Source: Halalkaliarchaeum desulfuricum | Lineage (GTDB): Archaea; Halobacteriota; Halobacteria; Halobacteriales; Haloferacaceae | Reading direction: 5' to 3' | DNA length: 64,000 nucleotides | Assembly (NCBI RefSeq): GCF_002952775.1 | Contig: NZ_CP025066.1 | Location: forward strand, 3,038,001 to 3,102,000 | Shown: positions 1 to 64,000 of the stretch, piece after piece | How the letters are laid out: every line of letters begins with the position of its first letter | Numbering within the stretch: position 1 is the stretch's first letter | Made by a program: the position numbers and the translations under genes | The notes under the pieces: generated by a model | What the model saw: only the letters and a program-made list of their open reading frames with translations | What the model was told of the DNA's origin: nothing | Database searches by the model: none

Positions 1-122
1 GTTAGGCGTCCACCCCTACGTCATGCTCATTGTTAACTCTTACCACAGGTATCTCGAAAGATACTTCGGTCGGATCGGGTTCGGTTCCAGAAACGAGTCC
101 GCGGGGACCGACTCGGGTTCGA

Positions 123-773
123 CTAGGAATCGGTTTCCTCGACGGGCGCCCCGCCGACGTTCTTCTGGACGCTTCCGAGCCCCTGTTTTGCCTTCTGTTT
201 GGAGGCGTACCCCTGCCCCGAATCCGCGATGACGTTACCGTTCTCGTGGCGGAGCCGCCAGCGCCAGCGCCCCTCGACGTCCTCGAACAGTTCGAACGTC
301 GCGTTGCTGCCGCCCTCGGGAGGTGCCTCCTCGTCTTTCGACTCGTCGACGACGAACGCGCCCGGAGCGTTGCGCCGGACGCTCTCCAGTCCCTGCTTGG
401 CCTTCTGTTTGGATGCGTATCCCTCGCCGGAGTCGGCGATCACGTTGCCGTTGCGGTGGACGAGCCGCCAGCGGACGTTCCCACCCCTGTCCTCGTACAC
501 CTCGAAGCGAGCCTTGCTGGCGACGACGTCAGTCTCGATTTGTCCCCCGTCTTCGGGCCACTCGAGCCCGATGTCGAGGTGGATGTCGTCGCCATCCCGC
601 GTGAGTTCGACCTCCATCTCCGCCTCCGCGGGCGGATCGATCGTCACGCTCTGGCCGTCGTCGATCGGGACCGCCTCGCCGCTCCGGAACCGATCGGCCA
701 GCCGACCGAAGAACGTCGCCAGTCGGCCGCGCTTTTGTACCTCTGTAGACTCGTGGAGCGTCTCATCAGTCAT
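123..773 (-). CDS. amphi-Trp and tandem YegP/DUF1508-type repeat protein
   Basis: This 216-residue acidic protein has three parts. Residues about 10-75 resemble the haloarchaeal amphi-Trp domain (a basic helix, then alternating acidic strands ending in GLEWPE). Two copies of a DUF1508/YegP unit of about 50 residues follow. Both units contain NGNVIADSG and GYASKQKAKQGL, so they arose by internal duplication. YegP-type domains are small beta-rich units of unknown biochemical function, often seen in stress-associated proteins. The ATG at 773 is chosen because the longer reading frame upstream has a cysteine-containing, non-acidic sequence unlike the rest. It stands alone, divergent from the membrane protein gene at 895. 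The domain assignments are firm; no function can be given. Confidence 0.85.
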   Translation of the reverse strand: MTDETLHESTEVQKRGRLATFFGRLADRFRSGEAVPIDDGQSVTIDPPAEAEMEVELTRDGDDIHLDIGLEWPEDGGQIETDVVASKARFEVYEDRGGNVRWRLVHRNGNVIADSGEGYASKQKAKQGLESVRRNAPGAFVVDESKDEEAPPEGGSNATFELFEDVEGRWRWRLRHENGNVIADSGQGYASKQKAKQGLGSVQKNVGGAPVEETDS

Positions 774-894
774 ACAGTTGACTGATCGGCGGGAGACTAC
801 AAGAAACACCAGGTCGGTCGGAGACTCGCGCGCCGAGGGACACCGGGCTAAATCGTGACGCCATTTTAAGTCTTTCGCGCAAGGGGACACGACC

Positions 895-1761
895 ATGCGA
901 CGCGCCGCCCTCCATGCAGTGCTCGCCCTCCTGATCGGGATCGTCCACGCCGCCGTCGTGGTCGGGGTTGCGCTCCGATACGGCTACGACTACGGGCCCG
1001 GATCGCTGGCGCCGTCTGCGCTGGCGTGGCGCTACGGCGGGCTGGTGCTTTTGGGTGCGGTGCCGGCGTGGCTGGCGTTCGAGGATCGCCTGGCCTCGCC
1101 GCTTTTCGTCGTCGCCGTGATCGGCGGCTACGCGGTCGGGATGGAACTGGCACCGCCGGACCCGACGTTCGTTGACGTCGCCGATATCGAACCGGGCATC
1201 GACGAGCCGACCGGTCACACCGTCGTCGAGGACGGACTCTACATCGTCAAATACGTCGGGGCGTGGTACGTCTGGCTCGTCGGCGCCGTCCTCGCCGGGG
1301 TGTGGGAGCACGTCGCCCGGGCGCGCTCGGGTCGGGTTCCCGACCCGGGCGGGTGGTCGAGGCTGTCGTGGATCACGCGAACCACAACCCGAGAGGGTGC
1401 CCTCCGGGTCGCCCTCGCGGCCGGCGGACTCCACGCAGTCGCGTCGCTGGGCTATGCGGCCGGCTGGGGAATCTTCGGATCGCCATTGCTGTTGGTGTGG
1501 GGCGCGGTCGGCGGGGTTGCGCTTCTTGCGGTGCCGACGTATCTGCTCGTGCGCTTTGGACTCGTCTGGCCGCTCCCCGTCGCGATCGTCCTGTTTCTCA
1601 ACAGTGTCCACACCCAGGCGTACGTCGCGGGCCCGAGCGATCCTCACGCACTGTACGTCGGGGCGTGGTTCTTCTTTCTCGGCCTCCCGCTGCTCGTCGC
1701 CGCCGGAGAAGTGGCCGCGAGGAAGTTTTTAGGGACGTTCGATGCGTACAACCGGATATGA
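895..1761 (+). CDS. multi-pass membrane protein of unknown function
   Basis: A 288-residue hydrophobic protein with about seven predicted membrane segments, starting with a signal-anchor-like helix right after MRRAALHAV. A soluble stretch near residues 80-115 is acidic and probably faces outside. I do not recognise a catalytic motif. Its stop codon overlaps the start of the cysteine hydrolase gene by four bases (ATGA), so the two are probably translated from one transcript, although no functional link is evident. The start at 895 follows directly after the divergent spacer. Function unknown; the gene itself is well supported by codon use and hydrophobic periodicity. Confidence 0.8.
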   Translation: MRRAALHAVLALLIGIVHAAVVVGVALRYGYDYGPGSLAPSALAWRYGGLVLLGAVPAWLAFEDRLASPLFVVAVIGGYAVGMELAPPDPTFVDVADIEPGIDEPTGHTVVEDGLYIVKYVGAWYVWLVGAVLAGVWEHVARARSGRVPDPGGWSRLSWITRTTTREGALRVALAAGGLHAVASLGYAAGWGIFGSPLLLVWGAVGGVALLAVPTYLLVRFGLVWPLPVAIVLFLNSVHTQAYVAGPSDPHALYVGAWFFFLGLPLLVAAGEVAARKFLGTFDAYNRI

Positions 1762-2342
1762 GCGAGTTCACGTTCGATTCCGACAGCACCGCACTCGTTG
1801 TGGTGGACATGCAAAACGGCTTCTGTCATCCCGACGGGAGCCTCTATGCCCCAGGCAGCGAAGATGCGCTCGACCCAATCTCGACACTCCTGGACAGGGC
1901 CCGCGAGGCGGACACCCAGGTGGTGTTCACTCGGGATGTCCACCCACCCGAGCAGTTCGAGGACGCCCACTACTACGACGAGTTCGAGCAGTGGGGCGAA
2001 CACGTGCTGGAGGGCTCCTGGGAGGCGGAGATCCACGACGACCTCGAGGTCAGACCCGAGGATCACGTCGTCGAGAAGCACACTTACGACGCCTTTTACC
2101 GGACCGAACTGGAGGGGTGGCTAAAGACGAGACACCTCCGGGACCTGGTGATCTGTGGGACACTGGCGAACGTCTGTGTGCTCCACACCGCCGGCAGCGC
2201 CGGACTGCGGGACTTCCGACCGGTGCTGGTCGAGGACGCGCTGGGTGCGATCGAAGCGGATCACCGAGAGTACGCCGTCGACCACGCCGACTGGCTGTTC
2301 GGCGAACGGACGACAGTCGAGGAAATCAGGTTTGGGGACTGA
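1758..2342 (+). CDS. isochorismatase/nicotinamidase-family cysteine hydrolase
   Basis: A 194-residue member of the isochorismatase-like cysteine hydrolase family. The catalytic triad is visible: Asp17 in VVDMQNGF, Lys107 in VEKHTYDAF and Cys140 in TLANVCVLHTA, with the usual cis-peptide region before the cysteine. Members hydrolyse amides such as nicotinamide; nicotinamidase would feed NAD salvage. Metal-binding residues (D..H) typical of nicotinamidase are present around FTRDVHPPEQF, where the second histidine of the usual DxH pattern is displaced, so the substrate is uncertain. The ATG overlaps the preceding membrane protein gene by four bases. Confidence 0.85.
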   Translation: MSEFTFDSDSTALVVVDMQNGFCHPDGSLYAPGSEDALDPISTLLDRAREADTQVVFTRDVHPPEQFEDAHYYDEFEQWGEHVLEGSWEAEIHDDLEVRPEDHVVEKHTYDAFYRTELEGWLKTRHLRDLVICGTLANVCVLHTAGSAGLRDFRPVLVEDALGAIEADHREYAVDHADWLFGERTTVEEIRFGD

Positions 2343-2393
2343 CCGACAGGATCTCCCTGTACTGTGGCGACGTTCGGCGATGCGATCCAGAGA

Positions 2394-2449
2394 GGCTCAC
2401 ACTGTACACACGACAATAGCTAAGTAGATTGGCTCACAATGTACACACA
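2394..2449 (+). promoter_or_regulatory. direct-repeat operator around the RHH/PIN promoter
   Basis: Two nearly identical 19-base direct repeats (ggctcaca, one variable base, tgtacacac, one variable base, a) lie at 2394-2412 and 2431-2449, 37 bases apart. Each holds the palindrome TGTACA. Between them, at about 2420-2426, is an AT-rich stretch (ctaagta) at the right distance for a TATA box serving a leaderless start at 2450. Ribbon-helix-helix antitoxins usually bind such paired sites and repress their own operon. Repeats are seen directly; binding is inferred. Confidence 0.6.
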
Positions 2450-2752
2450 ATGAGCACCGACAAAAAGCGCGTTCAGTTTCGGGCACCACACCGACTCATC
2501 GATCGGACCGATGCCCTCGCAGAGGTTCTCGGGGAAGACCGGACAGATATTCTCGTAACAGCGCTGCGGGAATACCTTCAGGAGGCCACACACGACACCG
2601 CGCTCGTCCAGGAGATTGCGGCCGCCTACTACGACGACGAGATTTCCTTCCAACAACTCGAATCGCTCGTCGGTGCCGAAGAGGCGGCGAACCTCCGCGT
2701 GTTGAAACAGCAGTTGGATGCAGACTTCATCGACGAGGTCGCCGACGCATAG
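2450..2752 (+). CDS. ribbon-helix-helix antitoxin of a type II TA pair
   Basis: A 100-residue protein whose first 50 residues form a ribbon-helix-helix DNA-binding unit: a short strand (RVQFRAPHRLIDR) followed by two helices (ALAEVLGEDRTDILVTALREYL). The C-terminal half is acidic and helical and should wrap the partner toxin. The ATG at 2450 is used because it follows the second operator repeat and leaves the RHH strand at the N-terminus; a start eight codons upstream would fall within the putative operator. The stop codon is directly followed by the PIN gene start with no spacer, so the two are translated together. Confidence 0.85.
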   Translation: MSTDKKRVQFRAPHRLIDRTDALAEVLGEDRTDILVTALREYLQEATHDTALVQEIAAAYYDDEISFQQLESLVGAEEAANLRVLKQQLDADFIDEVADA

Positions 2753-3265
2753 ATGACGACGCTCGTCGCAGACGCCTCCGCTCTCGTCAGTCTCGGAGTT
2801 GTCGCCGACGCGGAACCCGAACCGCTCGCGCTGTGTCTGGCTCGCTACGAAGTCGTCGTCCCGGCAGTTGTTCTCGAAGAGCTCCAGGAGATCTCCTCGT
2901 ACGATGACGCACACGGTCGTGCCGCAACTGTTGTCCTCGATCGAACAGATGTTCTCGACGTTCAGTCGGTCGAACTCGACGTCGGGTTTCCGCTCGACGA
3001 CGGAGAGAACGCTGCTGTCACTCTCGCGAACGAACTCGGTGCTGGACTCCTCCTCTGTGACGAATTCTCACAACTCGGGTTGATCCACGCGTCGCTTTCG
3101 GATACCAGGCTCGTGACGACACCGACGCTGCTTTCGGTACTCGTTCGAACCGATCGGCTGTCCGTCACCGATGCTCGTACACTCCTCGACGAGATCAGTG
3201 ATGCCCGCAGCTGGGAGGCGAACAGCTACGTTCGACGGGCTCGTTCGTTGTTCGAAGGGTCCTGA
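2753..3265 (+). CDS. PIN-domain toxin-like ribonuclease
   Basis: A 170-residue PIN-domain protein. The acidic residues expected for Mg-dependent RNA cleavage are present: Asp7 in VADASAL, Glu42/43 in VVLEELQ, Glu85 in DDGENAAV and Asp103 in LLCDEFS. It is longer than classical VapC (about 130 residues) and belongs to the long PIN class that haloarchaea pair with RHH antitoxins. It starts immediately after the antitoxin stop codon. As a TA toxin it would cleave RNA when the antitoxin is lost. The target RNA is unknown. Confidence 0.85.
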   Translation: MTTLVADASALVSLGVVADAEPEPLALCLARYEVVVPAVVLEELQEISSYDDAHGRAATVVLDRTDVLDVQSVELDVGFPLDDGENAAVTLANELGAGLLLCDEFSQLGLIHASLSDTRLVTTPTLLSVLVRTDRLSVTDARTLLDEISDARSWEANSYVRRARSLFEGS

Positions 3266-3279
3266 CAGCAACCGTATCC

Positions 3280-4377
3280 CTAGCCGTCGAACCCGTCTTC
3301 CCATCGGAACCGCCCGTCGCGCTGGATCACCTCGCCATCGACCGATAGTGTCGCATCCTCGTCCATGCCAGTTATCAGGTCGACGTGGACCGCCGAGTCG
3401 TTGCCCGACTCGCCCTCCGGGAGGCAGGCGTCGTACGCCCGCCCGAGCGCCAGGTGGACCGTCTCGCCCATCTTCTCGTCGAACAGGATGTTGTCCGTGT
3501 AGCGGTCGATCCCGCGATTCATCCCGATCCCGAGTTCGCCGAGACGGCGGGCGCCATCGTCGGTTTCGAGGATCGACGCCAGTTCCGCCTCGTTCTCCCC
3601 GGCGGAGAAATCGACAACTTCGCCGCCCTCGAAGGTCAAGTGCACGTCCCGCAGGCGCTTGCCGTTGATCGTCATCGGCACGTCGAAGGACACCTCGCCC
3701 TCGGTCGCCGCCGGCGCGGTGAACACCTCGCCGGAGGGCAGGTTGTGCGAGTCGTACGCCACCGACGCACAGGAGTTGACCGCGGTGCGTCCCTCGATCG
3801 ACATCGTCAGATCGGTCCGCTCCTTTCGGAGCGTGACTTCGCTTCCCGCGTCCAGGATCTCCTTCAGTTGCTGCATCTCCTCGGCCAGCGCCTCCCAGTC
3901 GCGCAACACCGCGTCGTAGACGAACTCCCGGTACTCCTCGTATGCCATCCCCGCCTGCTGGGCCAGCGACCGGGTCGGATGGACGGTCGACACCCAGTCG
4001 GTCGCCATCCGGGCCTCGCGGATCCCCTTCCGGGCCCGCGAGTGCGCCTGCTTGCGGTCGGGGGGAACGTCCGCCATCGCGGCCGTGTTCCGTCCGCCGC
4101 CGAGGCGCAACACCACGTCGGCCGCCTCGTACAGCGCGAGTTCGTGGTCCGGGTCCGGCTCGAACTCCCCGTCGTGCGCCTGCAGGTACGCCCGCGTCAG
4201 CTCGTCGGAGGCGTAGGTGAACATCGGGTTGGCCCCGCGCTCGCCCAACGTTTCGGCGACTGCCTCCGCCAGATCGTGGGCATCCTCGGCGACCGAGACC
4301 ACGACGTCGTCGCCCGGTTCGATCCGGGCGCTCCAGTCGACCAAAAGCTGTGCGTGTTCGGAGACGCGCTCGTCCAT
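3280..4377 (-). CDS. M29-family metalloaminopeptidase
   Basis: A 365-residue protein matching the length and motif order of peptidase family M29 (aminopeptidase T/AmpS type), cytosolic enzymes that remove N-terminal residues using two metal ions. Residues consistent with the metal site are visible: Glu in LPSGEVFTAP, Glu in GENEAEL, the His of ETVHLALG, and the HVDLITGMD segment close to the C-terminus. The N-terminal third has the Rossmann-like fold typical of the family, with VLRLGGGRN. It converges with the PIN toxin gene 14 bases away. The start at 4377 gives the standard MDERV...LLVDWSARI N-terminus. Substrate preference cannot be inferred. Confidence 0.88.
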   Translation of the reverse strand: MDERVSEHAQLLVDWSARIEPGDDVVVSVAEDAHDLAEAVAETLGERGANPMFTYASDELTRAYLQAHDGEFEPDPDHELALYEAADVVLRLGGGRNTAAMADVPPDRKQAHSRARKGIREARMATDWVSTVHPTRSLAQQAGMAYEEYREFVYDAVLRDWEALAEEMQQLKEILDAGSEVTLRKERTDLTMSIEGRTAVNSCASVAYDSHNLPSGEVFTAPAATEGEVSFDVPMTINGKRLRDVHLTFEGGEVVDFSAGENEAELASILETDDGARRLGELGIGMNRGIDRYTDNILFDEKMGETVHLALGRAYDACLPEGESGNDSAVHVDLITGMDEDATLSVDGEVIQRDGRFRWEDGFDG

Positions 4378-4438
4378 GTATCTGCTGTGTGCTCCCGACG
4401 ATTAGGGCGTGGCGATCCGATGTCGACGGTACGCTTCG

Positions 4439-5434
4439 TCACGCCAACGGCGTGCGTTCGACGACGGTCCCGTCGACGGTGGGGTACTGTTCGACGATTT
4501 CCCCGTCCGCGAGATCGCCCTCCTCGATCATCTCCTCGAGCAGCCACCAGGCGATTTCGACGTGGTTCCGCTTTGCGGCATAAAACTCCTCGGGGACGCC
4601 CAGTTGCTCGAACCGTTCGGGATCCGTGCGGGTCTTCCCGTAGACGATGGTGCCGTCGTCGGTCACCTCGTCGAACTCCCGGCGAATGTTTCTGGCCATC
4701 CGTTTGAGCCGGTTGCGGTGCTGGGCGGCGTCCTTGAACACGCTGGTACAGAAGTAGACGCGCTCGTGGGCGGCCATCTCCTCGAGGATCGCGTTCTTCG
4801 ATCCGTCGACGGCGGACATGTGCCCCTCCTGGAGCTCGAACCCCTCCTGTTGCATCCGGCGGTAGTTCCCCTGACTCATCTCGAATTCGTTTACGTTGCA
4901 AAACTCCGCGGCGCCCTCGTCGAGAAACTCCAGGAACTCCGGCTCCGCGCGGATTCCCGGGATCTCGAAGGCCGGGGTGATCCCCTCCTCACGGGCGATA
5001 TAGAGGATCTCTTCCCACTCGGTGCCGTGGAGGTCGCCCCACAGTTCGAGCGGGGGGTGAAACCGGATCTCGTCGAGACCGGCTTCCGCGAGCCGGCGCA
5101 TGTTCTCCCGCCCGCCGGTGATCCCGGTGTACAGGTGGATGTGGTGATCCTCGCCGAACTCGTCTTTCAAAAGGCGGATGTAGTGGCAAGTCCGCTCCAT
5201 CGCCTCCTGGGGTTCGCCGCCGGTGACCGACGAGCCTAGCGCGTCCATCAGCCGGGCCTCTTCGAGAACGTCCTCGTCGGACTCGACGAGCCGCTCGTTG
5301 GCGTACACGTCCGTGACGTTCTTGCGGTTCTCCCCGAGTGGACAGTAAAAGCAGTCGCGCTGGTCGCAGTACCCGTATACGAAAAGCACCAGCTTCCCGC
5401 CTTTGGCGCACTGCTCGCAGCCCTCGGAGATCAT
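4439..5434 (-). CDS. radical SAM protein with C-x4-C-x2-C cluster motif
   Basis: A 331-residue radical SAM enzyme. The probable [4Fe-4S] ligands are Cys23, Cys28 and Cys31 in YCDQRDCFYCPLG, which is a C-x4-C-x2-C spacing in place of the common C-x3-C-x2-C. Two further cysteines (Cys6 and Cys9) sit in a CxxC at the N-terminus. A GGEP motif for SAM binding follows (VTGGEPQEAM). The second half includes a helical region with WWLLEEM. The substrate is unknown; close relatives appear widespread in archaea as uncharacterised radical SAM proteins. Its GC-rich upstream region faces osmC, transcribed away from it. Confidence 0.85.
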   Translation of the reverse strand: MISEGCEQCAKGGKLVLFVYGYCDQRDCFYCPLGENRKNVTDVYANERLVESDEDVLEEARLMDALGSSVTGGEPQEAMERTCHYIRLLKDEFGEDHHIHLYTGITGGRENMRRLAEAGLDEIRFHPPLELWGDLHGTEWEEILYIAREEGITPAFEIPGIRAEPEFLEFLDEGAAEFCNVNEFEMSQGNYRRMQQEGFELQEGHMSAVDGSKNAILEEMAAHERVYFCTSVFKDAAQHRNRLKRMARNIRREFDEVTDDGTIVYGKTRTDPERFEQLGVPEEFYAAKRNHVEIAWWLLEEMIEEGDLADGEIVEQYPTVDGTVVERTPLA

Positions 5435-5573
5435 GAAGTAACCGTGTTAGCGGCTCGGAGACCAAAAAGCGTGCGAAATCGGTTCCGGAAATCCGACCTG
5501 TCGCGGACCGCCTGCCGTGCGGCGAGTGTTGCCGGCGGCGCCGACAACGGACGCGTGTTGCCGGTGCGGGTGG

Positions 5574-5604
5574 CCCTTTATCCGGCTCGTCCCGAGGGGA
5601 ACCC
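5574..5604 (+). promoter_or_regulatory. TATA promoter of osmC-like gene
   Basis: A TATA-like ctttatc at 5576-5582 lies about 26 bases before the GTG start at 5605, in otherwise GC-rich DNA. The spacing implies a leaderless mRNA and supports the GTG start. Confidence 0.55.
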
Positions 5605-6075
5605 GTGAGCCAGAAACAGAAACAATCCGACCGCGACTCCGTACCGACCTTCGGCGTGACTGCAACCGCCGAAACCGCCACGAAAACGACTGTCGAAGCC
5701 CGCGAGTTCGAGTTCGTCATCGACGAACCCGAGGAGCTCGGCGGCGAGAACGACGGACCAAATCCCGTCGAATATCTGGCGGGATCGCTGGCCGGCTGTC
5801 TGAACGTCGTCTGCCACCTCGTCGCCGACGAGTACGGCATCGAGATCGACGACCTCGAATTCGAGATCGAAGGCGCACTCGACCCCTCGAAACTGCTCGA
5901 GGACGCCGCGGGCGTCCGGGCGGGCTACCAGGGGCTTCGCGTGGAGATCACGGCGACGACCGACGCCGACGAGGCCACCCTCCAGAAGTGGCTCGCAGCC
6001 GTGGAGGATCGCTGTCCAGTGACCGACAACGTCGCCAACGAGACGCCGGTCGCGATCGAACTGACGACGCGATAA
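5605..6075 (+). CDS. OsmC-family peroxiredoxin-like protein
   Basis: A 156-residue OsmC/Ohr superfamily protein. The two redox cysteines are present: Cys in LAGSLAGCLNVV on the central helix and Cys in VEDRCPVTDNV. The family reduces organic hydroperoxides through these thiols; the archaeal OsmC-like subgroup is poorly characterised. The start is GTG, supported by the TATA box 26 bases upstream. The gene stands alone, with a roughly 240-base AT-rich spacer before the VKOR gene. Assignment to the superfamily is firm; the actual electron donor and substrate are not known. Confidence 0.88.
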   Translation: MSQKQKQSDRDSVPTFGVTATAETATKTTVEAREFEFVIDEPEELGGENDGPNPVEYLAGSLAGCLNVVCHLVADEYGIEIDDLEFEIEGALDPSKLLEDAAGVRAGYQGLRVEITATTDADEATLQKWLAAVEDRCPVTDNVANETPVAIELTTR

Positions 6076-6280
6076 CCGAGTTCTTTCTGCCGTCGACTAC
6101 GCTTTGTCGCGATCGGTGAACTACTGTGGAGAAGAGATGGATAACTCGACCAGCAGGACCTCGGGAGCGGAGGTTGGTAGGCAAATTATACACAATTCCG
6201 GAGCAGCTTCCGGGATGTGCCCCTTCGTTATACGGCCTTTTATTAGCCCTTGTCGAACCAGGTATTGCAATCAAAGCACA

Positions 6281-6313
6281 ATATTTTAATACCACATCTT
6301 ACAATAGTCTTGT
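6281..6313 (+). promoter_or_regulatory. TATA promoter of VKOR-like gene
   Basis: The AT-rich box atattttaat at 6281-6290 is centred about 28 bases before the ATG at 6314, fitting a leaderless transcript. The preceding 200 bases (6076-6280) hold no gene that I can support. Confidence 0.6.
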
Positions 6314-6949
6314 ATGGCAATGGGTACATCGACCAAGAACGTGTTCGATTACGAGTGGGAGTATTCACCGCGGGTGACGACCCTTTTCGGGGTTTTCACC
6401 GCTGTAGCGCTTGTTGGCTGGCTGGTGACGGTTGTGCTGACGTCGATTCACATGTTCGCACTGCCTGCAATTCCGGCCGACGCGCCGGTGCAGGGTAGCA
6501 TCGAGGTGATCACGAGTTCGTGGGCGTACGTGTTCGGCATCCCGCTGGCGACGCTGGGCGGGTTCTACTACCTGACCACGATCGGGCTGGCGCTGTGGTG
6601 GTTCGACACCCGGCACCCGCTGATCATCAAGATCCTCACGCCGATCACCGCCTCCGGCGTCCTGGCGTCGGCGTACTTCGTGTGGCTCCAGCTGGTCCCG
6701 ATCGGCGAGATCTGCCCGTTCTGCATGATGTCAGCAAGCGCGACGGTGATCCTGTTCGGGCTCGAACTGGGCATCCTCCGGATCAGTGACACCCCGTCGC
6801 TGGGGAGCATGCTCGGCGACTTTGGGACGGTCATCGGCGCCACCCGGTTCTCGCAGATCCTCGTTCCGGTCGTGATCGGGGTGTTGACGATCCTCGGAAT
6901 GTTCATTGTTCCGATGCTTCCGCTCCCGGATCCGGTCCCGTTCGTCTGA
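6314..6949 (+). CDS. vitamin K epoxide reductase (VKOR)-like membrane protein
   Basis: A 211-residue membrane protein with about five transmembrane segments and the VKOR active-site motif CPFC (in GEICPFCMMSASA) preceding a helix. VKOR homologues reoxidise thiol oxidases and pass electrons to quinone, supporting disulfide formation outside the membrane. The loop before the SSWAYVFGIPLATLGG segment lacks the first cysteine pair that bacterial VKOR uses to relay electrons, so this protein may work with an external thioredoxin-like partner or have another role. No DsbA-like gene is adjacent. The start at 6314 is set by the TATA box 28 bases upstream. Confidence 0.85.
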   Translation: MAMGTSTKNVFDYEWEYSPRVTTLFGVFTAVALVGWLVTVVLTSIHMFALPAIPADAPVQGSIEVITSSWAYVFGIPLATLGGFYYLTTIGLALWWFDTRHPLIIKILTPITASGVLASAYFVWLQLVPIGEICPFCMMSASATVILFGLELGILRISDTPSLGSMLGDFGTVIGATRFSQILVPVVIGVLTILGMFIVPMLPLPDPVPFV

Positions 6950-7012
6950 TCGACCGAACTGCAACCTGTTTTCGATAGGAAAGTGTAAACCGGCCGGTCA
7001 GCTACTACCGTT

Positions 7013-8038
7013 GTGGCGAGTCCGTTACGATTCAGGTACGCCCCCGGTTCCTGGAGCCCCGGCCGCGTCGAGTCGGAACTCTACCGGCCGCTGGATGCGA
7101 ACCTGGGAGCCGAAAGCGGACGACCGTGGTTCAAACCGCCGTCGGGCTACCAGGCGCGCCGGTTCGAGATGGAAAACGGCGACGTCGCGCTGTTTTGCTG
7201 GGGGAGCGACGACGGGCCGGAGGGGACCGACGGCGGCCCCGCCGGATACTGGATGGGGAACACCGAGACCCCACAGCGGCTCTGGAAGACCGAGAAGTAC
7301 GGGTTCGAGGAGGTCCCGGAGCCGATCAGCGAGTGGGCCGAGAAGGAATTGACGGCCCAGCTTCACGAGGAGTCGCCGTGGCTCGAGCCGTATCCCCACC
7401 TGTCGTGGTTCTTCCTGCCGGTGTTCCTCTCGAAGGACGGCCGGGAGACCACCAGGGAGTTCTTCCGCGACCACGCCGCCGGCTTCCCCGATGCGACCCG
7501 CGAGGAGGGGCTCGCCTTTTATGAATCCGTGCTGTCGACCGGCGCGCTCGACCCGTACCGGGAGACGATGGCCGGCAAGCTCGGCACCTCCAAACAGCTG
7601 GACCTCACCCGGATGCGGGCGGCGATGGGGGAGTTCGACGCCGCCAAACTCCTGATCGACGCCGGCTACGAGATCACCCCCGAGATCCCGGTGACGACGG
7701 GGCATTCGCTCGATTACCGGGCCGAGAAGTCGGGAACCGAACCGACGCTGGTGGAGGTCACCCGGCCGCTTCCCCCCAGCCGACGGGCCGCCTCCACCCC
7801 CGTCGCCGCGGTGCGGGACACCGCCGAGACGAAAACGAGCGGCCAGCTGGAGGCCCACGCCGGCGGCGTCACCCTGTTCGTCGACTGCACGTCGTTCCCC
7901 GACGACGCCTGGGCGTCGGTGCTCGCCGAGAAGCCGGAAGTACGACACCGACCCGCCGTCGTCTTCAGGTTCCGGCCCGACGGCCGGGTCGAGGGCTACC
8001 GGAAGGGCGCGGCGCTCGACCTCGGCGGCGCGATCTGA
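7013..8038 (+). CDS. haloarchaeal conserved protein (DUF5784-like)
   Basis: A 341-residue soluble protein with no catalytic motif that I recognise. It resembles a conserved haloarchaeal family that I believe is DUF5784, but I cannot verify that here. It has a tryptophan-rich N-terminal half (WSPGR, CWGSDDG, YWMGNTETPQRLWKTEKYG), a helical middle and a C-terminal region with alternating strands ending in VVFRFRPDGRVEGYRKG. The proposed start is the GTG at 7013, which keeps the MASPLRFRYAPGSW N-terminus; the next ATG would delete about 60 conserved-looking residues. It is monocistronic between VKOR and the aminotransferase. Confidence 0.7.
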   Translation: MASPLRFRYAPGSWSPGRVESELYRPLDANLGAESGRPWFKPPSGYQARRFEMENGDVALFCWGSDDGPEGTDGGPAGYWMGNTETPQRLWKTEKYGFEEVPEPISEWAEKELTAQLHEESPWLEPYPHLSWFFLPVFLSKDGRETTREFFRDHAAGFPDATREEGLAFYESVLSTGALDPYRETMAGKLGTSKQLDLTRMRAAMGEFDAAKLLIDAGYEITPEIPVTTGHSLDYRAEKSGTEPTLVEVTRPLPPSRRAASTPVAAVRDTAETKTSGQLEAHAGGVTLFVDCTSFPDDAWASVLAEKPEVRHRPAVVFRFRPDGRVEGYRKGAALDLGGAI

Positions 8039-8094
8039 TCGACGCGACTCCCCGCTCGATTCCCGAAACGTCGGATCGCTCCCGATTCATCAAC

Positions 8095-8125
8095 TTATAA
8101 CACACGGTGCGTCGAAGCCCGAACT
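8095..8125 (+). promoter_or_regulatory. TATA promoter of class V aminotransferase gene
   Basis: ttataa at 8095-8100 lies about 28 bases before the ATG at 8126, consistent with a leaderless mRNA. Confidence 0.6.
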
Positions 8126-9319
8126 ATGGTCGATAGTGACACCACCGACGAGGAGTTCCTGCTGCTCAACCCCGGCCCCGTCCCGGTGACCGAGGACGTG
8201 CTGGCGTCGATGACCGAGCCGATGGTCTCTCACCGATCTGCCGACTTCGAGGCGACCTACGAGCGCGCACAGGAGGGCCTCGATGCGGTGTTCACCCGAT
8301 CGACACTCGACGGAACCTCGACCAGCGATGCGGGCACGAGCCTGATCCTCAACGGCACCGCCACGATGGGGATGGAAGCGGCCGTCGCAAACGTGATCGA
8401 CGAGGGCGACACGGTGGTCGCGCTTGTCAACGGGAAGTTCGGCCGGCGGTTCGCCCGGATCGCCGACCGCTACACCGACGACGTCACCCGCGTGGAGGCG
8501 ACGTGGGGCGAGTCGATCCCGCTTTCGGCCGTCCGGGAGGCGGTCGACGACGACACCGACCTGGTGACGATGGTGCACAACGAGACTTCCACGGGACTGT
8601 TGAACCCCGTCGCCGAGGTCGGGGAGATCGCCAAAGACCACGACGCGTGCTTCGTCGTCGACGGCGTCACGAGCATCGGCGGGGACGTCTTCCGAATCGA
8701 CGACTGGAACGTCGACGTCGCCGTCACCGACGCCCAGAAGGCGCTTGGCGCACCGCCGGGCGTCAGCGCGATGTACGTCACCGAACGCGCAAAAGCGGCC
8801 ATCGACGGCGAGTCGGCGCCCTTCTACGAGGACCTCGACTGGCACCTCCGGAAGGCCGACCAGCACCAGACCCCCTTCACGTCGGCGGTGCCGCTGTTCC
8901 GGGCACTCGCGGTCGCCGTCGAAGAGATCACCGACGAGGGAATGGGCGACCGGATCGAACGCCACCGCCGACAGGCGGCAGCGTTCCGCGAGGGTTTTAC
9001 CGCGATGGGGCTGGAGCTGTTCGCGGACGCCGAGGGGCCCACCGAACTGTCCAACACCGTCACCGCCGTGGCGCTGCCAACCGAACTCCGCGAGGCCGAT
9101 CCAGACGAGTTCTTCGCCGCCGTAAAGGAGCGAAACGTCTCGATTTCCGGGGGACAGGCCCATCTGGGTGGGCAGATCTTCCGGGTGTCGAACATGGGAT
9201 CGCTCTCGTCGGCACAGATCCTCCGTGGCGTCCGCACCGTCGGCGAAGCGATGACGGACGTCGGGATCGACGTCGACATCGACGCCGGCCTCGATGCCGC
9301 GAACGCGGAACTCGAGTAG
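8126..9319 (+). CDS. class V PLP-dependent aminotransferase (alanine-glyoxylate/serine-pyruvate type)
   Basis: A 397-residue fold-type I PLP enzyme. It opens with LLNPGPVPVTEDVL and MVSHRSADFEATYE, hallmarks of the alanine-glyoxylate/serine-pyruvate aminotransferase group. The PLP lysine lies in VTDAQKALGAPPGV, with the cofactor-contacting Asp in VVDGVTSIGGD. It would act in the cytoplasm on small amino acids such as serine or alanine with glyoxylate or pyruvate. It is convergent with the UspA gene, only six bases apart. The start at 8126 is supported by the upstream TATA box. The subgroup is clear; the precise substrate is not. Confidence 0.9.
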   Translation: MVDSDTTDEEFLLLNPGPVPVTEDVLASMTEPMVSHRSADFEATYERAQEGLDAVFTRSTLDGTSTSDAGTSLILNGTATMGMEAAVANVIDEGDTVVALVNGKFGRRFARIADRYTDDVTRVEATWGESIPLSAVREAVDDDTDLVTMVHNETSTGLLNPVAEVGEIAKDHDACFVVDGVTSIGGDVFRIDDWNVDVAVTDAQKALGAPPGVSAMYVTERAKAAIDGESAPFYEDLDWHLRKADQHQTPFTSAVPLFRALAVAVEEITDEGMGDRIERHRRQAAAFREGFTAMGLELFADAEGPTELSNTVTAVALPTELREADPDEFFAAVKERNVSISGGQAHLGGQIFRVSNMGSLSSAQILRGVRTVGEAMTDVGIDVDIDAGLDAANAELE

Positions 9320-9325
9320 CGCCGA

Positions 9326-9760
9326 TCACGTCGACTCGTCCGGCGGCACCGCGAGCACGGGAACCGACGACCGCCGGAGCACTCGTTCGGTCGTGCTCCC
9401 GGCGTGCCGGAACCGGTCGAAGCCGCTTCGGCCGCAGGTTCCCATGACGATCAGGTCGGCGTCGATCCCCTCCGTGAACCCGACGATCTGCTCGGCAGGC
9501 TGTCCTCGCCGGAGATGTTTCTCCACCTCGACCCCGGCTTCTGCACCCATGTCGCCGACCGTATCGAGAGCGTCCTCTCCTTCCGCCTCCTGCCGTTCGA
9601 CGACGATGTCCCAGTCGCCCGGGCGACCGATCCCCTGATCGACGACGTATACGGCGTGGACGGTCGCCCCGGACTCGGCCGCGAGGTCGATCGCCCGCTC
9701 GACGCCCCTGTTCGCGCAAGGGCTCCCCTCCGTCGCCACCACGATCCGGTCGTAAGCCAT
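9326..9760 (-). CDS. universal stress protein UspA family
   Basis: A 144-residue single-domain UspA protein, the normal length. It begins with the family motif YDRIVVATEGSPCANRGVERAIDLA and contains the ATP-binding signature near the C-terminus (MGTCGRSGFDRFRHAGSTTERVLRRSSVPVLAVP, matching G-x2-G-x9-G-S/T). UspA proteins bind ATP or dimerise in stress responses; the specific role here is unknown. The gene is convergent with the aminotransferase gene and upstream of a 110-base spacer that contains an AT-rich stretch (acttataaaaag at about 9778) suitable as its promoter. Confidence 0.92.
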   Translation of the reverse strand: MAYDRIVVATEGSPCANRGVERAIDLAAESGATVHAVYVVDQGIGRPGDWDIVVERQEAEGEDALDTVGDMGAEAGVEVEKHLRRGQPAEQIVGFTEGIDADLIVMGTCGRSGFDRFRHAGSTTERVLRRSSVPVLAVPPDEST

Positions 9761-9876
9761 GTCTAGGAGTTCGGCGCTACTTATAAAAAGATGATCCAGG
9801 ACGGTTGGGAGACTCGGCGACCGAGCGACGGCGGACGATCCCGGTCAGTCGTCGGTGAGGCCGGCGAATTTTCCGA

Positions 9877-11805
9877 TCAATCGTCCGCGGGCGCGGTGCC
9901 CTCGTCGCCCATCGAGACGCCGGTTCCCGGTCCGATGTCGATACCGAGCGCCTCGAGCTTCTCGTCGGGGACGACGCCGTCGACCCACTCGCGGTGTTCG
10001 TAGTACTCTTCTTTCATCTCCTCGAGTTCACACAGCTCGCCCTCCGAGCCGCCCTGGCCCGGGATGGCGTCCTCGTGGCCCTTCACGAACCGACCCGGCA
10101 GGGAGTCGTCGGCGGCGTCGAAGCCGTTGAGGTTGTTGTAGTAGCGCTCGAGGTTGTAGATGCGCTCGCCGGCCTCGAACAGTTCGTCCTCCGAGAGGTC
10201 GCGGCCGGTCATGCCGTTGTACTGGAGGACGTACTCTTCGATCCCCTCCGCGAAGGCGTTGAACTTGCAGATGTCGAAGCTGTCGGAGATCGCGTGCAGG
10301 TCCTGGAAGGTGGCGGTGAGTTCGCCTTTGCCCTCCCACTCGTAGGGGTCGACCTTCTCGGGGATGCCCAGGATCTCTGCGGCCGGGGTGTACCCACGAA
10401 GGTGACAGGCACCGCGGTTCGAGGTGGCGTAGCCGATCCCCATCCCCTTCATGCAGCGTGGGTCGTAGGCGGGGATGCCCTGACCCTTCACCGTCATCGC
10501 GATCGTCGGGTCGCCGAACTCCTCGGCGGCGCCGGCGGCCCCCTTCGCGAGGGCGTCGGCGAGGTCGTCCTCGCGACGAGCGATGCGCTCGACCATGTCG
10601 ATCATCGCGTCGGCGTCGCCCCAGTCGATCCCCTCCTCGATGAGGCCCTCCTCGGTGGCCTCCATCGCCATCGAGAGGGTGTTGCCGGTCTCGATGGAGT
10701 CGATGCCCATGTCGTTACAGCGGTCCATGATGACCGCCGTCTTGGCGGCGTCGTCGTTCAGCGAGTTCGGCCCCAGCGACCAGGCGGGCTCGTACTCGAA
10801 CGACTCCATGTGGACGTTCAGCTCCTCGCCTTTGTGCATCGTCTGCACCTCGACCTCCTTCTTGCAGGCGACCGGACAGGAGTGACACGTCGGCTCGTCG
10901 ACGAGGATGTTCTCCCGGACGTGCTCGCCGGAGACCTTCTCGGCGTCGGAGTCGGTGTCGAAGTCCTCGCGGGCGCTCTTTGTGGAGGTGTACCGGCCGT
11001 TCTTGACGGGCAGGCCGTCCATCTCCTCGGTGATGTTCATCAGGACGTTCGTCCCGTACACCGAGAGGCCGCCCTCGTTGGGCGCGGTGACGTCCGACTC
11101 CCGGACCACCTGCATCGCCTGCTGTGCCCCCTCCTGGAACGTCTCCGCATCGGCGGGCTTGGGCATCCGCGTGCCGGACTTGACGACGACCGCTTTCAGC
11201 TTCTTGTCGCCCATCACGGCACCGGTGCCGCCGCGCCCGGACGCGCGGTCGTCCTCGTTCATGATGCAGGCGTACCGAACGCCGTTCTCGCCGCCCGGCC
11301 CGATCGCCATCACGCTGAGGTTTTTGCCGATCTCGCCGTCGACCTCCTCGCCGAGCGTTTCGATCGTCTCGTGGACGCCTTTACCCCAGACGTGGCTGGC
11401 GTCGCGCAGTTCGAGCTCGCCGTCCTCGACGACCGCGTAGACGGGATCGTCGCTGCGGCCGTCGAACAGCAGCCCGTCGACGCCGGCCCACTTCAGCCGG
11501 GCGCCCGACCAGCCGCCGTGATGCGAGTCGGTGACCGTCCCCGTCAGCGGGGATTTTGTCACGACCGCGATCCGGCCGCTCATGACCGCCTGCGAACCCG
11601 TCAGCGGGCCGTTCATGAAGCACAGCCGGTTCTCCGGGCTCAGCGGCTCGACTTCCGGATCCTTCTCGAACATGTACCGCACGCCCAGCCCGCGAGCGCC
11701 GATGTATTTCTCCGCGTACTCGTCGTCGATTCCTCGGTAGTTCACGTCGCCTCCGGAGAGGTCGACCTCTACCACGTTGTCCCTGAATCCACCGTACTCT
11801 GTCAT
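9877..11805 (-). CDS. tungsten-dependent aldehyde:ferredoxin oxidoreductase
   Basis: A 642-residue AOR-family enzyme. The first 200 residues form the AOR N-terminal domain that binds the tungstopterin (GARGLGVRYMFEK, FMNGPLTGSQAVMSGRIAVVTKSPLTGTVTDSHHGG). Cysteines for the [4Fe-4S] cluster occur in TCHSCPVACKK near residue 305 and in DSFDICKFNAF near residue 505. AORs oxidise aldehydes to acids with ferredoxin as acceptor in the cytoplasm. The length and motif order are complete. An inverted repeat lies four bases upstream of the start codon. No ferredoxin or pterin-synthesis gene is adjacent. The aldehyde substrate is undetermined. Confidence 0.93.
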   Translation of the reverse strand: MTEYGGFRDNVVEVDLSGGDVNYRGIDDEYAEKYIGARGLGVRYMFEKDPEVEPLSPENRLCFMNGPLTGSQAVMSGRIAVVTKSPLTGTVTDSHHGGWSGARLKWAGVDGLLFDGRSDDPVYAVVEDGELELRDASHVWGKGVHETIETLGEEVDGEIGKNLSVMAIGPGGENGVRYACIMNEDDRASGRGGTGAVMGDKKLKAVVVKSGTRMPKPADAETFQEGAQQAMQVVRESDVTAPNEGGLSVYGTNVLMNITEEMDGLPVKNGRYTSTKSAREDFDTDSDAEKVSGEHVRENILVDEPTCHSCPVACKKEVEVQTMHKGEELNVHMESFEYEPAWSLGPNSLNDDAAKTAVIMDRCNDMGIDSIETGNTLSMAMEATEEGLIEEGIDWGDADAMIDMVERIARREDDLADALAKGAAGAAEEFGDPTIAMTVKGQGIPAYDPRCMKGMGIGYATSNRGACHLRGYTPAAEILGIPEKVDPYEWEGKGELTATFQDLHAISDSFDICKFNAFAEGIEEYVLQYNGMTGRDLSEDELFEAGERIYNLERYYNNLNGFDAADDSLPGRFVKGHEDAIPGQGGSEGELCELEEMKEEYYEHREWVDGVVPDEKLEALGIDIGPGTGVSMGDEGTAPADD

Positions 11806-11808
11806 TGT

Positions 11809-11827
11809 AACGTACGTCTATTACGTT
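11809..11827. promoter_or_regulatory. inverted repeat at the AOR promoter
   Basis: aacgta at 11809-11814 and tacgtt at 11822-11827 form a perfect 6-base inverted repeat with a 7-base spacer, immediately upstream of the AOR start codon. It would overlap the transcription start if the mRNA has a short leader. It is a candidate operator, but short enough to arise by chance. Confidence 0.35.
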
Positions 11828-12044
11828 GGATCGGCAGCATGTTAGCTATTGCTTCGGAAGTGTAACTCTCACCGGTTACGGGAACGCGAAAGAACGCGAA
11901 TACCACTATCGAAATACGTTACTCGAAACGGTCGGAAACCGGCTGGACAGCCCCGAGAGATACCGAACGGGTCCGGGCGGCCATCGCGAAGCAACGAGGA
12001 CCGACGACGACACGGCTTTACGGCGTCGCTCCCACCGTCCGACA

Positions 12045-13121
12045 ATGAGCGAAACGAGCCCCGAAAGCCACGAGGAGGGGCGCGGGATGGACGCCCACAA
12101 CCGGGTGATGCGCGAGATCCGCGCCCGCCGGGACGAGACGTACGACCCCCACGAGCCGACGCGGGTGTGGCTCGACGAGGACAACACCCCTGACGGCGTC
12201 TACCAGTCGCTGACGATCATCCTCAACACCGGCGGCTGCCGGTGGGCGCGGGCGGGCGGTTGCACCATGTGCGGCTACGTCGCCGAGTCCGTCGAGGGCG
12301 GCTCCGTGAGTCACGAGGCGCTGGTCGATCAGCTCGAGGTCTGTCTGGAGTACGAGCGCGAAAACGCCGATGAACCCGCCGGCCTGATCAAGATCTACAC
12401 CTCCGGCTCCTTTCTCGACGAGCGGGAGGTGCCCGCCGAGACCCGGAAAACCATCGCCGAGGCGTTCGCCGACCGCGACCGGATCGTCGTCGAATCGCTG
12501 CCGGACTTCGTCGACCGGGAGAAGCTCGCGGACTTCACCGACCGCGGGCTCGAAACAGACGTCGCCGTCGGCCTCGAAACTGCGACCGACCGGGTTCGAC
12601 GCGACTGCGTCAACAAGTACTTCGACTTCGCCGACTTCGAGGATGCCTGCGGGGAGGCGGCGGCCGCCGGCGCCGGCGTGAAAGCGTACCTCCTCATGAA
12701 GCCGCCGTTCCTCGCGGAGCCGGAGGCCGCAGACGACATGATCGACTCGATCGAGCGGTGCGCGACGGTCGACCCCTGCCACACCGTCTCCATGAACCCG
12801 TGTAACGTCCAGCGGTACACGATGGTCGAAGAGCTGTACTACGCCGACGGCTACCGGCCGCCGTGGCTGTGGTCGGTCGCACACGTGCTCGAGGAGACCG
12901 CCGACGTCGACGCGATCGTCGTCTCCGATCCGGTCGGCCACGGCTCCGATCGGGGCCCGCACAACTGCGGCGACTGCGACGACCGCGTGCAGACGGCGAT
13001 CAAGGACTTCGGCCTCCGACAGGACCCGTCGGTGTTCGAGCAGGTCTCCTGTGAGTGCGAGTCGACCTGGGAACTGGTGATGGAAGCGGAGACGGCATAC
13101 AACATGCCGCTGGTCGGGTGA
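12045..13121 (+). CDS. raSEA: archaeosine biosynthesis radical SAM protein RaSEA
   Basis: A 358-residue radical SAM enzyme with the cluster motif CRWARAGGCTMCGY: cysteines 65, 73 and 76, a C-x7-C-x2-C arrangement typical of RaSEA and its Elp3-like relatives. More cysteines occur in CGDCDDR and VSCECEST near the C-terminus. RaSEA acts with ArcS to convert lysine-preQ0 on tRNA position 15 into archaeosine. The chosen ATG at 12045 removes a long arginine-rich upstream extension (from 11826) and lies about 30 bases after a TATA-like ggcttta. No arcS or tgtA gene is in the window. Confidence 0.88.
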   Translation: MSETSPESHEEGRGMDAHNRVMREIRARRDETYDPHEPTRVWLDEDNTPDGVYQSLTIILNTGGCRWARAGGCTMCGYVAESVEGGSVSHEALVDQLEVCLEYERENADEPAGLIKIYTSGSFLDEREVPAETRKTIAEAFADRDRIVVESLPDFVDREKLADFTDRGLETDVAVGLETATDRVRRDCVNKYFDFADFEDACGEAAAAGAGVKAYLLMKPPFLAEPEAADDMIDSIERCATVDPCHTVSMNPCNVQRYTMVEELYYADGYRPPWLWSVAHVLEETADVDAIVVSDPVGHGSDRGPHNCGDCDDRVQTAIKDFGLRQDPSVFEQVSCECESTWELVMEAETAYNMPLVG

Positions 13122-13152
13122 GGCGAACGAACGGGGAGACGATTACTAAGGG

Positions 13153-13198
13153 TTTATAAGCAGTTGAATTAGTGCGCTCGGGCGTACTGTTTAGTGGG
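13153..13198 (+). promoter_or_regulatory. TATA promoter of the HTH-NTPase-TPR gene
   Basis: tttata at 13153-13158 predicts transcription starting near 13180-13185. This is downstream of the GTG at 13172, so translation more likely begins at the ATG at 13199 (or at 13220) with a short leader. Confidence 0.5.
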
Positions 13199-16100
13199 AT
13201 GGCCGTGAAACGTAGGGCGATGGACGACCGGATCCAGGAGGCGCTGCGGACGATCGACCGGCGCCGGGCGTTGCTCGACCGGCTCCGGTCGCCAGCGGAC
13301 AAACGGGAACTCGTCGAACACCTCGACTGTTCGCGGGCGACCGTCGACCGTGCGATCCGCCGGCTCGAGAGTTTGGGCTGGATCGAACGCGTCGACGACG
13401 GCTGGCAGGTGAGCCTCACCGGACGGACGGTTCTGGACCGGTACGCCCGGTTTCGAGAAGAGTTCGCCGACGTACTCGCGGGCACCGAGGCCCTGGCTTC
13501 GCTGCCGCCGGACGCCGACGTCGACGCCAGACTGTTCGAGGGAGCGACCGTCATTCCCGAAGATCGACGGGAGGTCGGCTCCGGCGACGGCACCCAGGGC
13601 TCCGGCGACGGCGCCGGAAACGAGTTACCGGCCGAGCTGCGAGCACGGATCGAATCGGCGGATCGGATCCGGCTGATCGCGCCGGGCGAGACCGCGGCGA
13701 CGCTGCTTTCCAGCTGTCGGGAACTCTCCAGTGGAACCGTCGAGGCTGTCCTCGACCGGCGCGTGCTCTCGCGACTGCCCGAGCGAACACCGGCACTGGC
13801 GCGGTGGCTCGTCGAGTCCGACCGAGCGGCGGCGTTCGCCGCCGAGACACCCCCGTACGCGCTGTTGTTGCTCTCCGAGGGGGACGCGACGGTCGTCTCG
13901 GTCGTCGGCCACCGCGAGGATCGCTCCGTCGAGGGAGTCGTGTCGAACGACGACGACGACGCCGTCGAGTGGGGGGAGCGTCAGTACCGGGCGCTCAGGC
14001 GGATCGCCACGCCGCTTGCCGAGGCCGTCGAGTGGGGCGGCGTCCCTGTCCCGACCGATCCCGATCCCACGGACACGCTGTTCCGGGAGGGATTCTTGAA
14101 GCTGACGCCGTCGTACTTCGCCGAGCGGGAGCCGCTTCCGTTGCCGACCGCATGGCGGGCCGGCGTCGGGTTCCCCGAGGTGGCTGCCGGCCACGCGCTC
14201 GAACGGGAGCACGTCCGGGACGGCGAGCGACGATCGCTGGTCGCTGACCTGCTCTCCGCGCTCGAGGGGGGCGGCACCCGCGCCCTGATCGGTCCGCCGG
14301 GATCCGGGAAGAGCACCGTCTGCCGCGGCGTCGCCTACCGGTGGTATCGGTCGGTCGGATCGGTGCTGTATCGACCGGAGGGTGGCCCGGAACCGTTCGA
14401 GTCGTGGGAGGCGCTCGTGCGGCTGCTCCGGGACCGAACCCGCCCCACCCTCGTCGTGATCGAGGGGGCACTCCGCGCCGACGCGAGGGCGGCGTTCCGC
14501 GCCATCGAGGCGCTCGAGGACGACGCCGGCGTGGCGTTCCTCCTGGAGTCTGGAAGCGAACGGTGGGCCGTCGGCGGGACGTTCGACGTCGACCCGCACG
14601 ACGAGGCGATCAGAGAGCGGATCGGAACCGTGCGGATGCCGGCGCTGGACGCGACCGAACGCGAGCGGTTCCGATCGCGGCTGGAAGACGCGACGGGCGT
14701 CTCGGTCGACGTCGATACCGACGGATCGACCGAAGCGGAGGGGGGCGAGGCGGCGGAACCCGGGGAGTTGCTGCTGTTTCTCAACCGGCTCGTGATGCAG
14801 GTCGATACGGCGGGACGCGACGGATCGGACGTCGGTACCGAGGGAGAACCCGCCGTCGGCTCGGAGACCGCGTCCGGGTTAGACGCCGACGTCGAGGAGC
14901 TGTGTGCGTCACTCCGGGGAGACGAACTGGCGATGGACACCGCGGTACTCGTCAACCTCCTCAACGCCGCGGAGCTTCCCGTCCTCCCCGAGTACGCCTA
15001 CGCGCTGGCGTTCGAAGCGGGCGACGGGATCGTCGCCCCGTCAGCTGACGCGGGGGAGACGACCGGACAGTCGACGGAGGATCGGCTCGAAGATCGGCTG
15101 CGACGGGTCGAACAGGCGATAGAGGAACTTTCGGGGCGGGTGCTGTTCGACAGCCAGAATCGAGGGCGGTATCGGACGATCCACGCCGGCTGGTCGAGTG
15201 CGTTCCTGCGGCGGTTGCTGGAGACGGATGGACGCGCTGCGATCGATCGCGCCGACAGGTGTGTGAGCACGTTGCTCGCGCTCGCTGTCGACGAGGCCAG
15301 TCGCGAGCGACTCAGGGACCTGCGGGACGGGGGACGGCTGTCGTCGGCTTCCGACGGTAAGGATCCGCTCGACCGGATCGCGGAGCGTCCTGGCGACTGG
15401 GCGGAGTCGATCTCGCGACGGCTGATCGAGTTCTCGGAGGACCATCCTGCGCTCGCGCCGCTCCTGTGTGGCTGTGGCGGACCGACCTTTACCGTCCCGC
15501 GGGCGACGTCGGCCGGCCTGCCGGTCGAACTCGCCGAGCGCTGCGGGCGGGGGCACCTCGCGGGAGGGCGGCTCGAGGAGGCCACGATGGCATTCGAGTC
15601 CGCGCTCGATCGGCTCGAGAACGCCCCGCTCGCCACGGAGGACCGAATTCGGCTTCGGGCCCGCTGTCGAGTCGGGCTCGGAAACGTCGCCGACGAACAG
15701 GGGACCTACGACGAGGCCGAGAGGTTGTACCGGGAGGCGCTGTCGGACTATCGCGAACTGGACGACAGCCTGGGGATCGCAGACAGCCTCAGACATCTGG
15801 GCTCGGTTGCTCAACGCCGGTCAGAACTCGACGTCGCAGCGGATCGATACGCCCGAAGCCTCGCGATCTACCGGGAAATCGGGGCCGAACGGAAGCTCGC
15901 CACGGCGCTTTCCGACATCGGCTCAGTGGCCCAGGACCGGGGAGACTTCGAGACAGCCGGCAGGCACTACCGCGAGAGTCAGCGCCGGTATTCGGCGCTC
16001 GGCGAACGGCGGGAGATCGTGGACGTGCTCGGCAAGCTGGCGACCGTCGGCTGGGTCACCGGCGATCTCGAAGGAGCCGAAAAGCGTGCGCGCCGGGCGG

Positions 16101-16870
16101 CCGCAATCGCCCGGGAGATCGGCTACGAGCACGGGTTCGCCACCGCCCAGTATCACCTCGCCGTGGTGTCGAACGTCCGAGGCGACACGGCGGCCGCCCG
16201 GAGACACGCCGAACGGGCAGCCGACGCGTTCGCGGCGATCGGAAACAACCACCACGAGGCGAGCACCCGATCGCTGCTCGGGGAGGTCGAACGGGCGAGC
16301 GGGAACCTCGACCGGGCCGAAGAACACTACAGGATGGCGGCACGGCGCCACGAGGACGTGGACGACGACCGGGGGCACCTCGACGCGCTGCTTGGGCTCG
16401 GCCGGATCGCCCGCCAGCGGGGCGACCTCGACGGTGCGACCGAACGCGCCGAACGCGCCCTGAAGTTGGCCCGGTCGGTCGGGGACGCGCGCAGCGAGGC
16501 GGCGTGTCTGCGGCTGCTCGGGACGATCGACCGGGAACGAGGGGATCTCGATCGGGCGGACGAACGGCTCGAGGAGGCGCGTTCGGGATACCGCGACGTC
16601 GAGGAGCGCCACGGCGAGGCGGCGACGCTGCTCGAACTGGCCGAGGTCGCAGCCGACCGCGACGAGCGCGACCGCGCCCGGGAACTGTTCGGGCGGGCGA
16701 TCGAAGGCTATCGGGAGATCGACGCGACGCCCGACGCCGCCGACGCCCTCGAGCGGTTCGCCGATCGCTGTGAGACGTGGGGGGCAGTCGACGAGGCGCG
16801 GCGGCGACGGTCGACCGCAGAACGGCTCCGCGAGGGGAACTCGGATTCGGAGAACCCACTCGCGGAGTGA
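13199..16870 (+). CDS. HTH / FilR1-like / STAND-type NTPase / TPR fusion regulator
   Basis: A 1223-residue multidomain protein. Residues about 20-80 form a winged helix (ELVEHLDCSRATVDRAIRRLESLGWIERV). Residues about 155-280 resemble the effector domain of FilR1/DUF1724-type haloarchaeal regulators (RIRLIAPGETAATLLS, TPPYALLLLSEGDATVVSVVGH). A P-loop, GPPGSGKST, lies at about 365-373 and a Walker-B-like VVIE at 419-422. From about residue 800 to the end there are roughly ten tetratricopeptide-like repeats with alternating Tyr/Arg-rich helices (AERLYREALSDYREL, AADRYARSLAIYREI). This layout resembles STAND regulators such as MalT, with the DNA-binding domain at the N-terminus. It should be an ATP-dependent signal-responsive regulator; its ligand and target genes are unknown. 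Confidence 0.85.
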   Translation: MAVKRRAMDDRIQEALRTIDRRRALLDRLRSPADKRELVEHLDCSRATVDRAIRRLESLGWIERVDDGWQVSLTGRTVLDRYARFREEFADVLAGTEALASLPPDADVDARLFEGATVIPEDRREVGSGDGTQGSGDGAGNELPAELRARIESADRIRLIAPGETAATLLSSCRELSSGTVEAVLDRRVLSRLPERTPALARWLVESDRAAAFAAETPPYALLLLSEGDATVVSVVGHREDRSVEGVVSNDDDDAVEWGERQYRALRRIATPLAEAVEWGGVPVPTDPDPTDTLFREGFLKLTPSYFAEREPLPLPTAWRAGVGFPEVAAGHALEREHVRDGERRSLVADLLSALEGGGTRALIGPPGSGKSTVCRGVAYRWYRSVGSVLYRPEGGPEPFESWEALVRLLRDRTRPTLVVIEGALRADARAAFRAIEALEDDAGVAFLLESGSERWAVGGTFDVDPHDEAIRERIGTVRMPALDATERERFRSRLEDATGVSVDVDTDGSTEAEGGEAAEPGELLLFLNRLVMQVDTAGRDGSDVGTEGEPAVGSETASGLDADVEELCASLRGDELAMDTAVLVNLLNAAELPVLPEYAYALAFEAGDGIVAPSADAGETTGQSTEDRLEDRLRRVEQAIEELSGRVLFDSQNRGRYRTIHAGWSSAFLRRLLETDGRAAIDRADRCVSTLLALAVDEASRERLRDLRDGGRLSSASDGKDPLDRIAERPGDWAESISRRLIEFSEDHPALAPLLCGCGGPTFTVPRATSAGLPVELAERCGRGHLAGGRLEEATMAFESALDRLENAPLATEDRIRLRARCRVGLGNVADEQGTYDEAERLYREALSDYRELDDSLGIADSLRHLGSVAQRRSELDVAADRYARSLAIYREIGAERKLATALSDIGSVAQDRGDFETAGRHYRESQRRYSALGERREIVDVLGKLATVGWVTGDLEGAEKRARRAAAIAREIGYEHGFATAQYHLAVVSNVRGDTAAARRHAERAADAFAAIGNNHHEASTRSLLGEVERASGNLDRAEEHYRMAARRHEDVDDDRGHLDALLGLGRIARQRGDLDGATERAERALKLARSVGDARSEAACLRLLGTIDRERGDLDRADERLEEARSGYRDVEERHGEAATLLELAEVAADRDERDRARELFGRAIEGYREIDATPDAADALERFADRCETWGAVDEARRRRSTAERLREGNSDSENPLAE

Positions 16871-16882
16871 GAGCAATCGTCC

Positions 16883-17245
16883 TCAGACGGGTGGAACTGA
16901 GACGACCATCGACGCCTCGGCGTCGACGTTCTCGGCGGTCAACACGCCACGAACCTCGTACTCGCCGGCGGGGGGGTCCTCCCAGATCGCCCCGTAGGAC
17001 AGCGACTCGCCGGGCTCGAGGGTCTCGCGTCCGAGCGCCTGGGTGAACAGCCGGCCGTCGCTGTAGCGCCACACCTCCTGGCCGTCCCCTGTTCCGTCCG
17101 CGTCGTCGACCCGCTCGACCACGAAGTCGACCCGCTGGCCCGATCGGAACGAAAGCTCCACGGGCTCGTCGTCGTCGTTCCTGACCGTCAGCGAGAACTC
17201 GAATCCCTCATCGACCGGTGCGACGGACAGCGTCGACGTGAGCAT
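16883..17245 (-). CDS. BsuPI-type proteinase-inhibitor-like domain protein
   Basis: A 120-residue all-beta protein that fits the intracellular proteinase inhibitor (BsuPI) fold: paired strands with FEFSLTVRNDDDEPVELSFRSGQRVDFVVE followed by VWRYSDGRLFTQALGRETLEPGESLSYGAIWEDPPAGEYEVRGVL. In haloarchaea these small proteins are cytosolic or secreted; inhibition of a protease has not been shown. The ATG at 17245 is preferred because the upstream extension in the same frame is unrelated low-complexity sequence and overlaps the next gene's end. It converges with the large TPR gene 12 bases away. Confidence 0.75.
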   Translation of the reverse strand: MLTSTLSVAPVDEGFEFSLTVRNDDDEPVELSFRSGQRVDFVVERVDDADGTGDGQEVWRYSDGRLFTQALGRETLEPGESLSYGAIWEDPPAGEYEVRGVLTAENVDAEASMVVSVPPV

Positions 17246-17268
17246 ACGCCGCCTTTCGCCCCCGACAG

Positions 17269-17601
17269 CTAAACGTTTCTCCCCATCCGCGCCGCCTCCA
17301 GGGCCACGAGCAGGATCGTGATCAGCATCGCCGACGTCACCGCCAACACGAACGCCAGCACGAGAAACCATCCCTCCGGACCGAGGATCGGATACTCCCG
17401 TGCTCCCGGTGGCGGACCCAACAGCTCGAGTACCCGAACCAGGTACGCCGCGATAGCGAGCAACAGCCCCGCGAGTGCGCCGCGTTTCGCGTGCTTCGGC
17501 ACCGAAAGCGCCGACAGCATCGCCGACGCCGGAGGTCGGTCGGGACGCTCCTGCTGTGGGGCCTCGCCCCCTGTCGTTCCGTCAGTTCCCTCTCGACTCA
17601 C
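17269..17601 (-). CDS. small two-helix membrane protein, function unknown
   Basis: A roughly 110-residue protein with two clear transmembrane helices (GALAGLLLAIAAYLVRVLELL and GWFLVLAFVLAVTSAMLITILLVALEAA) preceded by a hydrophilic N-terminal tail. The GTG at 17601 is the best start; a shorter form from the ATG at about 17523 is possible. A longer frame upstream would run antisense through purS and is rejected. It lies just upstream of the BsuPI-like gene on the same strand, 23 bases apart, so the two may be co-transcribed. Confidence 0.65.
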   Translation of the reverse strand: MSREGTDGTTGGEAPQQERPDRPPASAMLSALSVPKHAKRGALAGLLLAIAAYLVRVLELLGPPPGAREYPILGPEGWFLVLAFVLAVTSAMLITILLVALEAARMGRNV

Positions 17602-17736
17602 GCCCGACGGTTGTCGTCGACCGAAGAAAGGCGCATCGCTCCCCGACCGCTGGAGTGTTCGCCGGTGTAATACACATTTATGGATAACTAATCGTATCCA
17701 AAACGGTTTTTGCACACGAGGGCGCACCCTCACACG

Positions 17737-17988
17737 ATGACCCCCTACACCGCGACGGTGACCGTCCGGCTGAAACCCGGCGTGCTGGATCCGGAAGCGG
17801 AGACGACACGGCGCGCACTGGAGCGACTCGGGTTCGAACTGGAGGACCTCCGGTCGGCCGACCGGTTCGAGATCGACCTGGAGGCGGCCGACGCCGAGGA
17901 AGCCGGCGACCGGGCCGCAGAGATGGCAGAGCGGTTGCTCGCGAACCCGACGATCCACGACTACGAGGTCGCGGTATCCGAACGATGA
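17737..17988 (+). CDS. purS: phosphoribosylformylglycinamidine synthase subunit PurS
   Basis: An 83-residue PurS with the expected strand-helix-strand fold: YTATVTVRLKPGVLDPEAETTRRALERLGF, then VEIDLEA-type strands and a C-terminal NPTIHDYEVAV. PurS bridges PurQ and PurL in the fourth step of purine synthesis, converting FGAR to FGAM with glutamine. The start ATG at 17737 gives the family-standard length. Its stop overlaps the purQ start by four bases (ATGA), indicating coupled translation. purL is not in the window. Confidence 0.93.
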   Translation: MTPYTATVTVRLKPGVLDPEAETTRRALERLGFELEDLRSADRFEIDLEAADAEEAGDRAAEMAERLLANPTIHDYEVAVSER

Positions 17989-18674
17989 CCGTCGCAGTCG
18001 TCCAGTTCGGCGGGTCGAACTGCGACCGGGACGGCGTCCGCGCGCTGGAACACCTCGGGATCGACGCCGAGCGCGTCTGGCACGAGGACGGCCTCCCCGC
18101 CGACGTCGAGGGGATCCTGCTGCCGGGCGGGTTTTCCTACGGTGACTACCTTCGGGCGGGAGCGATGGCCGCCCGTGCGCCGGTTATGCGGGAGGTGCGC
18201 GCTGCCGCAGACGAGGGCGTGCCAGTGCTGGGAGTCTGCAACGGCGCCCAGATCGGCTGTGAATCGAGTCTCACGCCCGGGGCGTTCACGACCAACGAGA
18301 GCGCCCGGTTCCAGTGTGAACACGTCCACTGCCGGGTCGAGCGCGCCGACACCCCCTGGACCGCCGCCTACGAGGAGGGCGAGGTGCTCCGCCTGCCGAT
18401 CGCCCACGCCGAAGGACGATTCGAGATAAGCGAGGACCGGTACGCACAACTCGAGGCGAATGATCGGATCCTCTTTCGATACTGTGACGCCGACGGGAAC
18501 GTCACCGACGAGGCGAACCCGAACGGCTCGACTGGCAACGTCGCGGGACTGCTCGGGGAACGGGAGTCCGTCGCGGTGTTGATGCCCCACCCCGAACGGG
18601 CGACCCTTCCGGATCTCGGACTCACAGACGGTGCAGGGGTGCTGTACGGGTTCGATCCCTCGCTGCGGAGCTGA
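17985..18674 (+). CDS. purQ: phosphoribosylformylglycinamidine synthase subunit PurQ
   Basis: A 229-residue class I glutamine amidotransferase. The nucleophilic cysteine is in VLGVCNGAQIG and the catalytic His-Glu pair in LMPHPERA. The N-terminus VVQFGGSNCDRDGVRAL and LPGGFSYGDYLRAGAMAA are PurQ signatures. It releases ammonia from glutamine for PurL during FGAM formation in purine biosynthesis. The overlap of four bases with purS implies one transcript. Length and motifs are complete. Confidence 0.95.
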   Translation: MTVAVVQFGGSNCDRDGVRALEHLGIDAERVWHEDGLPADVEGILLPGGFSYGDYLRAGAMAARAPVMREVRAAADEGVPVLGVCNGAQIGCESSLTPGAFTTNESARFQCEHVHCRVERADTPWTAAYEEGEVLRLPIAHAEGRFEISEDRYAQLEANDRILFRYCDADGNVTDEANPNGSTGNVAGLLGERESVAVLMPHPERATLPDLGLTDGAGVLYGFDPSLRS

Positions 18675-18683
18675 CGACGCCTC

Positions 18684-19160
18684 TTAAACCATCGTTGCGA
18701 TCGCGACCGCCGCACCGCCAATCAGGAACAGCGAGACGTTCGCAGTCCGGTGTTTCGACGCCACCAGATCCAGCGTGACGTGCCAGTCGGAAAGCGGCGC
18801 GAACGGCCGGATCCCCATAGGCGTGGCGGCGTCGACCGCGACGTGACTCAGGACGGCGCCCGCCGCGAGCAGGCCGGCGACGGGGCCCCAGAAGGGCCGG
18901 ACCCCGGTCGCTGTCGACTGTGTGGCGACGGTCACGACGGCCACAGCGACCGCCACCCCGACCCCGACAACGAACCAGAGGGTGTGGGTCAGTCCACGGT
19001 GGGAGAGCGGAAGGTACACGTCACAGTCGGGCAGCACTGCGGCACCGGCGACGAGCAGTCCGCCCGCCAGTGCCGCGTGGGGCTCTCCCGCCCCGACGAA
19101 CAGCCGCGCGACTGGCGCGTAACACAGCAGCGCGATCCCGTAGTGACCCAGTTGGTACAC
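18684..19160 (-). CDS. DUF457/YdjM-type membrane-bound metal-dependent hydrolase
   Basis: A 158-residue polytopic protein with the family signature LPDCDVYLPLSHRGLTHTLWFV, where histidines and aspartates probably bind metal, and SHVAVDAATPMGIRPFAPLS. Members of this group are called LexA-regulated inner membrane hydrolases; their substrate is not known. The GTG at 19160 (VYQLGHYGIALLCYAP) gives the normal N-terminus. Upstream extension in the frame lies antisense within the divergent creatininase gene and is rejected. It converges with purQ 9 bases away. Confidence 0.8.
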   Translation of the reverse strand: MYQLGHYGIALLCYAPVARLFVGAGEPHAALAGGLLVAGAAVLPDCDVYLPLSHRGLTHTLWFVVGVGVAVAVAVVTVATQSTATGVRPFWGPVAGLLAAGAVLSHVAVDAATPMGIRPFAPLSDWHVTLDLVASKHRTANVSLFLIGGAAVAIATMV

Positions 19161-19259
19161 GGTCGACTCGTTTTCGGCTGGACCGCGTATGAAGTTCTCG
19201 GTCGTTCCCACGAGTCGTTCGCCGTCACCCGACGGTATTTGTTCCCGGCTCCCCCGGAC

Positions 19260-20042
19260 GTGAGTGTGACCGACGATAACGAGGAAACACAACGGGGCGC
19301 GGCGGAAACGGCGTTCGACCTCGGCGGGATGACCTGGGAGGAGGCCGGCGAGGCGTTCCTCTCGGCGGACGCGGTCGTCCTGCCCACGGGCAGTACCGAA
19401 CAGCACTCCCGGCATCTCCCGCTTTCGGTCGACAGCCTGCGGGCGGATCACCTCTCTGCGACGCTCGTCGAGGCGGCCGAGCGACGGGACCTGCAACTGT
19501 ATCGGCTGCCGACGCTGCCGTACGGCTACTCACAGCACCACATGCGCTTTCCGGGAACGGTGACGCTGACCCCAGAGACGTACCGCGAAGTGATCGTCGA
19601 GATCGGCGCGTCCATCGCCGACCACGGGGTCGACCGGCTGCTCCTTTTGAACTGTCACGGCGGCAACCGGGAACCGCTGAAGCTCGCGGCCGACCGGCTG
19701 GGACGCGAGTACGATCTCGAGGTCCACTTCGTCCACTGGACCGACTTCGCCCGCGAGAAGCTGGAAGAGCAGTTCGGCGACGACTGGGGTCACGCCGGCG
19801 ACCACGAGACGAGCGTGATCGAACTGTTCCGGCCGGACCTGGTTCGCGAGGAACACAAGGAGCCACAGACGACCAGGGAGTTCCCGGAAACGCGGTCGTA
19901 CACCTACTTCGACGAGGTGACCGAGGAGGGCGGGCTGGGCGATCCGACGAACGCCGACCCCGAGGCGATCGAGGAGATAATCGCGGAGACGACCGCGGAG
20001 ATCCTCGACGCGTTCGAGGCGGATCTGGATGCCGGGTGGTGA
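19260..20042 (+). CDS. creatininase-family amidohydrolase
   Basis: A 260-residue creatininase/ArfB/MftE superfamily enzyme. Zinc-binding and catalytic motifs are present: LPTGSTEQHSRHLPL, LLNCHGGNREPLKLA and DWGHAGDHETSVIELF. In archaea, ArfB members hydrolyse FAPy, the second step of riboflavin/F420 synthesis, with the same motif set, but family membership alone does not fix the substrate. The start is the GTG at 19260 or the GTG at 19266. A TATA-like gtatttg about 26 bases before supports a leaderless mRNA beginning there. It is divergent from the DUF457 gene. Confidence 0.85.
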   Translation: MSVTDDNEETQRGAAETAFDLGGMTWEEAGEAFLSADAVVLPTGSTEQHSRHLPLSVDSLRADHLSATLVEAAERRDLQLYRLPTLPYGYSQHHMRFPGTVTLTPETYREVIVEIGASIADHGVDRLLLLNCHGGNREPLKLAADRLGREYDLEVHFVHWTDFAREKLEEQFGDDWGHAGDHETSVIELFRPDLVREEHKEPQTTREFPETRSYTYFDEVTEEGGLGDPTNADPEAIEEIIAETTAEILDAFEADLDAGW

Positions 20043-20078
20043 AACCGGGAGGGAAGAAGCGAGAGCCGCCAGTCGCGA

Positions 20079-21686
20079 TCAGTCTGCGTCCCGCCGGCTC
20101 TCAGTATTGTCGAGCACGATTTCGTTGACTTCAGTGATCCGGTCGTCGGCGAGCAATTCCTCGTGGACCGACTCGGGGATCGGGTGATCCAGGTTGTAGA
20201 CGGTGATCGCCTCCCCGCCGTGGGTCTGACGGGCGTTGAACATCCCGGCGATGTTGACGCCGGCGTCGCCGAGCGCGGTGCCGATCAGGCCGAGCACCCC
20301 CGGTTCGTCGCGGTTGCGCACGACCAGCATGTGGCCGTACGGAATCGCGTCGACTCGGAAGCCGTCAATACGAACGATCCGCGGGTCGTCGTCGGCAAAG
20401 AGGGTCCCGCACACCGAGATCGACGTTTCGCCGTTGCCCACGGTCACTGTCACCAGGCTCCGGAAGTCGTCGGCCTTTCGGCGTTTCGACTCGGTGACGT
20501 CGATCCCCCGCTCGTCGGCGAGGCGGGGCGCGCTGACCGCGTTCACCTGCCACTCCAGCGGTTCGAAGACCCCCTTCAGGGCGGAGGCGGTCACCACCTC
20601 GACGTCCTCGTCGGCGATCTCGCCCTCGTAGACGATTTCGACGTCGGTGATCCGCCCTTCGAGCAGTTGAACCGCGATCTTGCCGGCGGTCTCGGCGATG
20701 TCGAGGTACGGTCGGACGCGGTCGAACGCCGCCTCGTCGATCGAGGGGGCGTTGAGCGCGTTCGCCACCGGTTCCCCACGGAACGCCGCGAGAACCTGCT
20801 TTGCGGTGTCGACGGCGACGTTCTCCTGGGCGGCTTCGGTGGATGCGCCCAGATGTGGGGTGACGACGACGTCGTCGACGGACAGGAGCGTCGAGTCGGC
20901 GGGCACGGGTTCGGTTTCGAAGACGTCGATCGCCGCGCCCGCGAGGGTGCCGTCCTCGACGGCGGCCGCGAGCGCCTCCTCGTCGACGATCCCGCCCCGG
21001 GCGCAGTTGACGAGGTAACCGCCCTCGAGCAGTTCGAGCTCCTCGGCGCCGATCATCCCCCGGGTTTCGGGCAACAGCGGCGTGTGGACGGTGACGACGT
21101 CGGCGCGCTCGAGACACTCCTCGAGTTCCCCGACCAGTTCGGCGTTGAACTGGGCGGCCCGCTCCTGGGAGATGTACGGGTCGTAGACGACCAGCTCCAT
21201 CCCGAGCGAGTCGAGTCGCTTTGCGACCTCCTGGCCGACCCGCCCGAGGCCGACGATCCCGAGCGTCTTGCCGTTGAGTTCGGTGCCGACGAACTCGCTT
21301 TTGGCCCACTCGCCGTCCCGCAGTCGGATGTGCGCCTGCGGGATCGACCGAACGGTGGCGAACGCCATTGCGACGGTGTGTTCCGCCGCGGCGCGGACGT
21401 TGCCTTCGGGTGCGTTGGCGACGATCACGCCGTGTTCGGTAGCCGCCTCGATGTCGATGTTGTCGACGCCGATCCCCGCCCGGCCGACGATGACCAGCTC
21501 GGTGGCTGCTTCGAACACCTCGTCGGTGACCTCGGTTCCCGACCGGACGATGAGTGCGTTCGCGTCCGAGACGGCCGACAGAAGCGCCTCGCCCTCGACG
21601 TCGTAGGCCGTCTCCACCTCGTGGCCGGCATCGCGGAGTCGCTCGAGGCCGGCATCGGCTATCGGGTCTGTGACGAGTACCTTCAT
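20079..21686 (-). CDS. serA: D-3-phosphoglycerate dehydrogenase
   Basis: A 535-residue full-length SerA of the long type with C-terminal ASB and ACT domains. It begins MKVLVTDPIADAGLERL, has the NAD-binding motif GIVGLGRVGQEVAKRL, the substrate/catalytic Arg-Glu-His set (NCARGGIVDEEAL, VTPHLGASTEAAQ), and an ACT domain near the end (MLVVRNRDEPGVLGLIGTALGDAGVNIAGM). It makes 3-phosphohydroxypyruvate, the first step of serine synthesis, and the ACT domain suggests serine feedback. The ATG at 21686 is the family start; further upstream in-frame sequence is GC hairpin DNA. Confidence 0.95.
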   Translation of the reverse strand: MKVLVTDPIADAGLERLRDAGHEVETAYDVEGEALLSAVSDANALIVRSGTEVTDEVFEAATELVIVGRAGIGVDNIDIEAATEHGVIVANAPEGNVRAAAEHTVAMAFATVRSIPQAHIRLRDGEWAKSEFVGTELNGKTLGIVGLGRVGQEVAKRLDSLGMELVVYDPYISQERAAQFNAELVGELEECLERADVVTVHTPLLPETRGMIGAEELELLEGGYLVNCARGGIVDEEALAAAVEDGTLAGAAIDVFETEPVPADSTLLSVDDVVVTPHLGASTEAAQENVAVDTAKQVLAAFRGEPVANALNAPSIDEAAFDRVRPYLDIAETAGKIAVQLLEGRITDVEIVYEGEIADEDVEVVTASALKGVFEPLEWQVNAVSAPRLADERGIDVTESKRRKADDFRSLVTVTVGNGETSISVCGTLFADDDPRIVRIDGFRVDAIPYGHMLVVRNRDEPGVLGLIGTALGDAGVNIAGMFNARQTHGGEAITVYNLDHPIPESVHEELLADDRITEVNEIVLDNTESRRDAD

Positions 21687-22206
21687 AGTAAAATCTGAGA
21701 CAAGTGGGGGTGTTAAATCCCACCTTTTTCTGCCTCGGGTGCGCTCGCGAGGCGAGCGCACCGCTCGTTGAAAAAGCTGGACCAAAAAGGCCGACGCCTC
21801 GCTTCGCTCGGCGTCGAGACGATGCGTGGAGCTCCACAGCGGCTTCACCGCAAAACCGCTTTCGAATTTGAATGCCGGTGTCGACAATTCCTCGACATTT
21901 TTCTGTGGCGCGCGCTGGCGGGACTTCCGTGTCCCGCCAGCCGGCGCGCGAGGGATGAGCGAGTGAAACGAGCGAATCGGCTGGGGAGGGTCGAGGTGCT
22001 GGTGACTTGGTCCGAATATCGTTATTTAAGGTGTTTGATCAGTTGTGCCTACTCCGCATTCATACCGATTCCCAGGGATTTTCATAGATTTCAGTATGGC
22101 AGCTATTGGAATTATCAATATCACCGTGCAAGGTGTAGAGGGTGAGTGCAGCAGGCAATGGTCATTGTAACAATAACCTGTCACAAAACGCCTGATGTAT
22201 ACAAGG
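21687..22206. other. gene-free spacer between serA and a Tn5-like IS
   Basis: About 520 bases with no gene that I can support. The serA-proximal half holds three GC-rich stem-loops in a row; the half next to the insertion sequence is AT-rich. It marks the left edge of the lower-GC island. Confidence 0.6.
21738..21949. repeat. three consecutive GC-rich stem-loops upstream of serA
   Basis: Perfect or near-perfect inverted repeats occur at 21738-21762 (11-base arms ggtgcgctcgc, 3-base loop), 21792-21816 (7-base arms cgacgcc around a loop) and 21910-21949 (15-base arm gcgcgctggcgggac against a 19-base arm with one bulge, 6-base loop). They are too long and close together to be chance at this spacing. 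They may be structural RNA, a terminator or a degenerate mobile repeat. Confidence 0.6.
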
Positions 22207-22207
22207 C

Positions 22208-23857
22208 CTGTCTCTTACCCATAACTCAACGCTCAAGAGAAAAACCAACTCAAACGAGGGGTGAGCAAAAGAATTGGTCAGAAGGCACTCACTGTTCTTG
22301 GCAACTCACGGGTCTTTCGGAGATATCACTCTGTGCGGGGCTGACTGTCCCGTGGATTTCGCTGAATGAGCGACTTGTCGCTTATTCAGTGCCGAGTTCG
22401 TAGCCTTCCGCCCACATCCGAAGCTTCTGCAGCCCTTTCCACATCGCCTGCCACCCTGGTGGCGGATCCGAATTGCGGTCAAGATACCCGCCGAGCTTTG
22501 CCACACTTACTGCGTAGGCTTTGCCACTCTCCCCGCGCAGTTCTGGATGTTTTGCTTCCAGAACTGCGCGTTCGGCGTCGCTCAACAACACTTCTGGATC
22601 AGCCGATGGATTCCCACGAGCCAGGTTTCGTAACTCCAGTACTTTCCACGCAATCACCGAGTACACACCCAATAACACGTCCATCCGTTCCCACGTCTGG
22701 AGTTGCCGCTCTTCGATCCGACAGCCTGTTTTCAGCGCCTTGTGCCACTCTTCGATTCGCCAGCGCAGACCGTAATATTCGAGGATGGTCAACGCCTCTT
22801 CCAGAGTTCCAACCGATTCAGTGGTGAGTAACACCCACTGAATCGGGTCCTCACTCTTGCCGATCTCGTCAACTCGGACGACGTTCACTGAAAGAGGGTC
22901 TGCTCCAGCAGGAGCAGCTTGTGTCGACGGAAGCTGACACGTTCCCAGTGCAATCGACAGCTCCGCAGTTCGTGCTTTTCTCCCGCCAGCCTGTTGAATG
23001 TCGAGTGTCGTGCGACCTTCCTCGGGAAGGTCGCCACTCCAGTCGAAGAGTTTGTCATCCTCTCCAGCCGGGGTGCGGATCCATCTGTTATACTGCGCAC
23101 GCACGACGAAGCCAGCGTTGTCCATCTCTTCGATGATTTCAGCGTACAACGAGAAGTCGTCTGCTCCACGGTCGTGAATAAAAATCGGTCGCACGTCTGT
23201 GGGAAGCCACGTTCTGGCGCGTCGATCTCCACGGATCCACTTTTCGTGGCGAGTCTCAAGCAGTATCGGCTCATCTTTGCCGTTTGCGTCGTGTGTTGTG
23301 ACTGCCTGTCGGTCCTCGATCAGCGCCTGCTGATCGATGACCCCCGTCATGTTGTGAGTCTGTGGGTCGATGCCGATCGTCGAGTGGAGTTTGACGCCTT
23401 CGAGATCCATCTCAGACGTGCCGATATCGCCGAGACCTTCCTTTGATGGATGTCTCGGAAAGATAAGTTCGGTCGTATCCGAGACGACCAAGAGTTGGTC
23501 CATCTCTTTGATTCGAGAGAGTTGTGCTTGCCTGTGGGATGCGATGATTTTGGCGGAGTTCACACTCTCATTATCGCAAAATCGGTATGTAGCCTTGGTG
23601 GACGCCAAGTCCTCGCAGGCAATCGGGATGGACTCGGCAGGTGCACTGCCGAGTTCATCCCCAATCTGTACCAATCGGTCGGTGAGTCGTGCGTCTCCAA
23701 AATCAGCATACTGAAACTCTGTCTGCACTTGGCCTGATATATCCATCTACCAGAAGGGGCTATCTCCATCAAAATCCGATTGTCTCTTCTGCAGAACGCT
23801 GTTTACCACGGTATTAGCCCGTCAGCGGCGGTAATAGCATTAGTGGGTAAGAGACAG
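22208..23857 (-). mobile_element. IS4-group, Tn5/IS50-like insertion sequence
   Basis: A 1650-base element bounded by 14-base inverted repeats CTGTCTCTTACCCA (left 22208-22221, right complementary at 23844-23857). The first ten bases of the repeat are the same as those I recall for Tn5 ends, which agrees with the Tn5-type transposase inside. No matching target duplication is visible in the 9-10 flanking bases (atacaaggc versus gtcgttaag), so one flank may have been rearranged. Confidence 0.75.
22382..23746 (-). CDS. IS4-family Tn5-like transposase
   Basis: A 454-residue DDE transposase. The N-terminus (FQYADFGDARLTDRLVQIGDEL...IACEDLASTKATYRFCDN) matches the Tn5-type DNA-binding domain. Catalytic acids appear in VVSDTTELIF, FIHDRGADDF and the YREK-like YYGLRWRIEEWHKALKTG. 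It would cut and rejoin the element ends. The reading frame is intact, so the element could be active. It uses lower-GC codons than the core genes on either side. Confidence 0.88.
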   Translation of the reverse strand: MDISGQVQTEFQYADFGDARLTDRLVQIGDELGSAPAESIPIACEDLASTKATYRFCDNESVNSAKIIASHRQAQLSRIKEMDQLLVVSDTTELIFPRHPSKEGLGDIGTSEMDLEGVKLHSTIGIDPQTHNMTGVIDQQALIEDRQAVTTHDANGKDEPILLETRHEKWIRGDRRARTWLPTDVRPIFIHDRGADDFSLYAEIIEEMDNAGFVVRAQYNRWIRTPAGEDDKLFDWSGDLPEEGRTTLDIQQAGGRKARTAELSIALGTCQLPSTQAAPAGADPLSVNVVRVDEIGKSEDPIQWVLLTTESVGTLEEALTILEYYGLRWRIEEWHKALKTGCRIEERQLQTWERMDVLLGVYSVIAWKVLELRNLARGNPSADPEVLLSDAERAVLEAKHPELRGESGKAYAVSVAKLGGYLDRNSDPPPGWQAMWKGLQKLRMWAEGYELGTE

Positions 23858-23979
23858 GTCGTTAAGGGGCGTATCTTGCACCAACCGTTCTCCGGAGCAC
23901 GATGATTTGAATCGGTCGGTACAAGGAAAACTACAATCGGAATACAAATACACGGATGGACCTAACCACAGATATCTAA

Positions 23980-24195
23980 ATGACAGACGGTGACAATTCC
24001 AACCACGTTCCCAGTCGACATATCGTTGTTCAGGAGGATACTCATCAAAACGAGATTCCAGAGAATATTGAATCGGGACTGTATTCGGTAGATAGCCCAT
24101 CTAACTCATTCCATGAATTCAAAATCGAGCCCGGTGATGAACTGGTTGAAGCACTTCGCAACAACGGCTACACGGTGGAATTCAGGGACCGCTAA
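23980..24195 (+). CDS. small acidic protein, unknown
   Basis: A 71-residue acidic open frame (MTDGDNSNHVPSRHIVVQED...FKIEPGDELVEALRNNGYTVEFRDR) with no transmembrane segment and no recognised domain. The C-terminal half reads like a folded strand-helix-strand unit. It starts with an ATG about 30 bases after an AT-rich stretch. It lies alone between the Tn5-like IS and the VapBC pair. It may be genuine, but composition alone cannot prove it. Confidence 0.45.
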   Translation: MTDGDNSNHVPSRHIVVQEDTHQNEIPENIESGLYSVDSPSNSFHEFKIEPGDELVEALRNNGYTVEFRDR

Positions 24196-24274
24196 CGACC
24201 ACTTTGTATTTCGAGTAGCACGATGGTTGGGTAGATTGAGAACGGAATGAACGAGAATACCGTGTTGCATTGAC

Positions 24275-24312
24275 CCTCTGTATCGGGTGGTCCCCAGAAA
24301 TCCTCTAACAGT
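24275..24312. repeat. degenerate dispersed repeat, partial copy
   Basis: The stretch starting cctctgtatcggg and continuing tccccagaaatcc is repeated with changes at 25928-25965 (cctctgtatcggg, then ctcccctaatatcc). It is probably a short remnant of the repeat family described at 25928, 29107 and 36422. Confidence 0.4.
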
Positions 24313-24370
24313 AGTTTGTAATTCGGTTTTGTTATTCAGTTCAGTGCAGAAAATTTTCAACAATAATTTT

Positions 24371-24390
24371 GTGTTTGTGTCCACAAACAC
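24371..24390. promoter_or_regulatory. perfect palindrome upstream of vapB
   Basis: gtgtttgtg and cacaaacac form perfect 9-base arms around a 2-base centre, 5 bases before the ATG of the antitoxin gene. It is a likely autoregulatory operator for the VapB/VapC complex; protein binding is inferred from the position. Confidence 0.6.
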
Positions 24391-24395
24391 AAACC

Positions 24396-24674
24396 ATGGG
24401 GACAAAAACAATCGGAATCCGCGATGATGTGTATGAGCGGTTGAAGGCACGCAAACGAGAGGGTGAGAGTTTTACCGAGTTGATGGATCGCCTCTTGGAT
24501 GAGACGACGGTTGATTGGAGAGACGGATTTGGAACGCTCACCGACCAAGATGCCGACGAACTCGAACAGATTGTTCGGAACTCCCGTGACCGGCTAGCAG
24601 ACGGACTCTCTACACGTCAACAAGAGACTCTCAGTGAGTTAGCGGAAATCGAGGGAGACGATGAAACTGCTTGA
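24396..24674 (+). CDS. vapB: VapB-type antitoxin
   Basis: A 92-residue antitoxin of the haloarchaeal VapB/DUF217 family. It starts MGTKTIGIRDDVYERLKARKREGESFTELMDRLLDE, a strand and two helices that form the ribbon-helix-helix-like DNA-binding half. The acidic C-terminus (DELEQIVRNSRDRL...LSELAEIEGDDETA) should neutralise the toxin. The ATG at 24396 follows the palindrome. The 3' end overlaps the vapC start by 14 bases, which couples their translation. Confidence 0.85.
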   Translation: MGTKTIGIRDDVYERLKARKREGESFTELMDRLLDETTVDWRDGFGTLTDQDADELEQIVRNSRDRLADGLSTRQQETLSELAEIEGDDETA

Positions 24675-25062
24675 TACGACGTTTCTCATCCACTATTGGG
24701 CGGGACGAGAAACAGTAGAAGGGTATCTCGAAACACACGAAGAAGACGAGTTTGTGACAACAACACTGAATATCAAAGAACTCGCTGTCGGACGGGCAAT
24801 GCAGGAGAAACTTGACCCGGTGGAGGTACAGACCGTCTTTGGGTGGACGACGATCATTCCGTTTCGGCAGGAACACGCTTTCATTGCTGGAGAGTTAGAA
24901 GCGCAACTCCATCAAAATGAGCGGATCAATCAAGACAAGATCAATTCTCTCGCTGCCGATTTGTTGATTGCTGCTGTTGCGAAAGAAACTGGTGCAACGG
25001 TTGTCACACAGAACACGGAAGACTTCCAGCTATTTGATGGAGTGTCGGTAGATGTGTATTAA
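24661..25062 (+). CDS. vapC: VapC PIN-domain toxin
   Basis: A 133-residue classical VapC. Asp5 (KLLDTTFLI), Glu40 (NIKELAVG), Asp100 (LAADLLIAAVA) and the polar end TQNTEDFQLF match the PIN acidic site for Mg-dependent RNA cleavage. Released toxin would cleave specific RNA and slow growth. It overlaps vapB. The pair sits in the island between insertion sequences, as TA modules often do. Target RNA unknown. Confidence 0.87.
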   Translation: MKLLDTTFLIHYWAGRETVEGYLETHEEDEFVTTTLNIKELAVGRAMQEKLDPVEVQTVFGWTTIIPFRQEHAFIAGELEAQLHQNERINQDKINSLAADLLIAAVAKETGATVVTQNTEDFQLFDGVSVDVY

Positions 25063-25390
25063 TATTCGCTCAAAAATCTGAATAACAAAACCATATTACC
25101 AACTACTGCTAAGCAAACCATCACCAGGTGAGTGATGAATACAAGGGGCGAACACATCATCTAGCGTGGGCGAAACACGTGCCTCGACAATCGTGTGTTT
25201 CGGGTTAAGGGTTAACCGGTAGCAAGGCTTTCTTATCAGGCGACGATCAGAAACACCGCGAAAGACAGAATGCACATATTCAGTAATTGCTACTCGCTGA
25301 CAACCAATTGGGATGGGCGATGCGTGGATAGGACAAAGCGCCGTTGAAGCTTCCCCAGTATTTTCGTGGAATAGTTGTGAAAACGGGAGT
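25063..25390. other. 328-base spacer with one dispersed-repeat copy
   Basis: Between vapC and the membrane protein gene at 25391. No gene is supported. It contains repeat copy A (25108-25161); the rest is unremarkable AT-rich sequence. Confidence 0.5.
25108..25161. repeat. dispersed repeat copy A
   Basis: Carries the shared core gctaagcaaaccat...gaatacaaggggcgaacacatcatc. The core aaggggcgaacacatcatc recurs exactly at 36431-36449 and with changes at 25981-26009, 29107-29130 and 30901-30964. In one frame it reads RGEHII and then stops. Confidence 0.5.
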
Positions 25391-25798
25391 ATGGTCTCCT
25401 CTTCGATACGATGGTCGGTGTATGTTGGCATCTACACGTTCCTCGCTGGTGTTGGTCTGCTCATCCCATTGTGGGTCATCGCTCGTACAGTAGTCGAGAT
25501 ACTTGGAGCGCCACCCAGTTTCGCGGTGATTCTCGTGCCCGGGTCTAGTGCGGTAATCGGAGCGGTTGTCTGGGGAGCGATTGTAGAGCAGCGAAATACG
25601 TACACGTATCTGCTCGGCATCACTGGTGGACTGGTGACAGGGGTTCTGACGGTGCTTTGCTGGACACTAGTGGTGGCGGCTGTCTGGGGCTTGGAGGCAG
25701 TACTGGCCGCTCGTATCGTGATTCTGTTCGTCCTCACGGTGGTTGGTTTAGTGGCGTCTATCGCATGGGTGCCACTGATATATGCTCGCTGCCAATGA
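25391..25798 (+). CDS. four-helix membrane protein, unknown
   Basis: A 135-residue hydrophobic protein with four predicted transmembrane helices and short loops (WSVYVGIYTFLAGVGLLIPLWVIA, FAVILVPGSSAVIGAVVWGAI, LLGITGGLVTGVLTVLCWTLVVAAVWGL, IVILFVLTVVGLVASIAWVPL). The ATG at 25391 begins right at the first helix; an ATG 26 codons upstream would add a non-hydrophobic tail. No family is recognised. It is one of several small membrane proteins in this island. Confidence 0.65.
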   Translation: MVSSSIRWSVYVGIYTFLAGVGLLIPLWVIARTVVEILGAPPSFAVILVPGSSAVIGAVVWGAIVEQRNTYTYLLGITGGLVTGVLTVLCWTLVVAAVWGLEAVLAARIVILFVLTVVGLVASIAWVPLIYARCQ

Positions 25799-26261
25799 GA
25801 CAGCGAACGGATCGGGCAAAAAGAACCAACTCGACAGTAAGCGACGAAGTTTCCCGGGCACTCTAATTGAGGATGAACAATTAGACAAAGTGAATGACGT
25901 TCAAACGCTCCGTCGTGCTGAACTTATCCTCTGTATCGGGCGCTCCCCTAATATCCCGTAATCGAACCATCAGGACATGAGTGAGGAATACAATGGCGAT
26001 CACATCATCGTGGAACTATGGATCGAAGGGTTGGATCTTGGAAATTATTATTGAGTGACTTCCCGGAATCATGTATATCTTATTAATATTCATCAGAATT
26101 GCGCTGCAAGTTACAGCCGCATATCTTACAGTTCCTCCCCGAATCACGATGACTCAGATCAGTCAGTACACGAACGCAATTAAATCAGGAGTTTTGAATT
26201 GGTGAGAAAGAAAACACCGTGAAGCGAGAAGCGTATTACTAAGCATCTGCCAAATTAGTAG
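25799..26261. other. 463-base spacer with repeat copy B, no gene
   Basis: No gene is supported. A short open frame of 25 codons beginning MSEEYNGDHIIVE at about 25978 lies inside the repeat and is probably a gene remnant. The NUDIX gene promoter should lie in the last 50 bases (gaagcgtattactaagc). Confidence 0.5.
25928..26120. repeat. dispersed repeat copy B (two collinear blocks)
   Basis: Block 1 (25928-26009) ends gaggaatacaatggcgatcacatcatc. Block 2 (26057-26120) includes ggaatcatgtatatcttatt...cagaattgcgctgcaag. The two blocks occur in the same order and about 75-85 bases apart at 29107-29247 and 36422-36573, which indicates copies of one ancestral unit. Confidence 0.5.
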
Positions 26262-26714
26262 ATGATGGACGAGCACGCTTATGTGGTGAATGTTGATGGG
26301 GTCGTCGTTCAGGACGAAGAATATCTTCTCATTGAACGGTCGGAGGATGAGGAACATGCAGCCGGTATGTTAGCGTTCCCTGGAGGGAAGGTCGAGGAGC
26401 GTCCAGATAGTGAAGACGTCATTACGGAGACTGCAAGGAGAGAACTGTCCGAAGAGGTCGGGATTGAAATCGACGACGTTGAATACGTCCTGAGTAGCAC
26501 GTTTGAGGCAGATGATGGAACCCAGTGTCTCAACATTCTCACGCTGTGTGACTATGACTCCGGTGAACCATATGCCCGTGAACCAGAGGAAGTTGCGGAC
26601 GTTCACTGGCTAACAGTCGAGGAGATTAGACAGCGTGACCCCCCAGAGTTCTTTCTGCGATACATCGACAAACTCAGTCGATCACATCAGAAGAGTCACG
26701 ATCCTGTCCAGTAG
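26262..26714 (+). CDS. NUDIX hydrolase
   Basis: A 150-residue Nudix-domain protein. The Nudix box is recognisable as GGKVEERPDSEDVITETARRELSEEVGI, with two to four extra residues relative to the G-x5-E-x7-REUxEExGU consensus, yet with the catalytic REL-EE-G core intact. The enzyme should hydrolyse a nucleoside diphosphate linked to another moiety in the cytosol; the substrate is not evident. The first codon may be the ATG at 26262 or the next one. It lies between spacer DNA and an ISH3-type element, so it may have moved with the island. Confidence 0.82.
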   Translation: MMDEHAYVVNVDGVVVQDEEYLLIERSEDEEHAAGMLAFPGGKVEERPDSEDVITETARRELSEEVGIEIDDVEYVLSSTFEADDGTQCLNILTLCDYDSGEPYAREPEEVADVHWLTVEEIRQRDPPEFFLRYIDKLSRSHQKSHDPVQ

Positions 26715-26769
26715 CCGCTGAATCGTTGTCTTCGATATCTGGATCGCCTTCGAACGGATTGAGATGGTG

Positions 26770-28107
26770 AGTTCTGTTCTCGGCAGCCGAGTTTCGGTGC
26801 TAGCCAGTCGCTGTCGGCGGCAGATCGCCGCCGACGCGACGGCGTTGCCACTCACGACCGCTGCCCCAATTCAGGGACAACTACCGGAAGAACCGGTCGT
26901 CGAGTGGTTGATTCGCTGGGACAGCCCTGCGGACGCCAAGGGCTGTCCAAGCTGCTCGGAGCACCATCTCACAGAACTCCGTGAATGGCCATCTCCAGAG
27001 GCGGCGCCCCCCTCGGCGGGGCGCCGCCACGTACCTCCAGTGGAGATAGCGCCAGCTGTTCTGAAGCAGCAGACTCACTACAAACATCACCAGCCGCAGC
27101 CCAGCGTCCTGAGAACTAGTGAAAGCGAGGCTCTGCTTGGCTAATCGGTAGCTTGATTCGATGCCGAAGCGCTTGCTGTAGTGCTCTCGGGCATCTCGTG
27201 GCGTCTCGATAAACGGCGCGTCAGCGGCATAGCCGTGACGCGCCACCCCGTGCTCGTCGTACCGCCCTCGTTGGTAGACGCAGTCGATGAACACAGGGAA
27301 CGTTACCTTGCCGGCGAGATCGTGTTCGATCTCGCGGCTCCAGCCTTTGCTGAGTTCCTCTTGAATCGTCTCACCCCACTTGACGATCGGCATCGCGTAG
27401 GCGTAGTTGTGCGCGTACAGCAGCTCGAGACAGCTGCTGTTGTAGAATCCGCGATCGAGGTAGACGGCCTTGACGGCGAGGTCAAGGCCGTCGAGGAGTT
27501 CAAGAAACTCGGCGAGGACATCGCTGGTGGTTTCGCCAGCGACCAGTTGGCGAACCGCCAGTGTGTAGCGTTTGTTGCGCACCCGCGCGTAGAGCGTGGC
27601 ATAAGCGTGAAACGCTGTGGTTCCTCGTTTTGCCTGCGAGAAGTACAGTGCCTCTGTCTCGTCTTCGTCGCCGTAGTAGGGATCGAGGTGGAGGTCGGCG
27701 ACGACCTCCACCGGTCGATCCGGCAGTGTCTCAAGCGCATCTCGTTGTAAGAGCATGTCTCCAACCGCCTCAACGGAATCCAACTCAAACTGATCGGTGA
27801 GATGTCCACGGACGGTGTTGGCGTGTGGTGAGTCGTCGGTTGTTTCGCAGACGTGATTGATCGAGGTCCCGCCGGCGCTGGCGCCGGCGAGGACCTCATA
27901 CAGCTTCTCAGTAGTGACCTCAACGTTCTCTCCGAGCTCCAACGAAAGTTCTTCGTCGAGACTGTTGACGACAAAATTAAGCAGGTGCTCTTCCTCTATC
28001 TCGTTGTCTGCTTGCTTGGGTTGCACACCTTCTCCAAGCAGACACTTTCACTCAAATCCGATGTGATCGACTGAAACTTGAAGAACACCGACACAGCGAA
28101 CAGTACT
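26770..28107 (-). mobile_element. ISH3-type insertion sequence, ends approximate
   Basis: The element holds the transposase at 26881-28026. A weak inverted repeat (agttctgttct at 26770 and its near-complement gcgaacagtact ending at 28107) may mark the ends; it matches at only about ten positions and no target duplication was found, so both limits are tentative. Confidence 0.5.
26881..28026 (-). CDS. ISH3-family transposase
   Basis: A 381-residue transposase with the pattern of haloarchaeal ISH3 elements: N-terminal EEEHLLNFVVNSLDEELSLELGENVEVT, a catalytic Asp in EVVADLHLDPYYGDEDETEALYFSQAKRGTTAFHAYATLY, a second in VKAVYLDRGFYNS, and the C-terminal RFGIESSYRLAKQSL with the Glu. The tail RRAVPANQPLDDRFFR is also typical. 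The frame is intact but slightly shorter than other ISH3 transposases in the region after HDLAGKV, where about a dozen residues seem missing. Confidence 0.87.
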   Translation of the reverse strand: MQPKQADNEIEEEHLLNFVVNSLDEELSLELGENVEVTTEKLYEVLAGASAGGTSINHVCETTDDSPHANTVRGHLTDQFELDSVEAVGDMLLQRDALETLPDRPVEVVADLHLDPYYGDEDETEALYFSQAKRGTTAFHAYATLYARVRNKRYTLAVRQLVAGETTSDVLAEFLELLDGLDLAVKAVYLDRGFYNSSCLELLYAHNYAYAMPIVKWGETIQEELSKGWSREIEHDLAGKVTFPVFIDCVYQRGRYDEHGVARHGYAADAPFIETPRDAREHYSKRFGIESSYRLAKQSLAFTSSQDAGLRLVMFVVSLLLQNSWRYLHWRYVAAPRRGGRRLWRWPFTEFCEMVLRAAWTALGVRRAVPANQPLDDRFFR

Positions 28108-28136
28108 GACGAAGTACTGACGGCTCAAGGGAGGAC

Positions 28137-28463
28137 CTAATTAAGACTTTCCGAATGACCGTGTTGTTGTCGTTGCTCCCACCACCTGGCAGTTGCGATA
28201 CCGAGAAATGGCCCCGCTGTCCCGGCGGTGAGGAACATGATAAAGACAGGACTAATACCGAGTGGAATTCCAAGTATTAGGGTTTCACGGAGGCCCTGTT
28301 GGGCTAACGCAACCAGGAGGTTCCCAGTAAAGTACACAGCCGGAACGCCGGTGATGACGAGAAGGTAAAAGCGATACTGTGGGAAAGACCTCCCGACGAT
28401 AACCCCGACAATAAACGGTAGCACCGCCAGCACAGCGGTTGCAAAGATATCAACAATCACCAT
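28137..28463 (-). CDS. small multi-helix membrane protein, unknown
   Basis: A 108-residue protein with three predicted membrane helices (FATAVLAVLPFIVGVIVG, YLLVITGVPAVYFTGNLLVALA, LILGIPLGISPVFIMFLTAGTAGPFLGIATA) and a hydrophilic end (RWWEQRQQHGHSESLN). The ATG at 28463 is preferred to that at 28487, because a TATA-like attaaat about 30 bases before the former would leave the latter untranscribed. No family recognised. Confidence 0.65.
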   Translation of the reverse strand: MVIVDIFATAVLAVLPFIVGVIVGRSFPQYRFYLLVITGVPAVYFTGNLLVALAQQGLRETLILGIPLGISPVFIMFLTAGTAGPFLGIATARWWEQRQQHGHSESLN

Positions 28464-28710
28464 ATGTACCCATCCGTATGGCCACATATTTAATCCACAG
28501 AGAGTGCATGAATGTCAATCCCCACTGCTGCTGAGCGGTTAGGTCACAACACCGGCGTGAATCAACAGTCTCCAACGCTACAATCTCTCGCTACATCCAG
28601 CAATTGGATTTTGATAACATCCGTCTTGGCAATATCAATCTGCGCTGAATACGACGTGCGCACCTTGTCGGAGGGTTAATAGGAAGTCTCTCCTGACGAT
28701 TGACTACTGG

Positions 28711-28935
28711 CTATTCGGACAGCAATTCGCGGAGATCAGAACCGAGTGAGAGTAGTCCAATCAATCCCAACAGTCCGAGAAGTACTGTAATCCCGAGGAG
28801 AACAGCGACCGACCCACCCGCCTGTGGATCACGAGCCATTTCCGAGAGAATCCAAAAAATCACCGCTCCAGCAAGAAGCAACGTCGTAAGAATTGTCTTC
28901 ACCGCAGTACCGGTCCACCAAGGCAACTCGACCAT
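28711..28935 (-). CDS. 74-residue two-helix membrane protein
   Basis: A short protein (MVELPWWTGTAVKTILTTLLLAGAVIFWILSEMARD...VLLGITVLLGLLGLIGLLSLGSDLRELLSE) with two transmembrane helices. A TATA-like cttttcttatt lies about 26 bases before the ATG at 28935 in the direction of the gene, which supports this start over a longer frame. Function unknown; it groups with other small membrane proteins of the island. Confidence 0.6.
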   Translation of the reverse strand: MVELPWWTGTAVKTILTTLLLAGAVIFWILSEMARDPQAGGSVAVLLGITVLLGLLGLIGLLSLGSDLRELLSE

Positions 28936-29106
28936 TAGAAAACGTTCTGGTGGGAATAAGAAAAGTTTCCTGTTCAAAATCTGGTGTAGCAATCTGTTAG
29001 TCCATACCGTCAGCGTGAAACGGTCGAAACAGTCGTGCAGAATTCTTGGTGTATATTTCGGTCGATTCAACTCGGAAAGTTGGGTTGACATTCGTCCGCT
29101 GCTGTT

Positions 29107-29247
29107 TGCTAGGGGCGAAGAGATTACCGAGGAAGTTGGATTGAGGGATCTGGTTTGGGTTACAATAGTACAGTGACACCCAGGAATCATGTCCATCTTA
29201 TCAGAACTTATCAGAAACCCGCTACATGGTACAGCGCCCAAGTCTTG
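29107..29247. repeat. dispersed repeat copy E (two collinear blocks)
   Basis: Block 1 (29107-29130) reads ctaggggcgaagagattaccgagg and block 2 (29174-29247) includes ggaatcatgtccatcttatcag...cagaaacccgct...gcgcccaagtctt. In the plus frame block 1 encodes DIRPLLFARGEEITEEV, comparable to DILPLMGARGEHII at 36400-36450 and somewhat like the core of a SHOCT motif. Confidence 0.5.
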
Positions 29248-29373
29248 TATAAGATACCAGCCGCTTGATTGTTACCTCCGTTGGATATCCGCTCCAGGAT
29301 GACACCGAATTGGATGTAACGAAAGCGAATCCTGATTCCGATTGTGAGTCCCACCTATTGAGTGATACTCTGC

Positions 29374-29802
29374 TCAGTCAGTTTCTCTTTTCGAGGTTTC
29401 TGTTTCGTGGGTATCAGTCTCCTCTTCGAACCTGGGGTCGAAATCGTCTCCAGTTTCGGAGTCGTTATCACCAACGAGCAGTTGTTCGAGTTGTTCCTCA
29501 AATTCTGCTTCCGACAGTTCGCCACTGGCGTATTGTTGTTTGAGCGAGTCCACAGGGTCGTCTCCCAGTTTGCTTTCGGTTCCTGTCTGATCGTCAAGGT
29601 CGGTTTCTGATTCGAGTCGCTCCTCGTGCAATCTGAATACCCGCCAGACGCGCCAAGTAAGGTATCCACCCAGTGTTACGAGAAGAAGAACGACGAGAGC
29701 GGTCACCACCAATTGCATCACGACGACCATATAGAGGAAAAATGCCACGTACACGAGGCCGATCAGGATCTGCCAGTTGCGGGGAATAGCGGGCGAGCGC
29801 AT
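29374..29802 (-). CDS. SHOCT-domain membrane protein
   Basis: A 142-residue protein. Two hydrophobic helices fill residues 10-50 (ILIGLVYVAFFLYMVVVMQLVVTALVVLLLVTLGGYLTW). A SHOCT motif follows at about 80-110 (DDPVDSLKQQYASGELSEAEFEEQLEQLL), then an acidic tail. SHOCT is a short C-terminal oligomerisation-type motif found on many membrane and secreted prokaryotic proteins; its biochemical role is open. The start ATG at 29802 lies about 28 bases after an AT-rich TATA stretch (ttttttatt, reading on the minus strand). It is adjacent to an IS5-group element. Confidence 0.8.
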   Translation of the reverse strand: MRSPAIPRNWQILIGLVYVAFFLYMVVVMQLVVTALVVLLLVTLGGYLTWRVWRVFRLHEERLESETDLDDQTGTESKLGDDPVDSLKQQYASGELSEAEFEEQLEQLLVGDNDSETGDDFDPRFEEETDTHETETSKRETD

Positions 29803-29885
29803 CAGTGTTCATTCAGGTAGGCTGAATAAAAAATTAGTGCTGTAGGGAGTCTGATACACCTCCCGACAGAGTACTTGGCTCGTAC

Positions 29886-29893
29886 GAAAGGAT
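29886..29893. repeat. target site duplication, left copy
   Basis: gaaaggat immediately before the IS5-group element, repeated exactly at 30834-30841 after it. It marks an 8-base target duplication and a relatively recent insertion. Confidence 0.85.
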
Positions 29894-30833
29894 GGCTCCA
29901 TTGAATCGCTGTAAGACGTTAGAATTCATGGTTTGACGTAGCGTTTGATGTTGTAGACGAGACACATCAGGGCAATCTCGCGGAACTCGCGGTACCATTC
30001 ACGCGCTCGGACGGCCGAGCCGTACGAGCGCTTGACCGAGGAGTTGGCGGTTTCGGTCATCGAGCGCTGATTGTAGAGATCGTCGTTAATTCGGGCGTTG
30101 TGTGCGTGATCGTAGGGCGCGAACACACGATGTTTGACGAGTGGTCTGATGCCGAGTTCACGGAGTTGCTCGCGTAACTCTTGGCTGTCGTAGCCCTTAT
30201 CGGCGGCAAGCGTGCGTAACTCGCCCGGGTAGCGCCGGGCGAGTTGCGCACAGACATCGGCGTCACTCCCTTCTCTGGTCGTGGTGCAGTGTACGTCAAG
30301 GATCGCTTGCGTCTCTGTATCGACGAGTTTCGTCGCCTCGATGGTCTGAACGCGGTAGTTCGTGCGGTCACAGTAGTGTTTGCTGGCCGGAGAGCGTTCG
30401 TAGTAGGTAGCGTCAACGGCAGCGTCGGGAGAGGGATTGTGCAACTGCGCCGAGTGGCGCAGCAGCACTCGCCAAACTGCCATCTCAATCCTGTCGAGCC
30501 ACTTATTCAACGTGGATGGTGCCGGGAGATCGTCCGGTTCAAGGCCAATAATCTCCAGAATTTGCGTCATTGTCTCTAACAGGTCGATTGTCATCACGTA
30601 GGATTTCTCAAGGAAAATTCGCAAGCCGTGAAGCGAAATCATCGCCCATTCAGCGAAGCTGCCGCCACCTTCCGGGGCGGCAGCTTCCTCAGCATCGTCG
30701 GAATAACTTTTGGCGAGCGAGACTAATTCCTCGGTGAGGCGGGTGGTAAGGTTCATCCAAACTGCTACTCACTCGCCTCAACTTCTTCGATTTTACGACT
30801 TACTACGGCGATGTCTGGCGATTCAATGGAGCC
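29894..30833 (-). mobile_element. ISH1-like IS5-group insertion sequence
   Basis: A 940-base element with 16-base terminal inverted repeats (GGCTCCATTGAATCGC at 29894, complementary at 30818-30833) and exact 8-base target duplications (gaaaggat). Both ends and the intact transposase gene indicate a complete, recently inserted copy. The 8-base duplication is what is usual for the ISH1 type of the IS5 family. Confidence 0.92.
29926..30756 (-). CDS. IS5-family (ISH1-like) transposase
   Basis: A 276-residue DDE transposase that fills the element. Catalytic acids lie in AAVDATYYERSPAS, TLAADKGYDSQEL and the C-terminal MTETANSSVKRSYGSAVRAREWYREFREI segment. The frame is intact from MNLTTRLTEELVSLAKSY to YNIKRYVKP. 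It moves the element by binding the 16-base ends. Confidence 0.9.
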   Translation of the reverse strand: MNLTTRLTEELVSLAKSYSDDAEEAAAPEGGGSFAEWAMISLHGLRIFLEKSYVMTIDLLETMTQILEIIGLEPDDLPAPSTLNKWLDRIEMAVWRVLLRHSAQLHNPSPDAAVDATYYERSPASKHYCDRTNYRVQTIEATKLVDTETQAILDVHCTTTREGSDADVCAQLARRYPGELRTLAADKGYDSQELREQLRELGIRPLVKHRVFAPYDHAHNARINDDLYNQRSMTETANSSVKRSYGSAVRAREWYREFREIALMCLVYNIKRYVKP

Positions 30834-30841
30834 GAAAGGAT
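30834..30841. repeat. target site duplication, right copy
   Basis: gaaaggat, identical to the bases at 29886-29893 on the other side of the insertion sequence. Confidence 0.85.
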
Positions 30842-30900
30842 GTGAAATCAACAGCGGCCGACTGATGAACGCAACCTCCAACTTCTGTTTCAGTCGCTCC

Positions 30901-30964
30901 CCTACAATCCGCTAAACAAACCATTTCGATGAGGCTGAGGAATACAGGCTACGAAAACCTCATC
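30901..30964. repeat. dispersed repeat copy C
   Basis: cctacaatccgctaaacaaaccat...gaggctgaggaatacaggc...cctcatc. It aligns with copies A and B across about 55 bases (the aaaccat and gaggaataca parts are shared) but has diverged most in its last third. Confidence 0.45.
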
Positions 30965-31048
30965 AGGTAATACGGAAAACAGTCTTGCTGGTGATCGTTC
31001 ACTACCGGCAGCAGAAGTAACATTAGTGTAGGGTTTGTTACTCAGTAT

Positions 31049-31216
31049 ATGGACGGACGTGGTTCAGATAAAAAAGGGACACTTTCCCCAATTTACCCGA
31101 GTGAGATCCCATATCTCCCAGATAACGGACGACGGTGGGTCGCTATCTTCCTGTTGGTAGCATTTATCAGCGGATTTGTCGTCTCCTCTCTGATGTGGAT
31201 TAGTAGTCTCCTCTGA
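31049..31216 (+). CDS. 55-residue single-helix membrane protein
   Basis: A short open frame starting MDGRGSDKKGTLSPIYPSEI with one strong transmembrane helix (WVAIFLLVAFISGFVVSSLMWI) near the end. The ATG follows an AT-rich stretch. Its position in the island and the clean polar-then-hydrophobic layout are typical of real small haloarchaeal membrane proteins, but no homologue can be checked here. Confidence 0.5.
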   Translation: MDGRGSDKKGTLSPIYPSEIPYLPDNGRRWVAIFLLVAFISGFVVSSLMWISSLL

Positions 31217-31423
31217 GTCACCTGTCCTCACTGAGTGTACATGCCTATTGATCGACTGGATTTGGGAAAGTTTCGTGAATGAAAAAGTCACAAATTGTTG
31301 TTTTAGATCGGTCTGCCTCAATCGAGTCAATTCGCAAATTCGAGTTGACACTCAACCACTGCGATGACTAAGGGCCGAACATAGTACGCAGAATTTTTGA
31401 TTTGACGTGGAATACACCCTGAT

Positions 31424-32068
31424 ATGTCCGTTCCTGAGGCTCCCCGCAGGGCAGTTCTCGGTAGTCTCATGACGGTCGCCCTTGGCCCGCTTGCAGGGTG
31501 TTCTGAGGTGAGAGAGTGGACCTCCGAGCCATCGGATGGAGACGGTGACTCAACTGAGAAACATCCGACATTAGAGGATGTCACTGTTGACGAGATTGAA
31601 GTGAGTGTTGAGGCTGTACTGCGGACAGAGGAAGTACAACTGCTTCCGGATGGTGACACAACTGATGCAATCGACCTGTTGGCTCCCGAAAACAGTGTTT
31701 ACAAGCTCTTTCTGATCCAAAGCTACAATCCCACTGCAGCTCCCCGTGAAGCACCACGGGTTACCCCGATGAACTACGACTCCATGGGTGCTGGTCCAAG
31801 AGAGAATGATATTCGCGTCTACGGGTCCGGAGACGGCGGGTATTTCCCTGAAATAAACCGGGAGATAGCTGCGTACGATCTACGGCTTGAGCCCGGAGGA
31901 AACATACTGGAGGGCTATCCCGCTGGAGAGCGACCAGTTCTTGAACCAAACTCGTCGGTTCGAGGGTGGGTAATCGGCGTTATCGAAGAGAATCCGCCGT
32001 ACTTACAGATTCAGTTCAACGGAGAGTCCGCAACGTGGACAACTGATCCAGAGATACACAATCGATGA
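31424..32068 (+). CDS. secreted lipoprotein, unknown function
   Basis: A 214-residue lipoprotein. The N-terminus APRRAVLGSLMTVALGPLAGC holds a twin-arginine-like RR, a hydrophobic core and a lipobox (LAGC), typical of haloarchaeal Tat-exported, lipid-anchored proteins. The mature chain is acidic, with DGDGDSTEKH linker and a beta-rich domain (DVTVDEIEVSVEAVLRTEEVQLLPDG). No known enzyme motif. It sits in the island next to the 55-residue membrane protein. Confidence 0.72.
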   Translation: MSVPEAPRRAVLGSLMTVALGPLAGCSEVREWTSEPSDGDGDSTEKHPTLEDVTVDEIEVSVEAVLRTEEVQLLPDGDTTDAIDLLAPENSVYKLFLIQSYNPTAAPREAPRVTPMNYDSMGAGPRENDIRVYGSGDGGYFPEINREIAAYDLRLEPGGNILEGYPAGERPVLEPNSSVRGWVIGVIEENPPYLQIQFNGESATWTTDPEIHNR

Positions 32069-32191
32069 CCGTCGATCGGTATTTGCCATCCAAACGATTG
32101 GCTCGAAGAACAGAATTCGGTACTTCCCAACCGGCGTAATCAGTGGAATTGAATCGTCGGATTAACCACGAGAAAGTGTCTGGTTCTGGAT

Positions 32192-33364
32192 GTGTTCAAG
32201 ATCCCCGAACCAGACGGTTATCTTTCGGCATCGGACGTCAAAGATGTAGCGGAAGAAGTCATCACTCCACTCCCGTTGCCGGGTGTCGAGGGGAGCCCCC
32301 TCGACCCCGGCGACATCTGGCTCGTCGTCATATTAGCCTGCGTCAACGAGACCTCGATCTGGGAAACCTGCAAAGACACCGACGGAACGCCATGTGACGA
32401 CACCACCTTCACGTGGCTCCACACCCTCAACCGTGAGTGGCTCGAAGTCGTCGCTAACCTCCTGCTTAAACGCCTTGCTATGACGATTCTCGACCGGTCT
32501 GGGTCGAGAATCGTCTCCATCGACTTCATCGACAATCCCTACCACGGTGATCACTACGTCGATGAAGGTGAACTCTGCTCGATGGCTCCGAAAGATGGCA
32601 CGACTACGTGCCATCGGTACTGTACGGCATACGTTGTCTCAAACGAAAAGCCGGTGACTCTGGCGATGACGTACGTCCGCAACGACGAAGACGAGGCCGA
32701 CGCGGTCGAGCGCGTGCTCGCCCGCGTCGAGAACTATCCGTTCGAGATCGATCTTTTGCTTGCCGACAGCGGCTTCTACAACGAGCGCGTCATCCGCCGG
32801 TCTCGTGAGATCGCTGCAACGGTCGTTCACGTCCCCAAGAAGGGTGAGCGGATGAAGGACAAACTCGACGTCCACAAGTCGTACATGACGACCTACCGCA
32901 TGTACAAGGACAGCGAGCGGGAACTGCGCTTCCCGCTCGCGGTCGCTGTTTCCTACCAGAACGGTAATCGGGGCAAGCACGGCGAGGTTGTCCGAGGCTA
33001 CGTGGCTTGCGGCGTGACTGATCGATCAGCAAAGCAGGTCGAACGCCTCTACAGAAAGCGATCAGGCATCGAAACGAGCTACCGACTGCTTCGGCAAGCA
33101 CGAGGGATCACGACGACACGTGATCCCGTCGTGCGGTTTGCGATCATGCTCGTTGCAGCGCTGCTGGAGAATCTGTGGTTGGTGCTGCGATGGGCGGTCG
33201 TCGCCCGCCCGCGGCGGGGCGGGCGCGACCTGCCCGAGGAGTTCACGTTCAAGACGTTCTGCGACTGGATTCGACACGAACTGGAAGAGGAGTTACGGCG
33301 TCGGTGGAGACTCAAGATGAATGGAGTTGGTGTGCCGGCGTCACAGGCTGTGGCCGCGGGCTGA
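32192..33364 (+). CDS. ISH3-like DDE transposase, second type
   Basis: A 390-residue transposase distinct from the one at 26881. Catalytic Asp candidates are in IVSIDFIDNPYHGD and IDLLLADSGFYNERV, and the Glu in RKRSGIETSYRLLRQARGITT. The C-terminal RWAVVARPRRGG segment is shared in character with ISH3-type enzymes. The frame is intact. I could not find convincing terminal inverted repeats within 130 bases of either side, so the limits of the element are not given. Confidence 0.8.
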   Translation: MFKIPEPDGYLSASDVKDVAEEVITPLPLPGVEGSPLDPGDIWLVVILACVNETSIWETCKDTDGTPCDDTTFTWLHTLNREWLEVVANLLLKRLAMTILDRSGSRIVSIDFIDNPYHGDHYVDEGELCSMAPKDGTTTCHRYCTAYVVSNEKPVTLAMTYVRNDEDEADAVERVLARVENYPFEIDLLLADSGFYNERVIRRSREIAATVVHVPKKGERMKDKLDVHKSYMTTYRMYKDSERELRFPLAVAVSYQNGNRGKHGEVVRGYVACGVTDRSAKQVERLYRKRSGIETSYRLLRQARGITTTRDPVVRFAIMLVAALLENLWLVLRWAVVARPRRGGRDLPEEFTFKTFCDWIRHELEEELRRRWRLKMNGVGVPASQAVAAG

Positions 33365-33629
33365 CCGGGGTCAGCCCACGGCCAGTCTGCCACGCCGTGA
33401 GCGACTGCTCTCTTCGATAGGCGGCAACAAGCGGGTGAGATCGTCCGTCTGAAGCGGTGAATCGCTTCTCTAGTCAGTTACTCTCCAGTCATGACGGGAG
33501 TTCGGCGTAGAACCATACAAGAAGTGACTATTTCAGGGCGTTCAGACACCGCTGTTTCGACTCGTTCGGGAAGTACCGGAATTAGTTCTGGCTCTCGTTG
33601 TTATCGTATCACACACCTTCTTCTGGTTG

Positions 33630-33998
33630 ATGATTGCTATTCCTGTGTGGATAGAACAGGAACTGTTACTGACACTGTTGGAACATGGAATAGCTCTTTT
33701 GTACTGGGGGACGCCGCCGGTGCTTGCGGTGGCGGTGATGCTGAATTCCGCCGTTGATGAGATTGGAGTCGGGTCTGTACTCGCGGTCGTCGGCGCAGTC
33801 GTGACGCTATCCGTCGTCGGCCTCAGTATCTATACGCTCATCAACCCACCGGAAGGTGGAGGGGTTTTCTTCGGTCATATTATCTCTTCTATAGCCGTAA
33901 TTCCGTTTGTCATAGTAGTGTTTCTTCGGAGAATACTAAATCGTCTCTTCGCTCGTATATGGCTCCACCCCGAAGGGCTGTTTTCAGAAGGAAACTGA
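33630..33998 (+). CDS. membrane protein, probably 5'-truncated or frameshifted
   Basis: A 122-residue protein with three predicted membrane helices from MIAIPVWIEQELLLTLLEHGIALLYW to a polar end. In the same frame upstream, from 33528 to 33629, codons encode another hydrophobic helix (ELVLALVVIVSHTFFWL) but there is no start codon. A frameshift near 33525-33530 would join this to an ATG at 33491. The real gene was therefore probably longer and may be damaged. No family recognised. Confidence 0.5.
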   Translation: MIAIPVWIEQELLLTLLEHGIALLYWGTPPVLAVAVMLNSAVDEIGVGSVLAVVGAVVTLSVVGLSIYTLINPPEGGGVFFGHIISSIAVIPFVIVVFLRRILNRLFARIWLHPEGLFSEGN

Positions 33999-34170
33999 GT
34001 TCCTGTACACAATAGCGTTGAAAGTGTCGGTTACTGGATAGTCGAATTACCGAAGTCGGAAAGAGTCAAACGTATTCATCGTGCTGTATAGAGCCTCTTT
34101 TCCAATAATTAGAAATCATTTGTATCCAGATAGATCACCATCGACAAGGCTCGTCAGGTTTCCGGCCCCA

Positions 34171-34590
34171 CTAGCTACAACTTGCTCTACTGGCGATATA
34201 CAGGGTATGGTCGGATTTAACCTCGACCGTGAGAACGTACCTGTGATCGTCTCGATTATTTCTATCGGGACAAACAAGCTCGAAATTATCCGCATCGCTC
34301 TTATTGAGCTCCGTCTCGTGGACGATCACCGTGAACTCGTCACCCTCCGAGGCTTCTTCTACCACTTCGTAGATTCCACTGCTATGATCGTCTATCTCGA
34401 CCGATTTGGCGAGTAACACCTCCTCATCATCATCAAGGATATACAACTGGAGGTGGCTTTGTCTGTTCGAGTGGTTAAAAACGGTGAGTTCGAGGGGTGC
34501 TTTGAAATTATTTTCAAACAATCCAATGCACCCCGCTACTGGTGTGACCAGACTAGCGCCAGTGAGTGCCAGAGCCTGGCGACGGTTCAT
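34171..34590 (-). CDS. small secreted lipoprotein
   Basis: A 139-residue lipoprotein. The N-terminus MNRRQALALTGASLVTPVAGC has a twin-arginine motif (NRRQAL) and a lipobox, so it should be exported folded and lipid-anchored outside. The mature domain is beta-rich and acidic (LELTVFNHSNRQSHLQLYILDDDEEVLL), like small immunoglobulin-type folds. The ATG at 34590 is set by the signal peptide; a longer upstream frame is not signal-like. Function unknown. Confidence 0.7.
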   Translation of the reverse strand: MNRRQALALTGASLVTPVAGCIGLFENNFKAPLELTVFNHSNRQSHLQLYILDDDEEVLLAKSVEIDDHSSGIYEVVEEASEGDEFTVIVHETELNKSDADNFELVCPDRNNRDDHRYVLTVEVKSDHTLYIASRASCS

Positions 34591-34881
34591 GTCACAAGAT
34601 TCTCTTCCTTCACTAAAAATGGAGGAGAAGACTATAACCCTGATTTGACCGATTCGGTATGGTGCTGCATCCATGCTTTTTAGACATCAATCGTTCCCAA
34701 TCATGTTCCTGAACTGAAATTCAGTGCGTGATTTGTGTAGGCGAAGCAGCTAGTGCGGTGAGTCGTCATTCGAGACTTCTATAACTGTTGTACCAACCAC
34801 GGTTTTCGCATTGTAAATGGTGATTTCACATGGATTCAATGGCCGACAATTTGATAATCCAACAGGAGTCACCGTTCTCTT

Positions 34882-35394
34882 ATGTACGGTCGCCGCTCTG
34901 GTCCCTCCCCGCAGCTACGCGACACAGTCGAAAAATACACCCCTGACGGTACCGTCGGACGATTGGTACTGGCGGTAACGTCCGGGGGACTGAGCCTGTT
35001 TGCGTTCTTTATTTTTGCCGTCTTTGCCTTCGACGGGCCGGGGTTGTTTTGGCTTGTCCTTTCAGTGGTCCCCGGGATGATCAGCGTCTCGGCCCTCCTG
35101 TTGACCCTGTTCGTTCTCTGGCCGATATACCTCTCGCTCATCGGTCAGATCGATTCGCCCCACGAGTACGGAACTGATCGTTCGGACGCTCAGTCTAACG
35201 GAGATGATCCCGTAGCACTTCTCAAACGCGAGTTCGCACAGGGAAACATCTCGGAAGAAGAATTCGAACGCCGATTGGAAGTCTTGCTTGATACCGATCT
35301 GTCACTGGGAGATCTCGGTGAGAGACGCCCCGACAGCGAGCGTCCGACGAACCCAACTGTCAATGAAGAAGTTGAGGAATTCGACCACGTGTGA
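34882..35394 (+). CDS. SHOCT-domain membrane protein
   Basis: A 170-residue protein with two transmembrane helices in residues 30-95 (LVLAVTSGGLSLFAFFIFAVFAF and FWLVLSVVPGMISVSALLLTLFVLW) and a SHOCT motif at about 110-138 (DPVALLKREFAQGNISEEEFERRLEVLL) followed by an acidic tail. It shares layout with the SHOCT protein at 29374 but the membrane parts differ. A TATA-like ttgataa lies about 28 bases before the ATG. It may oligomerise at the membrane; no function is established. Confidence 0.8.
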   Translation: MYGRRSGPSPQLRDTVEKYTPDGTVGRLVLAVTSGGLSLFAFFIFAVFAFDGPGLFWLVLSVVPGMISVSALLLTLFVLWPIYLSLIGQIDSPHEYGTDRSDAQSNGDDPVALLKREFAQGNISEEEFERRLEVLLDTDLSLGDLGERRPDSERPTNPTVNEEVEEFDHV

Positions 35395-35531
35395 GGCCAG
35401 CATCGATCAATCACTCCTCCAGCCTCATCAGACTACCTGCCAATTTTCATATGAAACGATCCAGTGAGTGCTGAATAGAACGCGCGTATCATGCGAGGAA
35501 TGAGTAATTACGGGTGTTCCGTAAAGCTCCG

Positions 35532-36236
35532 TCAAAGTGACCCGAAGACCAGCATGAGGAGAGTAACGGACTGCCAGAGACCGTTGAGTATCACGTGACC
35601 GATCATCGGGACGAAAATGTTGCGTCGCCAGACGTATCCAATCGTCAAAAACACCGTAAGAGGTGTAATGATGAGAAGTGCCCCGAACGAATGCCCTCCA
35701 AAGTGAACCACGACGAACAAAAATGCAGTGACGGTTGCGGCGATCCAGGTTGATCCAGTCAGTGTTTCCAGCCGTTCGAGTGCGTAGCCTCGATACAGGA
35801 TTTCTTCGGTTATCCCCGCTGTCACCCCGATTAAGAGCCCGACGAGAAGCGCGGTTGCTGTCCGATCCACTCCACCGGTCTGGTCACCGCCAAACGGTGC
35901 TGTGCTGAACCCGAGCGAATCGACTATCGGAGTGAGGATCCCGATCGAAAGCACTCCCAAGACAAAGATCATGATCCCAGTCACAACGTCCCAACGATCT
36001 GGTCTGGTGACCCCAATTGAGGCCAACGATTCCTGTTCGAACACGAGTACGATCAGAACGATCCCCGCGACGAGCATCCATTTGAGGACTGCAACACCAA
36101 CTGAACCGACTGTGAGGCCTGTCACGAGTTCCCAGACGTGGGTCAACAGGAAGCCAAACAAGGCGAGGAGTATTCCGATGAGCGTACTGGTTCGGGTCTG
36201 GTTTATCAAGTTCTTCGAATCACTCGGAACTTGCAT
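35532..36236 (-). CDS. CPBP-family intramembrane metalloprotease
   Basis: A 234-residue polytopic protein of the CPBP (Abi) family. The motifs are present: ITEEILYRGYALERLE (EE...R), VVHFGGHSFGALL (His) and MIGHVILNGL (H-x3-N). Family members include prenyl-protein proteases such as Rce1, and bacterial bacteriocin-immunity proteins. The protease site lies within the membrane. It is not adjacent to an obvious toxin. The start at 36236 precedes the first membrane helix and the gene reads away from the SHOCT gene at 34882, so the two converge. Confidence 0.85.
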   Translation of the reverse strand: MQVPSDSKNLINQTRTSTLIGILLALFGFLLTHVWELVTGLTVGSVGVAVLKWMLVAGIVLIVLVFEQESLASIGVTRPDRWDVVTGIMIFVLGVLSIGILTPIVDSLGFSTAPFGGDQTGGVDRTATALLVGLLIGVTAGITEEILYRGYALERLETLTGSTWIAATVTAFLFVVVHFGGHSFGALLIITPLTVFLTIGYVWRRNIFVPMIGHVILNGLWQSVTLLMLVFGSL

Positions 36237-36353
36237 GATAATAAATCACATGTCGAACAATATCTGAATCACGATGGGTTAAATAGCATTTTAACTCTAA
36301 GCACTGAATGGTACATTTTTTAGTACTTTAGAGACGGGATTAATTCGACCGAC

Positions 36354-36572
36354 GTGCCGCGTTCATGCTCTGTATATCTCAGTCGGTCTGAATTGAGAAT
36401 TTTGGCTGACATCCTACCGCTGATGGGTGCAAGGGGCGAACACATCATCGCAGGATATCCAAACCCGCGAGTTGCCCTTCGTTTTGTTTTGGCTGGTGCA
36501 CGAGCCAGTTTCAGGCGAATCTTATCAGACCTCAGTCAGAAAAACGCTGCCAGATACAAGGCGCAAGTCTAG
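36354..36572 (+). pseudogene. small gene remnant within repeat copy D
   Basis: A 72-codon open frame (MPRSCSVYLSRSELRILADILPLMGARGEHIIAGYPNPRVALRFVL...RYKAQV). The middle, DILPLMGARGEHII, parallels the translation at 29090-29130 (DIRPLLFARGEEIT), and the copy at 25108 reads RGEHII before a stop. This indicates that the frame is a relic of a gene that once existed in several copies here, and not a functional gene. A real small protein cannot be excluded. Confidence 0.4.
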
Positions 36573-36573
36573 C
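36422..36573. repeat. dispersed repeat copy D (two collinear blocks)
   Basis: Block 1 (36422-36450) contains aaggggcgaacacatcatcg, identical to copy A over 19 bases. Block 2 (36515-36573) contains cgaatcttatcag...cagaaaaacgctg...ggcgcaagtct, parallel to 29190-29247 and 26070-26120. This is the most complete copy with both blocks. Confidence 0.5.
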
Positions 36574-36698
36574 ACGGAGTTGTGTGCAAAAGGAGACTGC
36601 TGAATCGTTCAGTCCCAAACCAATCTCTATTCCAATAGAGTAAAATATCGATTTGTACCTGGAAAATCGATATTAGTGAAGGATACGAACATCCGCGC

Positions 36699-37943
36699 AT
36701 GCCCTCCATGCGACGTCGTGCGGTTTTGTCGAGTGCAGCCGCTATCTCAATTGGCCTCGCTGGATGCACCACGGCACGGGAGCGTGTTGGTGATCTACTC
36801 CGCGAACCGCCAGAGAGAGTCGTCGATCCGGACTGGAGTCCGGAACCCGGAACATGGGCAGGACGGGGATATGACGGGACAAATAGCCGTCACAACCCAT
36901 ATGCGAGTCCACCCCAACAAGTACCGGAACGCAAATGGAGCTACAACCTCGACGACTGGACACGGTCGCTGGTAGTCGCGGATGGAACCGTCTTCGCCAG
37001 CACTGACACCGAGGTGGTTGCCCTCGATGCAGAGGATGGAACTGTCCGTTGGCGCAACGAGGTACACGATACCCGTGGACTCCGGTATGTCGACGGCCGA
37101 CTCTACGAACTACGGCCGTCCCAGGACAACAAAAGCGGTGAACTGTGGGCCAGATCGCTCGATGGCGAAGAGATTTGGCATACTGACCTCGACGGTTCCG
37201 GGTCGCTTCGATTGGTCCACGAGCAAGCCGGATACGTGTATGTCGGTGGGATTGGGACGTACTGGACGCTCCACGCCGATACAGGCGAGGTGGTCCGCAA
37301 ACGCGATTCACGCCTGGATATCGTTGTTTCGGACGACGAAACACTGTACGCTGCCCGCGGCGGGTTACTCACCGAGTATGAAGCCACCGGTCGAACCCTC
37401 AAAGAGGGGTGGCAGGCGCAAATCTCTCGGAGTGGAGACATCATGTTGCGGGACCGATATATCTACCATGCCAAACGGTCTGCGAATACCTGGGGCGCTG
37501 GGACAGAGGATCCGGAGCTTACCATCACCCACTACGATCGTAATGGAGTCGAGTCGGGTACGTTCACGGTTCCGTACTATGGGGTCCACCTCGCATCCGA
37601 CGATGCCGGTATCGTGACGGGGGCGACAACCAGACACTACGAGGATGGACTCATCGATGCAGCGATCCTCGCGTTGACCCCCGATGGCGATCTGCGCTGG
37701 GACTACGAGTTGCCGAGTGGTATCACAAACCCCATCGTCGCGGACGAAACCGTGTATACTTGCACCGGCGAGATCGAGCAGTCGATGACAGCTCTCGCGT
37801 TAGATAATGAGAGTGGCGAGCGCCGCTGGAGCTGGTCTTGGGATGGTGAGCGCCGCGAGCACGGGGACATTATTAAGATGGCTGCAGCAGGCGAGACGCT
37901 CTATGTCGGTGATGGTACCAGTGTGATCGCATTGCGTGAATAA
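36699..37943 (+). CDS. PQQ-like beta-propeller lipoprotein
   Basis: A 414-residue exported lipoprotein. The N-terminus MRRRAVLSSAAAISIGLAGC carries a twin-arginine motif and lipobox. The rest is built of WD/PQQ-like blades with repeated V-A-D-G-T-V-F-A-S/ALDAEDGTVRW units (for example VVADGTVFASTDTEVVALDAEDGTVRWRNEV and IVADETVYTC...MTALALDNESGERRWSW), giving about seven blades. Such propellers in haloarchaea are surface proteins with binding or scaffold roles; no quinone-dehydrogenase catalytic residues are evident. The start could be the ATG at 36699 or four codons later. It is the right-most gene of the island. Confidence 0.82.
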   Translation: MPSMRRRAVLSSAAAISIGLAGCTTARERVGDLLREPPERVVDPDWSPEPGTWAGRGYDGTNSRHNPYASPPQQVPERKWSYNLDDWTRSLVVADGTVFASTDTEVVALDAEDGTVRWRNEVHDTRGLRYVDGRLYELRPSQDNKSGELWARSLDGEEIWHTDLDGSGSLRLVHEQAGYVYVGGIGTYWTLHADTGEVVRKRDSRLDIVVSDDETLYAARGGLLTEYEATGRTLKEGWQAQISRSGDIMLRDRYIYHAKRSANTWGAGTEDPELTITHYDRNGVESGTFTVPYYGVHLASDDAGIVTGATTRHYEDGLIDAAILALTPDGDLRWDYELPSGITNPIVADETVYTCTGEIEQSMTALALDNESGERRWSWSWDGERREHGDIIKMAAAGETLYVGDGTSVIALRE

Positions 37944-38266
37944 TTGACCTGACATACAACACAGGTCGTCTGCTTAGCAGTGAAGGCATCATATCATCGG
38001 TGATTCAGTGATAACTACATGGTCTATACACATCATTCCAGACGAGATATGAATTTAAATCGAAACAAATCCAGTGCAAATCTCGCGCGTTCCATCCTTT
38101 CACACTGTTTCTGACCACTTCTGGATATATCTGCTGTAAAACTATAGCCGCCTTCCATTGTCCCTCGCAGTAGTTGGCAACAGAACCCACTATTCCAGGA
38201 ATCCGCACCGATCGCCACGAACGCCGGACGAATCCACTTAAGAACGTCGGCGGCGAAATCATCGGT
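37944..38266. other. 323-base AT-rich spacer before ubaA
   Basis: No gene is supported; minus-strand frames here lack features of real proteins. It ends the lower-GC island, after which GC-rich core genes resume. The ubaA promoter is presumably the ccacttaag around 38234. Confidence 0.5.
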
Positions 38267-39079
38267 ATGAGCCTCTCCCTCGATTCGACACAACTCGACC
38301 GCTACTCCCGGCACATCATCATGGACGAGATCGGCCCCGAGGGACAGGGGGCGCTCCTCGAGGGCCGGGTGCTCGTCGTCGGCGCGGGCGGACTCGGTTC
38401 GCCGGCGATCCAGTACCTCGCGGCCGCGGGCGTCGGCACCATCGGCATCGTCGACGACGACGTCGTCGAACGGTCGAACCTCCAGCGCCAGATCATCCAC
38501 GCCGACGACGCCGTCGGCGACCCGAAAACCGAGTCGGCCCGCCGGTACGTCGAGGCGCTCAACCCAGACGTGACCGTCGAAACCCACGAAACCCGACTCG
38601 ACACCGACAACGCCGCCGACCTGCTATCCGGTTACGACGTCGTGGTCGACGCCTCGGACAACTTTCGGACCAGGTACATCGTCAACGACGTGGCCCGACT
38701 CGAAGGCCTTCCGGTCGCCCACGGCGCGATCTACAAGTTCGAGGGGCAGGCGACGACACTCGTTCCCGACGGTCCCTGCTACCGATGTCTGTTCCCGGAG
38801 GCGCCCGATCCCGGGACGGTTCCCGACTGTGCGACGACGGGCGTGCTCGGAGCCCTGCCGGGGACGGTGGGCTGCATCCAGGCAACTGAGGCGATGAAGC
38901 TGCTCGTCGAGGAAGGGGACCCGCTGGTCGGCCGGCTGCTGTTTTATGACGCCATGGAGATGAGCTTCGAGACCGTCTCGTACGCCCCGAACCCGGGCTG
39001 TCCCGTCTGCGGCGAGGAGACGATCGACGACATCGACGGGATCGACTACTCCAGTGGCTGTGCGATCGAAGCGGACTGA
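38267..39079 (+). CDS. ubaA: SAMP-activating E1-like enzyme UbaA
   Basis: A 270-residue E1/MoeB/ThiF-family enzyme. The adenylation motif VVGAGGLGSPAIQYLAAAGVG and the DASDNFRTRYIVND segment are present, as are zinc cysteines CYRC and CPVC. Cys188 in PDCATTGVLGAL is at the position of the catalytic cysteine that I recall for Haloferax volcanii UbaA. It adenylates SAMP ubiquitin-like proteins for protein conjugation, molybdopterin sulfur transfer and tRNA thiolation. The ATG at 38267 gives the standard MSLSLDSTQLDRYSRH start; the longer frame is rejected. Confidence 0.93.
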   Translation: MSLSLDSTQLDRYSRHIIMDEIGPEGQGALLEGRVLVVGAGGLGSPAIQYLAAAGVGTIGIVDDDVVERSNLQRQIIHADDAVGDPKTESARRYVEALNPDVTVETHETRLDTDNAADLLSGYDVVVDASDNFRTRYIVNDVARLEGLPVAHGAIYKFEGQATTLVPDGPCYRCLFPEAPDPGTVPDCATTGVLGALPGTVGCIQATEAMKLLVEEGDPLVGRLLFYDAMEMSFETVSYAPNPGCPVCGEETIDDIDGIDYSSGCAIEAD

Positions 39080-39128
39080 CGGCTCCGATTCGTTCCGGCA
39101 GAACAGTCCCGAACGCCCTCTCGGTCCC

Positions 39129-39500
39129 CTATCGTCCCATCCGATCGCTCGTAGGGGAACTGCCGTCCGCGGCGCCCCCGGCTCCCCCGTGAAGCTGAGA
39201 GACGCACAGCCGGCAGTACTGGTACGCCGCCTCGTTTTCCGCGCCGCAGGCGGGACAGCGGACGGTGGCTTCGTCGGTGTCGAGTGACGGCCCGACCGGC
39301 TCGCCGGTCACCGACCGCGAGTCGTTATCCGATCGTTCGGCCCCGGCGTCGCCCTCGCGGCCCGCGAGCGACGAGAAACCGCTCTCGCCCGCGGGAGGAC
39401 TGCCCGCGGCGTCCGACCATCGCATCACCAGCGCAAACACGATCACGTGGAGCAGCCCAACCGCGACGGCCAGCAGGAGCAGCTGGTTCGCGTCGGGCAT
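39129..39500 (-). CDS. zinc-ribbon membrane protein
   Basis: A 123-residue protein with one N-terminal transmembrane helix (QLLLLAVAVGLLHVIVFALVM), a serine/acidic linker and a C-terminal zinc ribbon (VRCPACGAENEAAYQYCRLCVSQL, four cysteines). The ATG at 39500 follows an AT-rich atataaatgtacgtgg region suited to a promoter reading leftward. Such membrane-tethered ribbons are common and uncharacterised in haloarchaea. Confidence 0.78.
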   Translation of the reverse strand: MPDANQLLLLAVAVGLLHVIVFALVMRWSDAAGSPPAGESGFSSLAGREGDAGAERSDNDSRSVTGEPVGPSLDTDEATVRCPACGAENEAAYQYCRLCVSQLHGGAGGAADGSSPTSDRMGR

Positions 39501-39644
39501 CACATATAAATGTACGTGGCTCACGTACTTCAGCGCTATGTCAGCGTTCCGAGAAGTTCGGCCAACGGCACAGAGCCTCCAGATCCCGGACAGAGCCTCC
39601 AGATCCCGCACAGCGCCCCCAGATTCCGTAGCGCGACCCACGCG

Positions 39645-39676
39645 TTTATCCGGCCCGACGGTGTAACCGACAAGCG
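39645..39676 (+). promoter_or_regulatory. TATA promoter of pheA
   Basis: tttatc at 39645-39650 lies about 29 bases before the pheA ATG at 39677, fitting a leaderless mRNA. Confidence 0.6.
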
Positions 39677-40489
39677 ATGAGAGCTGTCACACTCGGGCCC
39701 GCCGGAACCTACTCCCACCGGGCGGCCCGCGCCGTCGCCGAGGAGGTCGCGTTCCGCGAGTCGGTCACCGCCATCGTCGAGGCGGTCGCCGACGGGAAGT
39801 TCGAACGGGGAGTCGTACCGATCGAGAACAGCATCGAGGGATCGGTCACCGAGAGCCTCGACGCGCTCGCGGACCGCGAGGTCGCCGTCACCCGCGAGAT
39901 CGTCACGCCGATCCGGCACGCGCTGCTGGCGCAAGGGGCGGAGTTCGACGTCGTCGCCAGCCACTCGCAGGCGCTCGCACAGTGCCGGTCGTTCCTCGAA
40001 TCCGAGTATCCCGACGTCGGCCAGGAGGCGGTTGCCTCCACCGCCCGGGGGGTCGAACGCGCCCGGGAGGACCCGACGGTGGCCGCGATCGGCCATCCCG
40101 ACAACGCGACCAACGGGGTCGAACTGCAGGTGCTCGCGGAGGACATCCAGGACCGCTCTTCGAACGCGACCCGTTTTCTGGTGGTCGCGCCCGTCGCCGA
40201 GCGTTCGGAGGCCGGCGGCAAGACGACGCTGGTCGTCTACCCGAACGCGAACTACCCCGGCCTCCTGCTGGAGCTGCTGGAGGCGTTCGCCGAGCGGGAC
40301 ATCAACCTCTCGCGTGCGGAATCACGACCCAGCGGTCGACGGCTCGGCGACTACCTGTTCCACTTCGACGCCGAGGCCGGGCTCTACGAGGAGCGGACCA
40401 GGGAAGCGATCGAGGAGATCGAAGAGATCGCCGAGAACGGCTGGGTCCGCGTGCTCGGCAGCTACGACACGATGCACGTGCTGTACTGA
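39677..40489 (+). CDS. pheA: prephenate dehydratase
   Basis: A 270-residue monofunctional prephenate dehydratase. The catalytic domain has LGPAGTYSHRAARAVAE, VPIENSIEGSVTESLDAL and the TRF motif in SSNATRFLVVA. The C-terminal ACT domain has ESRPSGRRLGDYLFHFD, the typical phenylalanine-binding ESRP region. It converts prephenate to phenylpyruvate, the branch to phenylalanine, and is probably feedback-inhibited by phenylalanine. The Hsp20 gene starts 41 bases downstream on the same strand, possibly by chance. Confidence 0.95.
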   Translation: MRAVTLGPAGTYSHRAARAVAEEVAFRESVTAIVEAVADGKFERGVVPIENSIEGSVTESLDALADREVAVTREIVTPIRHALLAQGAEFDVVASHSQALAQCRSFLESEYPDVGQEAVASTARGVERAREDPTVAAIGHPDNATNGVELQVLAEDIQDRSSNATRFLVVAPVAERSEAGGKTTLVVYPNANYPGLLLELLEAFAERDINLSRAESRPSGRRLGDYLFHFDAEAGLYEERTREAIEEIEEIAENGWVRVLGSYDTMHVLY

Positions 40490-40530
40490 GCACAAAGCTT
40501 CAAGAGATTTCTCGACGGAGGTTCAACTGT

Positions 40531-40971
40531 ATGACAGACAGAGATCCGTTCGGCGAGATCGACGAACTGTTCGAGCGACTGAACAGAGAGCTCGACCAGC
40601 TCGGCGGACAGTTGGATACGGGCCTTCCCGGCCGCGGTGTCAAGGTCGACCTCGCGGAACACGACGAGGAACTGGTCGTCACTGCCGACCTTCCCGGATA
40701 CGAGAAAGACGACATCGAGGTGACGGTACAGGAGCGGACACTCACGATCGAAGCCGACCGTGAAGAGGAGACCGAACGCGAGGATGAGGGCGACGACGGA
40801 CCACGATACCACCGACGCGAGCGCAGCCGGACGGCGGTCTCCCGCCGGATCCGTCTGCCAGTCGAGGTCGACAGGGCCGACGCCAAAGCGAGGTATGCAA
40901 ACGGCGTGTTGACGATCACGCTCCCGAAGCTGACTGCCGACGAGGGCGGGCACACGATCGACGTGAGCTGA
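40531..40971 (+). CDS. Hsp20/alpha-crystallin chaperone
   Basis: A 146-residue small heat-shock protein. The alpha-crystallin domain spans residues about 35-130 (VKVDLAEHDEELVVTADLPGYEKDDIEVTVQERTLTIEADREE), and ends with ANGVLTITLPK; an I-x-I-like end (HTIDVS) follows. A Shine-Dalgarno ggagg at 40517-40521 lies nine bases before the ATG, unlike the mostly leaderless genes nearby. It binds unfolding proteins without ATP. A second Hsp20 gene lies 125 bases downstream in the same direction. Confidence 0.92.
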   Translation: MTDRDPFGEIDELFERLNRELDQLGGQLDTGLPGRGVKVDLAEHDEELVVTADLPGYEKDDIEVTVQERTLTIEADREEETEREDEGDDGPRYHRRERSRTAVSRRIRLPVEVDRADAKARYANGVLTITLPKLTADEGGHTIDVS

Positions 40972-41096
40972 GCGGAACCGAACGAACCCAATAGATTTCC
41001 GGATCTCGCTTTCTCGACATCCTCCGTGCGGCGAGCTATCCCGTATTCTGCGGTGTTTAAGCCCTGAGACGACCTAGTACAGGTCGGAGATTATTG

Positions 41097-41594
41097 ATGA
41101 GATACACACCATTTGAGGACATTGACCGACTGTTCGAACGGATGAGCGAGAGCCCGGCCGCCCGCAGATGGGGGCCACTGGGCGAGACATGGAGCCGGAC
41201 AGACGACAACCGCATGGACGTCGACGTCGCCGAGTACGACGACGAGATCGTCGTGATGGCCGACCTTCCGGGGTTCGAGCGCGAAGAGATCGACGTGACG
41301 ATCGACGAGGGAAGCCTGCGGATCCATGCCGAGCGCGAACGCGAATCCGAACACGGCTCCGGCAACGAGGGACACCGCTCCGGAGACGACACCGAACCGA
41401 TGGGCCGCGACAGCGGCAGCCGCCAGACGTACCTCCACCGCGAACGCCGCCACGAATCCGTCTCTCGCCGGATCAGCCTTCCCCGATCGGTCCGCGAGGA
41501 CGTGGCGAGCGCCCACTACCGCAACGGTGTGTTGACGGTGACCCTCCCGCTTTCAGTCGACCGCGACGACGGCCACCGGATCGACGTCGAATAG
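41097..41594 (+). CDS. Hsp20/alpha-crystallin chaperone
   Basis: A 165-residue small heat-shock protein and paralogue of the one at 40531. It shares MADLPGFEREEIDVTIDEGSLRIHAERE and YRNGVLTVTLPLSV, with a longer Glu/Gly/Arg-rich insertion (SGNEGHRSGDDTEPMGRDSG) between them. The ATG at 41097 (MRYTPFEDIDRLFERM) is chosen over a TTG one codon earlier; ggag lies seven bases before it. An independent TATA-like gtttaag at 41055 suggests its own promoter, so the two genes may respond differently to stress. Confidence 0.92.
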   Translation: MRYTPFEDIDRLFERMSESPAARRWGPLGETWSRTDDNRMDVDVAEYDDEIVVMADLPGFEREEIDVTIDEGSLRIHAERERESEHGSGNEGHRSGDDTEPMGRDSGSRQTYLHRERRHESVSRRISLPRSVREDVASAHYRNGVLTVTLPLSVDRDDGHRIDVE

Positions 41595-41649
41595 CGAGCG
41601 GCGAGCGCCACCCCGGTTTTTTCGCCCACCCATATTTTAAGGATTCACT

Positions 41650-41985
41650 TCAATCGTCCGCTTCGTCACCGTCTCCGCGTTCGTCCGAGACGTAGCCGAA
41701 CTTCGCGGCCGCCAGGCCGACCGTCACGACCAGCGTCGTCGCGATCACCGCGGTTTCGGCGCCCTCGACGTCGGCGACCGTGAGCGGGAACAGAAAGATC
41801 GGAACGAGATACGCAAACCAGGCGACGCCCTCGGCGCGTCGACCGTCCTGATAGCGCAGGTAGCCGGCCAGGGTGACGATCGCGGTGACGATGCCGACGG
41901 CGATGCTCGGCGGGAGATAGTCGCCGACGACGATCACCGTCACCGCCATGAGTCCGACGAGGACGAACCAGTCGACGAGATCCAT
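41650..41985 (-). CDS. small four-helix membrane protein
   Basis: A 111-residue protein with four predicted transmembrane helices (WFVLVGLMAVTVIVVGDYL, IAVGIVTAIVTLAGYL, VAWFAYLVPIFLFPLTV, TAVIATTLVVTVGLAAAKF) and an acidic C-terminus. No family can be named. It is convergent with the second Hsp20 gene. Confidence 0.7.
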   Translation of the reverse strand: MDLVDWFVLVGLMAVTVIVVGDYLPPSIAVGIVTAIVTLAGYLRYQDGRRAEGVAWFAYLVPIFLFPLTVADVEGAETAVIATTLVVTVGLAAAKFGYVSDERGDGDEADD

Positions 41986-42068
41986 CGGGCGGGAGTGCGA
42001 AACGTGTGGGTAAAAAACCGCGTGACTGGCGTCACGAATGATCGGAACTGACTGGGGAGATCGAACAG

Positions 42069-42671
42069 CTATCCGAACCGGTCGAGCTGCGACTGTCCCT
42101 CGCCGTCGGTCGATCCCACGCCGGCGATAGACGCCGCCCGCTCGATCGCCTCGAAGAACCCGTCCCGCTGTCCCCGATCGTACAGCGTCGCCGCCGGATG
42201 CACCGACAGCAACACCCGCCGCGACCGATCGCCGATACGCACGTCGACCACGTCGCCGGCCTCGGAGGTGATCGCCACCGATCGGTCCAGGAGGTGTTGG
42301 CTGGGCACCTTTCCGAGCGTGACGATCAGCTCCGGATCCAGCGTCTCGATTTCCCCCTCCAGGAACTCTCGGCAGTTGTCAAGTTCCTCGGCCGTCGGGT
42401 CCCGGTTGTCCGGCGGGCGACACCGGACGCAGTTGGTGATCCGGACGTCCCGACGCGTTACCCCCGCCGCAGACAGCGCCTCCTCGAGCACGTCCCCCGA
42501 GCGCCCCACGAACGGCTCTCCCTGCTCGTCTTCCCTCTTGCCGGGGCCCTCGCCGACAAATAGGAGCGCGGCGTCGGCAGGTCCCACGCCGTTGACGATC
42601 CGGCTGCGGGACTCCACCAGCGCCGGACACCGGCTGCAGTCTGTCGCACACAGTCCGTCGAAGTCGGCCAT
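42069..42671 (-). CDS. family 4 uracil-DNA glycosylase
   Basis: A 200-residue iron-sulfur uracil-DNA glycosylase. The family 4 pattern is complete: Cys12/Cys15 near the start (CATDCSRCPALVE), Cys84 in CVRCRPP and Cys100 (LDNCREFL), 15 residues further on, to hold a [4Fe-4S] cluster; motif A GEGPGKREDEQGEPFVGRSG; and VHPAA for motif B. It removes uracil from DNA in base-excision repair. The promoter faces the divergent region toward 42717, where a methyltransferase gene lies on the same strand. Confidence 0.92.
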   Translation of the reverse strand: MADFDGLCATDCSRCPALVESRSRIVNGVGPADAALLFVGEGPGKREDEQGEPFVGRSGDVLEEALSAAGVTRRDVRITNCVRCRPPDNRDPTAEELDNCREFLEGEIETLDPELIVTLGKVPSQHLLDRSVAITSEAGDVVDVRIGDRSRRVLLSVHPAATLYDRGQRDGFFEAIERAASIAGVGSTDGEGQSQLDRFG

Positions 42672-42716
42672 CTGTCTGGTGATTCGGTGGCTGCAATTCG
42701 GGTTAAAGCTGGCGAG

Positions 42717-43397
42717 TCACGGCGCGACGCCCACCGTCAGGAGCGTTCCCCAGGTCCGGTAGCGGTCGACCATCGCCTCGCGTGTCTCCCAGTCGTCTGT
42801 CGGGAACTCCTCGGCCGGCGGGATATCGACGTCCCGATCCGAAATCGTGTCCTGCTGGGCGACGTACAGCCCCGCCTCGCGGAACGCCTGCCGGTACTCC
42901 TCGCGGTTCCATCGGGTCATTTCGATGTCGAGGTTCTCCTCCCACTCGTGGGTCGTCTCGCTTTCCTCGTAGTAGTTTACCGCACAGTAGAACGTCCCGC
43001 CGGGGCGGAGCACCCGTTCGATCTCCCGGAGCGTCTCGTCGGGGTTCGCCGCATAATAAAAAGCCTCCATCGAGAAGACGTGATCGAGGCTGTCGTCGGG
43101 AAACGGGAGATCGCCGAAGTCGCCGACGAGGTAGCCGACCGACGAGTCGTCGGTGTACGATCGGGCGTTGCGTGCCATCTCGGGGGAGCCGTCCAGGCCG
43201 TACGCCCGCCCGACGCCGGCGGTCTCCCGCAGCGCCCGCAGCGAGTAGCCGCTGCCACATCCCAGGTCCAGTACCGTCTCGCCGGTCTCGACGGGCATCC
43301 GTGCGAGGGCGTGTTTGGCCGTGTGCCAGTGGCGCTGTTCCATCCCGCGGTCCTTGCCGGCCTCCGCCCAGGCGTCGAACTCCTCGTGAACGCTCAT
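42717..43397 (-). CDS. SAM-dependent methyltransferase (class I)
   Basis: A 226-residue class I methyltransferase. The SAM-binding motif I is ETVLDLGCGSGYSLRAL, followed by YGLDGSPEM (the acidic ribose contact) and DFGDLPFPDDSLDHVFSMEAFYY as motif post-I. It resembles UbiE/Coq5-like and small-molecule methyltransferases; the acceptor is unknown. The ATG at 43397 (MSVHEEFDAWAEAG) is preferred because the upstream extension is arginine-rich shadow sequence. It is divergent from the gene at 43529. Confidence 0.85.
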   Translation of the reverse strand: MSVHEEFDAWAEAGKDRGMEQRHWHTAKHALARMPVETGETVLDLGCGSGYSLRALRETAGVGRAYGLDGSPEMARNARSYTDDSSVGYLVGDFGDLPFPDDSLDHVFSMEAFYYAANPDETLREIERVLRPGGTFYCAVNYYEESETTHEWEENLDIEMTRWNREEYRQAFREAGLYVAQQDTISDRDVDIPPAEEFPTDDWETREAMVDRYRTWGTLLTVGVAP

Positions 43398-43528
43398 GGG
43401 TGTCGGACGGACGGGCGAACCAAAACGGGTTCGGACTACGGTGCCCCAACCTCGTCGGGATCGGACCATTCCATCCCGTTTCTGCGCGGATCTCCACGCT
43501 TAAGTTACTGGGGAGCGAGCCACGTGGT

Positions 43529-44110
43529 ATGGATTACGCCCTCGAACTCGAGGACGGCCCGGAAACGATCCCGGGGGGAACCGGACTGCTGTTGTTGCAT
43601 CCGAGCATCGGCGAGACCGACCGCGTCGACACCGGCTTTCTGAAGGTCGACACCGACCGATTCCTGGTGGTCTCGACCCGAACCACCGCCCGCGAAGTCG
43701 AGCAGAAACTCGAACACTACGAGGTCGACGAAACCAAAGCGGAGATCCTCGACACACTCTCCGTGGAGCGGGGCTACTCCCGGCGCAAGAGCGACGACGT
43801 CCACTACGTAGGCTCGCCGGACGACCTCGCGGGGATCGTCGCCAAGGTCGAGACGTTCCTCGAGTCGACGGCGGGGAAACGGCGGGTTTCGGTCGACTCG
43901 CTCACCGAGATGGCCTACTACGCCGACGTCGACGGCGTCCTCGAGGCGACCGCAGAGATCCTCGAACTCCTCGAGGAACACGACGCAGTCGGCCTGTTCC
44001 ACCTCTCGAAGGAGGTCCACGACGAGGAGACGCTCGATCGGTTCCGGGAACTGTTCGACGGCGTCGTCGACCTCGCGCCCGACGGGAGCGTCGACGTCGA
44101 GATCCAGTGA
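43529..44110 (+). CDS. haloarchaeal RecA-like protein without a P-loop
   Basis: A 193-residue acidic protein with an alpha/beta RecA-like pattern (GTGLLLLHPSIGETDRVDTGFLKV, RFLVVSTRTTAREVEQKLEHYEV, VGLFHLSKEVHDEETLDRF) reminiscent of the KaiC-related haloarchaeal ATPase superfamily, but the Walker A Lys is absent. I cannot assign a catalytic function. The ATG at 43529 follows a promoter region shared with the divergent methyltransferase. Confidence 0.75.
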   Translation: MDYALELEDGPETIPGGTGLLLLHPSIGETDRVDTGFLKVDTDRFLVVSTRTTAREVEQKLEHYEVDETKAEILDTLSVERGYSRRKSDDVHYVGSPDDLAGIVAKVETFLESTAGKRRVSVDSLTEMAYYADVDGVLEATAEILELLEEHDAVGLFHLSKEVHDEETLDRFRELFDGVVDLAPDGSVDVEIQ

Positions 44111-44134
44111 GATCGGAGCCGAACGGATTCCCTT

Positions 44135-44803
44135 TCATCTGAATCGAACGCCCAGATCGTGGAGACCGTCGTTGTGCTGAGCGACGGTTAGCAGAAGCGG
44201 CGTGAGCGACTCCACCTCCGCCGCGTTCGCGAGCCCGCCGGCGTCCAGCGCGCGCAGCCCGTCGATGTCCTCCGCGAGCAGGCCGACGATCTCCTTTGCA
44301 CCCTCGTCGTCGCCGACGAGCAGCGTGTCGATCCCCAGTTCCGCGTCGATATCGGCGAGCCGGCCGGCCGAGAGGTTGTGAAACGCCCCGACGACCGGCA
44401 CCTCCGCGGGGGCGGCGCCCGCGACCAGTTCGGTGACGCTGCCGGCGCTGGGCGGATGGGCGTGCACGCCCGTCTCGTCGCGTTTCATCCCCGCCGCCGG
44501 CGAGATCACCACGTCGGCGTCGACGAGCTCCGACGCCACCGCCTCGACGGTGTCGGTGACGTGATACGGCGGCACCGCGAGCACGACCGCGTCGGCGCCG
44601 GCCGCCGCGTCGGCGTTGGCCCGTCCCTCGATCGTGACGTCGATCCCGCGGCTGTCCAGTTCCGTTTCATAGGCGTCAGCCTTCGTCCCCGCCCGGCTGG
44701 CCTCCCGCGAACCGATCACCAGTTCGTGGTCCGCGTGATACCCCCACCGGAGCGCCAGTCCCTCGCCGATGTCCCCCGTGCCACCGAGTATTGCGATTCG
44801 CAT
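44135..44803 (-). CDS. npdG: F420-dependent NADP oxidoreductase
   Basis: A 222-residue NADPH:F420 reductase. The N-terminal MRIAILGGTGDIGEGLALRWG is the NADP-binding motif of this small family; IGSREASRA carries the Ser/Arg contact with the NADP phosphate. The rest (VVLAVPPYHVTDTVEAV, VISPAAGMKRDETGVHAHPPSAGSVTELVAG, VGAFHNLSAGRLADID) is family-typical. It exchanges hydride between reduced F420 and NADP+ in the cytosol. The ATG at 44803 is family-standard. It is divergent from hel308. Confidence 0.9.
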   Translation of the reverse strand: MRIAILGGTGDIGEGLALRWGYHADHELVIGSREASRAGTKADAYETELDSRGIDVTIEGRANADAAAGADAVVLAVPPYHVTDTVEAVASELVDADVVISPAAGMKRDETGVHAHPPSAGSVTELVAGAAPAEVPVVGAFHNLSAGRLADIDAELGIDTLLVGDDEGAKEIVGLLAEDIDGLRALDAGGLANAAEVESLTPLLLTVAQHNDGLHDLGVRFR

Positions 44804-44932
44804 AGCTTCATCCCCGACCGGCAGGGGTGAAAGCGTTTCGTGACCGCGAGACGAACGTCTCGTGATCGGTTCCGACCGCGGCTTCGGGTTGAGTAAAAAC
44901 CCAACCCAGGAGAAGCACGAGAATTCCGACGG

Positions 44933-44963
44933 TTTAAACGGCATCGGGAACCAGTTTTCGGTA
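44933..44963 (+). promoter_or_regulatory. TATA promoter of hel308
   Basis: tttaaa at 44933-44938 is centred 28 bases before the ATG at 44964, indicating a leaderless mRNA for the hel308-cgi121 unit and supporting the short start. Confidence 0.65.
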
Positions 44964-47330
44964 ATGCAGTCGACCGCCCTCGAGGGGTTGCCCGACGGCG
45001 TGGCCGAGGCGCTCGCCGAGGAGGGGATCGAGGACCTGTACCCCCCACAGGCCGAGGCCGTCGAGAAGGGGCTGCTCGACGGCGAAAGCCTCGTCGCCTC
45101 GGTCCCGACCGCCTCGGGAAAGACGCTGATCGCGGAGTTCGCGATGCTGTCGGCGATCGAACGCGGCGGCACCGCCCTCTACATCGTCCCGCTTCGGGCG
45201 CTCGCAAACGAGAAGAAAACGGAGTTCGAACGCTGGGAGGAGTTCGGCGTCTCGGTTGGCGTTTCCACCGGGAACTACGAGTCGGACGGCGAGTGGCTCG
45301 CCTCGAGGGACATCGTCGTCGCCACCAGCGAGAAGGTCGACTCGCTGGTTCGCAACGACGCCCGCTGGCTCTCGGATCTCTCGTGTGTGGTCGCCGACGA
45401 GATCCACCTGGTCGACGACCGTCACCGGGGGCCAACCCTGGAGGTGACCCTGGCGAAGCTTCGCCGGATCAACCCCGGCCTGCAGACCGTCGCGCTGTCG
45501 GCCACCGTGGGCAACGCCGACGTCGTGGCCGAGTGGCTCGACGCGGAACTGGTCAAATCGGACTGGCGGCCGATCGATCTCCGGATGGGCGTCCACTACG
45601 GCAACGCGATCAACTTCGACGACGGGAGCCAGCGCGAGGTGCCAGTCGCCGACGGGCAGCGCCAGACCGAGGCGCTCGTGGCCGATACGCTCGATGAAGA
45701 AATCGACGGCCAGGGCGGCTCGTCGCTGGTGTTCGTTAACTCCAGGCGCAACGCCGAGTCGGCGGCCCGCCGGCTCGCAGGCGTCACGGAACCGCGGCTT
45801 TCGGTCGACGAGCGGAACCGGCTGGCCGAGCTTGCCGAAGAGATCCGCGAGGGGTCAGACACCGACACCGCGGAATCGCTGGCCGACTGCGTCGCCCGCG
45901 GGGCGGCGTTTCACCACGCGGGGCTCACCGGCGACCACCGGCAGGCCGTCGAGTCGGCGTTCCGTGAGCGCCTGATAAAGGTGATCTGCGCCACGCCAAC
46001 GCTCGCTGCGGGCGTCAACACTCCCGCCAGACGGGTGATCGTCCGGGACTGGCGGCGGTACGACGGCGAGTTCGGCGGGATGCAGCCGCTCGATGTACTC
46101 GAGATCCACCAGATGTGTGGCCGGGCAGGTCGGCCCGGACTGGATCCGTACGGCGAGGCGGTGCTGCTCGCCAAAGACGCCGAGACGATGGACGAACTGT
46201 TCGAGCGGTACATCTGGGCCGACCCCGAACCCGTCCGGTCGAAGCTCGCGGCCGAACCCGCGCTTCGCACCCACGTCCTCGCGACGGTCGCCTCGGGCTT
46301 TGCCGCCTCCCGGACCGAACTGCTGTCGTTTCTCGACCGGACGTTGTACGCGACCCAGACGGCCGATCCAGGTCGGCTCGAGGGCGTCACCGACACCGTG
46401 ATCGACTACCTCGAGGCGAACGGGTTCCTCGATCGGGGCGCGGTCGACGACGATCCCGACACGGCCGCCGTCGACGGCGAGGGAGACACCGACACGCTCA
46501 CGGCCACGAGTCTCGGCCACACCGTCTCCCGGCTCTATCTGGATCCGATGTCGGCCGCCGAGATCGTCGACGGGCTTCGCGACTGGGAGGAGACAACCGA
46601 CGACCCACCGACGCCACTCGGGCTGTATCACCTGGTGAGCCGGACCCCGGACATGTACGAACTGTACCTGAAATCCGGTGATCGCGAGCAGTTCACGGAA
46701 CTCGCTTACGAGCGTGAGGCGGAGTTCCTCGGGGCGATGCCCTCCGAGTTCGAGGACGTCAGATTTGAAGACTGGCTCGCGGCGCTGAAAACCGCAAAAC
46801 TGCTCGAAGACTGGGCCAGCGAGATCGACGAGGACCGGATCACCGAGCGGTACGGCGTCGGACCGGGCGACATCCGGGGGAAAGTCGAGACTGCCGAGTG
46901 GCTGCTGCGGGCGGCAGAGCGGCTGGCCGGCGAAGTGGGGGTCGACGCCGTCCCGGTTCGGGAGGCCAGAAAGCGGGTCGAGTACGGCGTCCGGGAGGAA
47001 CTGCTCGATCTGGCTGGCGTCCGTGGCGTCGGGCGCAAGCGCGCCCGCCGGCTGTACGAGGCTGGAATCGAGACCCGGGCGGAGCTCCGCGAGGCCGACA
47101 AAAGCGTCGTGCTGGCAGCCCTGCGGGGCCGGCCCAGAACAGCCGAACGGATCCTCGAGAACGTCGGCCGCGAGGATCCCTCCATGGACGGCGTCCGCGA
47201 GGACGACGAGGCGGCGGCCGCAGTCGCCGCCGATGGCGACGGGGGCCGCGGTGGCAGTCCCGGCGCCGGGGACGGGGGATCGGGCGGCGACACCGACGAG
47301 AGTCAGTCGAACCTGGGTGATTTCGGATGA
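44964..47330 (+). CDS. hel308: Hel308/Ski2-type DNA helicase
   Basis: A 788-residue superfamily 2 helicase. Motifs in order: Q motif LYPPQAEAV, Walker [18 protein letters not shown] in [13 protein letters not shown] in VALSATVGN, and [13 protein letters not shown] as motif VI. The C-terminal domain ([45 protein letters not shown] helix-hairpin-helix) is Hel308-specific. It unwinds stalled replication forks 3' to 5' in repair. The ATG at 44964 follows the TATA box. The gene is directly followed, 22 bases later, by cgi121, a pairing seen in other haloarchaea. Confidence 0.95.
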
Positions 47331-47352
47331 CGCCGGGTTCGGAGGTGACCCC

Positions 47353-47847
47353 ATGAGAGTCGTCGAGGGAGTCGCTCGCGTCGACGATCTCGAGGAGTTC
47401 CTCGCGGAGGTCGGCCGGATCGGGGAGGAGACCGGCGCCGTCGTCCAGGTGTTCGATGCCCGATACGTCGTCTCGCGGGCGCATCTCGAACGCGCGGTCG
47501 AACTCGCCGAGCGCGCGCGCGATCGCGGGGAGGAGATCGCCCGCGATCCCGCCGTCGAGATCCTCCTGTATGCGGCCGGGCGCCGCCAGATCGATCGAGC
47601 CTTACAGATGGGGATCGAGGAGGGAGAAACGCCCGCAGTCGCCGTCGTCGTCGGGGACGACGGCGACGAGTCGGCGGCCACGGCAGCGCTTTCGTCGCTG
47701 CTTGCCGACGCCGACACGCTCGGAGCGTACGACGAGGCGCGCGTCCGGGAGTTCTTCGACGTCTCCGCTGCCGAACTCCGCGCCGTCGACGGCGGACTCG
47801 CCGACGTCGTCCTCGAACGTGTGGCGCTGCTCGACGTCGAAAAGTGA
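47353..47847 (+). CDS. cgi121: KEOPS complex subunit Cgi121
   Basis: A 164-residue Cgi121-type protein. It has the family features VQVFDARYVVSRAHLERAVELAERARD, EILLYAAGRRQIDRALQMGI and a long C-terminal helix set (YDEARVREFFDVS). Cgi121 helps the KEOPS complex bind tRNA for t6A modification at position 37. It has a full Shine-Dalgarno (ggaggtga at 47341-47348) four bases before the ATG at 47353, as expected for the second gene of a unit with hel308. Confidence 0.92.
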   Translation: MRVVEGVARVDDLEEFLAEVGRIGEETGAVVQVFDARYVVSRAHLERAVELAERARDRGEEIARDPAVEILLYAAGRRQIDRALQMGIEEGETPAVAVVVGDDGDESAATAALSSLLADADTLGAYDEARVREFFDVSAAELRAVDGGLADVVLERVALLDVEK

Positions 47848-47877
47848 CGCGTTCCGTCCGTGTTGGGGTTTCCCGTC

Positions 47878-48492
47878 CTAAATCTCCAGTTCCGGCGTCG
47901 GGAACGCCCCCTCGTCGACGTGGGAGTCGTACTCCTCGATCGCCCGCAACACGATGTCCAGGGTTCCCCCAGGACTCCAGCGGGCCGTGTTTATCACCAG
48001 GTCGTAGATCGACCGATCCGAGAGGTCGATCCCGTAGTACGACTCGTACCGCTGGCTTTCGATGACCTCCCTGACCTGCATCTCCGCCCCGCGTTCCTCC
48101 CGGTCCCGGGTGCGCTCGAGGCGAACCTCCTCTGGGGCGTCAAGCCAGATCCGCAGGTCCGCGCGGTTGCCAGCGAGCCAGCCGGCGAGACGCGACTCGA
48201 GCACGAACGCCTTGTTGGTCGATCCCCACTTCTCGGCGATGGTCCGGAGGCGACGGTCGATCGCCCGATCGAGTTCGTCCGACTCGCTCGCCCTGGCGGT
48301 CAGCTGCGAGAGGCTCATGTCCCGCTCTTTTGCGATGTCCCGGAACACCTCGCCACCGGAGACCCACCCGCAATCCAGCGCCGTCGACAACCCCTCACAC
48401 AGGGTGGTCGCCCCACACCCCGGCGGCCCCGAAACGGTGATGAAGAGGTTGGCGTCGAGCTCCCGCTCCGCGGACCGATCGGTCGGTGACAT
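47878..48492 (-). CDS. cmk: cytidylate kinase
   Basis: A 204-residue P-loop kinase. The N-terminal SPTDRSAERELDANLFITVSGPPGCGATT has a glycine-rich loop of the archaeal AAA-like CMP kinase type; ERDMSLSQLTARASESDELDRAIDRRL and RIWLDAPEEVRLERTRDREERG are typical. It phosphorylates CMP/dCMP to the diphosphates in pyrimidine salvage. The ATG at 48492 is preferred over one 28 codons upstream, because the longer form adds an unconserved tail. It converges with cgi121. Confidence 0.88.
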   Translation of the reverse strand: MSPTDRSAERELDANLFITVSGPPGCGATTLCEGLSTALDCGWVSGGEVFRDIAKERDMSLSQLTARASESDELDRAIDRRLRTIAEKWGSTNKAFVLESRLAGWLAGNRADLRIWLDAPEEVRLERTRDREERGAEMQVREVIESQRYESYYGIDLSDRSIYDLVINTARWSPGGTLDIVLRAIEEYDSHVDEGAFPTPELEI

Positions 48493-48616
48493 GACTCGGC
48501 TATCGCCCCCCGAGGTGTTAAACGCCCCCGCAGCAGTACTCCGTCTCTTCGACCGTTCGTTCGCAACCGAGGACAATTACTTTTGGTTTCGTTAACTGTT
48601 ATTTGGAACTAATAAA

Positions 48617-48647
48617 CTTTACATTGGGGGGCGTGCTATCTACAGTC
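48617..48647 (+). promoter_or_regulatory. TATA promoter of the TFB gene
   Basis: ctttaca at 48617-48623, in an AT-rich stretch, is centred 28 bases before the ATG at 48648. The start 15 codons upstream would lie at or before the box, so it is rejected. Confidence 0.6.
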
Positions 48648-49637
48648 ATGACGAATACACCCACGGCCAGAACGGCAGACACGGAGTCGACGAAAGAGCG
48701 ACAGCGAGAGAACGGATCCCGGGAGCAGGAGAACTGCCCCGAGTGTGCCGGACCGCTCGTCGTCCGCGAGGACGACGGCGAAACGGTCTGTGATGATTGC
48801 GGGCTGGTCACCCGGGAGGGGGCGTTGGATTCGGGTCCCGAGTGGCGGGCGTACGACGCCGCAGAGCGGGACGAAAAGTCCCGTGTCGGCGCACCGTCGA
48901 CGGAGTTGCTCCACGATCGAGGGCTATCGACGACGATCGGCTGGGACGACCGGGACGCAAACGGACGGACGCTCGGTTCCAGAAAGCGGCGGAAGCTCGC
49001 GCGGCTTCGGTTGTGGGACGAACGGTTCCGGACAAAGGACGCCCACGACCGGAACCTCAAACACGCGCTCGGCGAGATCGACCGGATGGCCTCCGCGCTC
49101 GGACTGCCCGATCCGGTGCGGGAGACCGCGTGCGTGACCTATCGCCGGGCACTGAACGACGACCTGCTGCCGGGACGGTCGATCGAGGGGATGGCCACCG
49201 CGGCGCTGTACGCCGCCGCGCGGCTGGACGGCGTCGCCCGGTCGATCGACGAGGTGACGGCGGTCAGCCGGGTCGGCGGAATGGAGGTGAAACGGACCTA
49301 CCGGTACCTCTCCCGCGAACTCGAACTCGAGGTCCCCCCGACTCATCCCGCGGAGTATCTCGGCCGGTTCGCCTCCGATCTCGACTGCACCGACGAGACG
49401 GAACGGCGAGCGCGGGAACTCGTCGACGCCGCGACCGACAGAGGCGTCCACAGCGGCAAACATCCCGTCGGGATCGCCGCAAGCGCCCTCTATGCCGCCG
49501 CCACCCTGACCGACGAGGAGGTGACCCAGTACGAGGTTTCCGACGTCGCGAACGTGAGTGAGGTGACGATCCGGAACCGGTACCGCGAGGTGCTGGAGGC
49601 GGCCGCGACCGAAGGCGTCGCGGACGACGATAGCTGA
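48648..49637 (+). CDS. tfb: transcription initiation factor TFB
   Basis: A 329-residue TFIIB-type protein. The zinc ribbon CPECAGPLVVREDDGETVCDDCGLV is followed by a B-finger/linker region (LDSGPEWRAYDAAERDEKSRVGAPST) and two cyclin-like repeats (RMASALGLPDPVRETACVTYRRAL...GRSIEGMATAALYAAARLDGVARSIDEV and RARELVDAATDRGVHSGKHPVGIAASALYAAATLTDEEVTQYEVSDVANVSEVTIRNRYREV). It binds TBP and the BRE to recruit RNA polymerase. Haloarchaea carry several TFB copies; which one this is cannot be told here. Confidence 0.93.
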   Translation: MTNTPTARTADTESTKERQRENGSREQENCPECAGPLVVREDDGETVCDDCGLVTREGALDSGPEWRAYDAAERDEKSRVGAPSTELLHDRGLSTTIGWDDRDANGRTLGSRKRRKLARLRLWDERFRTKDAHDRNLKHALGEIDRMASALGLPDPVRETACVTYRRALNDDLLPGRSIEGMATAALYAAARLDGVARSIDEVTAVSRVGGMEVKRTYRYLSRELELEVPPTHPAEYLGRFASDLDCTDETERRARELVDAATDRGVHSGKHPVGIAASALYAAATLTDEEVTQYEVSDVANVSEVTIRNRYREVLEAAATEGVADDDS

Positions 49638-49717
49638 ACGAACGACGGGAACGAAGAGATGGATACCTGAACGCGACGGCACGCCACCCGGACTGCGGCA
49701 CACCACCCGGGTCTGTC

Positions 49718-50719
49718 TCACGACGGCGCCCGATAGAGCAGGTCGTACTGGTGGGCGACGTAGGAAAGCTCCCCTGCCGCGAGCTGTCGCCGACGCGTCT
49801 CCAGCCAGTCGTCGAAACCATCCCGGTCCAACCCCGGAACCGCCGCGGAGGACGGATCGACCGCATCGTCCACGAACGAGAGGATCCGATCGAGGAACCA
49901 CCGCTCGTCTTCGGGGTACTCCCCGACAGATTCACCCTGCGGACGAACGATCCAGTCGGAGGCGTTTGCCACGAGGAGCGTGCCGTCCCGGCCACCCAGA
50001 AGCGAGAGGGTAGCCCGTCCCGCACGGCTGTTTCGCCCCTCGACCGCGTCGATTGCGGCGTGGTATGCCCGCTCGACGGCGTCGTCGAGAGGGTGTTCGG
50101 GGGCGAACAGCGTCCCGCCGTCGAACGTGATCGGCAGGTACGCGAGGCCGCCGGGTGCGAGTGCCGACTCGATCGACTCGATCGCCGGTTGAAGCGGTAC
50201 CACGTCGAGGAACGCCCCTGCGATGACGAGGTCCGCCCCCCGTTCGCCCGTCCTTCGCACGTCCGCCCCCCGTTCGCCCGTCCTTCGCCCGTCCGCCCCC
50301 CGTTCGCCCGTCCTTCGCCCGTCTATCTGTTTTTCGTTCGCTCGTTCGGGGAGCAGTTCGAGCGCGTCGCCGGTTTCGAAGGCGAACGTTGCATCGACGG
50401 TTCGCCCGTTCCGGGAGGCAGTGATCCGTCCACCACGGCGCGTGTCGACCGCGTCGTACCCCCGGTAGCGGAGTTCCTTCGGCCGAACGTCGCTGGCGAA
50501 CGCGACCACGTGGGGGTCGTGGTCGACGCCGAGATAGTCGAATTCCCGCAGCCCCCACGATAGCAGTCGAGGGACGGTCACTCCGGTCCCGCAGCCGGCT
50601 TCGAGCACCCGCGGCGCCGGCGGGAGCCCCGCCAGCATCGCCTCCCGCACACGCCTCGAGAGCGCCCGCCGGTCGACGGAACGCTTCGCCTCGAGGTATC
50701 TGGGGTCGGCGTGATCCAT
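49718..50719 (-). CDS. class I methyltransferase with an in-frame tandem repeat
   Basis: A 333-residue methyltransferase-like protein. Motif I is PRVLEAGCGTGVTVPRLLSWGL, followed by YLGVDHDPHVV and FETGDALELLPER. Between the domain halves lies an extended loop of three 10-residue units with the core RRTGERGAD, from three 30-base DNA repeats. A conserved helical C-terminus (DWLETRRRQLAAGELSYVAHQYDLLYRAPS) completes it. The substrate is unknown. It is next to and divergent from a glycosyltransferase gene. Confidence 0.8.
   Translation of the reverse strand: MDHADPRYLEAKRSVDRRALSRRVREAMLAGLPPAPRVLEAGCGTGVTVPRLLSWGLREFDYLGVDHDPHVVAFASDVRPKELRYRGYDAVDTRRGGRITASRNGRTVDATFAFETGDALELLPERANEKQIDGRRTGERGADGRRTGERGADVRRTGERGADLVIAGAFLDVVPLQPAIESIESALAPGGLAYLPITFDGGTLFAPEHPLDDAVERAYHAAIDAVEGRNSRAGRATLSLLGGRDGTLLVANASDWIVRPQGESVGEYPEDERWFLDRILSFVDDAVDPSSAAVPGLDRDGFDDWLETRRRQLAAGELSYVAHQYDLLYRAPS
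50231..50320. repeat. three 30-base tandem repeats inside the methyltransferase
   Basis: Units at 50231-50260, 50261-50290 and 50291-50320. Each starts gtccgccccccgttcgcccg; the last two are identical and the first differs at one base. The length of 30 keeps the frame, adding 10 residues per unit. Copy number may vary between strains. Confidence 0.9.
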
Positions 50720-50835
50720 CGTCCCCCTACTGTGCGGCGCCCGGCATCAACGTTCGGGTGGTGGACGTCGGAGGGATCGGATCCGGAACGGCCAGCGTCC
50801 GTGAGGTTGATTGTGCTTCCCTCCGGGATGGGAAC

Positions 50836-51972
50836 ATGGCCAGGGTGGCGGTCGTCCACAACACGCTGGATTTCCGTGGCGGCGCCGACGCCGTCGCGCT
50901 GTCGGTCTGTGACGCGCTCGACGCCGACCACCGGGGGAGCCACGACGTCGATCTGTTCACGATCGCCGAAACCGACCCCGGAGAGTTGGCACCGCGGTTC
51001 GGGCTCGACGTCGACGTTCCGGTCCGTGAGCCACCGTGGGCCGACCGGCTCGCCCACGCCTTCGGAACTGCCACACCGTGGATCGGTCCCCAGATGGCCG
51101 CCAGGAGCGCGCTCGTCTCGCAGTTCTTCCGCCGGCACGCCGACGACTACGACCTCGCGGTCAGCACGACCAACGAGCTCTCGCTTCCGATCCCCTCCGT
51201 TCAGTACGTCCATTTCCCGCAGTTTCACCTCGACCGCCTCCCCGACCGGTTCGACGCCACCCCCGGTCGGCTCGACTGGCTCTGGAGCCGACTGGGGGCG
51301 CCGACGCCCGGGGAGATCCCCGAGGACGTGACGCTCGTGGCCAACTCCGCGTGGACCGCCGACGCCGTCGAGGCGGTCTACGGCCGGTCGGCCACCATCG
51401 TCTATCCGCCGGTCCGCCAGGTGCCTGATCCCATTCCGTGGGACGAGCGCGAACTCGGGGCCGTGGTCGTCGGACGGATCGCGCCCGATCGACGCACGCT
51501 CGAGGCGGTCGACGTCGTCGACCGCGTTCGCGATCGGGGACACGACCTCCATCTCCACGTGGTGGGCACGGCACCGCGTGCGTACCGGCAGTACGTCGAT
51601 CGGGTTCGCCGGGCGGCACGGAACCGGTCGTACGTGCACGTCGAGACGGACGTTCCGCGGGATCGCCTCGAAACGCTGCTGCGGGCCCATCGCTACGGCC
51701 TGAACGTCCGTCCCGACGAATCATTCGGAATCGGCGTCGCAGAGTTCCTCGCGGCGGGGATGATCGCGTTCGCGCCCGACGCCGGCGGCCAGCGGGAAGT
51801 GCTCGATGGCCAGTCCGACCGGCTCTTCGAGTCGCGCGGGGAGGCCGTCGAACTCCTCTCGACGGCGATCGAATCGGGTGACCGACCGGAGATTCCACGG
51901 GACCGTTTCGGGCCGGAGCGGTTCCGAACCGAAACTCGAACCCTCGTCGCAGACTCGCTGAATCGTCTGTGA
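50836..51972 (+). CDS. GT4-family glycosyltransferase
   Basis: A 378-residue GT-B enzyme of the GT4 type. The N-terminal MARVAVVHNTLDFRGGADAVAL and YVHFPQFHLDRLPDRF are acceptor-side elements; the C-terminal GAVVVGRIAPDRRTLEAVDVVDRV and the donor-binding E-x7-E region in RPDESFGIGVAEFLAAGMIAFAPDAGG are conserved. It should add a sugar from a nucleotide donor to a lipid or surface glycan. The ATG at 50836 is the family-like start. Two genes downstream on the same strand, 63 bases and then overlapping, probably form an operon. Confidence 0.88.
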   Translation: MARVAVVHNTLDFRGGADAVALSVCDALDADHRGSHDVDLFTIAETDPGELAPRFGLDVDVPVREPPWADRLAHAFGTATPWIGPQMAARSALVSQFFRRHADDYDLAVSTTNELSLPIPSVQYVHFPQFHLDRLPDRFDATPGRLDWLWSRLGAPTPGEIPEDVTLVANSAWTADAVEAVYGRSATIVYPPVRQVPDPIPWDERELGAVVVGRIAPDRRTLEAVDVVDRVRDRGHDLHLHVVGTAPRAYRQYVDRVRRAARNRSYVHVETDVPRDRLETLLRAHRYGLNVRPDESFGIGVAEFLAAGMIAFAPDAGGQREVLDGQSDRLFESRGEAVELLSTAIESGDRPEIPRDRFGPERFRTETRTLVADSLNRL

Positions 51973-52035
51973 GTTCCCGTCAGTGGTGCTTTTGGCCACG
52001 GTTGTTTTTATGATCATGGAATGCTATCATGCCCC

Positions 52036-52416
52036 ATGGCCCAATTCGAACTCGATCTCGATTCGCTGACCGGGCTCCACTGGTTCGGCGTCGTCTGTGC
52101 GGCGGTCACGGGCGTCATCCACCTCTGGTTGGGAATCGAGTTCATCGACAGCCCGATGGGATGGAGCTTCCTGGCTGCTGGCCTGGGCTTTTTCGGCGCG
52201 ATCGTCCTGCTGGTCCTGGGCGTCCGTCGGCGGCTGCTGTACCTGGTCGGTATCCCGTACACCGGAATCCAGATCCCGCTCTGGTGGGTCGCAAACGACA
52301 TCGAGGTGGCGGACCTGTTCGAACCCGGGATCGGGGTGTTCGACAAACTGGTGCAGGTGCTTTTGATCGTCACGCTCGTCGTTCTGTACCGCCGGGAGCG
52401 AGACATTCGACAGTGA
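52036..52416 (+). CDS. small polytopic membrane protein (DUF7475-like)
   Basis: A 126-residue protein with four predicted transmembrane helices (LHWFGVVCAAVTGVIHLWLGI, WSFLAAGLGFFGAIVLLVLGV, LLYLVGIPYTGIQIPLWWVAN, LVQVLLIVTLVVLY), then a basic tail. It resembles a haloarchaeal conserved family that I recall as DUF7475. The ATG at 52036 gives MAQFELDLDSLTGL; an ATG five codons earlier is possible. Its stop overlaps the next gene's GTG by four bases. Confidence 0.75.
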   Translation: MAQFELDLDSLTGLHWFGVVCAAVTGVIHLWLGIEFIDSPMGWSFLAAGLGFFGAIVLLVLGVRRRLLYLVGIPYTGIQIPLWWVANDIEVADLFEPGIGVFDKLVQVLLIVTLVVLYRRERDIRQ

Positions 52417-53231
52417 ACGATCGAACCGTGATCGGAGCCGGGACCTGGACCGCCCGCGCCCGGGCGTCGTTCAAGCGACAGGTGGTGTGGCCCGCCGCGG
52501 GGCGTCTCCTCCGGACGCCCGTCTGGGATGCCGCACTCGTTGGGTACGCCGTCGTCGCATCCGCCGGTTCCCGTCCCGGCAGCCGGACGGATGCGGCGCC
52601 GCTTTCGCTCCGGTGGATCGATCCCGACCGATCGATCTACGACGCGCTGCCGCCGACTCCGGAACGGCCACGGATTGGCTGCGTCGAGGGGGGAGACTGG
52701 GATCTCATCGACGACCGGTTCGCCGATCGGGCGGTCCCGCAGGCGATCGATCTGCGCTTCCGAGAGGGATACGAGTGGGCGGAGACGCCGCTTCCAGCGC
52801 ACGTTCGCGACCAGGTCGAGCGGTTCGGCGACGCCTGGGGGCACGTCGAGGACGCGGTCGAACGTCGGTGTCGAGCGATCGAGGAGCTGTACGAGTCGAT
52901 GCGAACCGATGGCTATCTGACTCAGGCCACGCTCGCGGCCAGGGGTACGTCGGGACCGGGGCCGCCGCCGGTTCCGACGCTCGGGGAGATCACCGTCGAC
53001 GTCGGCCGCGACGGCCGACTCTGCTGGCGGCGAAACGGACAACATCGGCTGGCGATCGCTCGCGTACTCGGGATCGAGCGAGTGCCGGTGCTGATTGCCC
53101 GCCGACACGCGGCGTGGCAGGCGATCCGCGACCGGATCCGGGAAGACGGAACGATGGTGATCGAGCCGACGTTGCGAGGGCATCCGGATCTCGCAGACCT
53201 GTGTGGCTCGGGACGGATCGACGTAGCGTGA
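52413..53231 (+). CDS. ParB/sulfiredoxin-like fold protein, unknown
   Basis: A 272-residue protein starting with GTG, overlapping the preceding stop by four bases. The C-terminal half has the ParB/Srx-like run GEITVDVGRDGRLCWRRNGQHRLAIARVLGIERVPVLIARRHAAWQ, in which the G-x-HR motif is the phosphate-binding part of the fold. The N-terminal half (SLRWIDPDRSIYDALPPTPERPRIGCVEGGDWDLIDDRF) is conserved-looking. It is not a plasmid partition protein because it has no HTH or CTP-domain features. Its operon with a glycosyltransferase suggests a role in surface glycan handling. Confidence 0.7.
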   Translation: MNDRTVIGAGTWTARARASFKRQVVWPAAGRLLRTPVWDAALVGYAVVASAGSRPGSRTDAAPLSLRWIDPDRSIYDALPPTPERPRIGCVEGGDWDLIDDRFADRAVPQAIDLRFREGYEWAETPLPAHVRDQVERFGDAWGHVEDAVERRCRAIEELYESMRTDGYLTQATLAARGTSGPGPPPVPTLGEITVDVGRDGRLCWRRNGQHRLAIARVLGIERVPVLIARRHAAWQAIRDRIREDGTMVIEPTLRGHPDLADLCGSGRIDVA

Positions 53232-53290
53232 TCAGACGGTGGCCGGCCGTGCCGGACTCCCGTTGCCCTCTCGTACCGGCGATAGCCTCG

Positions 53291-54442
53291 TCAGTCCCCA
53301 GTTGCCGCGCAGTTGTTCGGACCGAGTTCCAGTTCGGTCGACGTCTGCTCGTCTTCCGGGATCTCCCGGCCCGCGTTGACGTCGATAATCGTCCCGTAGT
53401 TCGGTGGCTTCTCCGGAAGCGATCCCGCCACCCGGCTCACGAACGTCTCCCGATCGACGCCCAGCAGGTCGATACCGGTTCTGACTTCCCCGATCGCCGC
53501 CGTCACGGGTTCCCCGGGAGTCACCGCGGTCGTTCCGTCGGCGTCGACGGCGAAATGGCCCGGAAGCACGCCGATCGCGTCCGGCTCCGCCAGCAGCGTC
53601 CGGTGAAGCGAATCGTACAGCAGCTCCGCACCCCCGGCGGCGTCGCCGTCCCCGAACTGTAGCTCGGTGCGTCCCACCGAATCGACGAACAGTGTATCGC
53701 CGGTCAACACCGCCTCCCTGTCGACGAGGTAGCTCACGATCTCGGAGGTGTGTCCCGGCGTCGGAACCGCCTTGACGTCGACCTCGCCGACACGTATCAC
53801 CTCGTTCCGCTCCAGGGGTCGGTAGTCGTAGGCGACGCCACGCTCGACGGCGCCGGCGCCGAGACAGTAGGTCGCCCCGACGTGGTCGGCAAGCTCCCGT
53901 CCGCCGGAGATGTGATCGGCGTGGACGTGCGTATCGAGCACGAACTCGATCGAGTATCCTCGGTCGGAGGCGACCGCGGCGAACTCCTCGACGTGTCGGG
54001 TCGGGTCGATGACCGCCGCGATCTCGGCTGACGGATCGGCGACCAGATAGCTCAGACAGCCCTTTGCGCGGCGCTGAAACTGGACGATCTCGACGTCGCC
54101 GTCGGTCGGAATATCGACGACGTCGTACACTTCGCTCCACCCCTGCATGCCACCCTCGACCACGGTTACGTTCCCGTAGCCGGCGTCCTCGAGCCGCTTT
54201 GCGATGTCGAACGAGGAGATCCCCTTCGCACAGATGGTGACGATCTCGTCGTCGGGCGCGAGTCCCGTATGTGCCCGGAAGTCGTCGGCATCGAACTCGA
54301 AGTCCGGCTTGTACGCGTACTGGATCGCATCTCGGATATGCCAGGCGTCGTAACTCTCTTCGGGGCGGGTGTCCAGCAGCGTGAACGACCGGTCCTCGTC
54401 GATCCAGTCCCGGAGGCGCGCAGGCGTGATCGTGTCGACCAT
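53291..54442 (-). CDS. rhodanese / MBL-fold persulfide-dioxygenase-like fusion
   Basis: A 383-residue two-domain protein. The N-terminal rhodanese domain (MVDTITPARLRDWIDEDRSFTLLDTRPEESYDAWHIRDAIQ) has its catalytic Cys in VTICAKGISSFD. The C-terminal metallo-beta-lactamase domain has THVHADHISGG, VPTPGHTSEI, LTGDTLFVDSVGRTE and a final His (LPGHF), as in ETHE1/persulfide dioxygenase. The pair should oxidise persulfide-bound sulfur, limiting sulfane sulfur. The ATG at 54442 follows the tRNA-related repeat; a longer start within that repeat is rejected. Confidence 0.9.
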   Translation of the reverse strand: MVDTITPARLRDWIDEDRSFTLLDTRPEESYDAWHIRDAIQYAYKPDFEFDADDFRAHTGLAPDDEIVTICAKGISSFDIAKRLEDAGYGNVTVVEGGMQGWSEVYDVVDIPTDGDVEIVQFQRRAKGCLSYLVADPSAEIAAVIDPTRHVEEFAAVASDRGYSIEFVLDTHVHADHISGGRELADHVGATYCLGAGAVERGVAYDYRPLERNEVIRVGEVDVKAVPTPGHTSEIVSYLVDREAVLTGDTLFVDSVGRTELQFGDGDAAGGAELLYDSLHRTLLAEPDAIGVLPGHFAVDADGTTAVTPGEPVTAAIGEVRTGIDLLGVDRETFVSRVAGSLPEKPPNYGTIIDVNAGREIPEDEQTSTELELGPNNCAATGD

Positions 54443-54502
54443 GGGTGTGCTACGGCCTCGCGCATGATATACTGTGTGACGATCGACGCGGCGCTGCTCA
54501 CG

Positions 54503-54532
54503 TTCGTTCGGACAGAATAGTCCCACCAGGAT
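54503..54532. repeat. copy of the 3' end of tRNA-Gln with flank
   Basis: 30 bases identical to 54622-54651, which span the 3' flank and last 15 bases of the tRNA-Gln gene (ttcgttcggacagaatagtc...). After this both copies continue with atcgaacc-type sequence, offset by one base. Such truncated tRNA copies mark att sites left by integrases. Confidence 0.75.
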
Positions 54533-54621
54533 ATCGAACCGGAACCAGACGTGCTCGCTCCCGCTGGTCGCTGCGCGCGACTGGTAGGGCTCGAATCCTT
54601 CCGATAACTATTCGTCCTCAC

Positions 54622-54651
54622 TTCGTTCGGACAGAATAGTCCCACCAGGAT
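54622..54651. repeat. tRNA-Gln 3'-end segment, genic copy
   Basis: The gene-side member of the 30-base pair; the other is at 54503-54532. 89 bases separate the repeats. Overlaps the tRNA 3' end (54637 onward). Confidence 0.75.
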
Positions 54652-54709
54652 TCGAACCTGGGTCGCGAGCCCCAGAAGCTCGCAGGATTGGCCACTACCC
54701 CATGGGACT
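54637..54709 (-). tRNA. tRNA-Gln (anticodon CTG)
   Basis: Reading leftward, the cloverleaf is complete: acceptor AGTCCCA pairing with TGGGACT, D arm around GGGGTAGTGG, anticodon stem CGAGC/GCTCG with loop TTCTGGG (anticodon CTG, reading CAG glutamine codons), variable loop CGAC, T arm CCAGG-TTCGAAT-CCTGG and discriminator A. It is 73 bases and needs no intron. The CCA end is not encoded, as is usual in haloarchaea. Confidence 0.92.
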
Positions 54710-54817
54710 GCACTCGCCGGTAGGTCTCAGTTCCGTTTAGATGTTGCGATCCAGACTGATAGCCAGCCCTCGAACGTCAAAGGAAACCGTAAGTGAACTG
54801 GGAGTCTACGCACTCTC

Positions 54818-57364
54818 ATGCGGGACCCGGTCGCGTGGTACCTGTCGCTGTTTCGACGACACCGGCGGGCGATCATCGTCGTGCTGTTGCTCGCGACTGT
54901 CGTCGTCGGAAGCGGCGCGGTCGGCCTCTCGGGGGATCTCGCGATCGTCGAGTTCGACGCCGACTCGGAGGCGACTGAGGCGGCCGAGTACGTCGACCGA
55001 AACTTCGTGACCGATAGCAAAACAGTGACATTGGTGGCGGTTCGCGGCGAGAACACGCTTACCCGGGAATCACTGGCTGAAACCCTCGAACTACAGCGAG
55101 CAGTCCGCGAAAACGAGACTGTCGCCCCGACGCTCGTCGCGGATCGACCGACTGTCGGGACGGGATCGGCGTTCGTGGAGACGTATCTCCGATCGCTCGG
55201 CGCCTTCGGGACGTTGACGATCGAAGACAAACAACGAACGTTTGCGACGTTCGACGAGGAAGACCTCGCCGCTGAGCTCCCCACCGCCATCGAGAGCGAT
55301 CGTCCCATACTCGGCCCGGGCACCACCGCAAAGACGCTGTTGCCGACGGATTACCGTGCCGGGTCGACCCAGGCTGACGCCAGGCTCGTGTTCGTCGTTC
55401 ACGACGCCGACGTCGATCAGGCGGCGCTTTTGGACGCACAGTTGGCGATCGAGGACCTCGCCGAAGAACACGTCGAATCCACGGACCAGTTCGTTTTCGG
55501 GCAGGCGCTCGTCGAGCGACGGGCCTCCGAGGCGACCGGATCGGCGTTTGCAGTGCTGGGTCCCCTCGCGCTCGTCGTTATCGTCGGGCTGTTGCTGGCG
55601 GCGTACCGTGACCCCGTCGACGTCGCAGTCACCCTGTTCGGGCTGGGCGCGGCCCTCGCCTGGACGGCCGGGTTCGTCGGCTGGACCGGGTTCCAGCTCA
55701 CGCAGTTGCTCGTGGCGGTGCCGTGGCTGCTCGTCGGCCTCGCCATCGACTACGGATTGCACGTCGTGATGCGATATCGGGAAGCACGGGAGGCGGGATC
55801 GGTGGTCCTCGAGACGGGATCACCGGACTCGGAGACGGGACCACCGGACCCCGAGACGGCGATGGCCATCGGACTCGCCGGGGTTCTCGTGGCGATCGGC
55901 GTGACGACCCTCACGACCGCAGCCGGTTTCCTCTCGGGTGTGTTCGGCCCGTTCCCGGCAGTCCGGGAATTCGGCGTCGTCGCCGCCGTCGGGATCGTCT
56001 CGGCGTTTCTCGTCTTCGGCGGGCTGGTGCCGGCGCTCAAACTCGAACTCGACGAACTGCTCGACCGGGAGGACCGGACGCGACCGATCGGACGCCTGCC
56101 GGCCGTCGAACGCCTGCTTTCGGTCGGCATCGTCGGAGCGAAGCGCGCCCCGGTCGCGGTCGTGGCGGTCGCGCTGCTCGTGACGCTTGCGGGCGCATAC
56201 GGCGCCGCCCACGTCGACACGTCGGTCGATCGGACCGACTTTTATCCCGGGGATCCCCCTGACTGGGTGTCACTCTTCCCCCTTTTCAGTGACGGTGACG
56301 AATCCGGCGGCCCGGACAGCCTTCGCGACCAGGCCACGTTCTTGAACGACCGGTTCGACACCGCCGGCGGCGATCAACGAGCAGAAATACTGATACGCGG
56401 GGCAGTGACGAGCGAGGCCGGCGTTCGGGCGATTCACACCGCCGAACAGGGGGCGCTCGAGACCGGCGTCCTGCGCGGCGGTGATCCGGATGCGGCGGTA
56501 CACACCCCCTTCGACGCGGTCGAGCGGATCGCGGCGTTCGACGACGCGACCGACGCCGAGCTTTCGGCGGCCGACCGGACCGGCGACGGCCGACCGGACG
56601 GAGAGGTGACAGCCGTCTTCGATGCCGCCTTCGATTTCGATCCGGACACGATGGCTGGCGTGGTCTATCGCGACGACGCAGGGGAGTACCAGGCCGTCAG
56701 GGTGACCGTCGTCGTCGACAGCGGCGCCGACGTCCGCACCGTCGCCACCGAACTCCGCGCGGTCGCCGCGGCGGCCGACGCCGAACCCGGAGTCACCGCG
56801 ACTGCGACCGGGACCCCCGTGAGAAACGCCGACGCACAGGGAGCGCTGCTCCGACAGCTCGTCGAGTCGTTCGCGATCGCGCTGGCCGTGACGTTCCTGC
56901 TGCTCGTGGCGCTGTTCCGGCGTCGGTTCGACAGCGCCAGTCTCGGCGCGACGACGGCGATACCGGTCGTCTTTGCGCTCTCGTGGGTTCTCGGAACGAT
57001 GTATCTGCTCGAGATCCCGTACAACGCCGAAACCGCGATCATCACCGGGATCGCCATCGGGCTCGGCGTCGACTACGCGATCCACGTCAGCGCGCGTTAC
57101 CAGCAGGAACGGGAGGCGGAGAAACTGACTCACCCGGACGCGACGGAGGCAACCGACGCGCTCTCGCGGGCGGTCCAGGACACCGGTGGCACGCTGTTTG
57201 CAAGCGCCGTCACCACGGCCGCCGGGCTCGGCGTGTTGCTTTTCACGTTCGTCCCGTCGCTCCAGCGGTTCGGACTCGTGATGATCCTGGTGGTCGGGTA
57301 CGCGTTCCTCGCGTCGGTGTTCCTGCTCCCGAGCCTGCTCGTGTTGCACTCGCGGTATCGGTGA
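54818..57364 (+). CDS. RND/MMPL-family membrane exporter
   Basis: An 848-residue protein of the RND superfamily (MMPL/HAE3-like). It has a first helix (RRAIIVVLLLATVVVGSGAVGL), a large outside domain (residues about 40-235), five helices including LVAVPWLLVGLAIDYGLHVVMRYREAR, a second helix-domain-helices half after TSVDRTDFYPGDPPDW, and a mirrored GIAIGLGVDYAIHVSARYQQERE, where the intramembrane Asp is expected to carry protons. It should export lipids, terpenoids or other hydrophobic molecules with proton flow. The substrate is unknown. It starts 109 bases past the tRNA. Confidence 0.88.
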   Translation: MRDPVAWYLSLFRRHRRAIIVVLLLATVVVGSGAVGLSGDLAIVEFDADSEATEAAEYVDRNFVTDSKTVTLVAVRGENTLTRESLAETLELQRAVRENETVAPTLVADRPTVGTGSAFVETYLRSLGAFGTLTIEDKQRTFATFDEEDLAAELPTAIESDRPILGPGTTAKTLLPTDYRAGSTQADARLVFVVHDADVDQAALLDAQLAIEDLAEEHVESTDQFVFGQALVERRASEATGSAFAVLGPLALVVIVGLLLAAYRDPVDVAVTLFGLGAALAWTAGFVGWTGFQLTQLLVAVPWLLVGLAIDYGLHVVMRYREAREAGSVVLETGSPDSETGPPDPETAMAIGLAGVLVAIGVTTLTTAAGFLSGVFGPFPAVREFGVVAAVGIVSAFLVFGGLVPALKLELDELLDREDRTRPIGRLPAVERLLSVGIVGAKRAPVAVVAVALLVTLAGAYGAAHVDTSVDRTDFYPGDPPDWVSLFPLFSDGDESGGPDSLRDQATFLNDRFDTAGGDQRAEILIRGAVTSEAGVRAIHTAEQGALETGVLRGGDPDAAVHTPFDAVERIAAFDDATDAELSAADRTGDGRPDGEVTAVFDAAFDFDPDTMAGVVYRDDAGEYQAVRVTVVVDSGADVRTVATELRAVAAAADAEPGVTATATGTPVRNADAQGALLRQLVESFAIALAVTFLLLVALFRRRFDSASLGATTAIPVVFALSWVLGTMYLLEIPYNAETAIITGIAIGLGVDYAIHVSARYQQEREAEKLTHPDATEATDALSRAVQDTGGTLFASAVTTAAGLGVLLFTFVPSLQRFGLVMILVVGYAFLASVFLLPSLLVLHSRYR

Positions 57365-57389
57365 AAACTGTCGTTTTGACGATCTCGGA

Positions 57390-58751
57390 TTATCTCGTCT
57401 CGGCGTCGGCTTCCGACGTCGACTCGTCGCGGGCAGACTCCGTGTTCTCACGAACGTCGTCGACGGCGATTTCATCGACTGTCCGATCGAACAGCGTCAG
57501 CCAGGCCTCGACCGTCTCCCGGTCGTCGGTGGCGGCCGCCTGCCGCAACGCCGTCGTCTTCGGGTGGAGGAGTTTGTTGACGAGCGCCTCCGAGAAGTCA
57601 CGTATCGCCGCCTCCTGTTCTGGAGTGAGTTCCTCGCTTTCGGCATCGAGGCGGTCGAGCGCCCGTTCGAACTCCGCCTCCCGGCGTTCGTGGGCCCGCG
57701 AGTAGATCTGTGACAGCGTATCGTCGACCTCCTCGGCTCGCAGCTGCTCTGCCAGCCGCCCGCGCTCTTCGGCTATGATCCCCTCGACCGCGGGGATCGC
57801 CGCTTCGCGGCGCTCCAGCCCATCGTTGCGAACCGACAGCACCTCTTCGATGGTGACGAGTTCCACGTCCTCCAGGTCGTCGACTGCCGGGTCGACGTCC
57901 CGGGGGTTCGCCAGGTCGAACACGACCAGTTCGTGGCCGACCAGGTCCGCGATCGAAAGCACCCGGTCCTCGGCGCCCGTGGCGGTGACGACGAGATCGG
58001 CCGTAGAGAGGTGATCGTCGCTCAACTCCTCGAGCGCGATGGCGTCGCCGCCGGCCACCTCGGCGAGTTCTTCGGCGTTCGAAAGCGTGCGGTTGGCGAC
58101 GGTGAGGCTGGCGTCGCCGTCGGAGTCGTCCACCGGGATCCGGTGGGCGAGCGACTTGACGACGAGTTGCGCGACCTCTCCGGCGCCCACGACGAGGACC
58201 GCCGCGTCTTCGAGTTCGTCGACCCCTTCGAGTTCCGGGAGCTTCTCGCGTGCGCGATCCAGGGTGACGCTGCCCAGCGACACCCGGCCCTCGTTGATCC
58301 GGGTCTCGGTCCGGGCGCGTTCGCCCACTCGCAGCGCTTTTAAGGCGATCGTATCCAACGTGCCACCGAGCGCGTCGGCATCGCTCGCACGCTTGTACGC
58401 CCCGCGCAGCTGGCCGAGGATCTCGTCCTCCCCGAGGACGCCGCTTTCGAGTCCACAGGCTACCCGTAGGAGGTGCTCGACGACGGCGTCACCCACGAAC
58501 AAACGGTCGGAGTCGGGGGAAACGTCCACCCCGATCTTCTGACCGAGCCCTTTCAGTACGTCCTTCGCCTCTGACCCGTGGAGATAAATCTCGTATCGCT
58601 GGCAGGTGCGCAAGACGAGCGCTTCCTCGATTCCCGCCTTTCCGAGCAGGAACGACCGGACCGACGACTCCTCGTGGCTGCAGGCGATCTCGAATCGCTC
58701 GAAACCGTCTTCCTCGAGCGTGAATCGGAGTCCGGCGACGTCGTCGTACAT
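57390..58751 (-). CDS. hemA: glutamyl-tRNA reductase
   Basis: A 453-residue HemA. The catalytic Cys is in VLRTCQRYEIYLHG (family LxTCNRxE), and VVGAGEVAQLVVKSL is the NADPH-binding motif. Also seen are SGVLGEDEILGQLRGAYKRA and the C-terminal dimerisation helices. It reduces Glu-tRNA to glutamate-1-semialdehyde, first committed step of tetrapyrrole synthesis, supplying haem. Other hem genes are not in the window, and the neighbour downstream on the opposite strand is the RND gene. The presence of haem-binding lipoproteins next door may be coincidental. Confidence 0.94.
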   Translation of the reverse strand: MYDDVAGLRFTLEEDGFERFEIACSHEESSVRSFLLGKAGIEEALVLRTCQRYEIYLHGSEAKDVLKGLGQKIGVDVSPDSDRLFVGDAVVEHLLRVACGLESGVLGEDEILGQLRGAYKRASDADALGGTLDTIALKALRVGERARTETRINEGRVSLGSVTLDRAREKLPELEGVDELEDAAVLVVGAGEVAQLVVKSLAHRIPVDDSDGDASLTVANRTLSNAEELAEVAGGDAIALEELSDDHLSTADLVVTATGAEDRVLSIADLVGHELVVFDLANPRDVDPAVDDLEDVELVTIEEVLSVRNDGLERREAAIPAVEGIIAEERGRLAEQLRAEEVDDTLSQIYSRAHERREAEFERALDRLDAESEELTPEQEAAIRDFSEALVNKLLHPKTTALRQAAATDDRETVEAWLTLFDRTVDEIAVDDVRENTESARDESTSEADAETR

Positions 58752-58938
58752 TGATATAGTGGATCGGTGTGGTGGATCGGTGGAGTCGAGTGGTGAGGCG
58801 GGGAGCAGCCGTCCGGAATCGCTTCTCGTTTCCCCCTACATTCTTCTCCGTTTTGGTTTCTTCGGTCGGTATCACCGACCGAGAAAGCCAACGAGTCGAC
58901 TGGACAACCGAAATGTGGACGCCAGCCCTATCGGACCG

Positions 58939-60621
58939 TTATTTCCGTGGCGCGTGGGCGTCCTCGAGTTCGACCATCCGCTGGGCGAACGCCTCGGGGT
59001 CCTCGTCGTGGTACTCCCAGATGGTGATGTCGGCGTTGCGCACCTCGTCGACGCGGGGGTGCTCGCCGCTGGTGAGCCACGTCCAGTCGGTCATGCCGGG
59101 GTACATGAGCGGGATCGTGTACGTCTCGATGTCGTCCCAGTCGGGTTCGTCTTCGACCTTCTCGGCGACGAGTTCGCTGTTGCCGAGGTTGTCGCTCTCG
59201 CCGTAGTAGTCCGGCTCGACGCCGAGCCCGAGCTTGTACGGGTACGCAACCCAGTGCCAGCGCTGGGAGTTCCCGTGGTGGATCGCGGGTGCGATCGTGT
59301 AGACCCCACCCTCCTCGACGGGCATGTCGTCGACGTAGCCCGTATCGAGGTCGCGGCGTACTTCCATCATCCACTTGCCGTCCTCCCAGACGGCGTCACA
59401 CTCCCACGACGCGCCGGATTCGGAGGGAAGCCCCTGCGGACGCCGGGGAACCATCGCGCCCTCCCACTCGGCAACATCGGGGTCGAAGTCGACAGCGTTC
59501 TCGTTTTCGCCCTCGGTCATCAGGGCGTACTTCTCGAAGTCCTGCTGGTCCGGGATGCCCGGCCCGGGTTCGTTGTCGACGACACACTCGTAGTAGTCGA
59601 GCGCACCGTCCTCGACGACGTCCGGGTCGAACATCAGTTCGGGGCCGTCCTCGGGGTCCCAGTCCTGGGAGCCGAAGGTGCGGTCGCCGGTCACGTTCCC
59701 GTTCCGGTAGTCGAGCAAGTGGTGGTTCGTCCCGTACCCCATCGGAACGGAACGGTGGCCACGGAAGAACGGGAAGTCGATGAACTCGCCGTTTTCCATC
59801 ATCTCGTCGAGTTCGTCCTGGGATTTGGGGTCTCTCCAGTCGTGTTCCCACCATTCACCGTTCCGGGACTGCGGAATGAACTTCCGCATGTCTCCGTCGT
59901 CGCGCCCCTCCGTTCCGTGGTGGGGATGGGCGTCGACCTCGTCACCGTGCGCTTCGCCGGGCAGGCGGCGGACGCCTTCCATGACAGTCATCCAACCACC
60001 GAAGTTCTCGAAGCCCTGGAGGGTGCCGTCGTGCCACATGAAGGTGAGACGGTCCTCGTAGAGGCCCTGGTGATGGTCCATCCCACCGGGCGGCGCTTCG
60101 TCCTCGTCGAGGTCCCACGGGTTCCAGTTGGCGTAGCGCACCCACTCCTCACCGTTGTAAACGATCATGTCGTGGAGCCAGCCGCCCTCGTTGGGCTGGT
60201 CCCACTCGAAGCGCATGATGATCTCGTCGTCGTTGAAGGCGAACTGGATGTCGACCGGCTTGACGAGCGGGTCAGGCCGGACGTCCTTTTTCATGTGGTC
60301 CAGTTCGGAATAGGCGTCCATCGGATTGGCCGCCCAGTACTCCTCTTCTTCCTCTTCGTCGTCCGGCTCCTCGGTCGGTGTCGGCGTTTCGTCGTCCGGC
60401 TCCTCGGTCGGCGTGGGCGTTGGTTCCTCCTCTTCCTCTTCAGTGCCCAGACAGCCGGCCAGTGCGACGGTCCCGGCTCCGCCCATCGCCTTCAGCAGGC
60501 GACGGCGATGCGTATTCGACGTCCCTCGCGGGAACGTCGGCGTGCCGCCGAACTGCTCGAGCAGTTCTTCGTCCTCAGCGTCGGCTTCCTCTCGTTTCTC
60601 GTCGGTTGGTCTGTCGACCAT
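58939..60621 (-). CDS. ethylbenzene-dehydrogenase-type haem-binding lipoprotein
   Basis: A 560-residue secreted lipoprotein. Residues about 38-56 carry a twin-arginine signal (THRRRLLKAMGG...VALAGC with lipobox) behind a 35-residue acidic lead. An acidic/Pro linker with duplicated TEEPDDE units follows. The rest matches the b-type haem domain of ethylbenzene dehydrogenase gamma subunits and dimethylsulfide/nitrate reductase haem subunits: VDIQFAFNDDEIIMRFEWDQ, DRLTFMWHDG, SQRWHWVAYPYKLGLG. A conserved MYPG-x-TDWTWLTSGEHPRVDEVRNAD block ends it. It should pass electrons outside the cell; no molybdoenzyme partner is present nearby. Confidence 0.85.
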   Translation of the reverse strand: MVDRPTDEKREEADAEDEELLEQFGGTPTFPRGTSNTHRRRLLKAMGGAGTVALAGCLGTEEEEEEPTPTPTEEPDDETPTPTEEPDDEEEEEEYWAANPMDAYSELDHMKKDVRPDPLVKPVDIQFAFNDDEIIMRFEWDQPNEGGWLHDMIVYNGEEWVRYANWNPWDLDEDEAPPGGMDHHQGLYEDRLTFMWHDGTLQGFENFGGWMTVMEGVRRLPGEAHGDEVDAHPHHGTEGRDDGDMRKFIPQSRNGEWWEHDWRDPKSQDELDEMMENGEFIDFPFFRGHRSVPMGYGTNHHLLDYRNGNVTGDRTFGSQDWDPEDGPELMFDPDVVEDGALDYYECVVDNEPGPGIPDQQDFEKYALMTEGENENAVDFDPDVAEWEGAMVPRRPQGLPSESGASWECDAVWEDGKWMMEVRRDLDTGYVDDMPVEEGGVYTIAPAIHHGNSQRWHWVAYPYKLGLGVEPDYYGESDNLGNSELVAEKVEDEPDWDDIETYTIPLMYPGMTDWTWLTSGEHPRVDEVRNADITIWEYHDEDPEAFAQRMVELEDAHAPRK

Positions 60622-60642
60622 ATTCTTGATTCAATAACTGCA

Positions 60643-60681
60643 TATATGAAGGACTGCCCCTGAAATATGGTGTTCTTTAAA
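60643..60681 (-). promoter_or_regulatory. conserved promoter/UAS element, copy 1
   Basis: A 39-base block, 32 of 39 positions identical to 62752-62790, ending 21 bases before the ATG of the 58939 gene. On the minus strand it includes tttaaag, acaccat and ttcaggggca parts. The last 10 bases resemble a TATA box about 25 bases before the start. The upstream part is a likely activator or repressor site. Confidence 0.7.
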
Positions 60682-60986
60682 TACCCCTCTTTTAAAATGA
60701 TCTTTATTATAGATGTATGAGGTAGAATATGCATGTCAATACCAGACTTGAGAGAGCTAGGAGCATCTGGCCTCGATTTACCGAGATTCGAGTCAAAAAA
60801 CGGAGACTTCACCGGAGGAAGGAAATCAAGGAAGTATGGGCGCGGTCAACCCAGTATAAGCGAGAGACTGCAAAGGAGAGATCAGTCGCAAAAAACCCGA
60901 AACGACCTGAATTCACGTCGGTTCGACTGCCGACAGTGATCTCGAGAACCGTTCAACCGAACACCGTCTACAGGCAGATTAGGCCG

Positions 60987-61015
60987 AGTGCCTCGGGGCT
61001 TGTCCCCGAGGTACT
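60987..61015 (-). terminator. stem-loop terminator after the 61088 gene
   Basis: agtgcctcgggg (60987-60998) and ccccgaggtact (61004-61015) form a 12-base stem with one G-T pair and a 5-base loop. On the minus strand it lies 73 bases past the stop codon of the downstream-reading haem lipoprotein gene, where transcription should end. No clear U-tract follows, so strength is uncertain. Confidence 0.5.
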
Positions 61016-61087
61016 TCACCGGGTATCAACCGCCTCCTGGACATCCGTGGGTTGTCGCCTTCTGAGAGTGAGACGCCTTCTCGGCGG

Positions 61088-62728
61088 TTATTTCCGGGGC
61101 GCTTCAGCTTCCTCCAGGTCGATCATCCGTGCGGCAAAGTCCTCGGGATCCTCAGCGGCAAAGCTGTGGTACTCCCAGATGGCGATGTCGGCGTTGCGCA
61201 CCTCGTCGACGCGGGGGTGCTCCCCGCTAGTGAGCCACGTCCAGTCGGTCTGACCGGGGTACATCAGGGGGACGGTGTACGTGTCGACGGCACCCCAGTC
61301 GGGTTCGTCACCGTCGAATTCTTCGGCGACGATTTCTGCTTCTTCCGTGTGTGGGTGGTCGGGATCGACGCCGAGCCCGAGCTTGTACGGGTAGCCGACC
61401 CAGTGCCAGCGCTGTGCGCCCCCACCGTGGACGGCTGGCGACCAGTCGTACACTTCACCCGGTTCGAAGTCCTGCTCGCCTGCGTAGCCGGATTCCAGCG
61501 GGCGCCACATTTCGACGGTCCAGGTGTCGTTCTCCCAGGTCGCGTCGACGCGCCACAGCGCGCCCGGACCCTCGACTTCGTCAGGGCGGTTGTACCGCCG
61601 TGGAATGACCGCACCCTCGGAGACGTCCGCCTCGTCCGGATCGAACTCGACCATGTTCTCGCCCTGGATCAATGCGTGAGTGTCGGTCTGCAGCACCTCG
61701 CCGTCATAAATCTCCTGCAGGTCGAGCGTTCCACCCTCCACGATGTCGGGATCGAACATGTACTCCGGATGACCGTCGTCGGTGATGCCCTGACTGTTCC
61801 GTATCCGGGTGGATGGTTCGTCCATTGCGCCGTGACGGTGATCGAGGATGCAATGAACCGTTGCGTATCCGCCGGGAGCACCACGGTGGGCTCGCATCAT
61901 CGGCATGTCGAGGAACTCTCCGTTCTCCAGCATCTCGTCGAGTTCCTCCTGGTCCTTGACGGCGTCCCAGTCGTTCTCCCACCACTCGCCCTCACGGGAC
62001 TGTGGGATGTACTTGCGGACGTCGTCGTTGCCCAGCACGTCGCCGTGGTGGGGATGGTCTTCGACTTCGTCACCCTCCACGGCGCCGGGAAGCGTTCGGG
62101 TCCCCTCGTGGACCGTGAGCCAGCCGCCGAACTGTTCGAACCCTTTCACGCTGCCGTCGTCGACGAGGAACGAGAGTCGGTCCTCGGTGAACCCCGAGAA
62201 GTTGTCACCGAATCCGTAGTCGGGATCGGGTGCGCCCGGATTGGGTTCGCCGTAGCGGACCCACTCGCCGTCCTCATAGACGAACACGTCGTGGAACCAG
62301 CCGTTCTTGACGTCCCAGTCCCACTCGAAGCGGAACCGGATCTCGTCGTCGTTGTACGCGACCTGTACGTCAAGGTCCTTTACCCAGTCCTTCGGAGCCC
62401 AGTCGACCGCCATGTGGTCGATTTGGGTGTAGTCCGGCCGCTCGAATTCAGGCTCTTCTTCTTCCTCCTCCTCTTCGTCTTCTTCAGGAGTCGGCGTGGG
62501 CGTCTCCTCGTCCGGCGTCGGCGTCTCTTCGGGCTCCGGCTCCTCTTCGCCTGCACAGCCCGCAAACCCGGCGATCGCCGCACCGCCGAGTGCCGCGAGG
62601 ACGCGGCGTCGATGGGTTTTGGATACCCCGTTCGGAAGCGTGAGCTTTCCGTCGAGTTCCTGTTCGATCTCCTCGGCATCTGAGTCGTCGAGGATTTCGT
62701 CTGGATCTGTCGTAGGTTCTTCAACCAT
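61088..62728 (-). CDS. ethylbenzene-dehydrogenase-type haem-binding lipoprotein, paralogue
   Basis: A 546-residue paralogue of the protein at 58939. It shares the layout: an acidic lead, twin-arginine signal THRRRVLAALGGAAIAGFAGC, Pro/Glu linker, and the haem domain VDVQVAYNDDEIRFRFEWD, GGAQRWHWVGYPYKLGLGV and MYPGQTDWTWLTSGEHPRVDEVRNADIAIWEYH. The two differ in linker and in the AEEDPEDFAARMIDLEEAEAPRK end. It is probably a lipid-anchored haem carrier outside the membrane. Its upstream region shares a 39-base element with that of its paralogue. The two may have arisen by tandem duplication. Confidence 0.85.
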   Translation of the reverse strand: MVEEPTTDPDEILDDSDAEEIEQELDGKLTLPNGVSKTHRRRVLAALGGAAIAGFAGCAGEEEPEPEETPTPDEETPTPTPEEDEEEEEEEEPEFERPDYTQIDHMAVDWAPKDWVKDLDVQVAYNDDEIRFRFEWDWDVKNGWFHDVFVYEDGEWVRYGEPNPGAPDPDYGFGDNFSGFTEDRLSFLVDDGSVKGFEQFGGWLTVHEGTRTLPGAVEGDEVEDHPHHGDVLGNDDVRKYIPQSREGEWWENDWDAVKDQEELDEMLENGEFLDMPMMRAHRGAPGGYATVHCILDHRHGAMDEPSTRIRNSQGITDDGHPEYMFDPDIVEGGTLDLQEIYDGEVLQTDTHALIQGENMVEFDPDEADVSEGAVIPRRYNRPDEVEGPGALWRVDATWENDTWTVEMWRPLESGYAGEQDFEPGEVYDWSPAVHGGGAQRWHWVGYPYKLGLGVDPDHPHTEEAEIVAEEFDGDEPDWGAVDTYTVPLMYPGQTDWTWLTSGEHPRVDEVRNADIAIWEYHSFAAEDPEDFAARMIDLEEAEAPRK

Positions 62729-62751
62729 ACAATAAATTTGGGAGTACTACA

Positions 62752-62790
62752 CATTTGAAGTACTACCCCTGAATAATGGTGTCCTTTAAA
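62752..62790 (-). promoter_or_regulatory. conserved promoter/UAS element, copy 2
   Basis: The second copy of the 39-base element (see 60643), 23 bases before the ATG of the 61088 gene. Differences between copies are confined to seven bases, mostly outside the ACACCAT and TTCAGGGG blocks. This supports shared regulation of the two genes. Confidence 0.7.
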
Positions 62791-62909
62791 ACCAGTCAAT
62801 AAATTAACTCTAATACAAGCTATGTAGTCCGTCCGTCGCCTCATTTGCGAGTGAGTCTGCCAACCCCGGCCTTTGACCAGAAACTCCCCGTTTGAGTTCA
62901 CAGACGTGG

Positions 62910-64000
62910 TCAGCCGGCCGACTCCCGTCGGGTCCACCACAGTTTCACTAGGGTATGAATCTTCGAGAACAGCGACCACTTCGCCGCTACTTCGTCTTCC
63001 CCACGGAGCAGGAACTAATCCAGTCCGCGATTCACGTGATGACCAACCACTGGCTCCACGCTCTGGCTTTGTTTGCGATATCTGTCTCTGCCTCTATTCG
63101 TTCGTAACTTGCGTTCCATCAGTTCCTTTGGCCTGACTGACTCGGATTCCGTCCACGCGCCGGTCCGCTCTCTTGTAAATCCTTGCGCCGCTTCCAATCC
63201 TTCGTCGTGAAAATGAACAACTCGGTTTGTTCATCTGCAAGTTTGGCGTTCTCATTGGTCCCGTACCCAGCAAACGCCAGCACATTCGACGGAGGTTGTC
63301 CGGTTACTTCCTCGCATTCCTTCAGCATCGGATCGAGTTGCTCGATATCATTGGCGTCAGTTGTGACGTCCTGTGGGACGATTACCCCTGAGTAATAATC
63401 CGGCATCGCTAGGCCGATATAGCCCTGATTCCAGCCGTCGTAACTCTTCATAGATTGACTCTCCGGTTCGGTCGTGTTCGTCTTCGGGCCCTCGTCAAGT
63501 TCGACATCTTCAGGCAGCGTTGATTTCTCCCCACTTTTCGTGTCGCCCGTCTTGGCTTCTTCACGTTCTCTCTCATGAAACTTCTCGGCCTGTTCGTCCT
63601 TCATCTTCTGTTCTTTCTAGTCGAATTTGACTTCGCCTCCCGGAGTCGTTCAGGGCTGCGCTCTTTGTCCTGCAGTTCCTCGGGAAGTTCTTCGCCGCGG
63701 TTATCCGGGCCGTACTCTTTGTCTTCTTCGGCTCCGAATTCGGCTGCTTTTTCCCAGATCGACTGAACTCTGCCTTGAACTGCTCACGCGTTCGGTTACT
63801 GATCGAGGGCGGCGTCTCCCTGAACGGGCCGGCCGTCGATTGCACCTTCACCCATTTGAGCCATCCCCGCTTGCCGGCAGAGTCGACGGATTTCGACGAA
63901 GAGGAGCTGGAACTCCTCGCGGTGATCCGGGCGAACGTCGCAGATGGTGCGGAAATCCGGCTGATGATTCGAGGCAAGATAGCCAAACACGACATCACGT
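62910..64000 (-). pseudogene. decayed IS1182-type transposase, cut by window end
   Basis: Three frames together carry IS1182-family sequence reading leftward: MFGYLASNHQPDFRTICDVR and DGRPVQG near 63800-63990, GEELPEELQDKERSPERLREAKS near 63640-63720 in another frame, then MKSYDGWNQGYIGLAMPDYYSG with VTTDANDIEQLDP and AFAGYGTNENAKLA (63200-63480), and RKQSQSVEPVVGHH and FLLRGEDEVAAKWSLF (62920-63080), separated by a TAG. At least two frameshifts and one stop make it non-functional. It continues past 64000, so the full length is unknown. Confidence 0.82.

Follow-up and report, generated by a model that had tools for sequence, protein, structure and literature searches.

Does the short repeat beside tRNA-Gln(CTG) of Halalkaliarchaeum desulfuricum mark the place from which a virus or plasmid was lost, or does it belong to a structure of another kind? 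A preliminary description of this DNA (64,000 nucleotides, hereafter the window) had proposed an att scar, left by an element that was excised or deleted, or else a short satellite. The repeat search agreed with it on the repeat itself, an exact direct repeat of 30 nt (54503-54532 = 54622-54651, spacing 119) made of 15 nt of the tRNA-Gln 3' end and 15 nt of its 3' flank. The likeness between the tRNA and the copy nevertheless extends beyond these 30 nt: given one extra base, the whole T-arm half of tRNA-Gln is copied (GGTTCGAATCCTGGTGGGACTA in the tRNA, GGTTCGATATCCTGGTGGGACTA in the copy). In addition, the 89 bp between the repeat copies, overlooked in the earlier account, are one unit of a repeat family met at other tRNAs and in other genomes. 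The feature is probably not the scar of a lost virus but a single member of a family of small DNA cassettes with two hairpins each.

The unit downstream of tRNA-Gln(CTG)

The host tRNA gene, placed by ARAGORN at 54637-54709 (minus strand), is followed in its own reading direction by hairpin H1, a spacer, the inverted T-arm, the core hairpin, the tail copy and a truncated second H1, with a single unit at this locus:

54637-54709, minus strand: host tRNA-Gln(CTG) (ARAGORN, sequence)
54637-54658, minus strand: tail of tRNA-Gln(CTG), that is, T-arm and acceptor 3' strand (sequence)
54606-54636, minus strand: hairpin H1 of the unit (sequence, RNA and DNA folding)
54588-54599, minus strand: inverted copy of the T-arm, AGGATTCGAGCC
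54541-54587, minus strand: core hairpin, type A, CTACCAGTCGCGCGCAGCGA...GAGCACGTCTGGTTCC
54518-54540, minus strand: direct copy of the tRNA tail, GGTTCGATATCCTGGTGGGACTA, with one extra T-loop base
54503-54517, minus strand: second, truncated H1 (its start only), after the tail copy (repeat search)
54503-54651, minus strand: complete feature of the preliminary description (repeat search)

The H1 stem starts inside the end of tRNA-Gln (ACTATTC...GAATAGT). In the 18 other genomes with kept tRNA-Gln(CTG) loci, a tail copy was absent within 550 nt in all 18; one locus had a match at 557 nt. The earlier account had named a fixed local structure shared by many haloarchaea as the finding that would speak against insertion. 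The general structure is indeed widespread, as described below, yet it is no fixed part of the tRNA-Gln(CTG) locus.

Distribution across tRNA genes and genomes

When 60 genomes were searched with the window locus, the interval itself and not the tRNA alone had matches in many places, 18 of them in the congener G001. ARAGORN predicted tRNA-Val, -Arg, -Lys, -Gly, -Pro, -Asp and others upstream of the matched loci, and the units were often in tandem. The exact core pattern matched 96 stretches of genome contigs, haloarchaeal by title except for one "uncultured archaeon A07HN63". The first 80 of these stretches hold 85 core sites, 71 of which have a tRNA gene on the same strand within 1.5 kb upstream, with nine isotypes represented, and 14 of which do not.

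Tail copies were then counted behind the 44 tRNAs that the Rfam tRNA model gave per genome (window genome and G001), using the last 13 nt of each tRNA with at most two mismatches within 600 nt. Copies lie downstream of 18 of the 44 tRNAs in the window genome (24 copies) and 24 of the 44 in G001 (45 copies). The corresponding controls gave 1 and 0 upstream, 1 and 2 on the opposite strand, and 0.75 and 1.0 on average with the tail of another tRNA. As 18 of 44 stand against controls of about 1 in the window genome, the tail copies are beyond chance. Full units, with inverted T-arm and tail, follow 15/44 and 20/44 tRNAs, respectively. Matching the 44 tRNAs of the two genomes (43 distinct partners, with two identical tRNA-Ala) gave 8 pairs with a full unit in both, 7 in the window genome only, 12 in G001 only and 17 in neither. 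The left half of the type A core was found behind 3 tRNAs of the window genome and 11 of G001. An inverted T-arm (at least 11/14 nt) was present within 150 nt downstream of 16/43 and 20/43 tRNAs in the two congeners, the two tRNA-Tyr, in which the T-arm motif was not found, being left out; the controls were 1/86 upstream and 5/86 at 600-750 nt downstream.

On a broader scale, a pattern that does not depend on the core (an inverted T-arm, 30-60 nt and a T-arm) was found in 72 of 81 sampled genomes of the window's order (hand count) and in 2 of 311 others of the phylum (G215 and G418), and in no genome when read backwards. Arrays carry up to 7 tail copies and are unlike between sister species. 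One double copy (L104) has an N at its junction and could stem from faulty assembly; 90-bp artefact repeats are reported for drafts from one sequencing study (PMC7911831). No description of a tRNA-tail unit was found in searches of the open-access literature.

Six haloarchaeal plasmid records matched, five of which have only a 30-nt piece in common, while the sixth carries a tRNA array. On a Haloarcula halophila plasmid (L137), ARAGORN predicts 23 tRNAs in 8 kb around a TROVE-domain gene, and at 3920-4070 a type A core lies inside the T-arm of a tRNA-Cys-like gene that ARAGORN did not call. An intergenic piece resembling GCGCGCAGCGACCAGCGGGAGCGAGCACGGAG is common to four haloarchaeal plasmids (L138-L141, near 4000), with no tRNA predicted in the 8 kb read.

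Architecture, pairing and folding of the unit

Each unit runs from hairpin H1 through the inverted T-arm and the core hairpin to a direct copy that covers both T-arm and acceptor 3' strand. Its two hairpin modules, H1 and core, are thereby set between copies of the host tRNA tail that alternate in orientation. The inverted T-arm was present at 9 or more of 12 nt in 180 of 204 distinct units, and the 24 units below this threshold were excluded from later unit counts. It matched its own tRNA above the mean of the other tRNA types in 177 of the 180 units; inverted T-arm and tail covary.

For the pairing analysis, the type A units were thinned until no similarity ratio exceeded 0.9, which left 38 units. 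In the two-helix structure 93.1% of the cells are paired, compared with 86.3% after shuffling, and 55 cells carry double changes, compared with 16.5 after shuffling, a number reached by 0 of 500 shuffles. Both helices covary. A T-T mismatch inside the core stem is preserved in 108 of 110 units. The RNA fold of the window unit with its flanks gave z = -3.07 (-1.95 and -1.82 for the two halves) and the DNA fold of the unit z of about -1.7 on either strand. Along the tRNA strand, pair changes in helices 1 and 2 of type A led to G-U in 21 cases and to A-C in 6 (hand count); in a second count the numbers were 94 and 37, falling to 51 and 37 when one column was left out. This excess of G-U over A-C leans, short of proof, toward a role as RNA.

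An extra base, mostly in the T-loop, occurs in the tail copy of 14 of the 180 units, the window unit among them. In the window unit, H1 also contains the very end of the tRNA in inverted form; this was rejected as a general feature, as it occurs in only 20 of 180 units (1-4 after shuffling). A motif, GAGCGNAGCGAGC, is repeated in the loops of both hairpins at many unit-bearing loci, and a similar one, GGGCGAAGCGCGCAGCGC, is found in the E. coli RtT unit.

Module exchange and array turnover at tRNA-Asp

The tRNA-Asp locus of one genus was sought in 49 genomes and 30 loci were fetched; with L076 included, 29 of 31 loci were readable and two were without flank. Between 0 and 3 tail copies were counted per array, the match of the genomes to the query ranging from 78% to 96%. 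Among the 29 units, H1 families a-e and cores A, X and Y are mixed in many ways, the classes being defined by prototypes drawn from the same tRNA-Asp sequences. In pairs with a common core and different H1 (93 pairs), the core reached an identity of 0.94 and the inverted T-arm 0.88, but the sequence immediately outside only 0.31. In pairs with a common H1 and different cores (67 pairs), ungapped identity on the H1 side was 0.52-0.63; the inverted T-arm had 0.94 and the sequence past it 0.38. Identity drops outside the inverted T-arm, which places the module boundary at these 9-12 nt.

H1 families a, b and c also occur at other tRNAs, with similarity ratios of 0.75-0.88. The L076 locus, with H1 a and core A, has the appearance of an L218-type array after a deletion. 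If the newest cassettes lay at the anchor, as in integrons, distal tails would be the more decayed ones. They were so over all loci (17 vs 4, p=0.007); the numbers were 12 vs 4 (p=0.077) without tRNA-Asp and 2 vs 2 in the 15 arrays of the two congeners. A candidate for a larger autonomous copy (~1.5 kb, in G269) was rejected, as the ORF reading gave a TnpB-type ORF at the distal array end and not a recombinase-bearing cassette; a TnpB-like ORF (by eye) is located at L239 1784-3064, at the distal end of a tRNA-Asp array.

Integrases, integrative elements and viruses

The 14 core sites lacking an upstream tRNA correspond to 13 loci, and nine of these were examined, L042, L046, L065 and L110 being left out for lying less than 200 nt from the edge of the stretch. 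A tyrosine-integrase ORF was found within 2 kb upstream of six of these nine arrays without a tRNA within 1.5 kb upstream. The six ORFs match Phage_integrase or its SAM-like domains, two of them scoring over the PF00589 cut-off of Pfam. Two arrays were traced further, and tRNA-Ala was found ~26 kb away from the array in one genome and ~37 kb away in the other. At the far end of both stretches there is a tail copy whose last 14 nt are identical to the end of tRNA-Ala; the first of the two has five tail copies there. Judging from this tail identity, tRNA-Ala and the far end would bound a single element. Given the succession of tRNA-Ala, 26 or 37 kb, tail copies and array, elements seem to insert between a tRNA and its array. 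The ends of both traced elements are by eye unlike H1 or the core. At L086, the tRNA was not found on its contig.

The strict type A core patterns matched no viral contig and the unit matched no phage record. The looser pattern of an inverted T-arm and a T-arm gave 126 matches in 104 viral contigs, 25 of which are tRNA overlaps. Viral carriage of the unit was rejected, as the remaining matches are by eye unlike the haloarchaeal units, palindromes like that of L314 excepted. In this viral contig (13876-13933), a long near-perfect palindrome on T-arm-like sequence lies 56 bp from a tyrosine integrase (Phage_integrase) gene and is a possible independent analogue. Near-perfect T-arm-like palindromes were also seen in viral contigs L278, L292, L311 and L338. 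A 49-nt palindrome, GGATTCGAAATCCGGCGTACTGG...GGGTTCGAATCC, is nearly unchanged in many GC-rich viral contigs (L250, L252, L254, L257 and others).

These data agree with the proposal that tRNA tails serve as attachment sites, as integrase ORFs lie near 6/9 tRNA-less arrays and a tail copy bounds both traced elements. The same two observations, together with the direct repeat of the tRNA 3' end in the window, could be cited for a scar, in which a virus or plasmid was lost and stubs of its left and right ends remained between two att copies. A scar would, however, require stubs that resemble one another from tRNA to tRNA, that covary with the tRNA at hand and that are repeated in tandem, and what lies in the interval is a conserved structured unit found behind at least nine tRNA isotypes. 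The stubs would also have to come from element ends, when the two elements compared by eye end differently from H1 and the core and the type A unit has no viral or phage copies among the records searched. We consider a scar very improbable. The suggestion of a short satellite came closer to what was found, a gene-free structured unit. In haloarchaea, short direct repeats of tRNA ends should not, on their own, be taken for provirus scars.

Comparison with known systems

RtT is an RNA released from a tRNA transcript. The RtT repeats of E. coli tyrT/tyrV (RF00391) and the haloarchaeal units are alike in being tandem, in lying downstream of a tRNA and in ending each unit with a tail copy. In RtT, the inverted tail copy GGGGAAGGAT encloses hairpins as the inverted T-arm does in the haloarchaeal units. 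At tyrV/tyrT we found three exact 19-nt tail copies with a period of 178, and the length of the inverted 10-mer was reached by 2 of 1000 shuffled spacers; by the same measure, the haloarchaeal inverted copies have a median length of 10 vs a shuffled mean of 5.1. Tandem tail copies, an inverted copy and hairpins downstream of a tRNA are thus found in both (one unit in the case of the window locus). With an E limit of 1, the RtT covariance model found nothing in the 13 haloarchaeal loci scanned, the window locus included, compared with 132.9-137.5 bits on E. coli, and Rfam at E up to 1 gave nothing in the haloarchaeal units besides tRNAs and chance matches below cut-off. The haloarchaeal arrays also differ from RtT in occurring at many tRNA species, in having modules that are exchangeable at the studied locus, and in an inverted copy that tracks the T-loop type of each tRNA. 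By architecture RtT is the nearest known kind, but its sequence model does not take in the haloarchaeal units.

The attC sites of integrons are covarying imperfect inverted repeats, sometimes with an unpaired extra base. The haloarchaeal arrays resemble integrons (attI/attC) in their tandem exchangeable cassettes, fixed anchor and imperfect inverted-repeat sites that covary, exchange having been observed at one tRNA locus and covariation in type A units. Unlike in integrons, no gene was found in the haloarchaeal units read, and the anchor is a tRNA gene. The integron integrase model TIGR02249 scored above its cut-off in 0/40 genomes, with weaker matches in 25/40, and in the absence of an IntI above cut-off the arrays cannot be counted as integrons.

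REP/BIME elements are alternating palindromes with a linked RAYT transposase. Alternating palindromic units are found here too, and gene-free hairpins in alternating inverted units are shared with REP/BIME and with haloarchaeal MITEs/PATEs (PMC3119063). Unlike those elements, the haloarchaeal unit has its anchor in tRNA tails and is adapted to the particular tRNA. Archaeal integrative elements (SNJ2, pNOB8 and SSV type integrases) likewise use the tRNA 3' end, according to a review (PMC8371274), and an att core of 13 bp is quoted for an SNJ2 element. The unit differs from them in having no gene or recognised element ends, in its inverted T-arm and in its presence at many tRNAs.

Proposed origin and movement of the units

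The existence of the structure is well supported, and its mode of movement we infer. The explanation we prefer, with a probability of roughly 0.4, is that cassettes devoid of genes enter and replace one another at tRNA tails. They would be joined at the T-arm/acceptor sequence by a site-specific recombinase, most likely of the tyrosine type and provided in trans by integrative elements. Each cassette would arrive with its own tail copy, so that the tRNA gene would stay intact and the older tail would be moved downstream. Hairpin pairing might be kept because the sites are recognised when folded or because pairing hides the extra tail in the transcript. This model is consistent with the distribution of the pattern (72/81 genomes in the order vs 2/311 outside, none backwards), the differing occupancy of matched tRNA pairs in the two congeners, the module exchange at tRNA-Asp, the relatives of H1 a, b and c at other tRNAs, the inverted T-arms matching their own tRNA, the covariation, and the use of tails as att sites by elements carrying integrases. 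It also fits the stretch of identity at the module boundary, which is short for homologous recombination, and the T-arm-like inverted repeat beside the Phage_integrase gene of L314. Against it, no recombinase was linked to the arrays, no integron integrase passed the cut-off in the 40 genomes, viral contigs and phage records gave no type A pattern or unit, and by eye neither of the two traced elements has ends resembling the modules. Identity on the H1 side is just 0.52-0.63 when H1 is common and the core different, and the decay of distal tails is not clear without tRNA-Asp and absent in the two congeners. The count of G-U 21 vs A-C 6 favors a role as RNA and for that reason also weighs against a DNA cassette.

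This last point leads to the next explanation in rank, an RtT-type RNA element, which we regard as unlikely. The unit would be transcribed with the tRNA, and kept for its hairpins, which would aid tRNA maturation, termination or regulation or would hide the duplicated tail and so prevent misfolding of the tRNA; its duplication and spread would be secondary. The exact tail copies and the inverted tail copy around hairpins in E. coli RtT, the covariation in both type A helices, the G-U excess in both counts and the RNA fold of the window unit and its halves all argue for such a role. Nevertheless, much of the G-U excess in the second count comes from one column, the E. coli unit folds little better than shuffled sequences (z = -0.97), and the absence of a unit at tRNA-Gln(CTG) in 18/18 other genomes and from both members of 17/44 tRNA pairs means that it is dispensable there. 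We find it less likely still that the units arose spontaneously, with no dedicated enzyme. The palindromic T-arm would here prompt template switching or fold-back copying, and unequal homologous recombination between tails would then expand and shuffle the arrays. Fold-back copying would yield alternating direct and inverted tails, tail copies of ~22 nt offer some homology, and the apparent deletion at L076 would be expected. The same core families and relatives of H1 are, however, found behind different tRNAs in many genera, for which copying in situ fails as an explanation, and the modules are bounded at an inverted T-arm of 9-12 nt.

If the cassettes are truly inserted, they would represent a new kind of tRNA-anchored mobile DNA. 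The cassette explanation can be carried further, to an integron-like gene-free system with tRNA anchors, whose double-hairpin cassettes would be inserted, exchanged between tRNAs and removed by a recombinase reading the folded T-arm palindrome, and to which E. coli RtT and some prophage ends would belong, across two domains of life; we hold this extension to be rather improbable. The haloarchaeal units provide a large comparative data set for the E. coli RtT repeats.

A second class of units was also seen, in which the acceptor part of the tail alone (~15 nt) follows oppositely oriented CTCGCTTCGCTCG hairpins. These acceptor-only units occur on the reverse strand of L470 (731-1662) and behind Gly-TCC and Arg-GCG in G000 and G001.
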